NCBI GenBank assembly: GCA_037042915.1
Contig: CM073201.1
Location: 620,001 to 684,000, forward strand
Reading direction: 5' to 3'
From: Auricularia sp. M13
Lineage: Eukaryota > Basidiomycota > Agaricomycetes > Auriculariales > Auriculariaceae
Length of the DNA: 64,000 nucleotides
In this document: positions 1 through 64,000 of the stretch, piece after piece
How positions within the stretch are numbered: position 1 is the first letter of the stretch
Layout: every line of letters starts with the position of its first letter
Notes under the pieces: generated by a model
Seen by the model: only the letters and a program-made list of their open reading frames with translations
Database searches by the model: none
Told to the model about the DNA's origin: nothing
Program-made: the position numbers and the translations under genes

Positions 1-602
1 CCCTCGTTGGCGGGCGCCAGGGCGATATCGAGCTGGGGCATGGCGTCCAGGATGGCACTGCAGCGCACGCAGGGCAAGGGCGGGGGCGGGGCGGGGGCGG
101 CGTTGCGATGACGGAAGCAATGGGGACGGGCATCATCACCAGACAGCGCGATGACCAAGACAACGGGCAGAAACAAAGAAAGAAAAAAAGTAAGTAAAAG
201 TAAGAAAAAAAGGCGACAAGGAGTCTGCGCACCGCATGGACTGGATGGTGTTGGAAAAGATAATTTCCTTGTAGGCATCCCGCTCCTGGTCGTTGTAGCC
301 GCCGTGGTGGATGAGCTTCATCTGCTTGAGCACTGTCGACTGCAGCAGGGCGTCAGCGGGGCTGCACAGACGGGGATACGAGGACAGAGCCGACCTTGCC
401 GGACTCGCCAGCGCCGAGCAGCAGCATTTTGATCTCGTTCTTGGCCATGAGCCGGTCGCGCTTGAGCTGGTTCTCGATCTCGTCATTGCCTGCAGCAGCC
501 GCGGCGACGATGAGGGCTCCGGCGGCGACGAGCAGAGTGTAAGAGCAGGTACGCACGGGCCTTGGCCTCCTCGTCAATATTTGCGCTCTGGCAGCAGCCC
601 AT
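1..602 (-). CDS. Heterotrimeric G protein alpha subunit, 5' part (runs off the left edge)
   Basis: Canonical G-alpha, the GTP-binding switch that couples seven-helix receptors to cAMP or MAPK signalling at the plasma membrane. Exons read on the minus strand: 602-557, 489-395, 339-233 and 57-1 (continues outside). The N-terminus MGCCQSANIDEEAKAR carries the Gly2 myristoylation and Cys3 palmitoylation signal. The alpha-N helix NDEIENQLKRDR follows, then the P-loop GAGESGK joined across an intron to STVLKQMKLIHHGGY. The stretch AILDAMPQLDIALAP of the helical domain is the last part visible. Introns are 67, 55 and 175 nt with GT-AG ends. The frame stays open over all junctions and matches fungal Gpa1-type subunits closely. 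The GTPase switch and guanine-specificity motifs lie outside the window, so the subgroup cannot be fixed. Confidence 0.93.
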
Positions 603-3529
603 GCTGGTCTTGTTTTCCGGGGGGTAATGGGGGGTGGGAGGAGAAGGAGGTCAAGAGGCGCCGGCGGAGTCGGGGGGAGGGAAACGAACGGCAAGGGGCG
701 TCGGCGACGGACGGGGGGACGGCGGGGGCGGGAGAGCTCGAACGGGCTCGGGGAAGGGTGCAGAGCCTGATGCCGCCCAAACACGCAACAACTATACACT
801 CCGACCGCCCGCCTCTATATTGACCCCGCCCAGGCCCCCCACTACTTAGTCCCGCTCGCTCGCTCCTCCCGCACTCCAGACAGGGGCCCCCCTCGCGCGA
901 TCTCCGAGCGGACGCCGCTCCTCCCGCCCCCGCCCCGTTCTCATTGCTGCTCAGCAGATGATGCCCGCCGGATCACGCTGCGAGCCGCCATGGCGACGCC
1001 GACGTGCGTCTCACTCTGACTCTGACTCTGCGTGTCTCAGGTGCCACCTCCCCCCTCCACGCCCCCACATCCACTAGTGCGTCCCAGCCCAGCAACGATC
1101 GGGTCCCCTCCATGGCCAATACTTACTGTATTGTGCCGCTCGGCAGAACTCGTTGCATTTTCCCAGTCCCAGTCTCTGCCCTTCGCCGCGGCCACTGCAT
1201 TATCCGAGTCTCGCGCCCAGGCCCACTCCCATAAGTAATCCCAATCAGCCGTGCCTCGTCCTAAGTAGCGCCGTCGTCACGCATCAGCAGCATCTCCGCG
1301 TTGTCCCACGCCCCTAACCGTCGTTTGGGCCCAGCGCCCAGATTCCCGACGCGTAGCGTCGCGACAGCACTGCGATCTACGCGCACTAGACGTACTATTG
1401 CACTGTAATAATTACCCGCGCTTGCACTTGCACCGCGTCATCTAATATCCCACCACCCACCACCCTCTCAGTCAGTCTAAGGCTTGTTTTAAATTCGCGA
1501 CTCGTCTCCTGTCAGCTCAGTATCAGCCTTCGTACTCGCTGACTGACTCATCGCAATGGTATCCATCGCATCGAATCGACAGCGCCAAACTGAGGCGCTC
1601 GCCGCTCTCAGTCGGTGCAGCACTAGCGGCACTGGTATCATGCGGCTCGGTGCAAAGCACCTCAGACTCCACGATGCCGCTCGCCAATTAGCTACAGTAC
1701 CGGTATACCTTAGCGCGAAATGGGGTCCAGGGCTCTGAATCTGATGTCCCTGAGCCCTTAGTCTTAAACTTTCCAATTCCAGTGCCTGTCCGCCACCGTA
1801 ACTGTGAATCCGGGATACTCCACTGTCCTGTCCAGGGGCGCACTTTGAATGCGCCCGGTCAGTCTTTCTTTTTGCCACTTCCCGCAAATTTGGACTTGGG
1901 ATGTTCGACTTTGACTCTTGACTCTTGAGCGTCCCGAAGGTCGGGACGGGGGATCCAGGTCTCTGACTCGGAGAAGTTTGCATCGGTATCGTTCACACAC
2001 AGTGGACGTCGCTTGACGTTTGACTGCTCCGGACACTGACAACTGACGTCGAAATCGATGACAGAATGTGCAGGGTCGGGACCCGTTGCAGTGAGATATA
2101 AATGCGAGTCCAGCATCTGGGCCTGTCACTGCATGCGTAGAATATGTATAAAGGAAGCTTGTCAATGTCAGCCCTCAGGGTGGAAGCCCCAACTTAGACT
2201 TAAACTTGGGTCTGACTGAAGCTAGGTAGACGTGAATCCGCGCGGCACCTCAGGGCTTGATTACAGTACTCATGACTGTATTTGGCAATTGAATAAATTC
2301 GAAAGCACGGTAGCTGCTGCCAATGGCCACGAGGGGACCGACTCGGATATCGGGCACTGGTAGCTGCCAGAAATCTAAATCTAAATCTGACACGACGAGG
2401 CCGCACTCACAAAGCTTCGCAGGACGATACTGTATGATTGACCCCCTTGGCACTCGATCTCGATAGCAGGCTCCTTCCGAGTCAGCCTGAGATCATAGTC
2501 ACTGGCAGAAGAGACGTCCATCGATATCGTGAGTAACGAGCCTGATCATGAGCAGTGCGAGTCGCCGAGAATCTGAATTTACATATAGGCTATAGCGTAA
2601 ACGCGGCGAAGAATTCAAGTCTTAGGTTGATCAAATCTCGCCGACGGAGGAACAGAGTACAGACGTTGATGAGTGCGTGGCGCGGCAGACATCCTAAGTT
2701 TACTAAGTAGTATCCCGGCCAGCCTGAGCGCGCGTTCACGATCAGGAGCCAGGGCATTGCGCGTTCGGTGCGCCTCCACAAGCACCGACCAATTGCTGAG
2801 GCCCATGCGAGACGATATCCAGCCCATGGGTCGAGATACTGTGGTATCAAGGTATATTAGGAGGATTGGGGGATGGCACTCTGGCCGGGGCTCGCCTTGA
2901 CGCTGCCAGTGCGGGCCTATATACTATATAGCATGCTCGACTGGCGCTCCCTGACGCGCGTGGCAGGACGCGACGCATTGTGCATCATGTAGGCCGGAAG
3001 ATTCGCGCAGGTGGCGATTCGGGAAGAATGGGTGGGGTGTCATTTGATATAAGTAATGAAGTGCGCGGGCTCGGAGACTGAACCACTTGAAGCAGGGCGA
3101 CGTTCCACTCGCCGTGCTAGCTTCTGCAGTGAGCGAGTGCATCAGTGCTAGCTCTTTGAGTTGAGTGAATCTACTGTAGGTGAACAATCCATCACGATCG
3201 ATGCAAGCCTTCAGCTCGGAACGCAAGCCGAAGTTGTAATACAGGACCGATGGACACCGTATGCCAGCCGCTCATTGAGTCATAGAGTTGGTGATAGTAT
3301 CTGCGCGGGGACGCGGGAGAAGTTTCCAGATGGGAATCGGAGGAGTTGAGCCCAAAAGAGGCAAGCCGCGTACGCGTGAACAGTGCGAAGGACTCGACAC
3401 ACAGTGACATGAGCAGCCCCGGAGTAGCCTGGGCTCATGTGGATGGCGCCGGAGGTATGCTCGGCGTTCATGACGTGGCCAATGATAACAGATCGTACAA
3501 CGTTACTTATGGGAAGACGAAGGAAGCAT
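603..3529. other. Long gene-free interval upstream of G-alpha
   Basis: No recognisable coding region. The first 300 bases are CT/GC-rich and presumably hold the G-alpha promoter and 5' leader. Reading frames up to 164 codons occur, but they overlap on both strands, have no family signature and show no coherent exon structure. Short direct repetitions of GACTC/CTGAC-type words are seen around 1000-2500. No inverted-repeat termini were found. Confidence 0.5.
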
Positions 3530-3712
3530 CGCAAATTCGAACGCCGCTCAGCAGGCTTAGTCCGACGGTCTTCCACATCGCCTGGTCAAACAGTTTGAAG
3601 CTTTCTTGGCGCTCAACGTCTTATTGTCGACCCAGAACGACTTTATAGATGGCCCATAAGGATTTTTACCCCTCCGAAACCTCAGACGGCTCGAATGTCC
3701 TGTGTTGTGTCG

Positions 3713-4949
3713 TCCTCTGATAGGGCTTTGTGTAGAATTCCGGCCGACTTGTAAACACGTTTTAAACGGTTTACCGGAAACTGCCGGTGTTTACAAACAT
3801 GTTTAGAAACTACCGGAGGCATAATGCTACAACAGCCTCGACAGGCAACCTGCCATGGCCAATCCTTCCCTTCTCACTTGTAGCACTATTCTACATCACT
3901 CAGGTGTCTTAGCAAACTAGTTTCTGCAGTTGGTGACAAGGGGAGATGGGTAGGTGCTCTGATCAGTCTGTCCTATTCAGGTGCTGGTGACTGGCAGGCC
4001 ATCACTGTCTGTAGCCAGCCTGCTTCAAAGCTTGACATTAAGGGCAAGGTCTGACAGTAACGCCCAGGGCCCTGAGCCAGTCTCTGTCCGATAATCCGGA
4101 GCCTTTTAAAAAGCCTCCGAGGTTTCTAAATTCAGCAGCGGCCGGCCTTGCCGGCAAACACCTTGCTTGAATGCAAGTATGTAGTCAAACTTGATAATCG
4201 ACCATAATTTGATGCTTCTTGCTTGTGTGACAAGAGAGAGCCTGAGAGAGCATAGCCTGGCCTCTCGTTGCACCAGATGCACTTCCACAGTGAGCATTGA
4301 ATGTGTGAGCTCGCATGGTTCATTCTTTTGGCAATTGGCCATCTGGCTCATTCAATCCAGAATGAACACAACGGACGAGCGGTATGTAGTGTCTACAAGC
4401 TTTGGATCCAGAGACTCAGCAAGCGCTGAGACTTGTTGAACTTGGACAATCGATACAAATTAGATCTTGAATTTGCCGGTGTTGTAGGCCAAGCTCGTTA
4501 AAACACTTGTTTATGGCGACTCCCATGTTACGTTTGAGGGTACTGTATTTCCCTTGGGTGGAGCGTTGGTGTTGTTCATGCAGCATAAATGCGATTGTCT
4601 TCGTAGATAGGACGGCAATAAGTATTGGAGAGTATCGTTTGACGGGATAACAGGGAGGGCGTATTCATACTTTAAATGCAGCTTTCATCCGTAGGAACCT
4701 CATTGGGGTGAGTGTGCTAGACAAGGCCATAGCGGGAGTCGAACCCGGGGCCGCCAGGGGGCATGGTCAGACGCGTTAGCCAAGTAAGCCGGATCAGTGT
4801 GGAAACGTTGGCGCCATTTTGACCCGGGAGAGACCTTTCAAGCAAGGTGACAGGTGGGTTTGAGGACTACCGGTTTAAAACACGTTTAAAACACCACGTT
4901 TACAAACATGTTTCTAAACATTGAGGCGACACAAAGCCCTATCCTCTGA
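3713..4949. mobile_element. Non-autonomous hAT-like DNA transposon with 8-bp target duplication
   Basis: The element spans 3721-4941 (1221 bp). It starts TAGGGCTTTGTGTAG and its other end reads TAGGGCTTTGTGTCG on the minus strand, giving a 13-bp perfect terminal inverted repeat. It is flanked by a perfect direct repeat TCCTCTGA (3713-3720 and 4942-4949). An 8-bp duplication and TAGGG/CAGGG-type ends are hallmarks of the hAT superfamily. Subterminal words built on GTTTACAAACATGTTT recur near both ends. No transposase frame is present. It lies about 370 bp upstream of the first amine oxidase start codon, and the paralogous promoter keeps the empty site (7816-7823). Confidence 0.88.
4725..4800 (-). 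other. tRNA-derived (SINE-like) sequence inside the hAT element
   Basis: On the minus strand the words TTGGCTAACGCGTCTGAC (like a tRNA A box) and GGGTTCGACTCCCGC (like a B box and T arm) are correctly spaced for a tRNA. The acceptor stem does not pair and the anticodon arm is poor. I read it as a tRNA pseudogene or SINE head, not a functional tRNA. Confidence 0.45.
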
Positions 4950-5315
4950 CGCGGGGCAGCTTGGCTGGAAACTCTGACACCTTGTCCAGGCCCATCGGCG
5001 CACGACTGCGTCTGTCTGAGGGATCTGCCCTCAGGACCGGAGGTCCCGTACGGCATTATTTGAATACGCGCCGCTTCGCAGTCGTGGCCCAGCATTCAAT
5101 CTCGGAGCTCGCCGTGCTGCTGTTCCGGCCTTCCTACGTCGTTCAAGGTGCCTTGCGCGGCCAGTTGCCAGAAAACCCAATGTCGGGGCGCTTGCTGCTG
5201 GTTCGACTCGATAGACACGCGCGGTGGTTGCACTTGCGAGCGCGGATCTGGGGCGTTGACCCGTACATATAGAGCCCATACCGATGTTCCTACTGCCCCA
5301 GAGCCTTGACGGACC

Positions 5316-7448
5316 ATGTCGAGCCCCCTTCCCGCTCTTCCTAGCTTCCCTCATGATGGATCCGAGGTCACTAGCTTTCGCGCTCTCCACGCGCGGCACA
5401 CTCTCGCGAAGCACATCAATGGGCTGTCATCAGACCTGATCAGAGACCTCCCGCCGTTGGCTCCTCCCGCTACAGAGCTTCGCTACGCTGACCTTCACTT
5501 CCCCGCTGGTTCTCCCGTTCCCATTGCTGAAGCGCGCATTCATGTGGGCGTTGTTGGCGCTGGCGCTGCTGGCTTGTATGCCGGCATGATACTCGACCAC
5601 TTTAAAGACAAGTTCAGCTACGAGATTCTCGAAGCGAACCCAACCCGCGTCGGCGGTCGGCTCTACACGCACAAATTCCCTGGCGGTCAGCCGAATGATT
5701 ACTACGTTCGTGTCATCCCACAGTTTCCCGATGCTTGCTCACTACCTGACTTACTAGGATGTCGGCGCGATGCGTTTTCCGCACCTTCCATTCATGACGC
5801 GCACGCTCAATCTTCTCAAGAGACTAGGCATCAAAACGATCCCCTATATCCTTTCGCTCCCGCAGAGCCTCAACCTCTTCAACAACATAACACTGACGAA
5901 TGCGGAGATCGACGGGCAGGTGGATCCCTTTCGCACACGCGTTCCTGGCGTCGACAAAAGCTCCTCGGAGATGGAGAGCGCGCAGCTAGGAGGCTTCAAG
6001 GAACAGCTCGCGCGGGACTTTGACGCCGGCTGGAACGACCTCGTGGACAATTACGACGAGTATTCGGTCCGCGCATATATGATTTACCATGGTACAAACG
6101 GCATCAAGTATTCAAACCAAGTACATTGTCGCCACACGCTCGCTTAAGCGTCTCTGAAAGATTTATAGGTCGTCGATTATCTAGAGACCTTCGAGACAGG
6201 GTCGGGCCTCTACGATCAAGCATTGACCGAGGCTATCCTGGACTCCATCATGTTCGGCTACCCGCATCCACCTGGGGAGGAGACCGAGTGGTCTTGCGTG
6301 CAGTGAGTCTCACATAGCAACCATTGTTCTCTCTCTCTCTCTCTCAGTGTCAGGTTGCTGACATGCGCTTCAACGTAGAGGAGGAACGGAACAGATCGCA
6401 AAGAGAATGAAGGATTCTCTGACCGGCCCTGTTCACGCCGGCAAGCGAGTTACCGCCCTCTCGTTCGACGATCCCAAAGCGCCTGCGGCCGTGCGAGTCG
6501 CAGTGGCCGGCGAGAACACTCCGCGCACTTACCAGCACGTCATCAGCACGTTGCCCTTCGGCTGTCTTCGCTCCGTCGACACCAGTGCGTTCTCCTTCTC
6601 GTGGCCTCTGCAGCAAGCTATCCGGATGATCCACTACGACGGACCGACAAAGGTCGGCATCCAGTTCTCGTCCCGCTGGTGGGAAGCGCCGCCGCTTAAC
6701 CAATTCGGCGGCTCGTCACGCACGGATCGTCCTACACGCGTCGTGGTCTATCCGTCGTATGGAATCAACCAGACTGCTGGCGCTACTATGCTCGTCAGTT
6801 ATACGTGGGGGCAAGACGCCCTTCGCATTGGCTCCCTTGTTCGCGGCCGGAACAGCAGCGCCGAGGCGCGGCTCATCGACCTCATTCTCGACGACCTCGC
6901 AGCTATCCACTCCGTCGACAAGTCGATACTCGAAAGTCTCATGGTCGATTATCACGCATTCTATTGGTATGACAACGAGTTTTCAGTCGGTTCGTTTACG
7001 TTCTTCTCTGGTCGGTTTCTATTCCGCTGACGATTTGACCCACAGGGGGCATTGCCAAGTTTGGTCCAGGTCAATTTGCGACTCTTTTCCCTGAAGTCAC
7101 GAAGCCCTACCATGGGATGTTTCATTTTGCTGGGGAGGCCACCAGCGTCCACCATGGGTGCGTAGAATGCTCCATCCGAGCCCTTGCCACTTTCTGATAT
7201 CGTTGGGCAGTTGGCTCAACGGAGCACTCAACAGTGCCTATCGCGCGGTCAAGGAAATTGTCAGTGTCCGCAAGCATCATGCAGGCCGTCATGTCTGTAC
7301 TCACCCAGGATTTCTCTAGCTAGTGCAATACGACGACAAGAACCACACCCTCGTCAAGAAGTTGGAGAAGAATTTTGGCAAGCTGGACGAAATTGACGAC
7401 GACGCGCTCAAGCTTCAGGTCCGCCTCGGTCGCCACCGATCTCAGTGA
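5316..7448 (+). CDS. Flavin-containing amine oxidase, copy A
   Basis: FAD-dependent oxidase of the flavin amine oxidase / L-amino-acid oxidase family, which oxidatively deaminates amines or amino acids and releases H2O2. Exons: 5316-5705, 5758-6120, 6169-6302, 6379-6989, 7046-7157, 7211-7259, 7320-7448, encoding 595 aa. The dinucleotide-binding motif GAGAAG (residues 81-86) is followed by the ribose-binding acid in YEILEAN and by RVGGRLYTH. DYYDVGAMRFP and the C-terminal FAD motif FHFAGEATSVHHGW are intact. No signal peptide is apparent. The neighbour at 8308-10429 is its tandem paralogue with the same seven-exon layout. The copy A C-terminus ends RSQ, because small indels shift the frame where copy B reads on to PANA. 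The substrate cannot be deduced. Confidence 0.9.
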
Positions 7449-8255
7449 ATCCTGCCAACGCATAACTGTAGACCAATCCGAGTGCCATGTCTAGTACGCA
7501 GAATTGAGCGTTCAATGTCACAAGATAAATTGAACTGGGTGGATTTTGAGCACAAAGGAAACGACCTCAGGGAGAAATAACAAGACAGCACTGGAAATGG
7601 TCCTTGTTGGGGCTTCGTGAGGGGGACCGTCGCAAATTCGAACCCCGCTCGGCAGGCTGCCGCTCAGTCCGTCTTCCACATCGCCTGCTCAAACAGTTTG
7701 AAGCTTGCTGGGCGCTCAAATTCTCCCTGTCGACTCAAAATGACTCGCTAGATGGTCTAGGATAGTATGTATCACTCCAAAACCTCAGACTGCTCGAATT
7801 TTCAGTGTTGTATCGACTTCTGGCGCTGGGTGTGCCTCATCGAGGTCGGTTTGCTCACCGGGAACTCTGACACCCGGTTACGGCCTGAGGCCAGATGGCG
7901 CGCGCCAAAGCGCAACTATACTGGACTCGTCTGTTTGTGGGCTCTGCGCGCAGGACTAGGGTTCTCATTTGCTACTGGCCCATCACGTTACCATCTGTGC
8001 ACGCGGCGTTTCGCTGTGCTGGCTGGACACCTCAGCTAGACTAGGGGTGGCTGACCAGACTGACCAGCCCCGCACTATATCGGCGCGCTACATGCTGCTT
8101 CTTGCCCTTCAGACGTCATTCAAGGTGTCCCGTGCCTCCGATTGCCAGCAAAACCGAATGTCGCAGCGCTTAGTGCAGGTTTCATGTTTTCGAAGGACAA
8201 GAGGCACACGCGATCGTGATCTTCGGCAGCGGCGCGACTTGGGCTGAAGGATCTG

Positions 8256-8263
8256 TATAAATA
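8256..8263 (+). promoter_or_regulatory. TATA box of amine oxidase copy B
   Basis: TATAAATA lies 45 bp upstream of the start codon at 8308. The homologous place in copy A (about 5264-5272) reads TACATATAG, a weaker match, so the two promoters may differ in strength. Confidence 0.55.
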
Positions 8264-8307
8264 CTGTATACAGCTACGTTGCTCCCTCACCAGAGCTTTG
8301 GCCGAAC

Positions 8308-10429
8308 ATGTCCGCTCCCTTTCCCCCGCTTCCCAAGCTTCCTCAGAATGACCCGGAGGTCACTAGCTTTCGCGCTCTCCATGCGCGACACACTCTCAGG
8401 AAGCATCTCGACGGCCTCGCCCCCGAAGTGACGAGAGATCTCCCGCCGCTTGTCGCCAGCGCTCCCCCGGATGATCAGCCTATCATCCCTGGAAGCTCCG
8501 CCCTTTGTGCAGACACGCGTATCCAGGTGGGCATTATTGGCGCCGGTGCGGCTGGCCTGTATGCCGGCATGATACTCGAAATCTTCGCGGACAAGTTCAG
8601 CTACGAGATTCTCGAAGCGAACCCGCGTCGCGTCGGTGGTCGGCTGTACACGCATAAATTTCCCGATGGTCAGCCGAATGACTACTACGTTGGTAGCTGT
8701 CTATTAGTGTCCCCGATGCTTGCTTACTGCCAAGCAGGATGTCGGTGCCATGCGTTTCCCGTACATTCGGTTTATGAGGCGCACGTTCGATCTCTTTCAT
8801 AGGCTGGGCATCGAGCCTATCCCTTATGTTCTTGCACTCCCGCAGAACCTCAACCTCTTCAATGGCAAAGTTCTGACAAATGCCGAGATCGAGGGGAGGG
8901 TGGATCCCTTTGGTACCCATGTTCCTGGCGTCAATGATAGCTCGTCGGCTATGGTGAACGTGCAGATCGGGGGTTTCAAGGACCAGCTGGCAAGGAACTT
9001 TGCGGCCGGTTGGGAGGAGCTCATGAAATTCGACGAATATTCAACGCGAGCCTATATGCTTTTCCAGGGGAGCAATGGGGTCACATATTCGAACCGAGTA
9101 CGTTGCTACCATCGCTGCGCTTCAAGCTTCGCTGAAATATGCATAGGTTATCGATTATCTGGAGACCTTCGGATCGGCGTCGAACCTCTATGACCAGGCA
9201 TTGACGGAGACCGTCATGGACTCAATGGACTTTGACTACCCGCATGAACCTGGGACTGAGATCCAATGGTATTGCATCCAGTGAGTCTTAGGTGGCGCTG
9301 TCCTCCTTGACGATAGTAATTAACATCGGACTTGATAGAGGGGGGGCAGAGCAGATCGCAGAGCGGATGAAGTCTAAATTGACCGGAGAACCTGTGCTGC
9401 CTGGCAAGAGGGTAACCGCCCTATCTCTCGATGACACCAAGGCTCCGACTGCCGTCCAAGTTGCTGTTGCCGGGGAGGACAATCTACGCACATACCAGCA
9501 CGTCATTACCACATTGCCCTTCGGCTGTCTTCGGACCGTCGATACCAGCGCGTGTGCATTCTCGTGGGAACTGCAGGAAGCGCTCCGGATGCTGCACTAT
9601 GACGCATCTACCAAGGTTGCCATCCAGTTTTCGTCCCGGTGGTGGGAGGAAAAGGCTCTCAACCAGCTTGGCGGCGTGTCGAGCACGGATCGTCCAACAC
9701 GCGTCGTGGTCTACCCGTCGTATGGTATGGGCCAGACGACTGGTGCCACCATGATTGTCAGTTATACGTGGTCGCAGGATGCGCTTCGTCTTGGTGCTCT
9801 TGTTCGCGGGCACGACAACAGCGCCGAGGCCATACTCATTGACCTCATTCTCAACGATCTCGCGGCTATCCACTCCGTTGACAAGTCGATGCTCGAGAGT
9901 CTCATGGTCGATTACCACGCGTTTAATTGGTATGACGATGAGTTCTCAGCAGGTTAGTTATAATTACTTCCTTATAATGCCATTGACTCCTAACGGTCTG
10001 GGATACAGGTGCATTTGCCCTGTTTGGCCCTGGTCAATTTGCCACACTTTATCCCAAAGTCACTCGACCCTGGCACGGAAGGATTCACTTTGCCGGAGAG
10101 GCTACCAGCGTTCACCATGCGTATGTGACTTTCTTCTCGAATAATATCGCCTCAGCATAGACTGACATCTTGGCCAGTTGGCTTGTCGGATCACTCAACA
10201 GCGCTTATCGCGCCGTCAAGGAAATTGTCAGTATCACTGAGTATCTCGCCCGCCATCATGCTTGTGCTCATAATACTTTCTCTAGCTTGTTCAATACGAC
10301 GACGAGAATCATACGCTTGTCCAAAAGTTGGAGGAGAATTTTGAAAAGCTGGACGAAATTGACGACGAATCACTGAAGCTCCAGGTCCGCCTGGGACGTC
10401 ACCGCTCTGGAATACCTGCCAACGCATAA
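8308..10429 (+). CDS. Flavin-containing amine oxidase, copy B
   Basis: Tandem paralogue of the upstream oxidase with the same fold and presumed FAD-dependent amine or amino-acid oxidation. Exons: 8308-8688, 8738-9097, 9147-9280, 9339-9952, 10009-10120, 10178-10226, 10286-10429, encoding 597 aa. Key motifs: GAGAAGLYAGM for FAD binding, EANPRRVGGRLY, DYYDVGAMRFP, and FAGEATSVHHAWLVGSLNS at the C-terminal flavin site. All intron positions equal those in copy A. The C-terminus reads RSGIPANA, probably the ancestral end. The N-terminal 70 residues before the Rossmann motif are Pro-rich and the most diverged part. It may be cytosolic, since no secretion signal is visible. Confidence 0.9.
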
Positions 10430-10753
10430 CTGTAACATCGTATCCGAATCCTATATCGAGATTCAGACCTTTTGAGCATGCAATATCTCAAGGCTCGTCT
10501 GAACTGGGTGGATTTCGGGCACAAAAGTCTCATACAAGTACATTCGTACATGGCAGCAGGGAGAGACATCAAGACAGCACTAGAAATTGTTCATGCTGGA
10601 GATGAGTGAGCTGCTGATTGTGCGCAACAGGCGCCAGCTAATTTTCCCCGACTCACATGAGTTTTCCTCATCGGACTTTCGCCTTCGGGTTAACGTTTTC
10701 TTCTGGCACCAGATCAGGATTCTCAGGAATCTTGGGTGGACTTAGGATCGTCT

Positions 10754-11283
10754 TTAGACGAGGCACTGCACTCTCACCTCTTCTGTACCCTTCGTCTTAT
10801 CCTTCCTCAATTTGGCGAGAATGCGGCTCCGGGGAGCGGGTACTGCGTCCTTGGAGACAGATTCCTCAGTGGCATCCGATGTTGCTGGCGCATTTTCTGC
10901 CTTGGCTTCGCGCCCACGCGCCAATGCCTGTGGACAGTCAGAAGCAAGTCAAAAGTTAAGAGAGCTGTCAGCACCTCTTTCGCAGTACGGAAAGCGTCTT
11001 TTGCTGAGACATTTATATTCATGGTGGTCTGCCAGAACGAGCAGCAATGCGTGAGAAGACATCGAAACGACTCTGTCAAGCTTGCACGAACCTCGCCGCG
11101 CTCAGCACGCTGAGCCTCTCGCGCTGCCCGCCGCGCCTCACGCGCTTCCTTCCATTTGTCCAGTCGCTCTCTGACGCTCACGCGTGGGCGCATGTATATG
11201 TAAGTCCCCACAGTCGCGCCCGAACCAAGCGCGAACCAGAAAAGCCGACTGCGCATGGGGTTTCTGCGGTACGCCAGCTCCAT
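10754..11283 (-). CDS. Small membrane-anchored protein of unknown function
   Basis: Not assigned to a family. Exons on the minus strand: 11283-11092, 11028-10975, 10927-10754, encoding 139 aa with open frame across both junctions. The N-terminus MELAYRRNPMRSR precedes one predicted transmembrane segment (about residues 14-31, FWFALGSGATVGTYIYM). A strongly charged helix follows (KWKEAREARRAAREAQRAER), then an Ala/Lys/Glu-rich tail ending EEVRVQCLV. This looks like a single-anchor protein with a cytosolic coiled coil, perhaps in a mitochondrial or ER membrane. A TATA-like TATATAG at 11338-11344 lies upstream. Confidence 0.7.
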
Positions 11284-11511
11284 GGGTGATAGGGAGGTAG
11301 TGGGAGCGATGCCAACGTCGCTTCGACGCCCGCCAGTCTATATAGGAACCCTTTCTGGCGCGTAACAGCTTCCAGACGCGCGCGGCAGAACGCGACGCGT
11401 CATGCGGCCGGCACACGCGACGCGAACTCCGCAGCTGTTGGGCGAACATGGGTTGCAACTGGACGCGAAGAGCGTTTCATTACGTATTACGAAGTGCTAC
11501 AGGCGGGGAGT

Positions 11512-12898
11512 TTACTTGAATTGCGGCGGCTCGTATACTCGGAGCGCTGCGATGTCCCAGTAGGCTTCCGAGAAGGCCTCGGGATGTGCATTGGCAAAGT
11601 CTGAGAATCGAGCGCGCTCAGTGGGATGCCGCAGATGCCAGACAGCAGCGTGCTCACCGTTGCAGACACCCGGGCACCCGGCGGCGCTGTACTCTTCTTG
11701 TCTGCCCGCCCAGTCACCGCCTGGACGAAGATTCATTGTCAGCGCCATAGCATCACAGATACTCGAAAAGAAGCAGCACGTACATATGTTGTTCTTGAAT
11801 ACGATATTGTTTGGCCCGAAGTGGCTCGACAGGTCGCACAAGTCGTTGGTGAAGAGCGCGAACGGCTTGCCCTGCACCATGTCCTTCAGCACGCGCGCCG
11901 CGGCTAGCAAAGGAATTTGACGCACCCAAAAAGCAGTTTCCACGGCGCCCAAGTTGTAGCGCACGTCCAAGGGCACCGTTAACGAGTGGCGCGGCCAGAA
12001 GAAGACGCGTGTCTGGTTAACCGCGCGCTCGTAGGCGTACCATCCGCCGCCAGCCTTGTTGAAAGCGGGTCCGTAATTGGGCGTGTTGCTGGGCGCGTGC
12101 ACGCCGCATCCGCCGCTGTTCGTGGCGATGTCGTCGCAGTTGGTTGACACGGTCGTGCCTGCATACAGATATGAGTGCATAAACTCGGTTAAAGGAACGT
12201 GCGCACCTGTGGACGAGAATGGCGACTGCGGCTTGACCTCGCAGTTGGCTGTGGTGTGCAGCGTCGCCTGGTTGGGCCCAACGTCGTTAATACCCTCCAC
12301 AATGTCGCACTTTCCCTTGGCCAGTTGACCGTCAAGCGCGACTTCAATGATCGTCGGCCAAGTGCTGCCAACGTCAAGTTTAGCCGAATTTGCGCTCTGT
12401 TCCTTCGGAATACGCACCCACAGCCCGCAGGCATGTGACGGATGTCGAAGCTGAATGGCCCGGGATGAGCAGATGAACAGAGCGCGCAAGGGGTGCACTC
12501 ACACGGCGACATGGGTTGTGTAGTTTGCCTTGCTGATGATGCGCACAGAGTTGCGGCCAGGACCAGCAGCATCGAGCACAGTCGTCGCGTCCATGCGCAT
12601 GACAAACGAGTCGTGCGTCGCGTAGGATAGATTCAGAGCGCGCGCAGTGGTCTGATCAGTTAACTGTTAAATAGGTGAGCAATCGTGCTGTTCGCGGTTG
12701 AACTGAACATACGTTGACCCGTGCATGGGTTGGGTCTGCAATGGCCTGCCAGGTGAACGTGTCGAAGAAAGATTTGCCCACAATATTGGCAGTCTGCGTA
12801 TAGAGCCCCTTCAGAGCCGCCGTCGCTGCATCTGACACCTCTGCCGCTGGTGATGCACTGGCCACGGCCGCGAAGCGGAGCAATGAAACCAGTTTCAT
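11512..12898 (-). CDS. Secreted GH16 (beta-glucanase-like) protein, predicted catalytically impaired
   Basis: Glycoside hydrolase family 16 fold (laminarinase / mixed-linkage glucanase branch), acting on cell-wall beta-glucans. Exons: 12898-12713, 12663-12503, 12450-12418, 12364-12207, 12158-11926, 11871-11784, 11720-11658, 11600-11512; 336 aa. A signal peptide (MKLVSLLRFAAVASAS) is followed by family landmarks FFDTFTWQAIADPTHARVN, MDATTVLDAAGPGRNSVRI, GPNQATLHT, GGGWYAYER, FFWPRH, SSHFGPNNIV and EAYWDI. The active-site strand, normally E-x-D-x-x-E, reads KCDIVE (residues 145-150). Asp147 and the acid/base Glu150 remain, but the nucleophile Glu is Lys145. All else looks intact, so it may be a binding pseudoenzyme. 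Confidence 0.88.
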
Positions 12899-12946
12899 GG
12901 CGGTGGGAAGCGAAGAGCAGGTAAAGATGGGATGTTCCAGAGAAGG

Positions 12947-12954
12947 CTTTTTAT
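12947..12954 (-). promoter_or_regulatory. TATA box of the GH16 gene
   Basis: TATAAAAA on the minus strand, about 50 bp upstream of the GH16 start codon at 12898. Confidence 0.5.
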
Positions 12955-13235
12955 ATCGCGAGAAGCATCGTTATGCCCGTCGACGTCGCAAGTGGAGAGA
13001 CCGCGCAGCGCCTGCCGTCACGTGCGTCGGGAGATCACCCTGACGCATGGACTTCACGGATTTGACAGCTTGTTGAGCGTCCACGACTTGTCCTTCTGCC
13101 ATTGCGTTTGAAAAGTCGGCGCAGTGAGAGCATTGAGCGAAATGCAGATTCTATGTGCATGGAAACTTGGCGGTAACGAGAAGAGGCACAGCAGGCGGAG
13201 TTCGACTTGCCGCAGCAGCTTACACCACTTACATC

Positions 13236-13992
13236 ATGATTCATTAGGCTCGTAACCAGCCGCTATTTTCGGACTCCGCTTCGGGCTCGTCCTGCGTAGC
13301 GGCTGGGACACACCAGCGCCGTTTACATATGTCACAAATCCTGATACTGAGCGTGACACGGGACTTCGTCAAATCTTACCCTCCCCTCCCTCAGAAATCG
13401 TTCTTCCTGCACCCACCTAGAAATGACTTTGAAGTCAATTGGGGGCAGTTGAGCTGTACTATAATTTGCTTTTTTCTGGGAAATATAAACAGCCATATCA
13501 GCTTAAAATAAGTCTCTAAAGATGGCAGAGTGTCGAAAACCACGTAGAAAAATGCGGCTTTGCTGCTGGCGCGTCAATGTGGCTGGCTCGGGGAGTTCAG
13601 GATGGCTCCGTGCGGAGTCTGAACTTCGTGAGCCCGCCGCATCGTACACTCTCAGGCGATGCTACACATTTATCTAAAGCAATTTGACGTCTTTTGGAGC
13701 ACTTTTGGAACACTTTAGACCTTTTGGTGACAATATAGTTCCCATATATTTTACCATAAGTGTGCCTCTCATTTGCCTTGTATTGACCCAAGAGTCATTT
13801 TTGAGATGGTCTGTAGAAACATGTTTGAGAGAGGTTGGGGGGTGAAAATCAGCTAAGTGTCGTGTCACGCTCAGTATCTGAGTTTGTGACATATCTAAAC
13901 GGCGCTGGTCTGTCCCAGACTGTCCGCAAGCGGACCGCTCCGAATTTCAAAGTCCGCTTGCGTTCAGTCTGGTTACGAGACTAATGATTCAT
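13236..13992. mobile_element. MULE-like MITE with long terminal inverted repeats and 9-bp target duplication
   Basis: The element spans 13245-13983 (739 bp). Its ends read TAGGCTCGTAACCAG and, on the minus strand, TAGTCTCGTAACCAG. Similarity continues inwards for roughly 200 bp, with blocks such as CCAGCGCCGTTTA, ATATGTCACAAA and GATACTGAGCGTGACACG in inverted orientation. The direct repeat ATGATTCAT flanks it (13236-13244 and 13984-13992). Long inverted termini with a 9-bp duplication fit Mutator-like elements. No transposase is encoded. It sits between the GH16 promoter and an F-box gene. Confidence 0.8.
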
Positions 13993-14059
13993 ATACTCTT
14001 CCCCTCTGCCTGCGTCCTAGCGGCTCTAGCGGCTTAGCGTAGAAAGTGTCAGTTCGGCA

Positions 14060-15406
14060 ATGGTGCTCAACGTTGGCTCTGACGCGGTGGACGAACGCCG
14101 GATGGCCCATCCTATTCACCGGCTACCCGACGAGCTCCTCGCAATGGTGTTCCTCGAGTGGCTAGACACCAGCAGCCGGCCGTTCTGGGGCGACCAGGTC
14201 AAGGTGTTCAGTATCGCTCTGTATGCGGCCAGCGTCTGCAGACGGTGGCGACATGTTGCCCTGACAACGCCCGCACTCTGGCGCGTTGTCGACATTGACC
14301 TCAGCCGCGTCAAAGCCCATAACGGGAAGAAACACAAACGCTGGACGGACTACGCGGAGACTTGCCTCGCACGAGCAGGCGTCGTCAAGCTCGAAGTCAC
14401 CATTTCTGGCTGTTTGCATGCTCTTGACGCCAGACACACTGCTGGGGCGGCGGCCCCCATCGGTCGATGCCTTCTGCGTGCGCGGCGCATAGACGCTGAG
14501 GTGGGCATTAGCGACTGCGCAACGGATAACGTCTTCCTCGATTTCCTGGGGGGCGACGCGCCGCACTTGGAGTACTTCCGGCTGGGACTCGTGTGCTTCA
14601 CAGAGCACCGCGTGCAACGACCTGTCAAGTTCTTCACCTCGGCGCCGCGCCTCCGCGAGTTCAACGGCAGCGCGCCTGGCCCGAGCATGGTCTGGGCGCC
14701 GAACTCAAACTTCCCTAGCCTGGTGCGCTCGGACATGGCGGCACAGCGTCTGGAGGCGACGCACTTGCAGTTACTGCTTACCCACGCGCCGAATCTGCGC
14801 GCACTCTCCCTGGCGCATGTCGTCCTAAATGCAGAAGAGACGCCCGCGGAATTCTCCTTGGTACACGACAAGCTGCAAGAGCTCAGCCTGAGAATCGCAG
14901 AGGGCCCCAACTACAGCGTCCTGCGCACAATTCGCTTGCCGGGCATACAAACTGCCGCTATTGACGTCGGCCTGCACCCCGCCGACACCGCTACGGGTCT
15001 ACTGCAACATACTCTCGTATCTGTCGAGCAGCTGACGCTCTCGTGCGGTGCGGACGCGTTGCTCCTCCCTGGGCTCGCCGCGCTGACGCGCCTGAAACGA
15101 CTCATCCTGTACGGCTACAACCAGTCCGCCGAGCAGTTCTTCGACGCAGTTGCACAAGGAGAGATCGTGCCAATGTTGGAAGAGCTTGGACTGACCTGGC
15201 GCGTGCCTCGAGACTCGACGCACCACGCTATCGTGCGTCTCGCACGCGCGCGCGGGCCTCAAGGTCGGACAGGGCGCGTGGTGCTAAGGTCAATCCAGGT
15301 TGACTATCCTCGGTCGCCCACCGGCGCATTCACATTACATACGGCCGACCCTGCGCTGGAGCGGTTCCGCCTAGAGCTGAAGGGGGTGCTGGCCGCTGTC
15401 CCATGA
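14060..15406 (+). CDS. F-box / LRR-like protein, intronless
   Basis: Single open frame of 448 aa. An F-box-like motif (IHRLPDELLAMVFLEWLD, about residues 20-37) is followed by the helix VCRRWRHVALTTPALWRVVDI that normally contacts Skp1. The remaining 370 residues are Leu-rich with repeated L-x-x-L-x-L strands, typical of substrate-binding LRR-like regions of basidiomycete F-box proteins. Such proteins recruit targets to SCF ubiquitin ligases. The start at 14060 is the first ATG after the upstream MITE. It shares its layout with the gene at 17537-18928, so the two form a subfamily without the PNRFAG N-terminus of the later F-box genes. The target is unknown. Confidence 0.85.
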   Translation: MVLNVGSDAVDERRMAHPIHRLPDELLAMVFLEWLDTSSRPFWGDQVKVFSIALYAASVCRRWRHVALTTPALWRVVDIDLSRVKAHNGKKHKRWTDYAETCLARAGVVKLEVTISGCLHALDARHTAGAAAPIGRCLLRARRIDAEVGISDCATDNVFLDFLGGDAPHLEYFRLGLVCFTEHRVQRPVKFFTSAPRLREFNGSAPGPSMVWAPNSNFPSLVRSDMAAQRLEATHLQLLLTHAPNLRALSLAHVVLNAEETPAEFSLVHDKLQELSLRIAEGPNYSVLRTIRLPGIQTAAIDVGLHPADTATGLLQHTLVSVEQLTLSCGADALLLPGLAALTRLKRLILYGYNQSAEQFFDAVAQGEIVPMLEELGLTWRVPRDSTHHAIVRLARARGPQGRTGRVVLRSIQVDYPRSPTGAFTLHTADPALERFRLELKGVLAAVP

Positions 15407-16142
15407 TCCCCTTACTTCTGAATCAAGTTCAACATTCTGCACCATTGTAGCCTTGTTCTGAGCAATTGAGCCCTGCTGCCCTGTCTGGAATCTCTTTGCC
15501 TGCACTGGGCCCGGAATAGTGTGGTGGTTGTGATTTGTTAGAAATTATTCCTTTGGCTTTCCGCAAGAATGCAAGGCAATAGTTTGAGGGTGGTCGTTGA
15601 CAAATCTCAGGTCCACCATTCATACTATTCACACGTTCAAGACATATTGTACGTGATTTTGTAGTGAGTGGCACTGAGATTTGTATTGTGCCACATTCAA
15701 TAGAATGTCTTTCATTCTTGCAGAAAATCATGCTGGTAATCTCTAACAATTTGCGTCCACCACACAATTCCGGACCCAGTGCTGGTTACTAGATACTCAG
15801 ACCGTTGCGGCGACCCTACGCTCTTATTGAGACGGAGAACGTGATGCAAAGACTCAGCTTCGAGGTGCATATGCACGTCGGCAGTGCCTGCCCTGGGAGA
15901 CTGTAGTCTCGGAGCCAGACCCTTGCGAGAGGCCGAGCACCCGCTGTGGCTGCGCGGTGATAGCGGGTGGTCCACTTCGCACTCCGCCATTGTGATGTTT
16001 GGTAGTGTTTGGCGGGTGCTCGGACCTCTCTACAGGAAGCGCGAGAGCCACGACCAAACACAGACAAAGCTCACAATCCCGGAGTGGCGATCCGCTCTTA
16101 CCGGTCTGGTTCCGAGACTAGGAGACTGGCATTTGAGATCCG
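15407..16142. other. Gene-free spacer downstream of the first F-box gene
   Basis: No reading frame with recognisable homology. The sequence is moderately AT-rich compared with the genes and probably contains the 3' end of the F-box transcript. Nothing else is supported. Confidence 0.4.
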
Positions 16143-17319
16143 GATATCACTGAGAATAGAGGAGTAGTGGGTGGAGGGACCGGACGGCCGGCCGGTCGAC
16201 CATCAAACCCCGGCGGAGTCCGAGCGACCGGCCGGCCGGTCGACCATCAATCCCGGCGGACTCCGAGCGGTCGACCTCAGGGATATGTCACGGTCGAGAA
16301 CAGCTCAGATACATTTGAACTTGCAGGCTCATATTATAAAATTAAAATTAATTTGGAACATTAGGCCTAAATTGTAGATTTTTTGCGCAGTCAAATGAAG
16401 AGGAGGTGGGGAGCAATCTGAACTCGGAGCATCGCAAGGCTGATCACACGGAGGTATCGGAACGGCGGATGCAACACGTGCAAAGTCCGCCCCCGCTTTT
16501 CTTCGTCCCACATCGCACCGTGCGCGCTGCACCGCGCACCGCATACCTTTCCCCGCCGCTGTGCATCTCCCCACGAACCCGTGCTGCCGTGCTGAGGGGA
16601 GGTATGTCCTGCAGCGTTGTCATTGCGTGCATGCGCGACTGAGCACGGCGTCGGCGCTCGCGGGACGCGCCTGGGTGCCGTGCGTCGCACTGCGGGCATG
16701 CCCGCAACTGGCGACCTGTGATCAGCGCCTCAGCCACGACGAGCATGGCGAGCCCAGGAGCGCCGTCGTGTCGACGCCGGCCTCGCGGTGAACGCCACCC
16801 GCGCCGTAGTACGCGCTGTGGGGGCTCCACGACTCGCCTCGCTGTGGCACACCGGCCGGCGTGCTCGACGACCGCGCTGCCCTTCCCCCCTCTCCCCCCT
16901 TCATTGCCCCGTACTCGCAAGCTGTCTGTACGGTACACCATTCTGCAATATATGTAATCCCGCCTTTTTGCCATTTAATACATGCGCTGCACCACCATAG
17001 TCTTATCGGGAGCACAATAAGTCAACTATGCATTGATATACTCACCGGGACTTTGAGTACAGTACACGAGAGGAAGCGTATGATATGAGCAAGCAGTACG
17101 AGACTTGAGCTTGAGGCTTGAGGCACACACAACGCCTGGATATCACATCCAGATCACATCCGCGACAGCACAAGCACTGCTATAATAGGATACTGTACTG
17201 GATAGTCCTCCAGCGCTCCAGCGGTCGTTTATGCTGGGACTATTCTTGGCGCGACTGGCCGGTCGGCTGGACGGCCGGCCGGTCCCTTCCCCCGTCCCTC
17301 CTCATTTCTGATATCACTG
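16143..17319. mobile_element. Transposon-like element with 10-bp target duplication and GC-rich subterminal repeats
   Basis: The direct repeat GATATCACTG occurs at 16143-16152 and 17310-17319. The enclosed 1157 bp (16153-17309) has imperfect inverted termini: AGAATAGAGGAG on the left, AGAAATGAGGAG on the minus strand at the right. Both continue to GGGACCGG and GGCCGGCC words. A 10-bp duplication fits Mutator-like elements (9-11 bp). No transposase frame was recognised. It ends 217 bp upstream of the next F-box start codon. Confidence 0.7.
16182..16276 (+). repeat. 44-bp GC-rich tandem repeat (two copies plus a partial)
   Basis: The word GCCGGTCGACCATCAA occurs at 16191 and again at 16235, each followed by CCCGGCGGA, one base, then TCCGAGCG. 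A third partial copy ends GGTCGACC. The repeat is subterminal in the transposon-like element. Confidence 0.8.
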
Positions 17320-17536
17320 ATGAGGCTCGAAAGATGGCAACGGCACTTCCCGACCTTTGCGCTCTCCTTTTCCAGTATCGACACATACTCCATCCGGCGT
17401 ACATTAAAGCGGAGCCAACCTATTATACGCGCGTCTTCCTTTCATTACTTGGGGCGCTCACATTGCTTTCGAGGCCATCCAGGAGGTCTCGCACATGCGG
17501 CCTGTTGCTGGACCCATCGCTGCACCGTCGCGTATC

Positions 17537-18928
17537 ATGAACTCTTCACTGCACGCTATATGCAGACTGCCAGAGGAACTTCTATCTATGATCTTTGTGG
17601 AGTGGCTCGATGCTAACCACTACGACTTTCATGGTTCAAGGTCAGGCTACCGAATCCTCAAGTGGTCCCATCGAGCATTCCGTCTCGCTGCCGTGAGCCA
17701 AAAGTGGCGGCGGGTTGCCATATCCACTCCGCAACTTTGGCGCTTCATAGACATCGAGCTCGAGCGTGTGACTGCAGCATCCCAGGGGCCGTGGACCGAG
17801 TACCTCCACACGTGTCTCTCGCGGTCTGGTGCTCTTCACCTGGAGCTCGAGGTCGAAGGCACTTTGAAGGATAGCGTGTGCCAGTCTCTGCCGGAATTCT
17901 GGACTCTATTGCGCACGTGTTGCGCACGCGCTCGTACGATTGACATGGACCTAGCGATATCAGAACCACCGATGCCAACGCTGTTCATTCGTTGCCTCGC
18001 GCAGGACATGCCGTATCTCGAGTACTGTGCGCTTAATTGCAGCAGATATGGGTCTATCGAACCGCCGTTGCAGATCACTCTCTTCCCAACGGCACCGCGA
18101 CTATGGTACCTTTCCTACTACGACCTTGGTCTCGTATGGCCGACAAATTCCATATTCCCAAATGTTACCTCGGCGAATATCACTACCGAGCGTATGACCA
18201 TAGCCGTTCTCGTCGGCATATTCCAGCATCTTCCCAACATCGAAGATCTCGAAGTCTGTACGCAGTTCCTCTTCGCGACGGACACATCGATCGACCTCTC
18301 GGTACTTCGCTGCACGACGTTGCACAAATTTGCCTTCCATGCCGAAGGCTTTGACGAAATGATCGTACAGAATATGGACTTCCCCAATTTGCGCTCGGCA
18401 GTCTTCACGTTCAACAGCCATCCGACGCTCGGCGTCACTCCAGCTGCCTTTGCCACTTTCTTCGGTCACACGCTCCGCGCTGTACGCGTCCTGGCATTAA
18501 GTGACTTCAAGGCGATTGGCGAGGGGCTCCTTGACTATCTTCATTCCATGCCGGAGCTCAGTTCGCTCTGGCTGGAGAGGAGTGGGACGCCCGGGTTGGC
18601 AGACTTGCTAGCAAAACTGTCTCGTCCTGATACCACGGGAGTATGGCCATGTCCGCGCCTGCAGCAACTTACCCTGAGCGCCTGGGATGTTCACAGTGCT
18701 GAATGGCGTGGAATCGCTCTTCACATCGCAACGGCGCGCGGTCCGTGCGCTTCCCCACGACGCAGGCCGCCACGACTATTGGAATCTGTACGCGTAACTT
18801 ATTCGCATGTCACACCCTTCGAGTGGAGTTCCATGATAGGATCTCATGACGACCCCGATGCAGAGTCTTTGCAGACGGCTCTGGACCTGCTCCTACGTGG
18901 CTGGGACGAGGACTCAGAGGACTCGTAA
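17537..18928 (+). CDS. F-box / LRR-like protein, intronless, acidic tail
   Basis: Uninterrupted frame; I place the start at 17537 (MNSSLHAICRLPEELL), although an in-frame ATG at 17495 adds 14 residues. Length 463 aa. The F-box reads ICRLPEELLSMIFVEWLD, with the conserved VSQKWRRVAISTPQLWRFIDI helix. About 350 residues of Leu-rich repeat-like sequence follow. The C-terminus is acidic (WDEDSEDS). It is a paralogue of the gene at 14060 and a presumed SCF substrate adaptor. A second acidic tail-like frame lies 130 bp downstream (19060-19110). Confidence 0.83.
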   Translation: MNSSLHAICRLPEELLSMIFVEWLDANHYDFHGSRSGYRILKWSHRAFRLAAVSQKWRRVAISTPQLWRFIDIELERVTAASQGPWTEYLHTCLSRSGALHLELEVEGTLKDSVCQSLPEFWTLLRTCCARARTIDMDLAISEPPMPTLFIRCLAQDMPYLEYCALNCSRYGSIEPPLQITLFPTAPRLWYLSYYDLGLVWPTNSIFPNVTSANITTERMTIAVLVGIFQHLPNIEDLEVCTQFLFATDTSIDLSVLRCTTLHKFAFHAEGFDEMIVQNMDFPNLRSAVFTFNSHPTLGVTPAAFATFFGHTLRAVRVLALSDFKAIGEGLLDYLHSMPELSSLWLERSGTPGLADLLAKLSRPDTTGVWPCPRLQQLTLSAWDVHSAEWRGIALHIATARGPCASPRRRPPRLLESVRVTYSHVTPFEWSSMIGSHDDPDAESLQTALDLLLRGWDEDSEDS

Positions 18929-20411
18929 TTAATAGGGGCATCATATCACACTCATTCATATCCTTTCATGCACTATTCTACTCTATCTCATCCTATCCTT
19001 TGCTTAGATTATGCATGACATACAGCTTGCTGGGGTCGTGGTGTCGGTGGCAAGAGTCACTAGACGACTCAGAAGACTCGGACGCTGAGGACGTAGACCA
19101 CTCAGAATAGGCAACATCGTTACACTTACTTCCATCGTATACCGGCCCAAGTTTCCATGCAAAGAATATTTGAAATCATGATGATTCTTGGCAGTTGCCC
19201 TATTGACGGGCACGATCCTATGGTGAGGTGACATCTTTGATGAGTCTGCAGTCGTTGAGCCTGGTGCGCAGTGAACTCCCCTGATTCGTCGGCAACTGTG
19301 ACATGTCAAGGGTGGCACGGGGGACAGGCCGCGCCGTCCTTGTTCTGCAGTCAGACACCGCGAAGAACACAGTGTGAAGAGTGCTCTATAAGTACCCATT
19401 CAAGCATTAATGGAATGTTTGGCCGATCCAGCAGTCGATAGGAAAGAGAAGGCTCGCGACATTGCTAAGGAAGCCACTCGGACACGGCGGCGAAGACGCA
19501 CTGAACATATGGATACGTCTTCCCTGCGTAGATAAGTAGGAAACACCAGCTGCGGAGCGCTCTTCCGACCTTCCAACGGTGCGGACCTGCCAGGGAAGGC
19601 GCTCAGACGCTCAGGATTTGGGTCTTCTCCGTCTGCGCATCTGGTCTCTCTTTAGGGAGCGGCGATCCGTTCCGCATCGAGGTTAATTATTTCTTGTGTG
19701 ACCATTGCACTCAGCATCGCATAAAGCTCCTTCGCTGCGATGATTGCGCAGATTTTGCCGTGGACTTCATACTGTACTGAGTCCGTAACTTTTTTTCAGG
19801 TCACCAATAAACAAAACCTAATCTGATATGTGATGTCTTCATACTCGAGTCAACTATCAATTCTACCTCCCTTATGTTGCGGCGCCAATTGAAGGGAAAG
19901 CACGGATTGGGTAACTCCGCTTCTTTCCCTCATCTTCTGTGGCGGCGGCTTCAGTGCTTGCGCGCGACTCGCGTTTAGGATCAGACTGGTCTATTAGGGG
20001 CGACCAGTGTCTCATTTGACATTAATGGTCCTTTCTGCTATCATGGACCGTCATTTGAACTGTGTACCGACTGCCTGGCGCCTTGCAGTGACTCGTTACG
20101 CCGCTGCGTTGGCGTGGAATGCATGAATACATCGCAACTAATGGTAATGCGGCATGTCCGAAGAAGCAGGCGCAATCAAGTGGCGGCGAGCGGGCTGCCG
20201 ACTATCGCGGATGCCTCCTTTTCCAAATCCACATCGGTGCACTCTATGACGCTCGAGCTGCGCCATGCGGACATGGCGACGGTACTCCCGTCTCGGATGG
20301 ACCAGCGGCAGAGCAGCCCGCGATCGGGATGGCAAGTTTGGTATCAGACTGGTTTCACATCCAACCGGTTCCGCGCGCGTCAGCCGCACTCTAGGGATCC
20401 GCGCTCAGAAG
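18929..20411. other. Gene-poor spacer with a remnant of an F-box tail
   Basis: No complete gene is recognised. At 19060-19110 a short frame reads LDDSEDSDAEDVDHSE then stop, resembling the acidic tail of the upstream F-box protein; it may be a duplicated 3' end. The rest shows only overlapping short frames. Confidence 0.4.
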
Positions 20412-20419
20412 TATAATAA
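20412..20419 (+). promoter_or_regulatory. TATA-like box of the DOMON gene
   Basis: TATAATAA lies 60-68 bp upstream of the start codon at 20480. Confidence 0.4.
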
Positions 20420-20479
20420 CCCTAGGCACCCTCGTGCTAACTCTCACATTCCATCTCTTCGCCCGCCTCGCCTCCTGCC

Positions 20480-22695
20480 ATGCGCCCGACATCGCAATAC
20501 CTGCTCCCATTGCTCGCTTCGTCGGTGCTCGCTCGTGCAGCTACAACTACGATGTCTGCTGGCATGAGCTCCACTCCCACTACGTCGTCCCACAGCAATC
20601 GCACGTGTCTTCAACAGGTAGGCAGATGATTAACTTCACAGGGAAACGAGGAGCTTACGCATCGCAGACACTTTGCATTACCGCTACGGTCGGCGCGACA
20701 GATACCACCTGTCAGTACATGTTTCTCTCTCCCCCAGTTCACAAACTCACCCTGGCACAGATCTACTGGATTACATCGGCTCCATTCCACCAGGATGGGT
20801 CGGCCTGTTGGTGCACTTTCTTCAGAACTCAATCTTGCGCCTGACAATGCCGCAGCGGTTTTGGACAGAAAATGGCAGGCTCGCCAATGGTCATAATGTG
20901 GGCCAACGCCGACGGGAAAATCACGCTCAGCCAGCGCCAGGCCGGCGGCCATGTCATGCCGACGCCCGTCGCCGCGCCGCCGCGCGTGGCAAAGCTCGAT
21001 GAGTCCCTCAGTAACGGACTGGCGGACCAGCCGACGTTTGCCTTCACGATACCCAACGCGGAAGGGGCCGCGTTGACCCAGCAGCAGCTAATCTGGGCAG
21101 CATCGCTGCAAGCACCAAGCAGCGCCGCGGCCGATGCCACCATCCAATTCCATGATGCAGGGTTCGGTTCGACGGTGCTTGATGTCTCGGTCCCCGCCTC
21201 CGCCGCGTCTAGCGCGGGATCGGGCACCGGCACTGCACCCTCTCAAACGTCCTCTGCCACCGAAGTCACCACTAGCGCCGTCGCAACTTCGTCGTCGGCT
21301 GCAGTCCCTGAAGCCTCTGGTTCGGCCACGACCGCGGGAACGACGGGCGGTAGGACATGTGTGGGCGACCCGCAGGTCATGTGCATCTCCGCCGTCGTCA
21401 ATGCCAGCACGACTGTGTACGAGTTGACTTCAGTGACAACTAAGACTCTGGGATGGATTGGATTGTACGTTCTGCTTTCAGAAGTTGCAGAGGTGGTTTC
21501 TGATCGTGATCCCGCAGAGGTTTTGGCCAGCAAATGGCAGGCTCGCAGATGGTCGTGCTGTACAAGGATCCATCCGGCGGGGTCGTCCTTTCTCAGCGCA
21601 CGGCACCCGGAAACGTTATGCCCACGCCCGTGGTGAACCCGCCGCGCGTAGCCACACTCAACAGCGCAGCCAGCGCCGCGCAATCCGCGCAACCAACCTT
21701 CACATTCACCATCCCCACTTCCGGCGATGCCTCCGCGCAGCAGCTCATTTGGGCTGCGGCGTCGACGAGCCCGGACAGCGCCTCGCCGAACGCAACCATC
21801 AAGTTCCACGACCTCGGCTACGGCGCCGTCGTGCTCGACGCGTCAGGCCCGCTCACCAGCACCGGAGCGCCTGCTAACTCGGCCGCGAGCTCGCAGCCGC
21901 CGCTGAACCGGTGGCAGAAGTTCGTCGTCGTGCATGCGGTGCTGTTTGCTGTTGGCTTTCTGGTGATGCTCCCCATTGGCGCGCTCGTCGCCCGCTTGTT
22001 GCGCACGAGCGTCTCGGGCAAGAAGTGGTTCAGGGCGCACGCGGTCATCCAGGGATGGTTGAGTGCGTTTGCACCTCGTTTCCGCGTCTGTACATTGTGT
22101 ACTCATTCGTGTGGTCTTCATGCAGCTTTCCCCATTATGGTGATTGCGTTCGCATTTGCCACCAGCGCGGTTGAGCAACGCGGTGCCGAGCACTACAACG
22201 ACTTCCACAAGGTCCGTTCCCACAGACCTTGCACCCAAATTCCCTCATACTCACATTCCCATCGCGCACAGAGACTTGGCCTCGCACTCTTCATCCTCTA
22301 CCTCCTTCAAGTCCTCTTCGGCTCAATCGTGCATTTCGTCAAGCCGCGCTCCAGCCGCCGCCCCGTGCAGAACTACGCGCACGCGATCGTCGGGCTCGCG
22401 ATCATCGGGCTGGCGTACGCGCAGGTGCGCAGCGGGTACGAGCACGAGTGGGACCGCGCGACGCGCCGCGGGAAGGTCAGCAACGCCGTGAACGTGCTGT
22501 GGATTGTGTGGGTCGTCGCACTTCCGCTGCTGTACTTTGGTGGGCTGTTCTTGCTGCCGAGGCAGTTCCGCCAGGAGAAGCAGGCGCGGGAGGCGGGGGG
22601 CGTGGGCAAGGATGAGAGGAGCTCTCGTGAGTAGATTTGGTGACACCATATTTCGGTGGTAGCGAGTCTGACATATCTCTGCAGAGGAATCGTGA
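20480..22695 (+). CDS. Tandem DOMON - cytochrome b561 transmembrane oxidoreductase
   Basis: Secreted/membrane electron-transfer protein. Exons: 20480-20617, 20668-20710, 20761-20806, 20856-21464, 21518-22062, 22126-22211, 22272-22626 and probably 22685-22695, giving 610 aa. If the last GTGAGT intron is retained, a TAG at 22632-22634 gives 609 aa. A signal peptide is followed by two DOMON domains, each with a GFGQ-x-MAGS motif (GWVGLGFGQKMAGS, then GWIGLGFGQQMAGS) and joined by a Ser/Thr/Ala-rich linker. A cytochrome b561 domain follows, with about five or six membrane helices and candidate heme histidines in VVVHAVLFAVGF, FRAHAVIQGW, GSIVHFVKP and NYAHAIVGLA. The family moves electrons across membranes, often to extracellular metals or redox partners. 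The doubled DOMON is the unusual part. Confidence 0.9.
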
Positions 22696-23240
22696 ACGTT
22701 GCAAGTTGTGCATCCTTTCCGATGACTTGAGCTTATGATACCCATCTGTTCCCCAACGGACAAAACATCTTCACACTCTTTTGGATCTGTTTCTTTACTT
22801 AGACCTACTGTACTGATAGAAAAAATATTTCCCCCAAATACAATTGCATGGATCAACAATTCAAAATTACGAGTCGACTTGGGCTGAACTCGTTCCCATC
22901 TTCAGCTTCACTTTCCCTATCTCATTGCACGCTATCTCTGTTCCCATGTCATCGACAATCTCAGAGTATATAATCCAGCAGTCTGCCGGTCAATTGCAAG
23001 TCAATTGACTCACGGACCTCATCAGCCTGATAAAATCCTCAGGCAAACGTGACTGAAAACTACCTGCTTCCACTTTCACGAGCTCAGTGGAGAGAAAGAT
23101 CTGGCAGGCCTGTCCAGCGGGATTGAATTCTTGAAACGCGGTATGCCACGCGAGCATGAAAGTCATAGGATTCAATAAAACGTTGACGAAGAACATGCCG
23201 ACCGCATAACGCTTTTGCCTCCTCATGCGCGCGACAGCGT
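22696..23240. other. Convergent 3' spacer between the DOMON gene and uS2
   Basis: No coding signal. It should contain the 3' UTRs of two convergent genes; AT-rich stretches around 22800-22860 could carry poly(A) signals. Confidence 0.4.
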
Positions 23241-24247
23241 CTACCAGCCGTCACCACCCGACGCTGCCCAGTCCGCGCCACCCGCGGCAGCCGGCTCAGC
23301 ACCCCACTCGCCAACAGCGGCGCTGGTGTCTGCGGCCCAGTCGAGGGCGCCGGCGCCGGTGACGAGACCGGAGCTGATGCCCGCGCCAGTGCCAGTTGCG
23401 TCCCAGGACTCCGGAGCGACGGCCTCGTCGACGGCGGCAGCGGCAGCGGCCTCCGCCTTGGCAGCCGCAGCTTCCTGGGCCTCCTTCTCGACCTCCTCGG
23501 GGTCACGGTAGAAGAACATGTCGACCATGACGGGCCAGCCGTCCTGCGTGCGCGGGACGGTGCCGCGGAGGCGGAGGACCTCGCGGCAGAGCAGCCACCA
23601 GAGAAGGCCGATGGCGTGCTTGCTCTTGTTGTTGGTGGGGATGGCGATGTCGACGAACTGCAGCGGGGCGTCGGTGTCGCAGAGGGCAATGACGGGGATG
23701 TTGACATAGGACGCCTCGCGGATGGCTTGGTGGTCGACGCGCGGGTCGGTGACGACGATGAGGCGCGGCTCCTTGAACGAGCGCGTGATGTAGTTCGTGA
23801 ACGAGCCGGGCGTGAACCGGCCAGCGATCGCCTGAGCGCCCGTGTTGGCCGCGAACTTGAGCACCGCGCGCTGGCCGTACGGGCGCGCAGAAATCACGCA
23901 GACGTCGTTCGGGTTCTCGATCGCGGCAATGACACGCGCAGCGAGCACGAGCTTTTCCCATGTCTTGCCAATGTTGATAATGTGGATGCCTTGCAACGAC
24001 GCGCATAATATCAGCAAAAACAATCCTGGGATATTAAGACTGTGAACGCACCGTCAGGCCGCCGCTTGAAGACGTAGGGCTCCATGTGCTTTTCGCAGTT
24101 CTTCGTGCCCAGGTGGCATTGCGCAGCGAGCAGGAGCTGGATCTCCTCGTCCGTCGCGCTCAGAATCGACGGCAGTTTCGACGACACTACAGGCACACGG
24201 TGAGCACGCACGCATACAGCCAGCCTGGGCGCAGTATGCGACGCACT
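23241..24247 (-). CDS. RPS0: 40S ribosomal protein uS2 (RPS0 / laminin-receptor type)
   Basis: Small-subunit ribosomal protein uS2, needed for 40S assembly. The frame is 294 aa. Family blocks are unmistakable: [99 protein letters not shown] and [13 protein letters not shown]. The tail is Ala-rich and ends ASGGDGW. Exons: the A of the start codon at 24247, then 24186-24052 and 23989-23241. No in-frame ATG precedes the conserved N-terminus in the second exon, and a GTGCGT donor follows directly after AATA, so splicing appears to build ATG from A and TG. The resulting N-terminus [15 protein letters not shown] fits the family. Confidence 0.92.
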
Positions 24248-24733
24248 ATTGGGATTTTTTGAGGGGAAGAACGGGACTCGGTCTGCGGCGAGCGCGACCT
24301 TTATTTGATGCAGACGGGTGGGAGAGGAGGAATGGACCGAATAAGGTATCGGGGCTTGCCGGCGATACAGTTGCCGGCCGCAACACCCACACAACATCTT
24401 CCGTGCGACTGTCACCCACCTATTCCCGCATTGACCATGAAACTTGAGGTTCCAACGTCGGAAATGGCGGCGTCGCCATGTCCAGGCCCAAAGCCTCTTT
24501 ATACCCAATCCCGAACAATCCCGACCGAAGGACCCTCGACTTTCCCTCTACACTGTAAGCATCCTTTGAGCGCATCGCTATACCATGACTCTTGGAGACG
24601 AAGATTTTATATGCCAGTTTTAGGTCCTTGCTGCTCTGCATGCAAGCTTCTATTGTTGCAACTACAGTGTTCTGTCAACACGGCAACTCGTGAGTCTATA
24701 GCAGCTCAACTTGAGGCAAATTAGATACAGCTG

Positions 24734-25979
24734 TTATTCCAAAAGATGATTAAGCTCCGCAAGGACACGCGGGGCCACCTCAGCGCCCTCATGCGCCTTC
24801 AACAAGCTCCCCGCGGCCTTCGCACCGCCATCATACCCCGTCTCCCGCATCCAATCCTCCACCGTGCGCGTCTCAGGATTCACCCTCCGTATCCACTCCA
24901 TATTGCGCATAACCTGGCCGGGCTCCGTCCAAATCCTCAGCCCCGCGCGGAACATCTCAGCGAACGTCTTCCCCTGAGGGACATCCGACGCAACGGGCCG
25001 CTGAGCGAAGGCGAGCGACGCAATGAAGTCTTCGTGCGAGAGCGGGATGAAGACGGCCTTTTGGCCGGTTGCGTGCTCGAAGGCTTGGACGAGGTCGGTG
25101 GGGGAGATGAGTTGGGATATGATGCGGATTTCTTGCCCGTCGACCGAGGAGGAGAGTCCGTTGTCGAAGATCCAGCGCGCGAAGAAGCCGATGTCGCGCA
25201 GGGAGACGAACGGGAAGTGCTCGCCCTCGGTCCAGGGGTTGGCGAAGACGAATGCGCCGTCGCTCTTGCGCTGGCCGATGGGGCCGTATAACTTCAATAC
25301 GGATGAATCAGCTTCAGCTCTCGCAAATCGCAGGTGAGAAGGACGTACGGTGCTAAGCGACTCCATGTATGGTCCCGTCACAAGCGCCGTGCACACCATC
25401 CCGCTCTCATCCTGCGCCGCCTGCGACTTGACGAACTCCCACACGCGACCTTTAGCGCTGTAATGCGGCGCGTCGTACCGCTCGTCGTACCTGTTCTCCT
25501 ACATGTCCTCAGCCAACACCAAGCTCGGAAGACGGACTCATCACACCTTCAGCTTGTACTCGAGCGAGCTCCACACGAAATGCCTCACCCCCGCGCGGCG
25601 CGCCGCCTCGTAGATGCGCACGCCGATGTGCAGCTCGGCAGCCTCGCCCAGCGTAAACGAGTCCGTGTTGACGAAGGCGCCGTAGGCGCCGTCCAGGGTG
25701 CGGGCGAGTGCAACAGAGTCCTGGATCGCGCCTTCCCATTCCGAGTGCACAGTGAGATTCGGGCAGCGCTCGCCATCTCGGGAAAAGCTCACCTTCAACG
25801 AGTTCCACGCGCGGGAGCATCGCAAGCTCTTTTGCGAGAGGATGACTCGTGCTGCGCGTGAGGATGCGCACCGCGAAGGGCGAGTCGTCCGCCAGCAACG
25901 CTTGCACAACCGCCCGTCCCTGCGCCCCGGTGCCACCGATCACGGCGATAATCTTCTTCGTAGCGTTGTCTGCTGCCAT
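24734..25979 (-). CDS. NmrA-like NAD(P)-binding protein
   Basis: Atypical short-chain-dehydrogenase fold of the NmrA/HSCARG group: redox-sensing regulators or isoflavone-reductase-like enzymes. Exons: 25979-25793, 25731-25547, 25498-25349, 25291-24734, encoding 359 aa. The Rossmann motif GGTGAQG is near residues 15-21, followed by VRILTRSTSHPLAKELA and the family block YGAFVNTDSFT. GVRHFVWSSLEY and the later FPFVSLRDIGFFARWIFDN also fit. I start at 25979 (MAADNATKK), not at an in-frame ATG 93 bases upstream, because the TATA box lies between them. The O-methyltransferase gene upstream has the same direction. No active-site Tyr-x-x-x-Lys is apparent, as is usual for NmrA types. Confidence 0.87.
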
Positions 25980-26030
25980 TGAGTTTGATGTTGCTGATAC
26001 TGTACTCCCTGAAGAGACTGGGATGAAGCT

Positions 26031-26036
26031 TTTATA
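26031..26036 (-). promoter_or_regulatory. TATA box of the NmrA-like gene
   Basis: TATAAA on the minus strand, 52 bp upstream of the chosen start codon. Confidence 0.5.
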
Positions 26037-26511
26037 CCTAGACTCGCGATACGAAGATGCCAAAGCAAACAAGTTGTTTGTTTGCTCGCGATAGCCGGAT
26101 CGGTAATCGCTGAATCACCCAGCCGCCTCAGCATGATGCACTCTGCGGCAAAAATGACATGCGAGGCAGATGCATGTAGTGTCTGAAGCACGGGTATCTG
26201 TGGGGTGGATCGGTCAGACGGGCAGGGCAACTAAAGCTTGCGCAGTCCGACGTCGGGGCTTTGTCATGCACACGCCTTCGCGCGCTTCCTCGTTACAAGT
26301 GCCCCAATGGCCACTGAATCTCATATTTCAATTGAGAGCGTGGTATATGATAAAGGGAGGCTGGAGGCTGCGATAGGAACGCTGACTCTTCAAACTGTGC
26401 AATAGCTTACCATCTCAACCATGTACGGTCGGCCATAGACTGGAACTGAGATGACTCTCTTCCACTGAGATGAGTGCGTAAACAGTGGCGCTGTTCATAT
26501 GTAGGCTACAC

Positions 26512-27233
26512 TCATGGGAGGTATACAGACATCTCTAGGCCGTTCGAGTACGGGAGAACCAGGCTCCGGAACGGCCCGTCTGGCGCTCTCACGACCGCTA
26601 GAAACTCTGCGTAGCTCTCTGCGTGCGAGACGGTGTTGTCTGCCACGATAACCGCGCCGCGGCGCAGATGCGGCATGACAAGCTTGAGTGTAGGGAGCGC
26701 CATCGGCGTCCATACTTCGATGAATGGTCAGCGATTCTCAGTCTCATTGCTGAACGGCACGCACTATCGAGCAGCAGAAAGTCGACCTGCGGCATATCCG
26801 TCTTGAGCGTCTCCAGCAAATCCCCCTCGCGCAGCTCGATGACCTTTTCGACCAGCTCGCCCGCCTGCTTCCAATGCGCGCGCGCCTGCGCCGCCTTGGT
26901 CGGCTCGTGCTCCGTCGCGATGACCTTCCCGCCCTCACCCACGCCGAGCGCGAGGTAAATCGTGCTGACGCCGAAGCTCGTGCCGGCCTCCACGACGGTC
27001 CGCGCGCCCGTCGCACGCAGCAGCGTATAGATGAACTCGCACTTGTCCCTGTCGAGCGCGATGAACTTGTCGCGCATGAGCGCTGCGAGGCGCTCGGGCT
27101 GCGAGCGGTCGCGGTACACCGCGTCGGAGATCGCGGCCTCCTGCTCAAGCGAGCGCGCATGCAGCTCGGCGAGGAGGGCGAGGATGTGCGGCGGGACATC
27201 CGCAAGCGCGTTCGATGCTGGGGGAGCGGCCAT
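26512..27233 (-). CDS. Class I SAM-dependent O-methyltransferase (COMT-like, family 3)
   Basis: Small soluble O-methyltransferase that transfers methyl from S-adenosylmethionine to a catechol-like or related hydroxyl, usually with a divalent metal. Exons: 27233-26765 and 26714-26512, encoding 223 aa. The SAM-binding motif VVEAGTSFGVSTIYLALGV and the acidic residue in VIATEHEP are clear. FLLLDIWTPMALPTLKL and GAVIVADNTVSHAESY supply the metal and substrate region. The start at 27233 (MAAPPASNAL) lies about 60 bp downstream of a strong TATA box. Substrate unknown. Confidence 0.88.
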
Positions 27234-27294
27234 TTGGTTCACGGTTAAAGCGCGAGAGTGCTCTTCGTTCAGTGCCGCGTGCGATCTCTGTTCC

Positions 27295-27304
27295 TTTATA
27301 TATA
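27295..27304 (-). promoter_or_regulatory. TATA box of the O-methyltransferase gene
   Basis: TATATATAAA on the minus strand, 62 bp upstream of the start codon at 27233. Confidence 0.55.
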
Positions 27305-28147
27305 TGCACGCGATGGCCACTGGATCGGCCGAGATGAGAGCTTTGTGACTCAGACAACGGGCGACTCACGCCGCCCTTACGTAATAGTCCCACGAATGGA
27401 CACGAATCATTCGCCGTGCAATGCATTCCCATCGACGATATTGGGAGTGAGAAGCAAGTTGAAAAAGGCCGGCGTGTTATCTGATAGGTGAGCGGCAACG
27501 ACGGGCGCTCTTACATCCCACATCGAGCGAATCCGAGCAGGAGGCACCTGCCAGTCTCCGTATCGCAAAGGAGGTGAGAGTAACTTTACGTCCGACACGT
27601 ATATTGCATCACTTCGAACCCAGTATGTAGAAGATAGTAAAGGAGGCGAGAAGGCAGGCACTAAAATCAAGGCTCTGTGCGTGATACTGGAACGGACAAC
27701 TCCAGCAGCGCGTTCAAACGGGATGTGAAAGTTACGGGAGATGTGCTCGACTCGACGTGCCGAAGATTCTGCATGGCTAGTCCACTACGGCTGCTGCTGA
27801 ATTTAATTTCGGTGTCCAGCTCGGCGGGCAGGCGCCTGGCGGGACGAGCCTACTGACTAACCACTCCCAGCTGTATTACGCGCGAATGACAGCGTTGGAT
27901 GAATCTGAAGATGGTGGTGGTACAAGTGCAATGACGCAGGCCGAATTCGACATCCGACTCGACCATCTCTTTTTCTCAGACGCAAATTTGACTGAGCAGC
28001 AACGCAACTTCTTGCACAGCGCCAGGCTCCAACAACAAAGTTCAAGACACTGGCAACCTGACCACCCGCGTATAATCCGATGTTTGCATGTCGGTCGCAT
28101 ATGGTTAAACAGCTTGTCAATGCTTTGGCAGTGCTGCAGACATCTCC
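27305..28147. other. Interval with no confident gene; may hold the 5' end of the membrane-protein gene
   Basis: A frame from 27886 (MTALDESEDGGGTSAM) is open for about 100 codons on the plus strand and could be an upstream exon. I found no splice path that links it convincingly to the transmembrane exon. Confidence 0.3.
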
Positions 28148-29323
28148 TGAGCTGGAACAGTTGCGTGTCAACTGCAGCCGCCACCTGCTCTTGGTTCCAC
28201 CCTTGACGCTGCAAGGGCCGCCTCCAGCTTTCCGTACCTCTTGTTCCTCCTCCTCCCCCGCCCAGCTGCCACTCTTTCCCGTGCGTGCAAGTCGTTTTCA
28301 AACTCTTCGGATCCTCCTGTCACTCTGCATGGTCTGCCTTCCGCCCATAGGAGATGTTTTGGTATGTTCGATGAAGAAGGACATTCGCTTTATGGAGCTC
28401 AAACGACTCTGTAGCTTCAAATCAGGAGACAAGGCGGTTCAGACGATGACACTGGCCACTCCAGGTGCGTTCATTCAAGCCCAGACCATACACCTGGTAT
28501 GGGTCCTGACTGGATCAAATGCAGAATCGTGCTGAGCAACGGTGCCATCTTCGGCATAGCGCTCTCGTCTGCTTTCAGCATGACGATAATTATTGTCGCC
28601 ATCGTAGCCTGCGTTGTCATACGGCGACGCGAGCGCCGCCAAAGCGGTCCACTTCCACTGGGCTCGGAGCCGAGCAGGTCTCGTGCACCCACTCCATCGA
28701 TGATGACACAAGCCTCGTCGAGCTACGGTCCCTCTAATCGTACGTCGTGATTCGACCGCAGCCAGTGAGTGAGAGGTCTCTAATATCGCTTGCCTACTCA
28801 AGTTTCCCACGCGATGTCAACGGTGCCATCGCAGAATCACACAAACAGTGATAGGCTGCAACGCGCCCGCGGGACACAGAGCGCATCAGCACTTGCGCTG
28901 TCCACCGAAGCAGATCTTGCACATCCCGGCACAGCCGCGTCAAGCAGATCTGAGCGGACCTTGATGGGAGCCAGGGTCAATAGTTCGCATTCGACTCACT
29001 CGGCGCAGAGTGGTGTCTCTCTCGCTGCAGTCGAGGCTGCTTTGCTTGAATCTGCTCGAGAAGCGCATCTACCGCCGCCGGCGGTCAGCTCGCTCATCCA
29101 GAGCCTTCGAAGGACGTTCCAGGGGAGCTCTGACTTGTACGATCGGCAGACGGAGGCTGTGGGTCCGCTCCCACATATGGGTCGGAGATACGTGCTGGCA
29201 GATGACGACCGCTCGCAGCGGCCCTTACGACGGTGGGCGACCATAACTGCAACCTCGACGGCAGACTCCTATGAAACTTGGGAACCCGGGTCCTCTGACT
29301 TGGTTGCTCCCAGGCACCGCTAG
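28148..29323 (+). CDS. Single-pass membrane protein with Ser-rich cytosolic tail, 5' end unresolved
   Basis: Unassigned. The reliable part is exon 28465-28739 joined to 28803-29323 (GT-AG, frame kept). It encodes one transmembrane helix (IFGIALSSAFSMTIIIVAIV), a stop-transfer run RRRERR and a tail of about 200 residues rich in Ser/Thr/Ala. The tail contains VSLAAVEAALLESAREAHLP and ends APRHR. Upstream, a frame containing SNSSDPPVTLHGLPSAH and FGMFDEEGHSLYG ends at 28410 with a plausible donor, giving an ectodomain-like exon. No start codon or signal peptide could be connected with certainty. The layout resembles the Ser/Thr-rich membrane proteins common in Agaricomycetes. A sensor or wall-linked role is only a guess. 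Confidence 0.55.
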
Positions 29324-29533
29324 GTACTTGGCAGGTGCCATATGCGTTCATCCTCGTTCGCAGCATCTCACTTTCGTTACCGGTCATAGATCTAATATGT
29401 AAGATATTGAGGTTGGATGTATCCTATCTAGGTCGCGAAATGAACATTTGGCTGTTAGTGTTACAGACCCATTTGCGTGTTCATCGGGCCGGTGCCGAAA
29501 CTAGCGGAAACTTGTACTCGAACCTCCACGACC

Positions 29534-30240
29534 ATGTCACAGGAATTTGTCTTTCCGCTGAAGGACTTGTCGAACGACAGAGTAAAGCTAGAAGTATTCG
29601 AAGTCAGCTGTTTTTCACTCTCTGGCTGCCGGAAACTGAGTCATTTACAGCAATTGTTCGTTGAGCATGTCGATTTGATCGACAAGATCGTCTCGTATCC
29701 CGAGCTGCACCGCTACTTGCCCTGGCCCGCCTGGACACAGCGCTCGCACTTCTATACCTGGCATTCCGTGCGCATCAGCAGCACGCCAAGCACAGCGCTT
29801 TTCGCCCTTTTGCCGTCAACCCGACTTCAAGGAAGTCTGAGCCCGCGGGACTCGTCGGCCTCCTCAACGCGAGCGCCGACAACGAGCTCGCCGAGATAGG
29901 GTTTCTCCTCATTCTGCCCGAATGGCAGCGGACGCACGTCTTGACGAACGCCGTCGGGCTGCTCGTGAAATACTGCATGGATGACCTGAAGCTTCGGAGG
30001 CTGCAGTGGCAGGCCAATACGGCTAATGCTGCGTCAATTCGTGCTGGGGAACGACTGGGCTTCAAGCTCGAAGGAGTCATGCGCTGGCAGCGCGCGTTGC
30101 CCGAACGGAAGGAGGGACTGAAGCGTGGGGACGAGAAGAAGCCAGGACGACATACGGCCATACTTGCGCTGTGTTGGGACGATTGGGAGAGTGGAGATGC
30201 GAAGAAACTTCTTCAAACGCAGATGGAGCGTGTGTCGTGA
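29534..30240 (+). CDS. GNAT-family N-acetyltransferase (RimJ/RimL type), splice model uncertain
   Basis: Acetyl-CoA-dependent N-acetyltransferase fold. Exons 29534-29602 and 29651-29767 give MSQEFVFPLKDL and then PELHRYLPWPAW. The conserved half AGLVGLLNASADNELAEIGF, PEWQRTHVLTNAVGLL and LRRLQWQANTANAASIRAGE is in another frame. An intron 29768-29835 (GTGCGC to GAAG) restores the frame and gives 196 aa, but removes a strand expected near a FAV-like motif. The alternative is a one-base frameshift near 29768. The acetyl-CoA motif region (ASIRAGERLGFKLEGVMR) is intact and ends at a TGA at 30238-30240. The substrate is unknown. Confidence 0.7.
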
Positions 30241-30427
30241 AGTTTGACGTGTTGTGAATAGGCCAGGCTCTGATCTTCAAGTTCTCAACCACGTGCCGAC
30301 CTTTTCGTTACCGTTTTGAGCTAGAAGTAACACAATGAGCCTCAATTCCATATTCTCGAAGCAGCGTCCTTGTGATAAATTTGCGACGGAATTCCGAAAT
30401 TTGGGAGTCCGCCTCCGATATCTCGCC

Positions 30428-32053
30428 ATGACTCGCACAGTCGACCCAAATCGTTTCGCCGGAGCCGTTGAAGCAGCCACTCTGTGCGAGGACATCTCCC
30501 TCGATGAGGATCTTTTGGCGCGACTGGATGCCCGACTCGCGCGCAACGGTGCCGCGGTACATAAGGCCGAGCACGCCCTTGCCGAGGCTCTGGACAACCT
30601 GACTTCGACAAAGAACCTGTATAACCAGGTCCTTGTTGAGCGTGACGGCGTCCATCAACGTCTCAGGCAGTCGCGTGGGCTGCTGCACCCGATTCGGCGC
30701 CTGCCACTCGAAGTCCTTTCTAACGTATTCATCGCCCACCTGTCGGCCTTGGCTGTCCAGTATGAAGACGGCTCTGACGAGCAGTTGCGACGCCTCTCGA
30801 CCCTCCCTTATAATGTGGCGCAGGTCAGTCGTAAATGGCGGGATGCTGCTCTCCACACGCCACAACTGTGGATATATGTCAGCGTACACTTCTCGCAGCC
30901 CTCTATTGCTGCATTCGATTCGGACTGGGTCTCTCGTCTCGAGGAGAGGCTATGCCGCTCGGGTGTGCTGCCGATTCAACTACACATTCATGGATACTTC
31001 CCTCACGATCCCAATGACGACTTGCCTCCCGACTGGCCGTACAGTTCCAACCCTGACCTAATGTCTCCGGACGATCTCTGGGCACCTATAATCAAGGCTA
31101 TTCCGCGCTGCAAGTCCATTCGCATAACCGCCTACGACAAGTTTCTCGACTTCAGCTATACCAGCTCTCTGTTCAAGCAGGATGCACATAGGCTGGAAAC
31201 TTTGTCGGTCCGCGTTCAGCGCATCACAGCACCGTCTGGATCGGACGAGGAAGAACCATCGGTGCCGTCGATTTACTTCAATATGCATGCGCCGAACCTT
31301 CGACATCTCGAATTCCTTCATGTCCGCCTCCCTGAGCTCGACCTTCGCGGTGCCAGAATTTATCCATGTGTCACCAGCGCTCGTCTTCGGTTGGAGGATA
31401 ATTCGTCAGGGAACTATGTCAAAGCACTTCTGGCGCGATGCCCTGCCCTTGCTCGTATCGACGCCGAACCCGGTTACGATCAGCCTAATGCGCTCTCCTG
31501 GCTGTCGCATCCCACTCTGGAACATATTACTTTCGAATCGGGCTCCGCATTTCATCATCACGCGCTTCCCGGTCCCGAAACCTTTCCCCGCTTGGAATCC
31601 ATTACTATACAGCGGATGTGGACGATCTCGCCGCTCGTCAGGACCTTTTCAGCAATAGGACCATTCCACGCCGTTCGTCGTCTCTCCCTTTCTATACAGT
31701 ATCTGGACAAAGACATGGTCGCTGCCCTCGATCTCCTTCCGCGACTCGACACTATTCATCTGCGTGGTGGAACCTTGACGCCCGCATTCGTTGACATCAA
31801 TACCTGGCTTCGTCCATCAGCACCGAGGGTTTGGAAATGCCCGCTGTTGCGCAATGTCTCAATTACAGATGTACAGGAGGTGCAGCCCGTAGGCGGCGAC
31901 ATCATTCTCGGGTTTCTTCGCAAACGAAACTCTTCCGCCCAGGACGGCGCGCACACGGGATTCCAGCGATTCAGCATAGGTTGGGCAGCGGGGCATCCAG
32001 CTTCGCTTGCTGAGGGATTCGAAGAACAAATTCAGACTGCTCTCATGGGATAG
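30428..32053 (+). CDS. F-box protein of the PNRFAG subfamily (1)
   Basis: Intronless; 541 aa from the ATG at 30428 (MTRTVDPNRFAGAVEAA). An in-frame ATG at 30335 would add 31 residues that the paralogues lack. Layout: a short PNRFAG box, a coiled-coil-like helix of about 70 residues, the motif RGLLHPIRRLPLEVLSNVFI (F-box core), VSRKWRDAALHTPQLWIYV, then about 400 residues of LRR-like strands ending EGFEEQIQTALMG. Presumed SCF substrate adaptor. This is the most diverged member of the four-gene subfamily in the window; the others start at 34360 (minus), 44591 and 46390. Confidence 0.85.
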   Translation: MTRTVDPNRFAGAVEAATLCEDISLDEDLLARLDARLARNGAAVHKAEHALAEALDNLTSTKNLYNQVLVERDGVHQRLRQSRGLLHPIRRLPLEVLSNVFIAHLSALAVQYEDGSDEQLRRLSTLPYNVAQVSRKWRDAALHTPQLWIYVSVHFSQPSIAAFDSDWVSRLEERLCRSGVLPIQLHIHGYFPHDPNDDLPPDWPYSSNPDLMSPDDLWAPIIKAIPRCKSIRITAYDKFLDFSYTSSLFKQDAHRLETLSVRVQRITAPSGSDEEEPSVPSIYFNMHAPNLRHLEFLHVRLPELDLRGARIYPCVTSARLRLEDNSSGNYVKALLARCPALARIDAEPGYDQPNALSWLSHPTLEHITFESGSAFHHHALPGPETFPRLESITIQRMWTISPLVRTFSAIGPFHAVRRLSLSIQYLDKDMVAALDLLPRLDTIHLRGGTLTPAFVDINTWLRPSAPRVWKCPLLRNVSITDVQEVQPVGGDIILGFLRKRNSSAQDGAHTGFQRFSIGWAAGHPASLAEGFEEQIQTALMG

Positions 32054-32309
32054 CTTCCTAGTCTATGTGCATCTTCTCGATCCCATATGCTTCTTTTCCC
32101 GCTCTCACTAGATCATGTTTGTAGTATTGCGCTATATCAGTTCAACGTCCATCCCTTGGAAATATCAGATCGCATGACATCGGTCATTCTACACTTAAAC
32201 TTTTGTGAGCATGAGCGCAGCAAGAAAAGACGGCTCCGCCAACTCATAAGGGGTGATACTCGTATGAACTATAATCGACTGCCGTGAAGCATGATGGCCC
32301 AATCCTAGC

Positions 32310-32702
32310 TTAGAATTCGATATAACTCCTCCTCCATGGGACGATTCCGAGTGCGGATGGCGGCCTCCGACTCCTCGCAATGGCAGCGTAGAAACGGCCA
32401 GTACTGAAGCTGATTGACCTGAGACTATGCGGTGGCTGCATACCAGAGGCTGCTCGAGATCTACGTGCATGGGCCAGTTGCATGAGCGCCACCCGCAGAG
32501 ACTCCCGAAGAACGTCTCCGCTTAGGAGCAGAGTCCGCAGAGAAGGGCATAGCCAGCTAAGCTGCCCGTGTGGACGGGACAGTGCGACATTCCCGGCCCA
32601 GTCAAAACAACGCGCAGCTCGACTAACAAGGCAGTAGTGCTGTCGCAGCAACAAGGGATCCAGTACTTTTGCTTTCTCGAAGGTTATAAACTCATGGTTC
32701 AA
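32310..32702 (-). pseudogene. Decayed F-box C-terminal fragment
   Basis: A 130-codon minus frame contains WLCPSLRTLLLSGDVLRES and LMQLAHARRSRAASG followed by LRSISFS. It matches the conserved end of the neighbouring F-box proteins (W-x-CP-x-L-x-x-L, then L-x-x-x-R-A-R, then L-x-x-V). No F-box or N-terminus precedes it. It lies in the same orientation just downstream of the gene at 34360-32858, so it is probably the remnant of another tandem copy. Confidence 0.5.
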
Positions 32703-32857
32703 TAATGCGGAAGGCCGAGGTTGGAACTTCCAAGATACAGAGACAAATCAAACTGAGAATACCAATGTCTAGTCAGGGTTGGATCATGACACTTTGCGTT
32801 CCTATTCGGATTGCATTTTGACAGCGAATAGTAATGCTCTGTACCCGGTTTGCTGCT

Positions 32858-34360
32858 CTAGAGCATGATCCGGGCCAGCTCGTTGTGAAACCCTGCGACG
32901 GAGTAGTCTGCGCCGGATTCCCAAGTCACAACGACGTCGCGAAGAGTGTTGGCCTCATCGCTCGACGGGCTGCTTCTGCGGGCTCTGACAAGGTCGAGCA
33001 ACGCAGCGCCGTCAAACGTAACGCGCTGTGCCGATGGTCGTATGTCTTTGATGTGCAGTGCCGATAGACGGGGACATGGCCAGTGAACGCTCGGGCCAGT
33101 ACGCGCGAAGCGACGGCAAAATTCGTCCATCACGTAGCAGGCGTGGAAGGAGAGTTCCACCAGGTTGGTGTGCACAGCGACCGCGTCGAAAATCTCTGCG
33201 TTTGCACCGACGGAATGAATGGCGAGCTTGCGCAGCTTGGGGGAGCGAGCAAGCGACGTCCGTAGCATGAGGGCCGTAAATGCTGAGCTAAGCACGTCGA
33301 TAGATGCTTCTTCGAGTGCTGGCAGGTGGAACGCCTGAGCCGCGTTCGTGTTAACGGTCATGCCGATGCGGATGCTCCGAAGGTACGCAAAAGTGATGCT
33401 GGTCGGTGTCGGCGCATCAAGGAAGACGTAGAGCTCCAAGTCCGTTATGTTGGGAAATCTGGTGGCGGCCATTGCGAAATCAGATGCAAACACAGTACCA
33501 GTGAGGATGTAGGTTAGCTTCCGCAGGCCGTCGCATCGTTTTCCAACGCTCCAGTCAATTTCGACTTCCGCCACGTGGAGACGGCGAAGACAGGGTGCGA
33601 TGGGTAGGATAGGCACCGCCCCGGCCATTGGCAATGGAGAGTTGTAGCATTGAATATTGCAGAACTCCAGTTGTAACCCGTCGTTCTTGATGAAGCGTCT
33701 AAATCTAGGATAATTGATATTCTGACAGTTCACGCGCAGGGAGCGAGACCTTCGAAGCGCATTCAATAGCTGCGCCCAGATTTGGCCAACTGGGAGGCCG
33801 TCGTCGCCTTCGGCAGCAGTGATGATCCGGAGAGAAAGTGCTACTTGCGCGGAATATCGCATGCAATGCAGTAAATATTCGTGCCAGGGTTGCACGCGCG
33901 CCTGTACTCTGTCGAAATCGATTGCGATGTGCGCCCAGAGAAATGGAGTTCCAAGCGCTACAGACCTCCACTTCCGACAGACGCTAGCCATCCAGAAGGG
34001 GACCGAACATAGCTCCGTGTATTCATAGTCTGTTGTATCAGTAACCTCGTCAAGTCGCCGTAGAAAGATCATCGCCAGGACCTCGGATGGCAGGCGACGG
34101 ATTGGGTGCAACAGACCGCGCGAACGGGAAAGACTGCGCATCAGAGTCGCGGCATGGGCCTCTGTTTGTGCAACAATTGCGCTGGCGGTGTCCATGGCTT
34201 CCTGTGCGGCCGCAAAAGCAAGCTGCGCTTCGCGGAGGCGCTGGTGTGCGCCTCTGAGTCGTTCGTGGACGCGGTCCAGATCCGCTTCTTCGGCAGAGAT
34301 ACTCTCGCGTAGCATGGCCTCCTCGAGAGGACCGGCGAAACGGTTGGGCTCGACGGTCAT
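32858..34360 (-). CDS. F-box protein of the PNRFAG subfamily (2)
   Basis: Intronless frame of 500 aa. It starts MTVEPNRFAGPLEEAM, then a heptad-rich helix (ADLDRVHERLRGAHQRLREA), the F-box core RGLLHPIRRLPSEVLAMIFL, VCRKWRSVALGTPFLWAHI, and LRR-like repeats to GFHNELARIML. W-P-CPRLSALHIKDIRPS and FDGAALLDLVRARR are subfamily signatures near the C-terminus. It is tail-to-tail with the member at 30428. Presumed SCF ubiquitin-ligase adaptor of unknown target. Confidence 0.88.
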   Translation of the reverse strand: MTVEPNRFAGPLEEAMLRESISAEEADLDRVHERLRGAHQRLREAQLAFAAAQEAMDTASAIVAQTEAHAATLMRSLSRSRGLLHPIRRLPSEVLAMIFLRRLDEVTDTTDYEYTELCSVPFWMASVCRKWRSVALGTPFLWAHIAIDFDRVQARVQPWHEYLLHCMRYSAQVALSLRIITAAEGDDGLPVGQIWAQLLNALRRSRSLRVNCQNINYPRFRRFIKNDGLQLEFCNIQCYNSPLPMAGAVPILPIAPCLRRLHVAEVEIDWSVGKRCDGLRKLTYILTGTVFASDFAMAATRFPNITDLELYVFLDAPTPTSITFAYLRSIRIGMTVNTNAAQAFHLPALEEASIDVLSSAFTALMLRTSLARSPKLRKLAIHSVGANAEIFDAVAVHTNLVELSFHACYVMDEFCRRFARTGPSVHWPCPRLSALHIKDIRPSAQRVTFDGAALLDLVRARRSSPSSDEANTLRDVVVTWESGADYSVAGFHNELARIML

Positions 34361-37248
34361 GATGGCAGAGGAGGAAGAACCGCACTCAGCAGCCGGTGTA
34401 TTCCGATATCCTTCTTGGCCTCTGCCCGCGCTGTTGCACTCATGCTAGTTGCCCGTTTACATCTCTTGGGCAGGCCATAATGCTTCTATGGTTTATGCGT
34501 TGGCTCTGAGGCTTTATGCCTGTCGGTCGGCTTCCTGGCGCGGCACAAATCGAACGCGAACCTACGTTTTACCTGCGCCCAAATTGTCAATCACGCTGCT
34601 TCGTCAATGGACGGCATACCTTGCATTGCGCGTACAGCGAACGCGTACTATACCTGTGCCGAGCGCTGTTAACCACCAGTTGCTGCTGCGTGCTCTGGTT
34701 AATAATGGGTCTCGGTAGCTCGTGCTTGCCTTGTGATGCTCGTCAGCGACACTGCCGCCCTAAAAACACGCGATAGGAGCTCTATACCATGTCTTTGGTT
34801 GTCTAATGCTATTTAAAAACGTGCCGGGCCAGTGCTGGGCAGTTGGATGGCCTTGATGAATTGTTGGGCTGGCCGTTCAGATTGATATTGATTTCGTCGA
34901 GCTCTTACTGGAGAGGGCGGCGGCTTTGCGCTCCAGAAAGTAAAGGAGCATGTGGCGTAGACTACGTCAACTCATCAGGCTTGCAACGGCCGGGTCTCTA
35001 CGCACCGGTTCATCAGGCTGTCCCGTCGACGTGATCGAATCGGGCCATCCGCTGCGCCGCTGCATCCCATCGCATCCCGTCCACTGCAAACAGAGTGTTC
35101 CGTCCGCTCTGCGCAGATGCATCGGATCTGTATGCTGTGCCGTAAGGGATCGCAGCGCTCGGCGTCTTCATACCAAGATCATGTTCTTATGTGCGCTGCG
35201 TCGGAACTCCGGCAGCAGGGCACTGACGGGTCTCCATCGACGCAGACTCGGAGGACAAACTGTTCGAATGAAGTTCCAACTGTCCAACGGCCAAACCTCC
35301 ATCTTCATCTGAATCATCCACCGCCCGCGACGTGTTGAACTGGGAGGCTGTACAGGTGTGCCGCACGCTCGCAGTGGATGGCCGATGTTATGGCAGAGAG
35401 TTCCATGTATTGGCCAGGCACGGCACGTGGACACAGCCCCGCCTCAGGGCTCGAGGCACCGTTCTCTTGCAATTCACTCGAACTGAATGCGGATGCCCCG
35501 GTGATCTTATCTATTGTCTGAATTCGTAAAGCCGTGCGATCTGGACTGCAGCTGCAGTCTACGGCACATTCTGGATATCGATATATAGTATAGCGTCTTG
35601 CTCTTGAATCTTGCGAAGTTGGCAGTGGGCTGGGCGGCGGGATATAATTACTTACACCGGATCGATGAGAATGATAATATTCAAGCGCGGCATCTGTTCA
35701 GAGTTTAGCCTTGCCTGGTACCCTTGCGGTCCCTGCTTTATGTCAGTGACCACGAGTCCACTGTATGCGCGCTTCACACGACTCCGAATTGCAAATGCGA
35801 GTCGCTGTAACAGCCGGCGCGCTGAGAAAAGCGACTCTTACTGGTGGGTCCAATTGCACTCCCAATACCCTTTATCTCTGCTCCTAAACGGGCACAATGG
35901 AATTCCCAACAGCGAGGGCGCGCCACTGCGATACCTGACCATATGACGTCTGAGCTCAGGCTGCGAGAAGTTGCACCCATGGTCAGGCTTAAGACCGCCG
36001 AGCCTGAGGGAAGTCGAAGAGCGATATCGATACGACGCAGCATCCCGGATCTGACGCGGGGCGCCCTGCTTGCTTACTTCGCTCGCCTCACATGCGCATG
36101 CGCTGCGTGTCTATCTCATACTGGTAGAACTCCGGATGGGGAGCGGCACGGTGCGGCACGACGATTCACGCTTTCAGAACAGCAACTCAGCTGTCCGTTG
36201 TCGCATTGCGCAATATCATGCGTACGTGCGTTCGTGGGCGGAACAAGCATTCTAATTTCGAGCCTGGCGGAACAAAGGCCGCCCACGCACCTGGCGATTC
36301 AATTTGGGAGTGAGGAGTGGATTGTTCCGCTGTGCGAAGCCGGAGCAGTGAGAAAGTTGGTTAATTGCACGCCATGGCCAGCGGGCCCTGATGCCTGATA
36401 CTCCGGTCTCGCGGGAGAGTGCGCGGCCGGGACTGGCTGCGCACGCGGGGCTCTGAAAGGCGATTGAGAGCTTGGAGGGCCTACTAGTCGCGAAGTACAT
36501 AACTTGGAGGGCAACCCGGCTCTGTGGGATTGGTGGGTGCTGCGCGAGTTGCCACTTGCTCGCCTCCAGCGCTGCGGGAACGGTGTGGCGAGTGAGAAGC
36601 CTGCAGCACTCGCAGGGAGTGTTATTCGGCAGATCGGCATACTCTATTTGGTAGACCGTGGAGGAGAGTGGTAGAGATTTGCAGGGGGGCTGCCAGCGCG
36701 CGAGTCTCATGACCGACGGGCAGCTGCCTGAGACGCTGTGAAGAAGAGTCTCGCTCGGCGGATCAGCATGTGCACGAGCTCCGTATTTGGAAAAAGAAAG
36801 TGTCATTTCAAGGATTCTCAGGAGGCATGCCAGCACACTGGCACGCTGCGCTGGAGTGCTCGTCGACGTCGGCCCCGAGCGTTGCCTTCTCATCTACCGC
36901 GAAGCTGCACTGGCGGCAAAAGCGACATGGAATTGTCCTAAATGTTACAGTCGGAAGCCACGGTTCATCATTGCAGTTCGGGGAGATCGCGTTTCCTATT
37001 CGTCCTGCGCGCTCGAAGCCGGTGAGACTGTGAGACGGGACCGGGAGAACTGCCGATTATGGCAACTTCCAGGCACCGGTTGCCACCTGGAAAATCGGGA
37101 GAGACGGGCCGTGCAGTGCAGCAATAAGTATGCGGATATATGCAGGTTATTTGCGTGTTGTGCCTGGGGGAGTCGGTGCGGCGGTCCTGGCCGGATCAGT
37201 CCTTGCTCGAATGCCCTTGGACTTGGCCGCCGCCGTCGCCGTGCCCGT
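34361..37248. other. 2.9 kb interval without a recognised gene
   Basis: Reading frames up to 213 codons (for example 36252-36893 minus) have no family motif and low-quality composition. A long open frame runs from 36787 into the G-alpha-like gene, but its first 154 codons have no homology I recognise. No transposon ends were found. Confidence 0.4.
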
Positions 37249-39341
37249 ATGCTGCGCCACGCAGACCCGCTGGACGACCCGCTGACGGCCGCGCTCGCGC
37301 CGCCGCTGGACGAGACGCCGGAGGAGAAGACGAAGCGGCTGCGGCGCGAGATGAAGGCGAAGCGCGTCTCGGACGGCATCGACCAGGCCCTGCGCAACGA
37401 GCAGGCTGAGGAGAAGCGCCGGCGAGCACAGCGGCCCCAGGTCAAGCTGCTGCTGCTCGGCCAGGCCAGCAGCGGCAAGAGCACGCTGCTCAAGCAGTTC
37501 CAGCTCTACTACGCCCCGGACGACCTCGACGGCCAGCGCGGCTCCTGGCGCCCCGTTGTCTACTTCAACGTCGTCAAGGCCGTCGCCGCCATCCTCGACG
37601 CGCTCTCCGTCGCCGACTACGACGACGCCCACCTCGACGCCCTTCGCAAGACGCTGCTGCCGCTCGCCGACCTCGAGGCCGCGCTCGCCGTTCAGCTCTC
37701 AGGCGGCATCCAGATCGCGACGAGCCCTGGCGCGTCCGGCTACTCCAGCGACGCCTACGTGCGCCCCGGCTGGCAGTCGCTCGTCAAGGGCAAGGCCCGC
37801 AGCCACCGCGCGACCGGCGACTCGGCGTACAGGTGCCCCGCCCCCCGCGCCCGTGCGCGCGTTCGAGCCCGCGCTCACGCATTCTTTTTGCAGCAGCCAC
37901 ATCCCCGCGGCGGAGGAGACGGCCGCCTGGCGCATCGCCGCGTGCAAGGACGACATCCACGCGCTCTGGTGCCATCCCGCCGTCCAGGCGCTCCGCCGCA
38001 AGCAGCTGCAGCTAGAAGACTCGGCCGCCTTGTGCGTTGCCTTCCCTGCGTCTGCGCCCAACGCCTGCTGTTCTAACACCCCCGCCCGCAGCTTCCTGGA
38101 GTCCATACAACGGATAGCATGGCCAGACTACGTGCCCTCGGTCGGTGCGTCCTAACGTCCGCTCAATCACCACCCGCCGCCCCTGTCCACATGCCAGCGC
38201 GCTGACTGACTGACACCCACTGCCACGCTCACGCCCCACCCGCAGACGACCTGCTGCACGTCCGCCTGCAGACGCTCGGCGTGTCCGAGCACCAGTTCGA
38301 GGTCTCGCTGCTGGGCAAGAACGTGAACCTGTGCCTGTACGACGTCGGCGGCGCGCGCGGCCACCGGCCCAAGTGGGTGCCCTACTTCGACACGTCCCAC
38401 GCCATCATCTTCCTCGCGCCCATCTCCGCGTACGACCAGGTACGTCCTGCGCTCGCACAGCTCCGAGGGTCGCGCCTGCTGCTGACGCCGGGGCAGTACC
38501 TCGAGGAGGATCGGCGCACAAATCGGATCGACGACAGCTTGCAGCTGTGGACCGAGATCTGCAAGAACCCCGTGCTCAAGAACCTCCATCTCGTGTGCGT
38601 GCTCTTGCCACACTTTTTTGTCGCCACACTTTGTTTTTGCCACATGCTGGGTGTTGTCGCTGTCGACGCTGCTATATTAGTCGGGCGTTGCCGGTTTCCG
38701 GGGCGGCGCCTTTCATTGCGCTCTTGGCGTCCTCCTAGTCGCGCTTGCAGCGTAATCGTTCTCCCTCCCTGCCTCGTCGCCACCCATATCAGAACACCCT
38801 CACTGACACTCATTTGTAACAGGTTGTTCCTGAATAAGGTACATACAGACGTTTGGACACATCGATCTGCGCTCCGCTCACCTCCCTTCCTCTCCCGCTT
38901 TGCAGACGGATATACTGAAGGCCAAGCTTGCGGCGGGAATCAAGGTCAAGAAGTAGTGAGTGCTCGATTTCATTTATTTTTTCTGAGGCGATGGGGTTTG
39001 CTCACGCGCGACATTCAACCCGACAGCATCACGTCGTTCGGCGACCGGCCAAACGAGTTCCAAGAGGTCTCGCAGTACTTCCGCGCGCACTTTATGCAGG
39101 TGCACAGACGGAATACCACCGGGCGGCGGGTGCTGTACTCGGTGCGTCCCGTCCCTCCCCTCCTGATACCCATTCCCCCCTCCCTCCACGCCAACACCGA
39201 TGCTGACGATGACCCCCATTTCCGGGCGGCGCACGGCAGCATTTCACGAGCGTCATCGACACGAAGGCAACGCAGACGATCATCGTCAACGTCGCGGACT
39301 CGATCATGCGCGACTACTTCGCCGAGGCGCGGTTGGTCTGA
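37249..39341 (+). CDS. Atypical G-alpha-like GTPase (mushroom-expanded group)
   Basis: G-alpha-fold GTPase of a group expanded in Agaricomycetes. Exons: 37249-37832, 37894-38031, 38092-38144, 38246-38439, 38497-38594, 38823-38838 (16-nt microexon), 38906-38955, 39027-39141, 39240-39341; 449 aa. G1 is GQASSGKST, switch I is RLQTLG, G3 reads YDVGGARGHRPKW, G4 is LNKTD and the G5 region HFTSVIDTKAT. The catalytic Gln of DVGGQ is Ala here, which from memory is usual in this group. The N-terminus (DPLTAALAPPLDETPEEK) lacks the MGC lipidation motif, and the helical domain carries an insertion. It may cycle slowly or signal independently of receptors. The upstream part of the same frame (36787-37248) is not included. 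Confidence 0.85.
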
Positions 39342-40380
39342 CCTCCCGCAGTGTACCAGTGACCAGTGACCGCCTGACGCCGTTTACCCCCCCTTTTTTT
39401 CAAGATTGAACATATCCTGAGGCGGGAACGCCCGCTCGTCATCGTTACCACTCGTTGTGCGATTGCTGTTGTTTTGTGTGCCATGCGTTGTGTGGTTCTT
39501 TCTTGTGTTGTGTTAACGTTTAGTGCGTACATACTATGAAAATGCGAATTGCGATGCGGATTCCGTTCGACGTGCGCGGCTCTGGGACGGGATGGTGGAT
39601 GGGAACGGTGGGGCAGGCGGGATATATGCGCACTTGCAGGAACGAGCACGGCGATGGGGGATCCGGGTGTACAGTATTATCGAAATTGTAGATGCAACCG
39701 AGATTCTCTGGCTCAGAATGCTTGACTCTGAGATTGACTGAGTCCGCTCCGGGAGAAATTCTTCGGCTCGGAAAGGTGCGCTGTTACATACCGAGAGAAT
39801 ACTGCTTAACCTCAGCCTCGTAGAGTTTTACCCGCACTGTAGAGATTCGGCATCGCGAGCTCTCAGCGGCGGCCTCATGATCAGCTGAGCAGCAGCTGAT
39901 CAACGGATTATGCATGCGCTGACAAAGCGGTGCAGCATGCCAGGACCCTGATGCTGTAGCAGAAGTGCCAGAAACGTCAACGTCGAGAGGACATTGCTTT
40001 AAACTATAATTTGTGGTGGATCCTCCATCTGCATTAACGCAAGTCTTCGACGCGTTTGCACGTCACGTGCCTGGCGAGTGAGATCCTCCAGCAATCCGCG
40101 CGCAACAGCATGGCACAGCAGATGCGACGTCGCGTGAATCTGGGAACTTGCAGGCAAACCTGTGCAGGTTGGGTAAGCGGGCGCGGTGCCTTGCACCCGA
40201 TTGAGGACGGACATGACCGCGACACGCGAGGATGCTGTGATTATCATCCCGTACCCGATCTCGGAGAAGCAGAGGATTAGCAAGGCGTGCCCTGAGACGA
40301 GCTATACATAGGTATCCTATAGGTTTGAGATGCGACTTGGTGCTCCAACTTCGTCCCTCAGACACGATTCAGACTCTCAG
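39342..40380. other. Spacer between the G-alpha-like gene and the beta-propeller gene
   Basis: No gene recognised. A perfect hairpin (GATCAGCTG, 5-nt loop, CAGCTGATC) sits at 39879-39901. A TATA-like GCTATACATAGG lies about 75 bp upstream of the next start codon. Confidence 0.4.
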
Positions 40381-42022
40381 ATGAAAATTTCTACTCTCAC
40401 CCTCTCTGCTGCTTCCGCTCTTTCTGCTGCATCTTCTGCATATGCTGCGGGTGCTGCCTATTGTGCGCATTTGCGTTCCTTAAGCCGAGCACGTTCTGAC
40501 GTCTTCATCTGTTCAGTCTTGACTAACGGGGACGATGGCAACTACATTGTTGCAAGCACTATTGGATCGAACGGCCAGCTAGTACGCTCTTCTGAGTCGC
40601 CGCAAAAAGCGTGGACTCTGACTGAGACTTGACAGAGCGCCGGGAAGACAACTTGGGCTGGCGGTCGCGGCCAGCATGCCAACAGCACTGGATTTGATCC
40701 TCTCTTCTCGCAAGGCCCGGTGATCGTGCGCGGTTCCAACCTTTACACTGTCAATGTGAGGTAACCTCAGTAACCAGCTCATTGCAAGTGCTAATGATGA
40801 GCGTGACTAGGCGGCGTCCAACACCATTTCGATGTTTGCCATCGACGAGACGGACCCGACCAAGCTGACAATGGTCAGCGGCCCCGTCTCCAGCCAGGGT
40901 ATGCCTCTCCTACATTAGCTCGTGTGTCATACTCAACTGCTTTGCAGGAGAGTTCCCCATTTCCATTGCTGCGAGCCCCACGTCGGGCAATGTTTGCGTC
41001 CTGAACGGCGGCGCGGTGAACAGCGTTGCGTGCTTCACCCCGGACCCCGCCCGCGGCCTCGTCTCGATTCCCAACACGTACCGCGAGATTGGCGTGCAGC
41101 AGACGTCGCCGCCCGCTGGGCCGCCGGGCTCCGCCACCCAGGTGATCTTCACGGTCGACGGGAAGCGCCTTGTCGCGTCCGTCAAGGGCGTCCCGCCGGC
41201 CCCGGGCTTCCTCGCAGTTTGGGACGTCCGCGCGGACGGCTCGCTGTCTGCGGGCTTCGACGCGATCACGCCGCCGTCGGGAGCGAATTTGCTGTTCGGC
41301 TTCGAGACGCTGCCGCACAACCCCTCGGTCCTCGTCGTCACGGGTGAGTCGTCATCCACAATGCAGATGCTGCTTATTTTGAGCTTTCTAACATTGAGAT
41401 ATGTTACTGCAGATCCTTCTGTTAGTGGCTACAACATTATCGACCTCGGTAGCTCACTCGCTGGCGGTGCAAACGGCACCACGGGTATTGGGAGCAACGC
41501 CATGCGCAACGTCCAGGCATCTGGCGTCTCCAGCGTGAACCAGATCCCGGGCTCGGCGGCGGTGTGCTGGACGGCGTTCTCGCCGCGCACGGGCAACTTC
41601 TACATGGTCGACCCTGGGACGAGCACCATCACTGAGATCATGGTCAACTCCAACACGCTCAAGCCCTCGATGGTTAAGGTGCGTACTAATCTGTGTCTGA
41701 GTGAGGGTCACTGAGCGCTGAGACGTCTCGACTGATGTTAGCAATACGATGCTGGAGCCAACGGCAACCCGCTGGACGCCATGGTCGCCACCGTTAACGG
41801 CAACGACTATCTGTACGTTCTTACCCCGAACAGGACGAGCATCGAGGTCTTCTCGCTGCGTGCCGTAGGCAACGCCCAGCGTGTGCAGACCTTCGACTAC
41901 TCGGGCACCATCTCTTCTGCGGGCATTCCCTTCGGTATGTGTTGGGCGCTCGACCAAATTAGCCACTAATAGCGGTTGCAGAGAACATGAATGTCGCAGG
42001 AATGGCTGCCTATTCAGCGTGA
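40381..42022 (+). CDS. Secreted seven-bladed beta-propeller (lactonase / carboxymuconate cyclase-like) protein
   Basis: Exons: 40381-40462, 40517-40581, 40636-40755, 40811-40898, 40948-41343, 41413-41678, 41742-41934, 41982-42022, encoding 416 aa. A Ser/Ala-rich signal peptide (MKISTLTLSAASALSAASSA) precedes propeller-like repeats: NYIVASTIGSNGQL, NLYTVNAASNTISMFAID, ISIAASPTSGNVCVLNGG, FTVDGKRLVASVKG, WTAFSPRTGNFYMVDP and DYLYVLTPNRTSIEVFSL. This pattern belongs to the YbhE/Gal-3-carboxymuconate-cyclase-like propellers, which are common secreted proteins in wood-decay fungi. The gene is adjacent and convergent to the flavin monooxygenase. Enzymatic activity is not certain from sequence. Confidence 0.85.
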
Positions 42023-42139
42023 GCGCGGCCCAGTATTTACTTCCCCACAAGGAAGAGGGTTCCGCGAAAAGGATGCTTCGTGTTGTGTATAGAACCTAAG
42101 ACGTTCGTCTAATCTGCAATCGTAAACCACTTATACACT

Positions 42140-44278
42140 TTACCAATCCTCGTACACATCCGGCTCCTCAGCTTCCGCGTCGAGACGCGCTTCCTTGGCC
42201 CATTCAGAACGCGGGGTGTTCTCGTAGCGCGAGAAGTTGGCAGAGCTGACATAGTCCTCGGCCCACTCGAGGTTGGCGTAGTACGCGAACTCCTCGCGGT
42301 TCCTGGACACGAGCAGCAGTCAGCACAAGACGCGGAGCGCAGCAAGCGGCGGAGGCGTACTCCAACGGCCACTGATCGACAAGCCGTCCGCCGAACTCGA
42401 GCGCCTCGTTGTTCAACCAGACGATGAGCTGGCGGTGGAAGGCTTGGTGCCCGAGCGTCGCGAAGAGGCCCGTGAAGAAAGAGTTGCGCGTCGGGCCCTG
42501 GTACTGCTGCCAACGCCGCGCCAGGTTCGGCAGGCGCGCCTTGCCCGCCCACGTGCGAGCGACGGCAAGCCCAGCAAGGGTGCCCACGGTCCAGGGCCGC
42601 CCTGCAAGAAATGAGCGAACTCGTCGTTCCACAAGGTGTAACTGGACGCACCGACGGAGAAGGCCAGCGTGGGATCGGGGATGTAGTGCCCCGTCCAGTG
42701 CAGCGAGCGGAGCGTCGACCCGTCAGTGATGATCGGCGCCACCTCGACTTCGGGGTTGTCGTCGCCCTTGATGGTGCTGTTGTGGAAGCCGGCCAGGAAG
42801 GGGTTGGACCGCCTGAAGCCCGTAGCGAATATGATCTATTGCATATGCGTCAGGTTCAGGTGCTTGCCAATGGAAAGACGCGAGCGTACGTGGTCGAAGC
42901 CGCTGATGACAGTGCCGTTTACCAGGAGGAGCTTAGCGTCCCGCACGCTGCTGGCACCGTCGATGTCGCGGAAGGACTTGATTTCCGGGATGCGAGTGAT
43001 ATTGGCGGCCAGGCGGCGCACGCTGCGACGTCCGTCGACCGTAGGACGGTCGCGATCCTACTCGTATGTGGTGAACGACAACACTTTGCATTGGTTTCAT
43101 CGCGCTCACCCTGACGCTCACAGAGAATGAGCGGACGTACGGCGCAATGTCGCGCGAGATTTCTGCAGCAGAAACACTGGCGCCGACGATCAGGACGTCC
43201 TGGAATGATCGTCAGATCGACGACACAGCAGCGCGAAGCGGATCGCCTGGTGACCAGCGCAGTTCACACACCTTACCCTCAATGCTGGACGGGTGGCGGT
43301 ATTCGCGCGAGTGGTAGATCTGGCGCGGGAAGCGCTGCGCCCACGCCTTCAGGCCCGGGATGTCCGGTGTGTGCGCCGAGTCGTAGTTGCCCGTGGCGAC
43401 GAGAACGGCGTCGAACGATTCCGTCCACCAGTCAGCGCGGATGGCCGAGGGACCGTGCCAGCGCAGGCGGCGCAGAGTCAACGTCCATTGCGAGGCGCCT
43501 TTAGGCTTGTGCAGACGCTCCACGCGCGTCGAGTATGATGTGATGTTCCGCGCCTCTTCGTCGTCTGAGTGCAGGCCTTTGTATGAGGCATACTGTCGCA
43601 CGTGGCGTCTAATCTGCTTGTTCGACAATATCCAGGTCTAAGGGAAGCGTGAGCAAGTGTCAGCTAGAGGCGAGGATGTGCGCACATGGTCTGGCGGGTA
43701 ATTGACTTCCGGTAGTTTGGTTATGACCTGCAGAGGAGCTCAGAAAGCAGATGCAGAACAGCCGCAGTACTCACAGCAGGGCTATTAGTGGTCAAATGTT
43801 CCCAGACTGGAGAAGGGTTCCATTGCTCTCTCCAGCGCTCGTCGAGAGTCACTCCACCGTCGCCGTTACGATAGATATGTGACTTTGGCAGATGCTTGGG
43901 AATGTCCGGAATAAAAGCACCCTCCTCAATACGACGATCGCTGGAGAAATCAGTTAGCTGATAGAAAAGGCCGCATCAAGTCTCGACTTACGGAAACTCT
44001 GCACTAACAGGTATCTCTGCCGTCGTGAGCCAGTTACCACCCGGACCAGGTGCGCGTTCAAAGAGCCTGACTTCAAAGCCGTTCTCGCGAAGGACAGCAG
44101 CCTGCTGTAATCCAGCCGGACCAGCTCCTATGACTGCCACACGACGGATTGGATGCTCGAAATGGTGCCACGGATCCTCGGTGTGCTCAGCCACCAGCGG
44201 GACCTGGGTTGCAGCCTGAACAACGAGCGCAACGCTCAGGACGACATGAAGAGCCTGAAGCATGATTGCGGCGTGCAA
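42140..44278 (-). CDS. FAD/NADPH-dependent monooxygenase (FMO-like) with N-terminal signal/anchor
   Basis: Group B flavin monooxygenase-like enzyme oxygenating a soft nucleophile or ketone. Exons: 44278-43992, 43940-43775, 43727-43686, 43637-43272, 43199-43110, 43057-42890, 42838-42652, 42601-42361, 42302-42140; 569 aa. A hydrophobic N-terminus (LQALHVVLSVALVVQAA) suggests secretion or ER anchoring. FAD motif VAVIGAGPAGLQQAA, the mid motif VLVATGNYDSAHTPDIPG, NADPH motif VLIVGASVSAAEI and the IIFATGF motif are present. The C-terminal region RPWTVGTLAGLAVARTWAGK, VDQWPLEN and YYANLEWAEDYV fits fungal FMO homologues. All junctions keep frame. Start codon could also be Met6. Convergent with the propeller gene, with only 117 bp between stops. 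Confidence 0.88.
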
Positions 44279-44590
44279 TATGGGTCCCGCTTCGAGGCGA
44301 TAACGAGTTATACATCTTGCTTGGAGGTGTGGGTAGCATCACCGAACGCCAGGATGGCGCGTCGTCGCGTGAGCGGAAGAAGTTCACGCGCCAGAACAGG
44401 GTCCGCTGTCGCCGCGATAAGTGCCTAGACTCTGCTTACAGAGTGAAAATTCTCACCGACTTCTGCTGCAAGCACAGAACACAGTAGTAAGCAAGAACTG
44501 TGGGCCAGGGCAACGGCGTCAGGCGCGACTGGCGGAAGTAAATGTATCCGGTATACCCCGGTGGTTTGCTTCTGACAGTCAACCTCCACC

Positions 44591-46114
44591 ATGGCCATTG
44601 AGCCCAACCGCTTTGCTGGACCGACCGAGGCGGCTCTTCTGCGCGAGCATATTTCCGGAGAAGTGGAGAACCTGCAGCGAGTTGAGGACCGACTGAAGCT
44701 CGCGCATGTACGCCTCCACGACGCAGAGCTTGCCCTCGCCTCCGCACAGGAAGCTGCAGACAGCGCACGCTCCATAGTAACGCGTATGGAGGCCCAGAAA
44801 ACCGCCCTGATGGAAGGCTTGACGCACGCGCGTGGTCTCTTGCATCCCGTGCGACGCTTGCCGTCCGAGATTCTGGCCGAAATTTTCCTCCACCGACTTG
44901 ACGACGCTACTTTCATCCAGTGCCGATCCAATTACGGCCAGATACAATCTACTCCTTTTACACTTTCTAGCGTCTGTCGTCGCTGGAGGGCAGTCGCCCT
45001 CGGAATTCCTTCCCTCTGGGCCCACATTACGGTTGACTTTGACACCGCCCGGACACGCGCCCAAGCTTGGCTCGACTACGTGATTCTTCTTCTCAGCCTC
45101 TCGTCCACCGCCCCTCTCTGTTTACGAATCAATACGTCGTCTATTATAGTGTCCAGCGCGCTCCTTCGCTTGATATGGGAAAACCTCAAAGCCGCGCTTC
45201 GTACCCGCTGTCGAGCTCTCTACCTGAGATGCTACAATGTGGCGGAAGCTGCCTTTCAAGAATTCATATGGGAATTCGCCCCCAAGTTGGAAACGTGCAG
45301 CATCTACATGGATGACGACCTGGAGTCCCATATGCCTCTCGCAATTTTTGCGTCTGCTCCGCGGCTTCGCACTCTACTACTCGACGAAGCATTCGTCGAA
45401 TGGGGTCGGGGCAGTACATGTCACGCAGTGACAAACTTGTCGTTCAGTCGGTCCGAGATTACGGCGGTAAGCACAGCCGAGCTGGCCCTTGCGGCCACAA
45501 GGCTTCCCAACTTGGAGGAACTGGAGCTTTGCGTTGATCTTGTCTCCCGCAACCCGACTACCGTCAGGCTTACCTCGCTTCGCATCCTTCACCTGTCCGG
45601 CCATCTCGACGCGACCTCCGCCCAATCCTTCTTCTTCCCCGCATTAGAGGAGCTCACGCTTAACGTCCCACAAACGGAAACTACCATTCTCTTCCTCAGA
45701 CACGGCCTCTCACAGGCTCACGAGATTCGGAGTGTCGAATTATCGGACATTCGTGTGGACGCCGAGCTTGCAGACGCATTGTCGGCGTTCGAGAAATTGG
45801 GCCAACTCGTCTTAGTCAATTGTCAGATGGCCGACAGTTTTTGCCAGCGCCTCGCCCGTCCGCAAGGTACGGACGGCCGCTGGATCTGTCCTCAGCTCTT
45901 CGCTCTGTACGTCGCCTGTGTGAGGCCGTCCACCGACCGCACGTGCTTCGACGGTACTTCCTTCCTCGACCTCGTCCGCGCGCGCCTACCCCGCGCTCCG
46001 TCCGGAGCTACTGCAGTGCCATGCAGGCTGAGCGACGTCATGGTGACCTGGGTTCACGATGCAGAGTACGCCATCGAGGGATTCCAAGCAAAGCTGCAAG
46101 AGCTCATGGTGTAG
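44591..46114 (+). CDS. F-box protein of the PNRFAG subfamily (3)
   Basis: Intronless frame of 507 aa. It begins MAIEPNRFAGPTEAALLREH, followed by a coiled-coil-like helix, the F-box core RGLLHPVRRLPSEILAEIFL, VCRRWRAVALGIPSLWAHI and LRR-like sequence. C-terminal signatures W-I-CPQLFALYVACVRPS and GFQAKLQELMV are shared with its direct downstream neighbour at 46390, which is in the same orientation. The pair looks like a tandem duplication. Presumed SCF adaptor. Confidence 0.88.
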   Translation: MAIEPNRFAGPTEAALLREHISGEVENLQRVEDRLKLAHVRLHDAELALASAQEAADSARSIVTRMEAQKTALMEGLTHARGLLHPVRRLPSEILAEIFLHRLDDATFIQCRSNYGQIQSTPFTLSSVCRRWRAVALGIPSLWAHITVDFDTARTRAQAWLDYVILLLSLSSTAPLCLRINTSSIIVSSALLRLIWENLKAALRTRCRALYLRCYNVAEAAFQEFIWEFAPKLETCSIYMDDDLESHMPLAIFASAPRLRTLLLDEAFVEWGRGSTCHAVTNLSFSRSEITAVSTAELALAATRLPNLEELELCVDLVSRNPTTVRLTSLRILHLSGHLDATSAQSFFFPALEELTLNVPQTETTILFLRHGLSQAHEIRSVELSDIRVDAELADALSAFEKLGQLVLVNCQMADSFCQRLARPQGTDGRWICPQLFALYVACVRPSTDRTCFDGTSFLDLVRARLPRAPSGATAVPCRLSDVMVTWVHDAEYAIEGFQAKLQELMV

Positions 46115-46389
46115 TTGGTGAGCTTTCAGAGCATTCATCTGGGTCTGGTTCAACATGCTGACGCTCTCGGCAGACTGAAGCGTGAATGTAAATAATTTAT
46201 CCCTACGATCCCTATCATCCGAATCGTCCCAGTAATGACTCCTCAATATCATCAGTTGCTAATTTTGACGCAATCGTGCCTCCGACTGTTTGGATGCTGC
46301 AGTTCCCAAGAAATCACGTCCGTCAATGCCTCAGGCACGCAGCGGGATATTCCGAGTCCAGTTGCATCTTGCCTGGCGACCTCCATCGC

Positions 46390-47916
46390 ATGACTGTCGA
46401 CCCCAACCGCTTCGCCGGCCCAGCCGAGGCGGCTATCCTACGCGAGCATATCGACAACGAACATACCGACTTATTACGAGTTCGAAGCCGACTGCAGAAG
46501 GCGCGCACGAGACTGAGTGACGCTGAACTCGCTCTGCGTGCAGCCCAGGAAGCAGCCGACTCTGCGCGCGCCATTGTGGCCCAGGCAGTGACCCACGAAA
46601 CCTCCCTGATGGACAGTATTGACCGCGCCCGCGGTCTGCTGCACCCTGTGCGCCGTGTGCCTGATGAAATTCTTGCCCAAATTTTCCTGCAATGGTTGGA
46701 CGCTTTTTGTAACGTGCCGACGGATGGTCGCTACTGGGACGCTCGTCCGCTTCAACGTGTCCCTTTCACGGCGGCCCGCATCTGCAGGCGCTGGAGATCC
46801 GTGGCGTGCAGTACACCGCTGCTCTGGAATCATTTGGTGCTCGACTTCTCAAAGGTGGACAGGAATCCTCCTGCATGGCGTGTGTTTTTGGACACCGTCT
46901 TCCGCCACTCCCAGCAAACCCAATTATATATGTGGCTTACAATACTCGACGACAGCCCGCACCCGTTCACCGAGTACATCTGGGAACGACTGCTCACTGC
47001 ACCTCGCCGCTGCCGCTTTTTGACGGTGACCTGCAAAAACTTCCAGCACACCAGAATCGAGACGTTCGTTCAAGGGCATGCACCAACGCTACAGACTTTT
47101 GCATTTGTCAATGACGATTTGGACGCGGAGGAAGACCCGCCGCCTATTTCCATCTTCGAGGACCTGCCTCTCCTTGGAAACCTTCGAATCATAGACGTGG
47201 ATATCTCTTGGGACGAAGGGAGGCCCTTCCACAACGCCAAACAGCTTTACCTTTCTCGCGCTGGCTCAAGTCAGCTCACTCTCACGGAGCTGGCTCAGGT
47301 GGCCGCCAAATTGCCCAATCTGGAGGACCTCACTCTGCGCTGCAGTGGCACGTCCCCGGACCAATCTGCCGAAATCCCATTCAAGCGCGTCAAGCGGCTT
47401 GAGATTGTGGGAAATATCGGTCTCGCCGCGGCACAGCGCGTCCGCTTCCCATCACTCGAAGAAGCGGTACTTGCTATATCCCACCACCCTCCTTCGATCA
47501 TCATAAGCGCGGCCCTGGCGCACTCGCCCAACCTCTCGAGGCTCTGCATCACCGCAAACGCTGTGGAGGTCACACTGGCGGAGGCAGTCATACAGCTTAA
47601 GTCTCTGGCGGAGCTGACGCTTACGTCCTGCATCGTTCAGGACGATTTCTTCCGCCGCCTTACCGCTGCGGGCCCCAGTGGTTCCATGCCTTGCCCCTTG
47701 CTTTTCCGGCTACATGTCACCCGCATCTACCCAACCAAGGACCGCACTACCTTCGATGGAAAATCGTTGCTGACATTCGTCCGAGGGCGGCGTGCCTCTG
47801 CGGGTCCTAGCAGCAGCAATGTGACCGCGCTGCGTGATGTGCAAGTCTCGTGGGCGAAGGACTTCGATCGATCTTTCGACGGCTTCCAGGACGAGCTCCG
47901 GCTGCTTATGGCGTAG
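46390..47916 (+). CDS. F-box protein of the PNRFAG subfamily (4)
   Basis: Intronless frame; start chosen at 46390 (MTVDPNRFAGPAEAAILREH) because all paralogues begin there, although the frame is open from an ATG at 46276. 508 aa. It has the coiled-coil-like helix with AQEAADSARAIVAQ, the F-box core RGLLHPVRRVPDEILAQIFL, ICRRWRSVACSTPLLWNHL and LRR-like repeats ending GFQDELRLLMA. It is a tandem partner of the gene at 44591. Function as SCF substrate receptor is inferred from the family only. Confidence 0.87.
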   Translation: MTVDPNRFAGPAEAAILREHIDNEHTDLLRVRSRLQKARTRLSDAELALRAAQEAADSARAIVAQAVTHETSLMDSIDRARGLLHPVRRVPDEILAQIFLQWLDAFCNVPTDGRYWDARPLQRVPFTAARICRRWRSVACSTPLLWNHLVLDFSKVDRNPPAWRVFLDTVFRHSQQTQLYMWLTILDDSPHPFTEYIWERLLTAPRRCRFLTVTCKNFQHTRIETFVQGHAPTLQTFAFVNDDLDAEEDPPPISIFEDLPLLGNLRIIDVDISWDEGRPFHNAKQLYLSRAGSSQLTLTELAQVAAKLPNLEDLTLRCSGTSPDQSAEIPFKRVKRLEIVGNIGLAAAQRVRFPSLEEAVLAISHHPPSIIISAALAHSPNLSRLCITANAVEVTLAEAVIQLKSLAELTLTSCIVQDDFFRRLTAAGPSGSMPCPLLFRLHVTRIYPTKDRTTFDGKSLLTFVRGRRASAGPSSSNVTALRDVQVSWAKDFDRSFDGFQDELRLLMA

Positions 47917-48267
47917 GGTCCTCGTCGCCCGCAGGTGAGGTCTTGTCCGCGCATGCGTCAAACACCGCTAACTGTGGCATACTAATAGGCGGCGTGGCCC
48001 TGATTGTACTGTACTGCTTCAATACCTCAGCTTCACACAGGAGCGGCTCTGCGCTCCCTAATAGTCTTCGACCAAAGAGTTTATGGCAGGACTTCGTGTT
48101 CTGGTAGGGCGGACTTCTCTCGGTCTATCGTGTTCGCCTCGCATGCCTGGCCTCTGCCCATCCACTTCCTGAATCGATTGTCTATATTATACCCGATGCT
48201 TAATATCCCAAATCAGCGTAAATCATCCATAATCACAATATGCATGCGTTATATATTCATTCCGACT

Positions 48268-50900
48268 TTACAGTGTCATCTCCTGAGGCAAAGGCGGGAG
48301 AGAGCGAGAATCTTCTGTGCGATACAAAGGCGACTGGGCGATGGCGTCGCGGTTGCGGTCCACGGCTGCGTTCGAGCCGCTGTATGACGGCGAGCGGTAC
48401 GAGGGCGGGCTCCCAGGCGAGTCGTTCGTCAGCGAGCGGCTCCACCGTCCAGAGAGCGTGTTGACGAGGAAGGTCATGGTCCGCGTCCGCGTCGAGGTCA
48501 GCGTTGCGACTCCCAATGGCAGCTCGGGCTGCCGCGGTGTCACCGCCGCGTGGCTGAGTCCTTCCCACCGCTTTGCCCAGCGCTCTGGATCATCGTCAGT
48601 GAGATCTCGAATCAGCGCGAATGATGAGATAGATGTAGCGCTCACCCTGTCCTGGTGTTGCGTAGGGCTGTGGTGGTGGTGGTGGTGGTGGTGGTGGTGG
48701 TGGCTGGCTTGAGCTGAGGACTAGCTCTCTGCTGCTCGTCAAGAAGACGGAGCGGACGCGCGTGCGCTCCGAGAGTCTGCGGCGCCTTATGCGGGTGTAC
48801 GCGACGATCGACACGATGAGGATTACCAGGACAAGAGCAAGGACCCCAAAGATGGCGGCGAGCATTTTCATTGGCCTTGGGAAGGTGAGATCGTGCAGTA
48901 CGAGGTTGCACGAGGGAACTTCACTCACCTCGTCGCATTCCGCTCAGCCGCATATAGTGACGACCATGACGGACCCGTCTGCACTGCGCCCGGCGATGTT
49001 GTGGCCGTAAAAATCGTAACAGCAGATGTAGACACCGGCAGCGGGTCCGGGTCTGATACTAGCGTCTTTGAGCTAGCGGAGGTCGCAGCATAGATGACTG
49101 TCCCGATGATGGTAGGTGGGCCCGTGTAAAACGAAGGAGGAGCCTGCGTGGGACCCGGAGAAACATCCCAGTCGCCCCAAACGAAAGGAATATCTGGCAA
49201 TAGAGGTACAATCACGTCCGAATCGTCCGAGTCTCCCTTGCTCAAGACAGGAGTGGACGAAGCATCGTCGAAGACGACGATGCGTGAGACGGGAGACATG
49301 TGCGCCGAATACGGCAGGCCACCTCGCTGAGACGGTCGTACAGTAGGAGTGGACTCTATCGACCCGCGAAGAGTGAACGGCAAGACCAGAGGGGCGCATC
49401 GCAGACGGAACGCTGGGATCGCCGTCACTTATACGCGTCGATACGGACAGTGCTTGGGGGCCCCTTAGGCTGTACAGTGATACCTACCGCAGTGCAGCGA
49501 CGAACCCTGGCTGCAGACGCGCCGCCACTCGGATGCTGTCCCAGTTGAGTCCCGACGGAACCTGCTCTGCCAGTGGCAGCGCCAAAGTGTCCGCCGGCAG
49601 CGATTCAGTTGAGAATTGGCAGCTGCGTGGGCGCGTTAGTGTACGGTATAGTCTTTTGTTGTCCGAAAGTGTTCCGGTCTCCCCGCTTGGTGCATGGTGC
49701 ATTGGCAGATGGCCAACGGTCGCGTTTTCGCGGGAAATAGGAAGGCGAAGTTGAGAATCGCGGGTTCGGGCATCGGGTGCAGTCCATCCGCTGATGGGCG
49801 GAGCATCTCAATCTTGTGCTTGTCTCCATGGCTTCGGGCAGCGGTGAGTCGAAGACAGCGACCACTGAGGCGTCTGCCAGGTGGCGATGCCCGGCGCGAA
49901 TAGTACAAGTAGCCACCTCGCCTCACCTCCAAGTTGGCACAACGAGAAGTTCCAGATGAGTCCTGGCAGCTGATGGCGAATACTGCGGCATCCGCACTTT
50001 CAAAAAACCAAGTACCCTGAGGCCAAAAAAACACCGCGGCGACCATGAATTGAACCAGAAACTGAAAACCAGACGCGCCTGATATCAGGCGGACAACGCC
50101 CCTGAGTGTGATTGACTCGGCGAGGAAGACAGTGGCGACGAGAATGCGGTTACAGTACGCGTCGTTGTCAGCGGAAACGAATGTGCGGGCAATAGTACCA
50201 GTGGCGAGTCAAAGGATATCGCGGCCCCCAGACCCGTCGACCAAAAGCAAAATGTCCAGATGCCTAGCAGTTCGAATTGTGGTTGAAAAATAGACGGATA
50301 AACCGGCGACTGTGAGAAAGAAGACTGACAGGCCTCGCCAACCAATATCGCTAGACTGTGATCCAGGGCGTGTGCTCTTACGCGTCGAGGAAGCCGGTAA
50401 TCCGAGCGAAAGAGCAGTCGAAGAACCCAGCATTCCGAACGGCCAGGGCGACTCGGCGAATACAAGAAGAGTCGTCCCGTTGGAACTACGCACGCAACTG
50501 TCAAGCCCGGGCCAATGATCCCAGTAAAAGACTGAAATCCCAGAAACGCTCGGCGATGTCCAGTGGTGTTCGACGAGAGTAAAGCCCCAATGATCAGTTG
50601 TACCCAACGAATTTGAAGTCAAGATCGTCGTTGGCGACGACGAAACAAACGCGAAAGAAATGTAGCGCACTAGGCCCCTGCGGCCAATACCCCTGAGCGC
50701 TTTACTCAACGAAGTTGTTATCGGAGAGCACGAGACTTGCAGGCTGCGACGTTGTAACTTGTGCACGCCGCTGTCGGCGTGGCCGTATCCGCAAACTGAA
50801 GGGGGGATCGAGCTGAAACCTCAACGACGTGCACTGAGGAAACTGCAACCAGAGAGCTCAGTCCAATAGTGCAGGAAAGAGAAGCGTGCAGTAACGGCAA
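48268..50900 (-). CDS. Ser/Thr-rich single-pass membrane protein, 5' exons unresolved
   Basis: Well-supported 3' exons on the minus strand: one ending at 48929 (LVSDPDPLPVSTSAV, then SSLYAAERNATR), 48875-48646 and 48582-48268. They encode a transmembrane helix (MLAAIFGVLALVLVILIVSI) followed by TRIRRRRLSERTR, a run of eleven prolines and a tail with SPPSYRSPSYSGSNAAV, ending LPPLPQEMTL. Farther upstream, frames to about 50900 are compatible with secreted exons: a possible signal peptide at 50900 (MPLLHASLSCTIGL) and the Ser-rich stretch LPADTLALPLAEQVPSGLNW near 49600. I could not settle their splicing. The PPLP and SPPSY motifs in the tail could bind WW domains. The role may be a cell-surface sensor or adhesin-like protein. 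Confidence 0.5.
48670..48704 (+). repeat. GGT trinucleotide microsatellite coding for polyproline
   Basis: An eleven-unit run of GGT/GTG triplets on the plus strand, read as consecutive proline codons in the minus-strand membrane protein. It is expected to vary in length between strains. Confidence 0.85.
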
Positions 50901-50952
50901 CTAAAATGAAAATAAAGAGTTGACTGGAGACAATCTTCCCGAGAGTGGCATT

Positions 50953-52128
50953 TTACTCTTTGTAAAACCCCTTGGATTGCAGGTACTCATCGTGCTCCTT
51001 GCGGTGCTTCAGGACGGTTGAATCCACGCCGCGGCGCCAGATGGGGAGCGCGAACTGCAAAAGACCAAGAACATGAGGAGGCGCGACACGCCAAAATATG
51101 AAGCAAAATGGTGACGCACGCTGCCCAGGCATTCCAGCACGGCGTCCACAAAGACATTGTTGTATGGCGTCGCGCCCCGCGTCGTGGCACGGAAGATGTT
51201 GGTGATAAAGTCCGCGGTGATGTGCGCGCGGCCGGCGCGCACGCCGGCAAGCAAGCCGCGCGCGGCGTCCGCGCAGCTCATCCCGGCGTCGCTCTCCTCG
51301 ATCTTCTTGGTGAGCGCGGGCTTCGTCTTGTTTTCCTCGACGAGCCCGGGCGAGTCGATGGTCGCCGGGAAGAAGATGTGCACGTCCACGCCGTACAGCG
51401 CGAGTTCCTGGCGCAGCGTGTCGGCGAGCCCGCGCAGCGCGAACTTGGCGGGCGCGTAGGAGGAGTAGCCGACCAGGCCCATGTACCCCGCGACGCTCGA
51501 GACGAAGACAATCTTGCCCGCCTTGCCAGCGGCGCGCTGCTTTGCGTAGCCGCGTGCGGCAGCCTGCATCACTCACCATAGTATTGAGCTTGGGCTCGGG
51601 GAGAAAGAATGCACGCACGAAAGCAGACCACGCCTGGACCCAGTACACCATCTCAAACGCGCGTTTGAGGCCGTCGGGGCTGTCCTCGACGAAGAACCCC
51701 GGGCGCGCGCTCCCCGCGCAGAGGAACAGCGCGTCGGGCACGCGCCCGCCGTGCGCGGCCGCCGCGGCGTCCAGCGCGGCCTGGGAGCTGTCCGCCTGGT
51801 CCAGCGCGAACGAGTACGCGCGCAGCACCTGCGTGTCGCGTATGCGCGCCTCCTACATTGCGAGAATTCATTTTTCTGGCGTTTTGGAGTTGGAGGATGG
51901 ACGCGGCTGACCTCGAGCTGCCTGAGCGCGGCGTCCAGCTTGCCCTGGTCGCGCGCGACGATGGAGACGTGGGCGCCCTGCTGGACGAGCTGCCGCGCGA
52001 CCTCGAGCCCGAGGCCCTGGCTGCCGCCCGTCACGTAGCAATGCTGTCCTCCACGTCTTCCATCAGCTAGTACGCATATAAGGAGCAGAGCGCGTGCGCA
52101 CCAGACCGTCAGGATTCCACTTGACCAT
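50953..52128 (-). CDS. TSC10: 3-ketodihydrosphingosine reductase (KDSR)
   Basis: Short-chain dehydrogenase that reduces 3-ketodihydrosphingosine to dihydrosphingosine with NADPH at the ER, the second step of sphingolipid synthesis. Exons: 52128-52107, 52048-51912, 51852-51619, 51563-51120, 51054-50953, encoding 312 aa. Landmarks: MVKWNPDGQHCYVTGGSQGL (Rossmann TGGSQGLG), AHVSIVARDQGKL, LFLCAGSARPGFF, IVFVSSVAGYMGLVGYSSY and the catalytic pattern Y-A-P-A-K. IDSPGLVEENKTKP and RATTRGATPYNN also match fungal Tsc10. The C-terminus (FALPIWRRGVDSTVLKHR) follows the family's membrane segment. The first exon has only 22 coding bases. Confidence 0.92.
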
Positions 52129-52140
52129 GGCGAGAGGCGG

Positions 52141-52893
52141 GAGCTAAGAACGAACAGTTCACTAGTGTCATGATCAGCGTCGGATTGTACCACACATCAT
52201 GATCCTCAGGGCACGCACCGGCGCTCTTGACCATCTACTTCTCATTGTCATTGACCCAGAATTCTAGTGGAATATTACACACCCGTCCAGTTTACCTGGT
52301 TATATTTCAAGTCCTTCACTCGTCATTGAACACGACACATGCTTCGTCAAGGAATGTAGCATATCCCCGCCTACGTACATGGCTTCAATGATCCTGCAGC
52401 CTAAGTTTACCACACGTCCGGCTCTGCGTCGCAAGCAAGTACGGCAGAACGACACAAGGATACATGCGAACGGTCGGGCGTAGGTATGTACAACGTCAAC
52501 AACAACGCCTGGCGCCAGCGGCCAGACACGACGGGCAGGCAGGTCTACTTAACTCGTACAAGTTTCGTCTTCCAAAAACACACAGGAGCGCGAGGTGGGG
52601 GGTGCGAATGAGCGAGGGAGGGTTGGTTGGTTGAGTTTGAGGGCTGGAGCTTGGTATCGGGTTTTTCTGCTTGAGAGAGGGAGCGGGACGGGAGGCGATG
52701 ATGACAAGAAGCAAGCGAAGCGAAGCGATGAAATGAAATGAGGGCGTCCAGACTAGCGTTAACAGGTCCGGCGTAGATGCGAAAGATGGGACATGGACGG
52801 AGTGGATGCGACTGGACGGGACTGGACGGGGAGCGGAGCGATATGGACACAGCAAGATGGACAGCAGAAGGCGGATGGCGATGGATGGGCAGC
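52141..52893. other. Spacer upstream of KDSR, 3' of the BCS1-like gene
   Basis: No coding signal. G/A-rich imperfect repeats on the plus strand around 52590-52880 (GCGATG and GGACTGGACGG words) lie just beyond the BCS1-like stop codon. Confidence 0.4.
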
Positions 52894-55786
52894 TCACGCC
52901 GCGGGGGCAGGCGCGGAGGGCGGCGGCGGGGCGGCAGCGGGCTCGTTCATCACGCGCAGCCACACGTTCTCCTTGTCCGCGTCGCCGGGCGCGGGCGTGC
53001 TGGCGACCGAGATCGTGTCCGCAGCGGGCGCCGGTGCCGGCGAGGCGGGCACGGGGGCAGCAGGTACGGGTGCCGGCGCCGGCGGCGCAGCAGCAGCAGC
53101 CTTGTCCTTCTCCTCCTTCTCCTTGCGCTCCTTCTCCTCGCGCTCCCTCCGGCGCTCCTCGTCCTCGCGCCGCCGCCTCTCGCGCTCCTCGGCCTTGCGC
53201 TCGCGCTCCCTGCGCTCCTTCGCCTCCTTCTCCCTCGCGAGCCTCTCCCGCAGCTCGCGCTCGCTCTGCACCCACGCCGCCGCCTCGTACGCAGCGGCCT
53301 CCGGCCGGCTCTTATTCTTCAGCAAGTAGCCCTGGAGCGCGGCGACGCTGAACTCGACATCGGGGATGGCCGCGGCGAACATAGCCGCGAGCTCCGCGAG
53401 GCGCTGCGCGTCGAGCGCGGGCACGGCGGGGAAGTCGAGCATGGGCGGCGGCACGCCGAGCGCCTTCATGCGGCAGCGCGCCTCCTCCTCCGTGAGCGGC
53501 TGCGAGCGCGCCGAGCGGCTCGGCGACGGCGGCACGACGGGCGACGCGCTGCTCGGCGGCGACGGCGGGTACGACGCGTCGACGAAGCCGCCCGGCTCGA
53601 GCGGCGTCGCCTCGAACCGCAGCGCGCTCACGCCTGCGCGCGCGAGCTCCTCCTCCTCCTCGCGCCCGAACTCGTCCGTCGAGCCCGCGGACGACGCGGA
53701 CGACGACGACGCCGCCGCCGACGGGCTGTCCATCGGGAAGAAGTTGCGGAACAGCTGCTCCGCCTGCCACTTGGTCGCGTTCTGCAGCGTGTGAGTTTCT
53801 CTGTTGTTGTTGAAAGGGGAAGACGGAAGAAGACGCGGGTGCGGATGGCGCGCAGAACCCGAAGCGCGAAGGAATGGGAATGGGATTGGGAACGGGAGCT
53901 GGGATTGGAGGAGGGGCCGTCCCGAGCGCGCACCTTGAACTCGACCCAGACGTCCATGCGCCCAGGACGGGAAAGTGCCGGATCCAGCCGCTCTAGGTGG
54001 TTGGTCGTGCTGGATGCGGAGGTCAGCACACCCGGCGCTTCCAAGTTCTAGTGCACGGCAAATGCTCACGCAAAGAGCAGCCGGCCCTCCGCGGCCGCGA
54101 CGCCGTCGATCGCGTTGAGCAGGCCGCTGAGCGAGAGCGTGTTGAGGTCCGAGATGGAGTCGCCGCCGTTGTTGCTGTTGTTGTTCCCGTTCCCGTTGTT
54201 GTTGTTGTTGCCGTTATTGTTGTTGCCGTTCGAGTTGTTCCCGTTGTTGTTGCCCTTGTTGGGCGCGCCCGTCGAGCCCGAGTCGCGCGTGACGGAGCGC
54301 GTGAAGGCCGCGTCGAGGTCCTCGAGCAGCAGGATGCACCGCGCGGGGACGCGCCCCATGAGCGTCGTCAGGGTGCTGTCCGTCATCCTGTCCATCTGTC
54401 AGGGCGTGGCCTCCTGCCTGCGCACATGACCACGGGGGCACGCACCAGCTGGCAGACAGCGAGACGACATAGATGTCGAGCGACAGCTCGCCCGCGATGG
54501 CGTGTATCAGACTGGTCTTGCCCGAGCCCGGGACGCCGAAGAGCAGGAAGCCGCGGCGGAACGGAATGCCGCGGTCGGCGTACCACTGCAGCACAAGGGT
54601 GAGCGGTGGCGCGAGGCGCGCGACTAGATAGCCACGGGACGGGACTACGACTACGGACCTTCTCGGAGCGCAGGAAGTCGCGGGCGTCTGCGAGCAACAT
54701 CTCCTTGACGCCCGGCTGCAGCACAATGCTGGACATGGGACGCTGGGCGGACAGGGTCAATTGGATCTGCAGGCCGCTGGGGCGTGCGATGAATTACCTT
54801 GTGGCGCGAGTCCGTCCATCGCCAAGAGCCGTGACTAGAGCGTGGGAGCGGTCAGTCGGTCAGACGGGAGCTAGAGCGGCAACTGCTGCGGCGGACGCAC
54901 GAGTCGGCAAAGTAGATCTGGATGCGGTGGATGGCGTCGGCCTCGTACTCGCGCTTAGCCTGGAGCACGAGCTGCTTGAGGATGGTGTTGCTGCGGGCGA
55001 CGACGCTGGAGGAGGATGCCAGGTGTCAGCGAAGGCCTCGGCTGGGCTGTGGCTAGCAGCGGACCTGATGGAGAGCACCTCGACGTCCGAGCCGTCCGTC
55101 TTCTTGGAGCGGCGGACGCGGAGCCAGTGGCCCTTGTAGAATATGGTCAGGGTCGTGTCTAGGCGGGCCGGGGCGGAGGGGGACAGATGAGCAATGCGGC
55201 AGGCGCGCGGCTTCGGACGGACGCACCGAAGGTGGGCTGGAAGACGACTTTGACCTTCTGCTTGCCGGGCGTGAGCTCGTCCTCGGGGTCCTCCTGGTCG
55301 TCCTCGTCGTCGGCGGACGACGGCGAGCGCGGCGAGAGGCCGACGGTCGTCGTCCTTGTCGTCGTCTCGAACTCGCGGGACCTGGGCGGGGCAGTGTCAG
55401 ATAGGCGCGCACAGGACGGCGGCGGCGGTGGCGAGGGGGACTGACTTTTGCCAGGCCGGCTGCTTTGCGAGCCAGTGCATGAGCCAGTCGAACGGGTAGT
55501 CCTCCTCGGAGAAGTGCGCCGTCAGGAAGAACGCTGGTGGACACCGTCAGTGCATTGTCGTCATGGCGTGCTTTGCTTTGCCGCGCACAATTTATAAAAT
55601 GCGACCTGGCGGGCGGGGGCGGGCGGTCAGCGGCCAGTCAGAGATATTATTGAGGTGTACGCACCAGGCCGAGGAGGAGATGCGGCGGGCAGTCTCGACG
55701 GCGCCGCCGAGCACGACGAGCTTCATGCCGTCGACGAGGCCGGAGGAGCCGGCAAACGGGGTGACCAGACTCTTGAAAAGGTCCAT
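52894..55786 (-). CDS. BCS1-like AAA ATPase (mitochondrial chaperone family)
   Basis: AAA+ ATPase of the BCS1 group, which translocates folded Rieske protein or acts in related membrane processes. Exons: 55786-55665, 55604-55588 (17 nt), 55533-55446, 55381-55227, 55158-55065, 55005-54901, 54834-54798, 54742-54659, 54585-54446, 54387-54070, 54009-53934, 53781-52894; 707 aa. The BCS1 N-domain is followed by [15 protein letters not shown] (Walker A, residues 251-258), [12 protein letters not shown] (Walker B), a stretch of about 25 mostly Asn/Gly residues, and [20 protein letters not shown] (sensor and arginine finger). The last 290 residues end in a long Glu/Arg/Lys helix and a Pro/Ala tail. 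This C-terminal extension far exceeds yeast Bcs1 (about 456 aa), so the role may differ. Confidence 0.88.
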
Positions 55787-56169
55787 AATTCTTAGCTAAC
55801 CAGGCTGGAGGGTAGTGGGCAGAGAGCGCGGTATTCGAAACGGCGGCAGGGCTTCAGATTATATCGCTGGGAGGCAGCGGCGTGTTGTGACTCGACCGCG
55901 GCTGGGCTGTACAACGAACGCACCGCCCGAGTCAGTCAGTCCGTCGCCACCCGCCGCCAGATCCGAGCCTGTATGCGCACCTGGGGTTACACTGCGCTTG
56001 CTGGCTGGGGGACGAGCGGGGTGTGGCTTGGGCTTATGGGCGGTGCAGTGGGCGTGCGGGGGGAAGCAGGACCTCCTCGGCTGGCCCCGGGTCCGGTCCG
56101 CTCAGCAGGCTTGCGTGTGCGAACAACGCTGCAACTCCGACGACGAACGACGCGTCCAGTGCTGCCGCC
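55787..56169. promoter_or_regulatory. Shared divergent promoter of the BCS1-like and CCT8 genes
   Basis: Only 383 bp separate the two divergent start codons, so regulatory elements may be shared. No TATA box is evident, as is common for housekeeping genes. Confidence 0.5.
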
Positions 56170-58279
56170 ATGTCGCTCAAAGTGCCCAAGGCCAACAATA
56201 TTCAGCTATTCCGCGATGGTTCCAAGGTACAACGTTCGTGTCGCCAATTCGAGATCCCCAGCTGATAATTAATTTGGGATAGCATCTGCAAGGGCTCGAA
56301 GACGCGGTCCTGCGCAACATCCAGGCCGTATCAGAGCTCTCTGACCTCGTACGGACCTCCTTTGGTCCAAATGGTGCGCCCCGCAGCGAACGACGCGCGA
56401 TTCAGTCTGCTCATGCGTTGTGGCAGGCCGCAGCAAGCTGGTCATAAACCATCTCGGAAAACTCTTCGTCACGACGGACGCGGCGACAATCATCCGCGAG
56501 CTCGAGGTCGTCCACCCGGCCGCCAAGCTGCTCGTCATGTCCTCCCAGGCCCAGGAGCAGGAGATGGGCGACGCCACAAACCTCGTCCTCATCCTCGCCG
56601 GCGAGCTGCTCAAGAAGGCCGAGTCCCTGCTCGTCATGGGCCTCCACCCTAGCGACGTCATCCAGGGCTACGAGCTCGCGGGCGCAAAGGCCAACGAGAT
56701 CCTCACGACAAGTATGTCGTTGCCTGCCTGCCACTAAGTAATCTTATCACCCTGTTGAAGAACTCCAGACGACATCGCTCGAGAAGCCGCTCACGCAGGC
56801 TGGCCTGGAAAAGGCGTTACGCCCGGTGCTCGCGGCGAAGCAGTACGGCTACGAGGACATCCTCGCAAAACTCGTCGCGGAGGCCGCGTTGACCGTCATG
56901 CCCTCCAACCCGGCAAACTTCAACGTCGACAACATCCGCGTCGTCAAAATCATGGGCGGCTCGCTCGCACAGAGTCGCGTCGTTAAGGGTATGGTGTTTG
57001 GTCGTGAACCGGAAGGTACGGTGTCAACTTCGTTCGCGCTCGCGGGCAGTCAGCGAAACGACCTTTCTAACGTATGCTCTGTCCAGGTGTGGTCAAGCAA
57101 TTACGGAACGCAAAAGTCGCCGTCTTCACCTGCGCCGTCGACATCTCCCAAACGGAGACAAAGGGCACCGTCCTGCTGCACAACGCGGAGGAGATGCTCA
57201 ACTTCACGACTGGCGAGGAGAAGCACATGGAAAAGGTGTGTGAGCAATGCTTCATCGTGGTCTGTCTGCGCGATCTGGAGCGACGCTGTTCGGCACGCGA
57301 CCTGGCGGACTGCAACTGCCCCGTGGGCGCAGGCGTTACAGGCTTATAGCTTTCTGCTACTCGTGCGACAAGGCATTCGCCCGTTCCTGCTGCCGATCAC
57401 GACGCTCTTGCTCGTCAACAGCTCTCTTTTCATAGCCGTACACCTTGCATGAAGCTAACACAAGCACTCCAGATCTTCCAGGAGATCGCAGACGCAGGGG
57501 TCAAGGTCGTCGTATCCGGGAACGGCGTGGGCGACCTGGCACTACACTACCTAGACCGGATGGGGATCCTTGTGATCAAGGTGCTCTCGAAATTCGACCT
57601 GCGGCGGCTGTGCCGCGTGGTGAACGCGACGCCGCTCGCGCGGCTGGGCGCGCCGACGCCCGAGGAGGCCGGCTGGGTCGACGTCGTCGAGACGACGGAG
57701 ATCGGCGGCGACCGCGTGACGGTGTTCCGCCAGCACGACGCGACGACCGGCACGCGCACCGCGACGGTCCTCCTGCGCGGCGCCACGGCGAACCTCCTGG
57801 ACGACCTCGAGCGCGCGGTCGACGACGGCACGGCGGTGCTCAAGGCGCTCCTGAAGGACGCGAGGCTGGTCCCCGGCGCCGGCGCGACGGAGATGGCGCT
57901 CGCGCGCGCCGTCGCGGCGTACGGCGCGGAGCTGCGCGGGCTCGCGCAGCACGCCGTGCGGCAGTACGCCGACGCGCTGGAGGTCGTCCCGCGCACGCTG
58001 GCCGAGAACGCCGGCGCGCGCGACCCGACGGACGTGCTCAACCGGCTGCGCGTCGCCACCGACGACGCGCTCGGCGTCGATATCGAGGGCGAGACGCCCG
58101 ACGGCATCCTCGATGCGCGCAAGCACGGCATACTCGACTCGGTCGCCGCGAAGAGCTGGGCGCTGAAGCTCGCGACGGAGGCCGCTGTCGCCGTGCTCAA
58201 GGTCGACAGCATTATCATGGCCAAGCCGGCGGGTGGGCCTAAGGTGCCGCAGCAGTCCGGGAACTGGGATGAGGATTAG
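56170..58279 (+). CDS. CCT8: T-complex protein 1 subunit theta (CCT8)
   Basis: Subunit of the cytosolic chaperonin TRiC/CCT that folds actin, tubulin and others. Exons: 56170-56226, 56283-56373, 56427-56711, 56761-57015, 57087-57235, 57473-58279, encoding 547 aa, the usual length. MSLKVPKANNIQLFRDGSK is followed by VRTSFGPNGRSKLVINHLGK (ATP pocket) and TTDAATIIRELEVVHPAAKL. The GDATNLVLILAGELL motif stands where most chaperonins have GDGTT, and theta subunits commonly vary there. Later come LSKFDLRRLCRVVNATPLAR, LRGATANLLDDLERAVDD and VPGAGATEMALAR. It ends KVPQQSGNWDED. Intron 57236-57472 (237 nt) is unusually long for this window. Confidence 0.95.
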
Positions 58280-58537
58280 TTGTGTGGAGAGGAGGGGGCG
58301 GGGGTGGCGATTTGTTCTCTGTTTCTTTCATCGTACGTTTTACAGCACTACTGCATGAATTCAAACTATTAGAGTCCGTTCCGTCTCGATGGTCTCGCCC
58401 GAGCATGCTGCTGCCCTCCGTGATACTGGCACGCAGACATTGCCGCAACGCGCTCAGGCTATGAGGACAAGAGCCAGCGCCAGATCGGCGGTTTCCGACT
58501 CGCGTTTTTGTTTTCCGCGCTCACCGCACCGTGCTCG

Positions 58538-59789
58538 ATGTCCACAGGCAGCTCACCCTCCCGCTCCCACGAGCCCGTGCACGACGAGGGCTTCGTCGCG
58601 CTGGGCACCAGCTCGGACTCAGACTCCGAACGCTCGAAACATGAAAATGAGGGGGACGGGTTCGGGTCGGACTGGACGGACGACCCGTCCGACATCGACC
58701 TCGACGGGCTGCTCGCGCGCGCCAAGCTCTCCGCCGCGAAACGCGCCAAGAAGCGCAAAAGCGCGTCCAAGTCGGCGTCCCCCGCGGACGACGACGATGC
58801 CGAGCGCGACGCCGAGCTCGACGTCTTGCTCTTTGACGACGACGCGGAGAAGTGAGTGCCGCGTCTCCCGCGTCCCTCTATGCTTTTGTTGATCTGATGC
58901 GTTGTTGAGGGACGCAAAGCTGCCTCCGCTGGACCCCGGCGCCCTGCCCGCGCCGTACATCTCGTGGGACAGGAAGACCGGGCTGACCATCCGCAACCTC
59001 GACGCCGAGCTGCTCATTGGCGCGCCCGTCGCCAGCTCCTCGAAACGGACGCTGGACGACGACAGCGAGCCGGCGCCGCCAGCGTTGCAAATTGCTGCGC
59101 CTGCGCCGCCGGAGCCCGCGTTCGAGCTGGACGCCAAAGGCCGGCGCGTGACGAAGAAGGAGAAGAAGGAGGTGCGCTGCTTTGTATCCAATCTACTCTG
59201 TGCGCTGTGGCTGACGCCAGATTGAACTGCAGCGCAAGACAGCGACGGCCGGCGCGAACTGGTTCGACCTGCCCGCGCCGCCCGCTGCTGAGCTGCCGCG
59301 GCTTGCGCGCGAGGTCGAGGCGTTGCGGTTGCGCAACCAGCTCGATCCTAAGCGCTTCTACCGCAAGGACGAGGGCGAGGGCAAGGGCGTCAAGGGCCTG
59401 CCCAAATATTTTGCTGTACGTTCCCGTCTGCCTCCCGTTCTCGTCCGTCTGCTTTCCTCCCTCACCCACCTCTACACGCCTCTTCGACAACACCCTCACT
59501 ACCCGTCACTCATACTCCCCCCCCTGGCATTTCCGCGCCGCACGCTAACGTCGCCCTTTCCCGCGTCCAGATCGGAAAAATCGTCGCAACGCCGACGCCC
59601 TTCGGCACGCCCTCAGCCGACAACCTCCCGCGCGCCGCGCGCAAGCGCACCGTCGTCGACGAGCTCGTCGACGACGCCGAGGCGCGGCGTTACGCCAAGC
59701 GCAAGTTCGGCGAGTTCAACGCCGGCCGCGAGGCGCGCGGCCGCAAGACGCTGCACGACAAGAAGCTCGCGAGGCAGGGCAAGTGGTAG
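58538..59789 (+). CDS. FCF2: rRNA-processing protein Fcf2
   Basis: Nucleolar protein for early pre-rRNA cleavages in 40S biogenesis. Exons: 58538-58851, 58910-59171, 59233-59415, 59571-59789, encoding 325 aa. The acidic, Ser-rich N-terminal half (DDPSDIDLDGLLARAK, then an Asp run) precedes the diagnostic C-terminal domain: RKTATAGANWFDLPAP, LRLRNQLDPKRFYRKD, GLPKYFAIGKIVATP and RTVVDELVDDAEARRYAKRK, ending LARQGKW. The N-terminal extension is longer than in yeast Fcf2. The ATG at 58538 is the first in frame. It follows CCT8 at 258 bp in the same direction. Confidence 0.9.
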
Positions 59790-59890
59790 TACTGAATGTG
59801 AATGCCCTGAGGTTGGCCGCAATGCAATGGCGTTTGGTTCGCTCAGGGATAGGATAGGATAGGATCTATAGAAAAGGCGGGGAGGTCACT

Positions 59891-60211
59891 TACAGCGCTT
59901 GCACTAAGTAATGGCAGTAGACGCTTTTTTTCCGGAATGTGTTTTTTTTTCTGCGATCACCGTGGGCCATACGGGGGCAGACTAGTGCCGAGCGACCGGT
60001 TCTCCGTCAGCCAGCATGGCGGAGGGCGTCTTCCGAGGAGTCGCGAGGCTGATCGGCACACGCCAGAACACGCTAAGCGACTCCTCGGTGACCCCTTATT
60101 GTGCTCTCGGGCAGGCTTAGCAAACCCCTCGCCTGCCCTGTATGATCGCAGAAAAAAAAAATCGATCCGGAAAAAAAACAGCTACTGCCATTACTTAGTG
60201 CAAACGCTGTA
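59891..60211. mobile_element. 317-bp MITE with TA flanks (Tc1/mariner-like)
   Basis: The element spans 59893-60209. The left end reads CAGCGCTTGCACTAAGTAAT and the right end on the minus strand CAGCGTTTGCACTAAGTAAT. Both continue through GGCAGTAG and T-rich CCGGA to CTGCGATCA, about 70 bp of inverted repeat. A TA dinucleotide abuts each end (59891-59892, 60210-60211). A second, internal inverted pair CCGAGGAGTCGC / GCGACTCCTCGG suggests extended folding. No coding capacity. Confidence 0.82.
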
Positions 60212-60949
60212 AGGAACGACCGCTCTGCGTGCGAAAATCAACAATCGCCGCAGACACCGCTGGAACAACTGCGCGGACGTTCATCGGGCTATCTCAAGCT
60301 TCTTTTATCTGGTATATTGGTCCCAACTATCTATACTACTAGACTTGGGTCCCAAGTCCCAGATTTCTCTGAGACCCGTTCTCAACTCCAGCACCAAGTC
60401 CCAAAGTTGGGACCCATGTCGGAAATTTTCAGATTAGTTTGCAATGATATATTCGCCAGCAACTAATTGTAAGTGCACCGCTACTGATTGCGAGCTCGTT
60501 GTGAGCGCCCTCCTTCTCGGTCCATGCGCTAGGTGTGTGGGGTGTACCTCGGCACCTTCGCCCTGCCTCGGACCGTGCTCGACTGGAGGGGTGGTGGGAC
60601 GTCGGCGTCATGGGGGACGGTGTTGGCTGGGCCCTTAGCTCCGGGATCACCCTGGACCGGATCATCGGCCCTTGGGGATGGGTATATAGGTTGTGGGATG
60701 TAGATGCGTGTACCCTAGGTTTGGTCTGGTCAGTTGTACCGCTTGTCCGTTCTTCCTCGTCCCTCTCTCCTCTCTTGGGCGTCGGTCTCGGCGAGTGACG
60801 AGCGCTCTGCCGTGACACAAAGCGCATGGACAACCAGATGTCCGGGCATGCTGATATTTTCCTCAAAATTGGGAAATAGCCTAAAATACTCATCTATGGT
60901 GTCTTTGAAGCTTACAATTGACTCCCTGAGTGGGCTAGTCAGGACCCCT
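60212..60949. other. Start of the repeat-rich, gene-poor right end
   Basis: The segment from 60317 to 60420 is dense in GGTCCCAA / TTGGGACC words, as is 62660-62785. A part (60711-60820) is an inverted homologue of 63334-63550, sharing TACCCTAGGTT and GAGTGAC-x-AGC-x-CTCTGCC. No gene was recognised. Confidence 0.5.
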
Positions 60950-60956
60950 AGAAAAC

Positions 60957-61225
60957 CGTGCGCAGGGTCCGTGCGCATCCGTGCGCAAGAATATCCGTGC
61001 GCAGAACTTCCGTGCGCAGGGTTAGAACTTTCGTGCGCATGAGTTTAACTTTCGTGCGCAGGGTCCAAATGTCCGTGCGCACTTTTCAAAATCCGTGCGC
61101 AGGGTCCTGGTCATCCGTGCGCATGAAATGTGCTTTCGTGCGCAATTTTCACAATCCGTGCGCAGGCTCCTGATATCCGTGTGCAGTTTTCACAATCCGT
61201 GCGCAAAGTACAAAATCCGTGCGCA
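60957..61225 (+). repeat. Phased CGTGCGCA array 1 (15 copies)
   Basis: Copies start at 60957, 60970, 60980, 60996, 61011, 61032, 61053, 61074, 61094, 61116, 61137, 61157, 61178 (one-base variant), 61198 and 61218. Spacing is 10-16 bp at the outer left end and then 20-22 bp. Most copies are preceded by AT-C or TT. The intervening bases differ. Confidence 0.95.
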
Positions 61226-61903
61226 GTGTGAAAAACATCAAAAATCTTTTGAAGACGTATATCATAGATGTATTTATGGCACTGTGTGCATTGATAGAGG
61301 TGCACATCTCTAGTGTTGACTATTTTAGATAAACTACTGTGCTACATAATTTGTTCGAAATTTCACTTCCACGTTAGTACAGGATCAGAAGTATTCAGCC
61401 AGCATGTCGGTTTGTGTTCTAAGCTGATTTCCTGAAGAGGCTCTAAGTAGGTACTCATAACTCAAAAGATGTTACCCTCATGCAGTTATGTTATGTTAGG
61501 TTAGATTAAGCTTGCTAAGATTAGAACTTATATTATTTTGGTTCATGAATTCAGGAGTAATATCCTTTGCAGCCTGAGTAACCATGATTCACTCATCTAC
61601 TAATAGATTCTAAGCCCTGATCCCAGTTTGGTCAAAAAATCTCAAATGAATTGTCTGGGTCAAGGAGAGACGAGACACGTGTTTTGGGCCATGGAGTGGA
61701 CCTGGAACAAGCCAAAGTTTGCTATGTCTGCTCCACCACCTCTGTACCACAGAGGTGCTCACTCTCCTGCATCACACCACCATCCCGTCCCTTCAGATCT
61801 TTTTGTTGATTAGATGGGTTCCAACCTCATCCTCACCATGCCATCTCACAGAGGGACTTGCACGCCCACACCATATTATACTCAAGTTGCCAGGATGTAT
61901 TTT

Positions 61904-61972
61904 CTGTAGGTTGGACTAGTGGTTAAAATGTACATGTTCTTAATGGATTCGAAACACCCTCAGTTCAAATCC
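61904..61972 (+). other. tRNA-derived SINE-like head
   Basis: GGACTAGTGGTTAAAATG (A-box-like) and CAGTTCAAATCC (B-box-like) are spaced as in a tRNA gene, in an otherwise non-coding AT-rich stretch. Stems are degenerate. A related copy is on the minus strand at 62845-62922. Confidence 0.5.
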
Positions 61973-62172
61973 AGTCATAGACATCCATTTTGTGGCACTC
62001 TACCTGTGTTTACTACATTCTGTAGTGTATTAACAAACTGTACTTGAGCAGTCAATTGCAACAAGACTTATGGAAATTGTTGGTGTTTGTTAATGAACTT
62101 CAATGAGTTCAATCAAGTCGCCTAAATGTGCCAAAGTGAAAAAAATAATGCAGTTGTGCTTTATACAGAATC

Positions 62173-62418
62173 CGTGCGCAACACACAAAATCCGTGCGCA
62201 GTGTAAGCATGTCCGTGCGCATGTCTACCATGTCCGTGCGCATGTTTCTAACATCCGTGCGCAGGGTCCAAAATGTCGTGCGCACAAAATCACAATCCGT
62301 GCGCAGTCCTCCTTCATCCGTGCGCACAGATTTACAATCCGTGCGCATGATTTCAACTTTCGTGCGCAGTGTGAAAAATCCGTGCGCAGTCCGTGCGCAT
62401 CCGTGCGCAACGTGCGCA
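62173..62418 (+). repeat. Phased CGTGCGCA array 2 (14 copies)
   Basis: Copies start at 62173, 62193, 62214, 62235, 62256, 62277, 62298, 62319, 62340, 62361, 62381, 62392, 62402 and 62411. Spacing is 20-21 bp over ten intervals, then 9-11 bp at the outer right end, the mirror of array 1. Reverse-orientation copies follow at 62585 and 62606. Confidence 0.95.
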
Positions 62419-62639
62419 ACATGCGCGCGGAACTTGAAACCAGTAATTTGACAATATCGTGGCCAGTTTTTAAGGTTTGATAGGTTTGTGCACACAGACA
62501 TGTGCGGGTAGGTGTAAGCTACTGGAATGACCTTCAACAATCATTCTAGGATGTCTGAACAGTCTTCTAGGGCAGGATTACTGCTGCGCACGGACCTCGC
62601 GCACGTGCGCACGGTTTTCTCGTGACCACATATGTAAGC

Positions 62640-62790
62640 CTCCCTTCCTCTGGTATACTGGTCCCAAGTCCTCCAGTACTGAGAGTTGGGACCCGAATCC
62701 CAGCTTTCATTGGGACATAGGTCCCAACTTCTACTAGAGGTCCCAAGTTCCAGAGTCCCAGATTCAGTAGTCCCAACTTTCAGGGGGCTC
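62640..62790. repeat. GGTCCCAA / TTGGGACC-rich repeat, related to 60305-60420
   Basis: TCTGGTATACTGGTCCCAA here parallels TCTGGTATATTGGTCCCAA at about 60309, in the same orientation. Both are followed by several GGTCCC and TTGGGACC words at roughly 20-base intervals. Confidence 0.65.
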
Positions 62791-62844
62791 ACATGCGACT
62801 TAGGAGTGGATTCATCTCAATGCGCAAGTCAAAATGAATTTTGA

Positions 62845-62922
62845 CCTGCATGAGATTTGAACCCTCAACCAGCCGCCAGTGCCAAACCCATCCATGCTTT
62901 AACCACTAGACCAGAGAGGAGA
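62845..62922 (-). other. tRNA-derived SINE-like head, minus strand
   Basis: On the minus strand, TCTGGTCTAGTGGTTAAAGC resembles a tRNA D arm and A box, and GAGGGTTCAAATCTC a T arm and B box. The acceptor stem is not convincing, so this is more likely the head of a SINE than a working tRNA. Confidence 0.5.
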
Positions 62923-64000
62923 TGATGGTGAGCTCCATTGATGGCAATATATGGTAAGACTCAAGCACCTCTGTTCAAAAGAATGCAAATAACATTGAAA
63001 CTAAGAGGCCAATAATTATAAAGTATATATGGTTATTGTAGCTCTCAATGAGCTCTACGATATTATGTCTTAGTGGAGATAATATATCCAAGCCAGAGAG
63101 GAAGAATGGATGTCCAAACATGATTTGGTATGCAACTGTCACAGCAAAGCACTTCACTCGTGCTCAGACAGGTTCAGGAGGACTCTGGAACGAAAATATG
63201 AGCAGTACAACTGATTATATCAAATTAAGGTACACTGAACACAATTCCAAGCAGATCCATGTCACCATACATGGCGATCATGCCCATATGCTCCCACTGG
63301 ATCTATTTTGCCACTGTGAACGCTTCTTCTTGTCATGGCAGAGTGCTTGTCACTCACCAAGACTGACACCCAAGAGAGGAGGTGGATGCACTGTTTCCCC
63401 TTGGACTGAGGCTTGGCCAGGGTTGCACGCCTCAGGCTGTTTGTCACAGTGTGCTGCATACAGGACCGACCAGGAGGTATAGTCGACCAGGAAGGGTACT
63501 CAGGAGAGGAAGGTCAAACACATAATAAACCAGATCCAACCTAGGGTACATCCGAGGGCAATCGGTGGCACATATAGTCCGATCAGAGGCTGACTGGATC
63601 CGAGTCCAGACGACAGAGGAAGCCAACCAACACCAAAGGGAGGTCCAGAAGCAATGGGAAAGACATCGGGGAAGTCACCGAGGGTAATCGGGAGCCAGTG
63701 GAAGCAATGGGGGGTAAAGGGAGTCAAGGGGGGGTCAAGAAAGAGTGAAGCGTCGCGCCGAAGGCGCAGAACAACTCCAGACGAAGGGGATAAAAGATGT
63801 CCGTGCCTATGGAGGGTATCGGGTGGGTATCCGAGACAGACCGAGGTGTCCTTGCATGTATGCACGCACCAACACCAGGGGAGAAAGGGGGCCAACGCAA
63901 TGGCGAGCGCAGCAGTGAGCGCAACGCGTCAGCAAGCACGGTACAAGCGCACCACCCAACAATCGAGACTCCCAATGTGTCCAGACGTCCTCCAGACCAT
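62923..64000. other. Repeat-like right end without recognised genes
   Basis: 63334-63550 is an inverted, longer homologue of 60711-60820. Several frames of 60-144 codons are open, but none carries a retroelement motif such as a zinc knuckle, protease or reverse transcriptase. It may be a fragment of a larger element that continues beyond the window. Confidence 0.4.

Follow-up and report, generated by a model that had tools for sequence, protein, structure and literature searches.

A non-autonomous, probably Mutator-like transposon family of Auricularia sp. M13 with co-oriented arrays of a short motif at both ends

An element of 1,687 bp found in the stretch of Auricularia sp. M13 DNA analysed here (64,000 nucleotides, C9:620001-684000, referred to as the window) belongs to subfamily A of a family of non-autonomous DNA transposons, of which there are approximately fifty copies. 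Near each end it carries an array of an 8-bp motif, CGTGCGCA, and the two arrays have the same orientation. The family is probably moved in trans, by cut-and-paste, by the transposase of a Mutator-like element (MULE), with the arrays as putative binding sites. Filing it with the MULEs is well favoured by its ends and target site duplications (TSDs), and the likely function of the arrays is to bind the transposase or an accessory protein. The features of the window copy are:

60933-60941, + strand: left copy of the target site, GGCTAGTCA; a paralogous empty site (L073) has GGCTAGTCATAACG, the last 4 bases of which, with the downstream flank, resume at C9:695315
60942-62628, + strand: whole non-autonomous element of subfamily A, with ends and length matching other copies
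60942-60949, + strand: left tip, GGACCCCT
60950-60964, + strand: left arm of a perfect 15-bp inverted repeat, AGAAAACCGTGCGCA
60957-61225, + strand: left array, 14 exact copies of CGTGCGCA and one with a single mismatch, spaced 20-22 bp across the inner 10 intervals
61226-62172, no strand: interior, with no Pfam match above cut-off in six frames; absent from subfamilies B and C
62173-62418, + strand: right array, 14 exact copies of CGTGCGCA oriented as in the left array, with outer intervals of 11, 10 and 9 bp
62419-62605, no strand: subterminal spacer from the right array to the right inverted repeat, with a reverse motif at 62585 and a forward motif starting at 62604
62606-62620, - strand: right arm of the 15-bp inverted repeat
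62621-62628, + strand: right tip, CGTGACC(A), abutted at ~62627 by the terminus of a neighbouring repeat family (CACATATG...)

The left tip and the right tip (CGTGACCC), of 8 bp each, are asymmetric, the left not being an inverted copy of the right, and both were assigned to the element by comparing the flanks of its copies. With the tips included, the ends read GGACCCCTAGAAAA (left) and GGGTCACGAGAAAA (right); the last base of the window element is A and that of most other copies is C. Hence the 15-bp inverted repeat, which the first-pass annotation took as the frame of the arrays, is indeed perfect but is not the terminus, as it sits just inside the tips and 8 bp more on each side belong to the element. 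The left array begins within the left inverted repeat, and 187 bp lie between the right array and the right inverted repeat. Zero matches were obtained in an Rfam search of the window.

Random spacing of the motif was not seen when the genome (52.1 Mb in 14 contigs) was searched: pairs of CGTGCGCA with a gap of 8-16 bp number 670 (398 + 272), against 0 for the reversed pattern used as a control. The arrays are bounded by the same termini elsewhere, with 10/10 clusters at a canonical end and 8/10 between both ends among the matches listed. Allowing up to 3 mismatches, there are 50 left and 51 right ends genome-wide (the search gave 51 matches per end, and one 'left' match, at C6:255588, is actually a right end). 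Target duplications, for which alignment of the loci had been proposed, are present: when ends were paired in fetched copies, a subset of all copies, 41 pairings resulted, and 30 of these have a perfect TSD, 28 times of 9 bp and twice of 10 bp. The 11 pairings lacking a perfect TSD are one cross-pairing on C7, the window copy, L060 and eight more. In L060 (C7:2297469-2300292), a right and a left end are in opposite orientation and the flanks are reverse-complementary (ACGTCAGTG), which suggests an inversion or an alternative-end transposition event. Outside the 41 pairings, a 49-bp remnant (C9:780935-780983) consists of the two ends only, with a 9-bp TSD; its surroundings resemble retrotransposon coding sequence by eye. 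A search with relaxed tips and a different array start returned this remnant and two known A copies, and nothing more.

The window copy has no TSD on its right side. The paralogous empty site, which is on C11, reads GGGCTAGTCATAACGCC; its left part corresponds to the left flank in the window (99.2 % over 124 bp) and its right part to C9:695315 onward, where the original target resumes (97.5 % over 319 bp), with an overlap of GTCA between the two. Since this site matches both flanks, the window copy was inserted at GGCTAGTCA, and the missing TSD is accounted for by a later insertion of approximately 12.7 kb of other DNA at the right end, in which a few bases were lost. That stretch begins with the repeat family abutting the element, and its far end is part of a repeat lying beside pieces of KDZ (Kyakuja-Dileera-Zisupton) transposase. 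Regular spacing, taken alone, would suit a satellite, centromeric or other chromosomal nucleoprotein locus; the dispersed copies, common termini, TSDs and empty-site paralogue refute such a non-mobile locus, which we consider exceedingly improbable. The transposon explanation put forward in the first-pass annotation is thus upheld, and its alternative, an undescribed nucleoprotein array independent of transposition, becomes needless.

Several further observations concern the surrounding DNA. The terminus of the abutting repeat family (CACATATGTAAGCC..., window 62627-62830 onward) has clusters of GGTCCCAA/TTGGGACC, and a 202-bp query from it gave 11 further full-length matches and one short match. 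A similar TTGGGACC cluster is at 60319-60414 (7 in the window, 1.4 expected). Downstream of the element, L079 and L080 (C9:about 686.8k-695314) contain the KDZ transposase pieces and a CxC1 match below cut-off, and C2 has four close copies of the repeat that ends at C9:695314, a partial copy of which lies inverted at C9:686882-687041. Segments 61905-61980 (+) and 62845-62915 (-) of the window look by eye like tRNA promoter boxes and are possible SINE pieces; ARAGORN calls no tRNA. An inverted repeat at 59900-60202 has 60-bp arms that are 88 % complementary and 183 bp apart, and the region 14060-47916 includes six ORFs with F-box-like matches (two below cut-off), two adjacent G-alpha pieces and one CDH-cytochrome/b561 ORF.

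On both strands of the window there are 39 exact copies of CGTGCGCA, 5.8 being expected, and 0/100 shuffles reached 39. The element includes 29 exact copies on the + strand, as the first-pass annotation had counted, but not all are in the two arrays: the 29th (62604) is at the right terminal repeat, outside both, and a single-mismatch copy, CGTGTGCA, at 61178 has to be added. The array lengths of 269 bp (15 sites including the mismatch) and 246 bp (14 sites) were reproduced, as was their separation of 0.95 kb (947 bp). From left to right, the intervals are 13, 10, 16, 15, 21, 21, 21, 20, 22, 21, 20, 21, 20 and 20 bp in the left array and 20, eight of 21, 20, 11, 10 and 9 bp in the right array; hence either array has 10 successive intervals of 20-22 bp, where at least nine had been claimed. 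Both arrays do tighten towards their outer ends, but the mirror symmetry attributed to this is not strict. At a period of 10.5 bp, the phase coherence of the arrays is 0.72 and 0.90 in A and 0.75 and 0.78 in B. The two-turn spacing is real and unusually neat. Under uniform 12-30 bp intervals, the chance of ten consecutive intervals of 20-22 bp is approximately 1e-8, a figure that rules out chance only, because duplication also yields regular spacing. The palindromic TGCGCA core noted earlier is present; the best-conserved unit is, however, the asymmetric TCCGTGCGCA (T in 26/29 at -2, C in 23/29 at -1), and therefore the core is not the whole signal. The C at +8 required by a longer palindrome is found in 3/29. 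That a protein binds repeatedly on one face of the DNA, as the first-pass annotation proposed, is something we infer from the register.

The bases between the motifs had been described as not conserved. They do differ, but mean linker identity by lag is 0.34-0.51 versus 0.30 for shuffled letters, and the periods reported by TRF in the arrays include 20-21, 41-42 and 63 bp; the linkers are unconserved yet retain a residual duplication history. The regular spacing could, on this pattern, stem from tandem duplications of 21 bp and of 42/63 bp. Subfamilies A (1.69 kb), B (1.86 kb) and C (2.0-2.4 kb; L010 and L051) have common ends and arrays and unrelated interiors. The A alignment comprises 19 fetched copies free of large insertions, with 10 interrupted or truncated copies left out, and the B alignment comprises 8 copies. 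The outer left spacing of 13, 10, 16 and 15 bp does not differ between A, B and the diverged L011 copy, and for the most part the register of ~21 bp persists, with gains and losses of whole units among copies L040, L041, L017 and L016. Global alignment of the array regions of A and B gave an identity of 0.83-0.88 for motif positions versus 0.54-0.55 for non-motif positions.

Substitutions among the copies bear on whether the motif has been maintained. Positions 2, 3, 6 and 7 of the forward motif changed in 0/2115 cells in A (30 forward sites), while at the four CpG positions of the motif there are 62 transitions and 3 transversions among 2113 cells. When L011 is excluded (18 of the 19 A copies), there are 1/2187 non-CpG motif changes versus 69/7992 linker changes (Fisher p 1.3e-6, which treats the cells as independent although the copies are related). 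Because the non-CpG motif sites of A hardly vary while the CpGs decay by transition, this suggests that the motif letters may have been under selection in mobile lineages, with CpG methylation following insertion. CpG observed/expected is 0.35 in the element outside the motif versus 1.12 in window 1-60900, and decay of the motif CpGs is below that of all other element CpGs pooled in both subfamilies (p about 0.02 each). Other comparisons count against the constraint and decay reading. Subfamily B (7 of 8 copies, L049 dropped) has 9/731 non-CpG motif changes versus 27/2656 in linkers, which is no contrast; L011 has diverged about equally at motif and non-motif positions (identity 0.955 vs 0.94 on the left, 0.883 vs 0.913 on the right); and in A the CpG decay of motifs (71/2221) and of linkers (6/210) is alike. 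The transitions at the A motif CpGs comprise 41 C>T and 21 G>A, a strand bias.

Two accounts of the arrays that leave the transposon itself as it is were weighed against these data. If the arrays were minisatellites grown by slippage, with no role, their spacing would simply be the length of a duplication. The TRF periods, the residual linker similarity, the whole-unit gains and losses in the four copies named above and the lack of a motif-linker contrast in B speak for this; however, the non-CpG bases of the A motif hardly vary where linkers do, 8 bp are kept while linkers of 12-14 bp differ, and the irregular outer spacing is identical in A, B and L011. We regard it as quite improbable. Alternatively, the arrays might serve a host protein, such as a transcription or silencing factor, and not the transposase or its partner. 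Many CpG sites near both ends, together with their decay by transition, suggest host methylation there, and no transposase is known to pair with the arrays. Against this, the three subfamilies, which have little in common besides their ends, all retain the arrays, as expected of end recognition; MULE and Foldback elements are known to bear end repeat arrays (PMC3169594, PMC5225508); and in Galileo, a P-type element with repeat-rich ends, the THAP domain of the transposase has been demonstrated to bind sites in those ends (PMC3688188). This second account is rather unlikely.

An autonomous copy, which the first-pass annotation expected might be found among loci with common ends, was not found. 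No transposase domain was detected in six frames in the interiors of A, B (L050) or C (L010), where the Pfam matches Herpes_UL4 and MC6 were weak, under cut-offs, and disregarded. Nor was a transposase detected beside five of the unpaired ends, L014, L019, L070, L071 and L072; L014 and L070 have copia-type domains. Six long copies considered as autonomous candidates proved on mapping to be nested insertions or broken or ordinary copies. Those on C1, C4 and C6 (330 kb) map as A or B elements of the usual kind into which other DNA has been inserted, B copies are present at the C7 place, one of them interrupted, the C5 copy is broken and C-like, and C6:1499341-1512331 has the halves of one B copy at either end.

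Seven loci with a MULE domain are present in the genome, none of them linked to family ends. Among five ORFs scanned from these, PF10551 was above cut-off in three, below it in one and without a match in one, with FAR1 in two (one below cut-off) and SWIM in two. No tips or array were found within ~1.5 kb on each side of the seven loci (~3 kb for one), no family ends within 50 kb in the genome-wide end search, and, by the criteria applied, no inverted ends with a duplication at these loci. One MULE locus, L066, was examined as an array bearer and rejected, as its 4 exact motifs are hundreds of bases apart and GTGCGC occurs 8 times against 6.3 expected. A one-mismatch inner repeat lacking family tips lies 11 kb from the C7 MULE locus. 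As neither tips nor arrays were found in these stretches around the seven loci, a trans-acting MULE is possible but would be unlinked, and because no linked transposase was found we only infer the filing. The TSDs of 9 and 10 bp are within the 8-10 bp of MULEs, and inverted repeats are present, though at a perfect 15 bp inside the tips they are short for a superfamily in which they typically exceed 100 bp (PMC5225508, PMC3169594).

Merlin elements have TSDs of 8-9 bp, and the IS1595-type transposase of that superfamily (PF12762) has 0 matches in the genome. Short subterminal repeats near both ends, as in the window family, are found in CACTA elements (the TnpA sites) and in hAT elements (Ac, Kat1), the two superfamilies suggested in the first-pass annotation. 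This suggestion does not hold, as EnSpm/CACTA elements have 3-bp TSDs and CAC-type tips and hAT elements have TSDs of 5-8 bp (PMC12730594), versus 9 bp and GGACC / GGGTC tips here. Other fungal lengths given in the same source are 8 bp for Zisupton and Dileera, 7 bp for Kyakuja, which is without inverted repeats, 6 bp for IS3EU and 2-3 bp for Plavaka; 9 bp fits none of these lengths. KDZ transposases are very abundant, with 154 matches, and none (PF18758) was inside the long copies among the matches listed. This abundance and the lack of a linked MULE gene favour a mover from another superfamily (Merlin, KDZ, hAT, CACTA or an undescribed one), but given the TSD length, which is within the MULE range, and the absence of PF12762 we consider one unlikely.

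Under the favoured MULE reading, the arrays of TCCGTGCGCA would be subterminal sites at which the transposase or an accessory protein sits on one face of the helix every two turns and, near the right outer end, every turn. The bound protein would load both ends for synapsis, with cleavage and joining at the 15-bp inverted repeat and tips, and after insertion the two CpGs of the motif would be methylated and decay, disabling the ends. A more speculative extension, to which we give limited credence, is that in an element without long inverted repeats the co-oriented arrays support a protein polymerising on one helical face, with methylation acting via the two CpGs per site as an all-or-none switch.

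Elements with repeats in their ends have been described among MULEs, namely Tm1 and Muta1, which have 9-bp (8-9 bp) TSDs, ends containing tandem repeats, and swarms of non-autonomous copies (PMC3169594, PMC5225508). From its published description, Tm1, a Mutator/Foldback family of Meloidogyne, appears strikingly similar in plan to the window family, with a 9-bp TSD, short asymmetric tips external to the inverted repeat, ends bearing many short tandem repeats and mostly non-autonomous members with few or no autonomous copies (PMC3169594). However, the Tm1 repeats are tandem units of 13-15 bp that form most of inverted TIRs, and Tm1-A encodes a MULE/Phantom transposase (PMC3169594), whereas in the window family motifs of 8-10 bp recur every 20-22 bp, directly oriented at either end, no transposase was found, and co-oriented arrays of a small motif with unconserved 12-14 bp linkers keep a two-turn register. 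Muta1 and other MULEs of Aedes likewise have 8-9 bp TSDs, subterminal tandem repeats and non-autonomous swarms with varied interiors (PMC5225508). In Muta1, a 145-bp TIR includes a 12-bp repeat present 9 times and separated by linkers of 3-4 bp (PMC5225508), whereas the window family has non-inverted arrays and an inverted repeat of 15 bp. Galileo, of the P superfamily, has several THAP-domain binding sites in repeat-rich ends, proposed to provide specificity; unlike the window family, it has inverted repeats of up to 1.2 kb, three sites were found and the superfamily is different (PMC3688188). In 2013 the same source called the role of end repeats as binding sites untested for Foldback and Phantom elements. 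A comparable fungal family was not found in the open-access literature, and a literature search with the 8-mer gave only unrelated work among the matches listed.

Repeat arrays at Mutator/Foldback ends are already known; the window family differs from Tm1 in that its arrays are co-oriented, consist of a small motif with unconserved linkers and keep a two-turn register. The family provides clean natural variants, namely in-register gains and losses of units, a copy that lacks the four outermost sites on the left, a copy of 546 bp, the 49-bp remnant and sites decayed at CpG, and short DNA suffices for direct tests of binding, phasing and methylation sensitivity.
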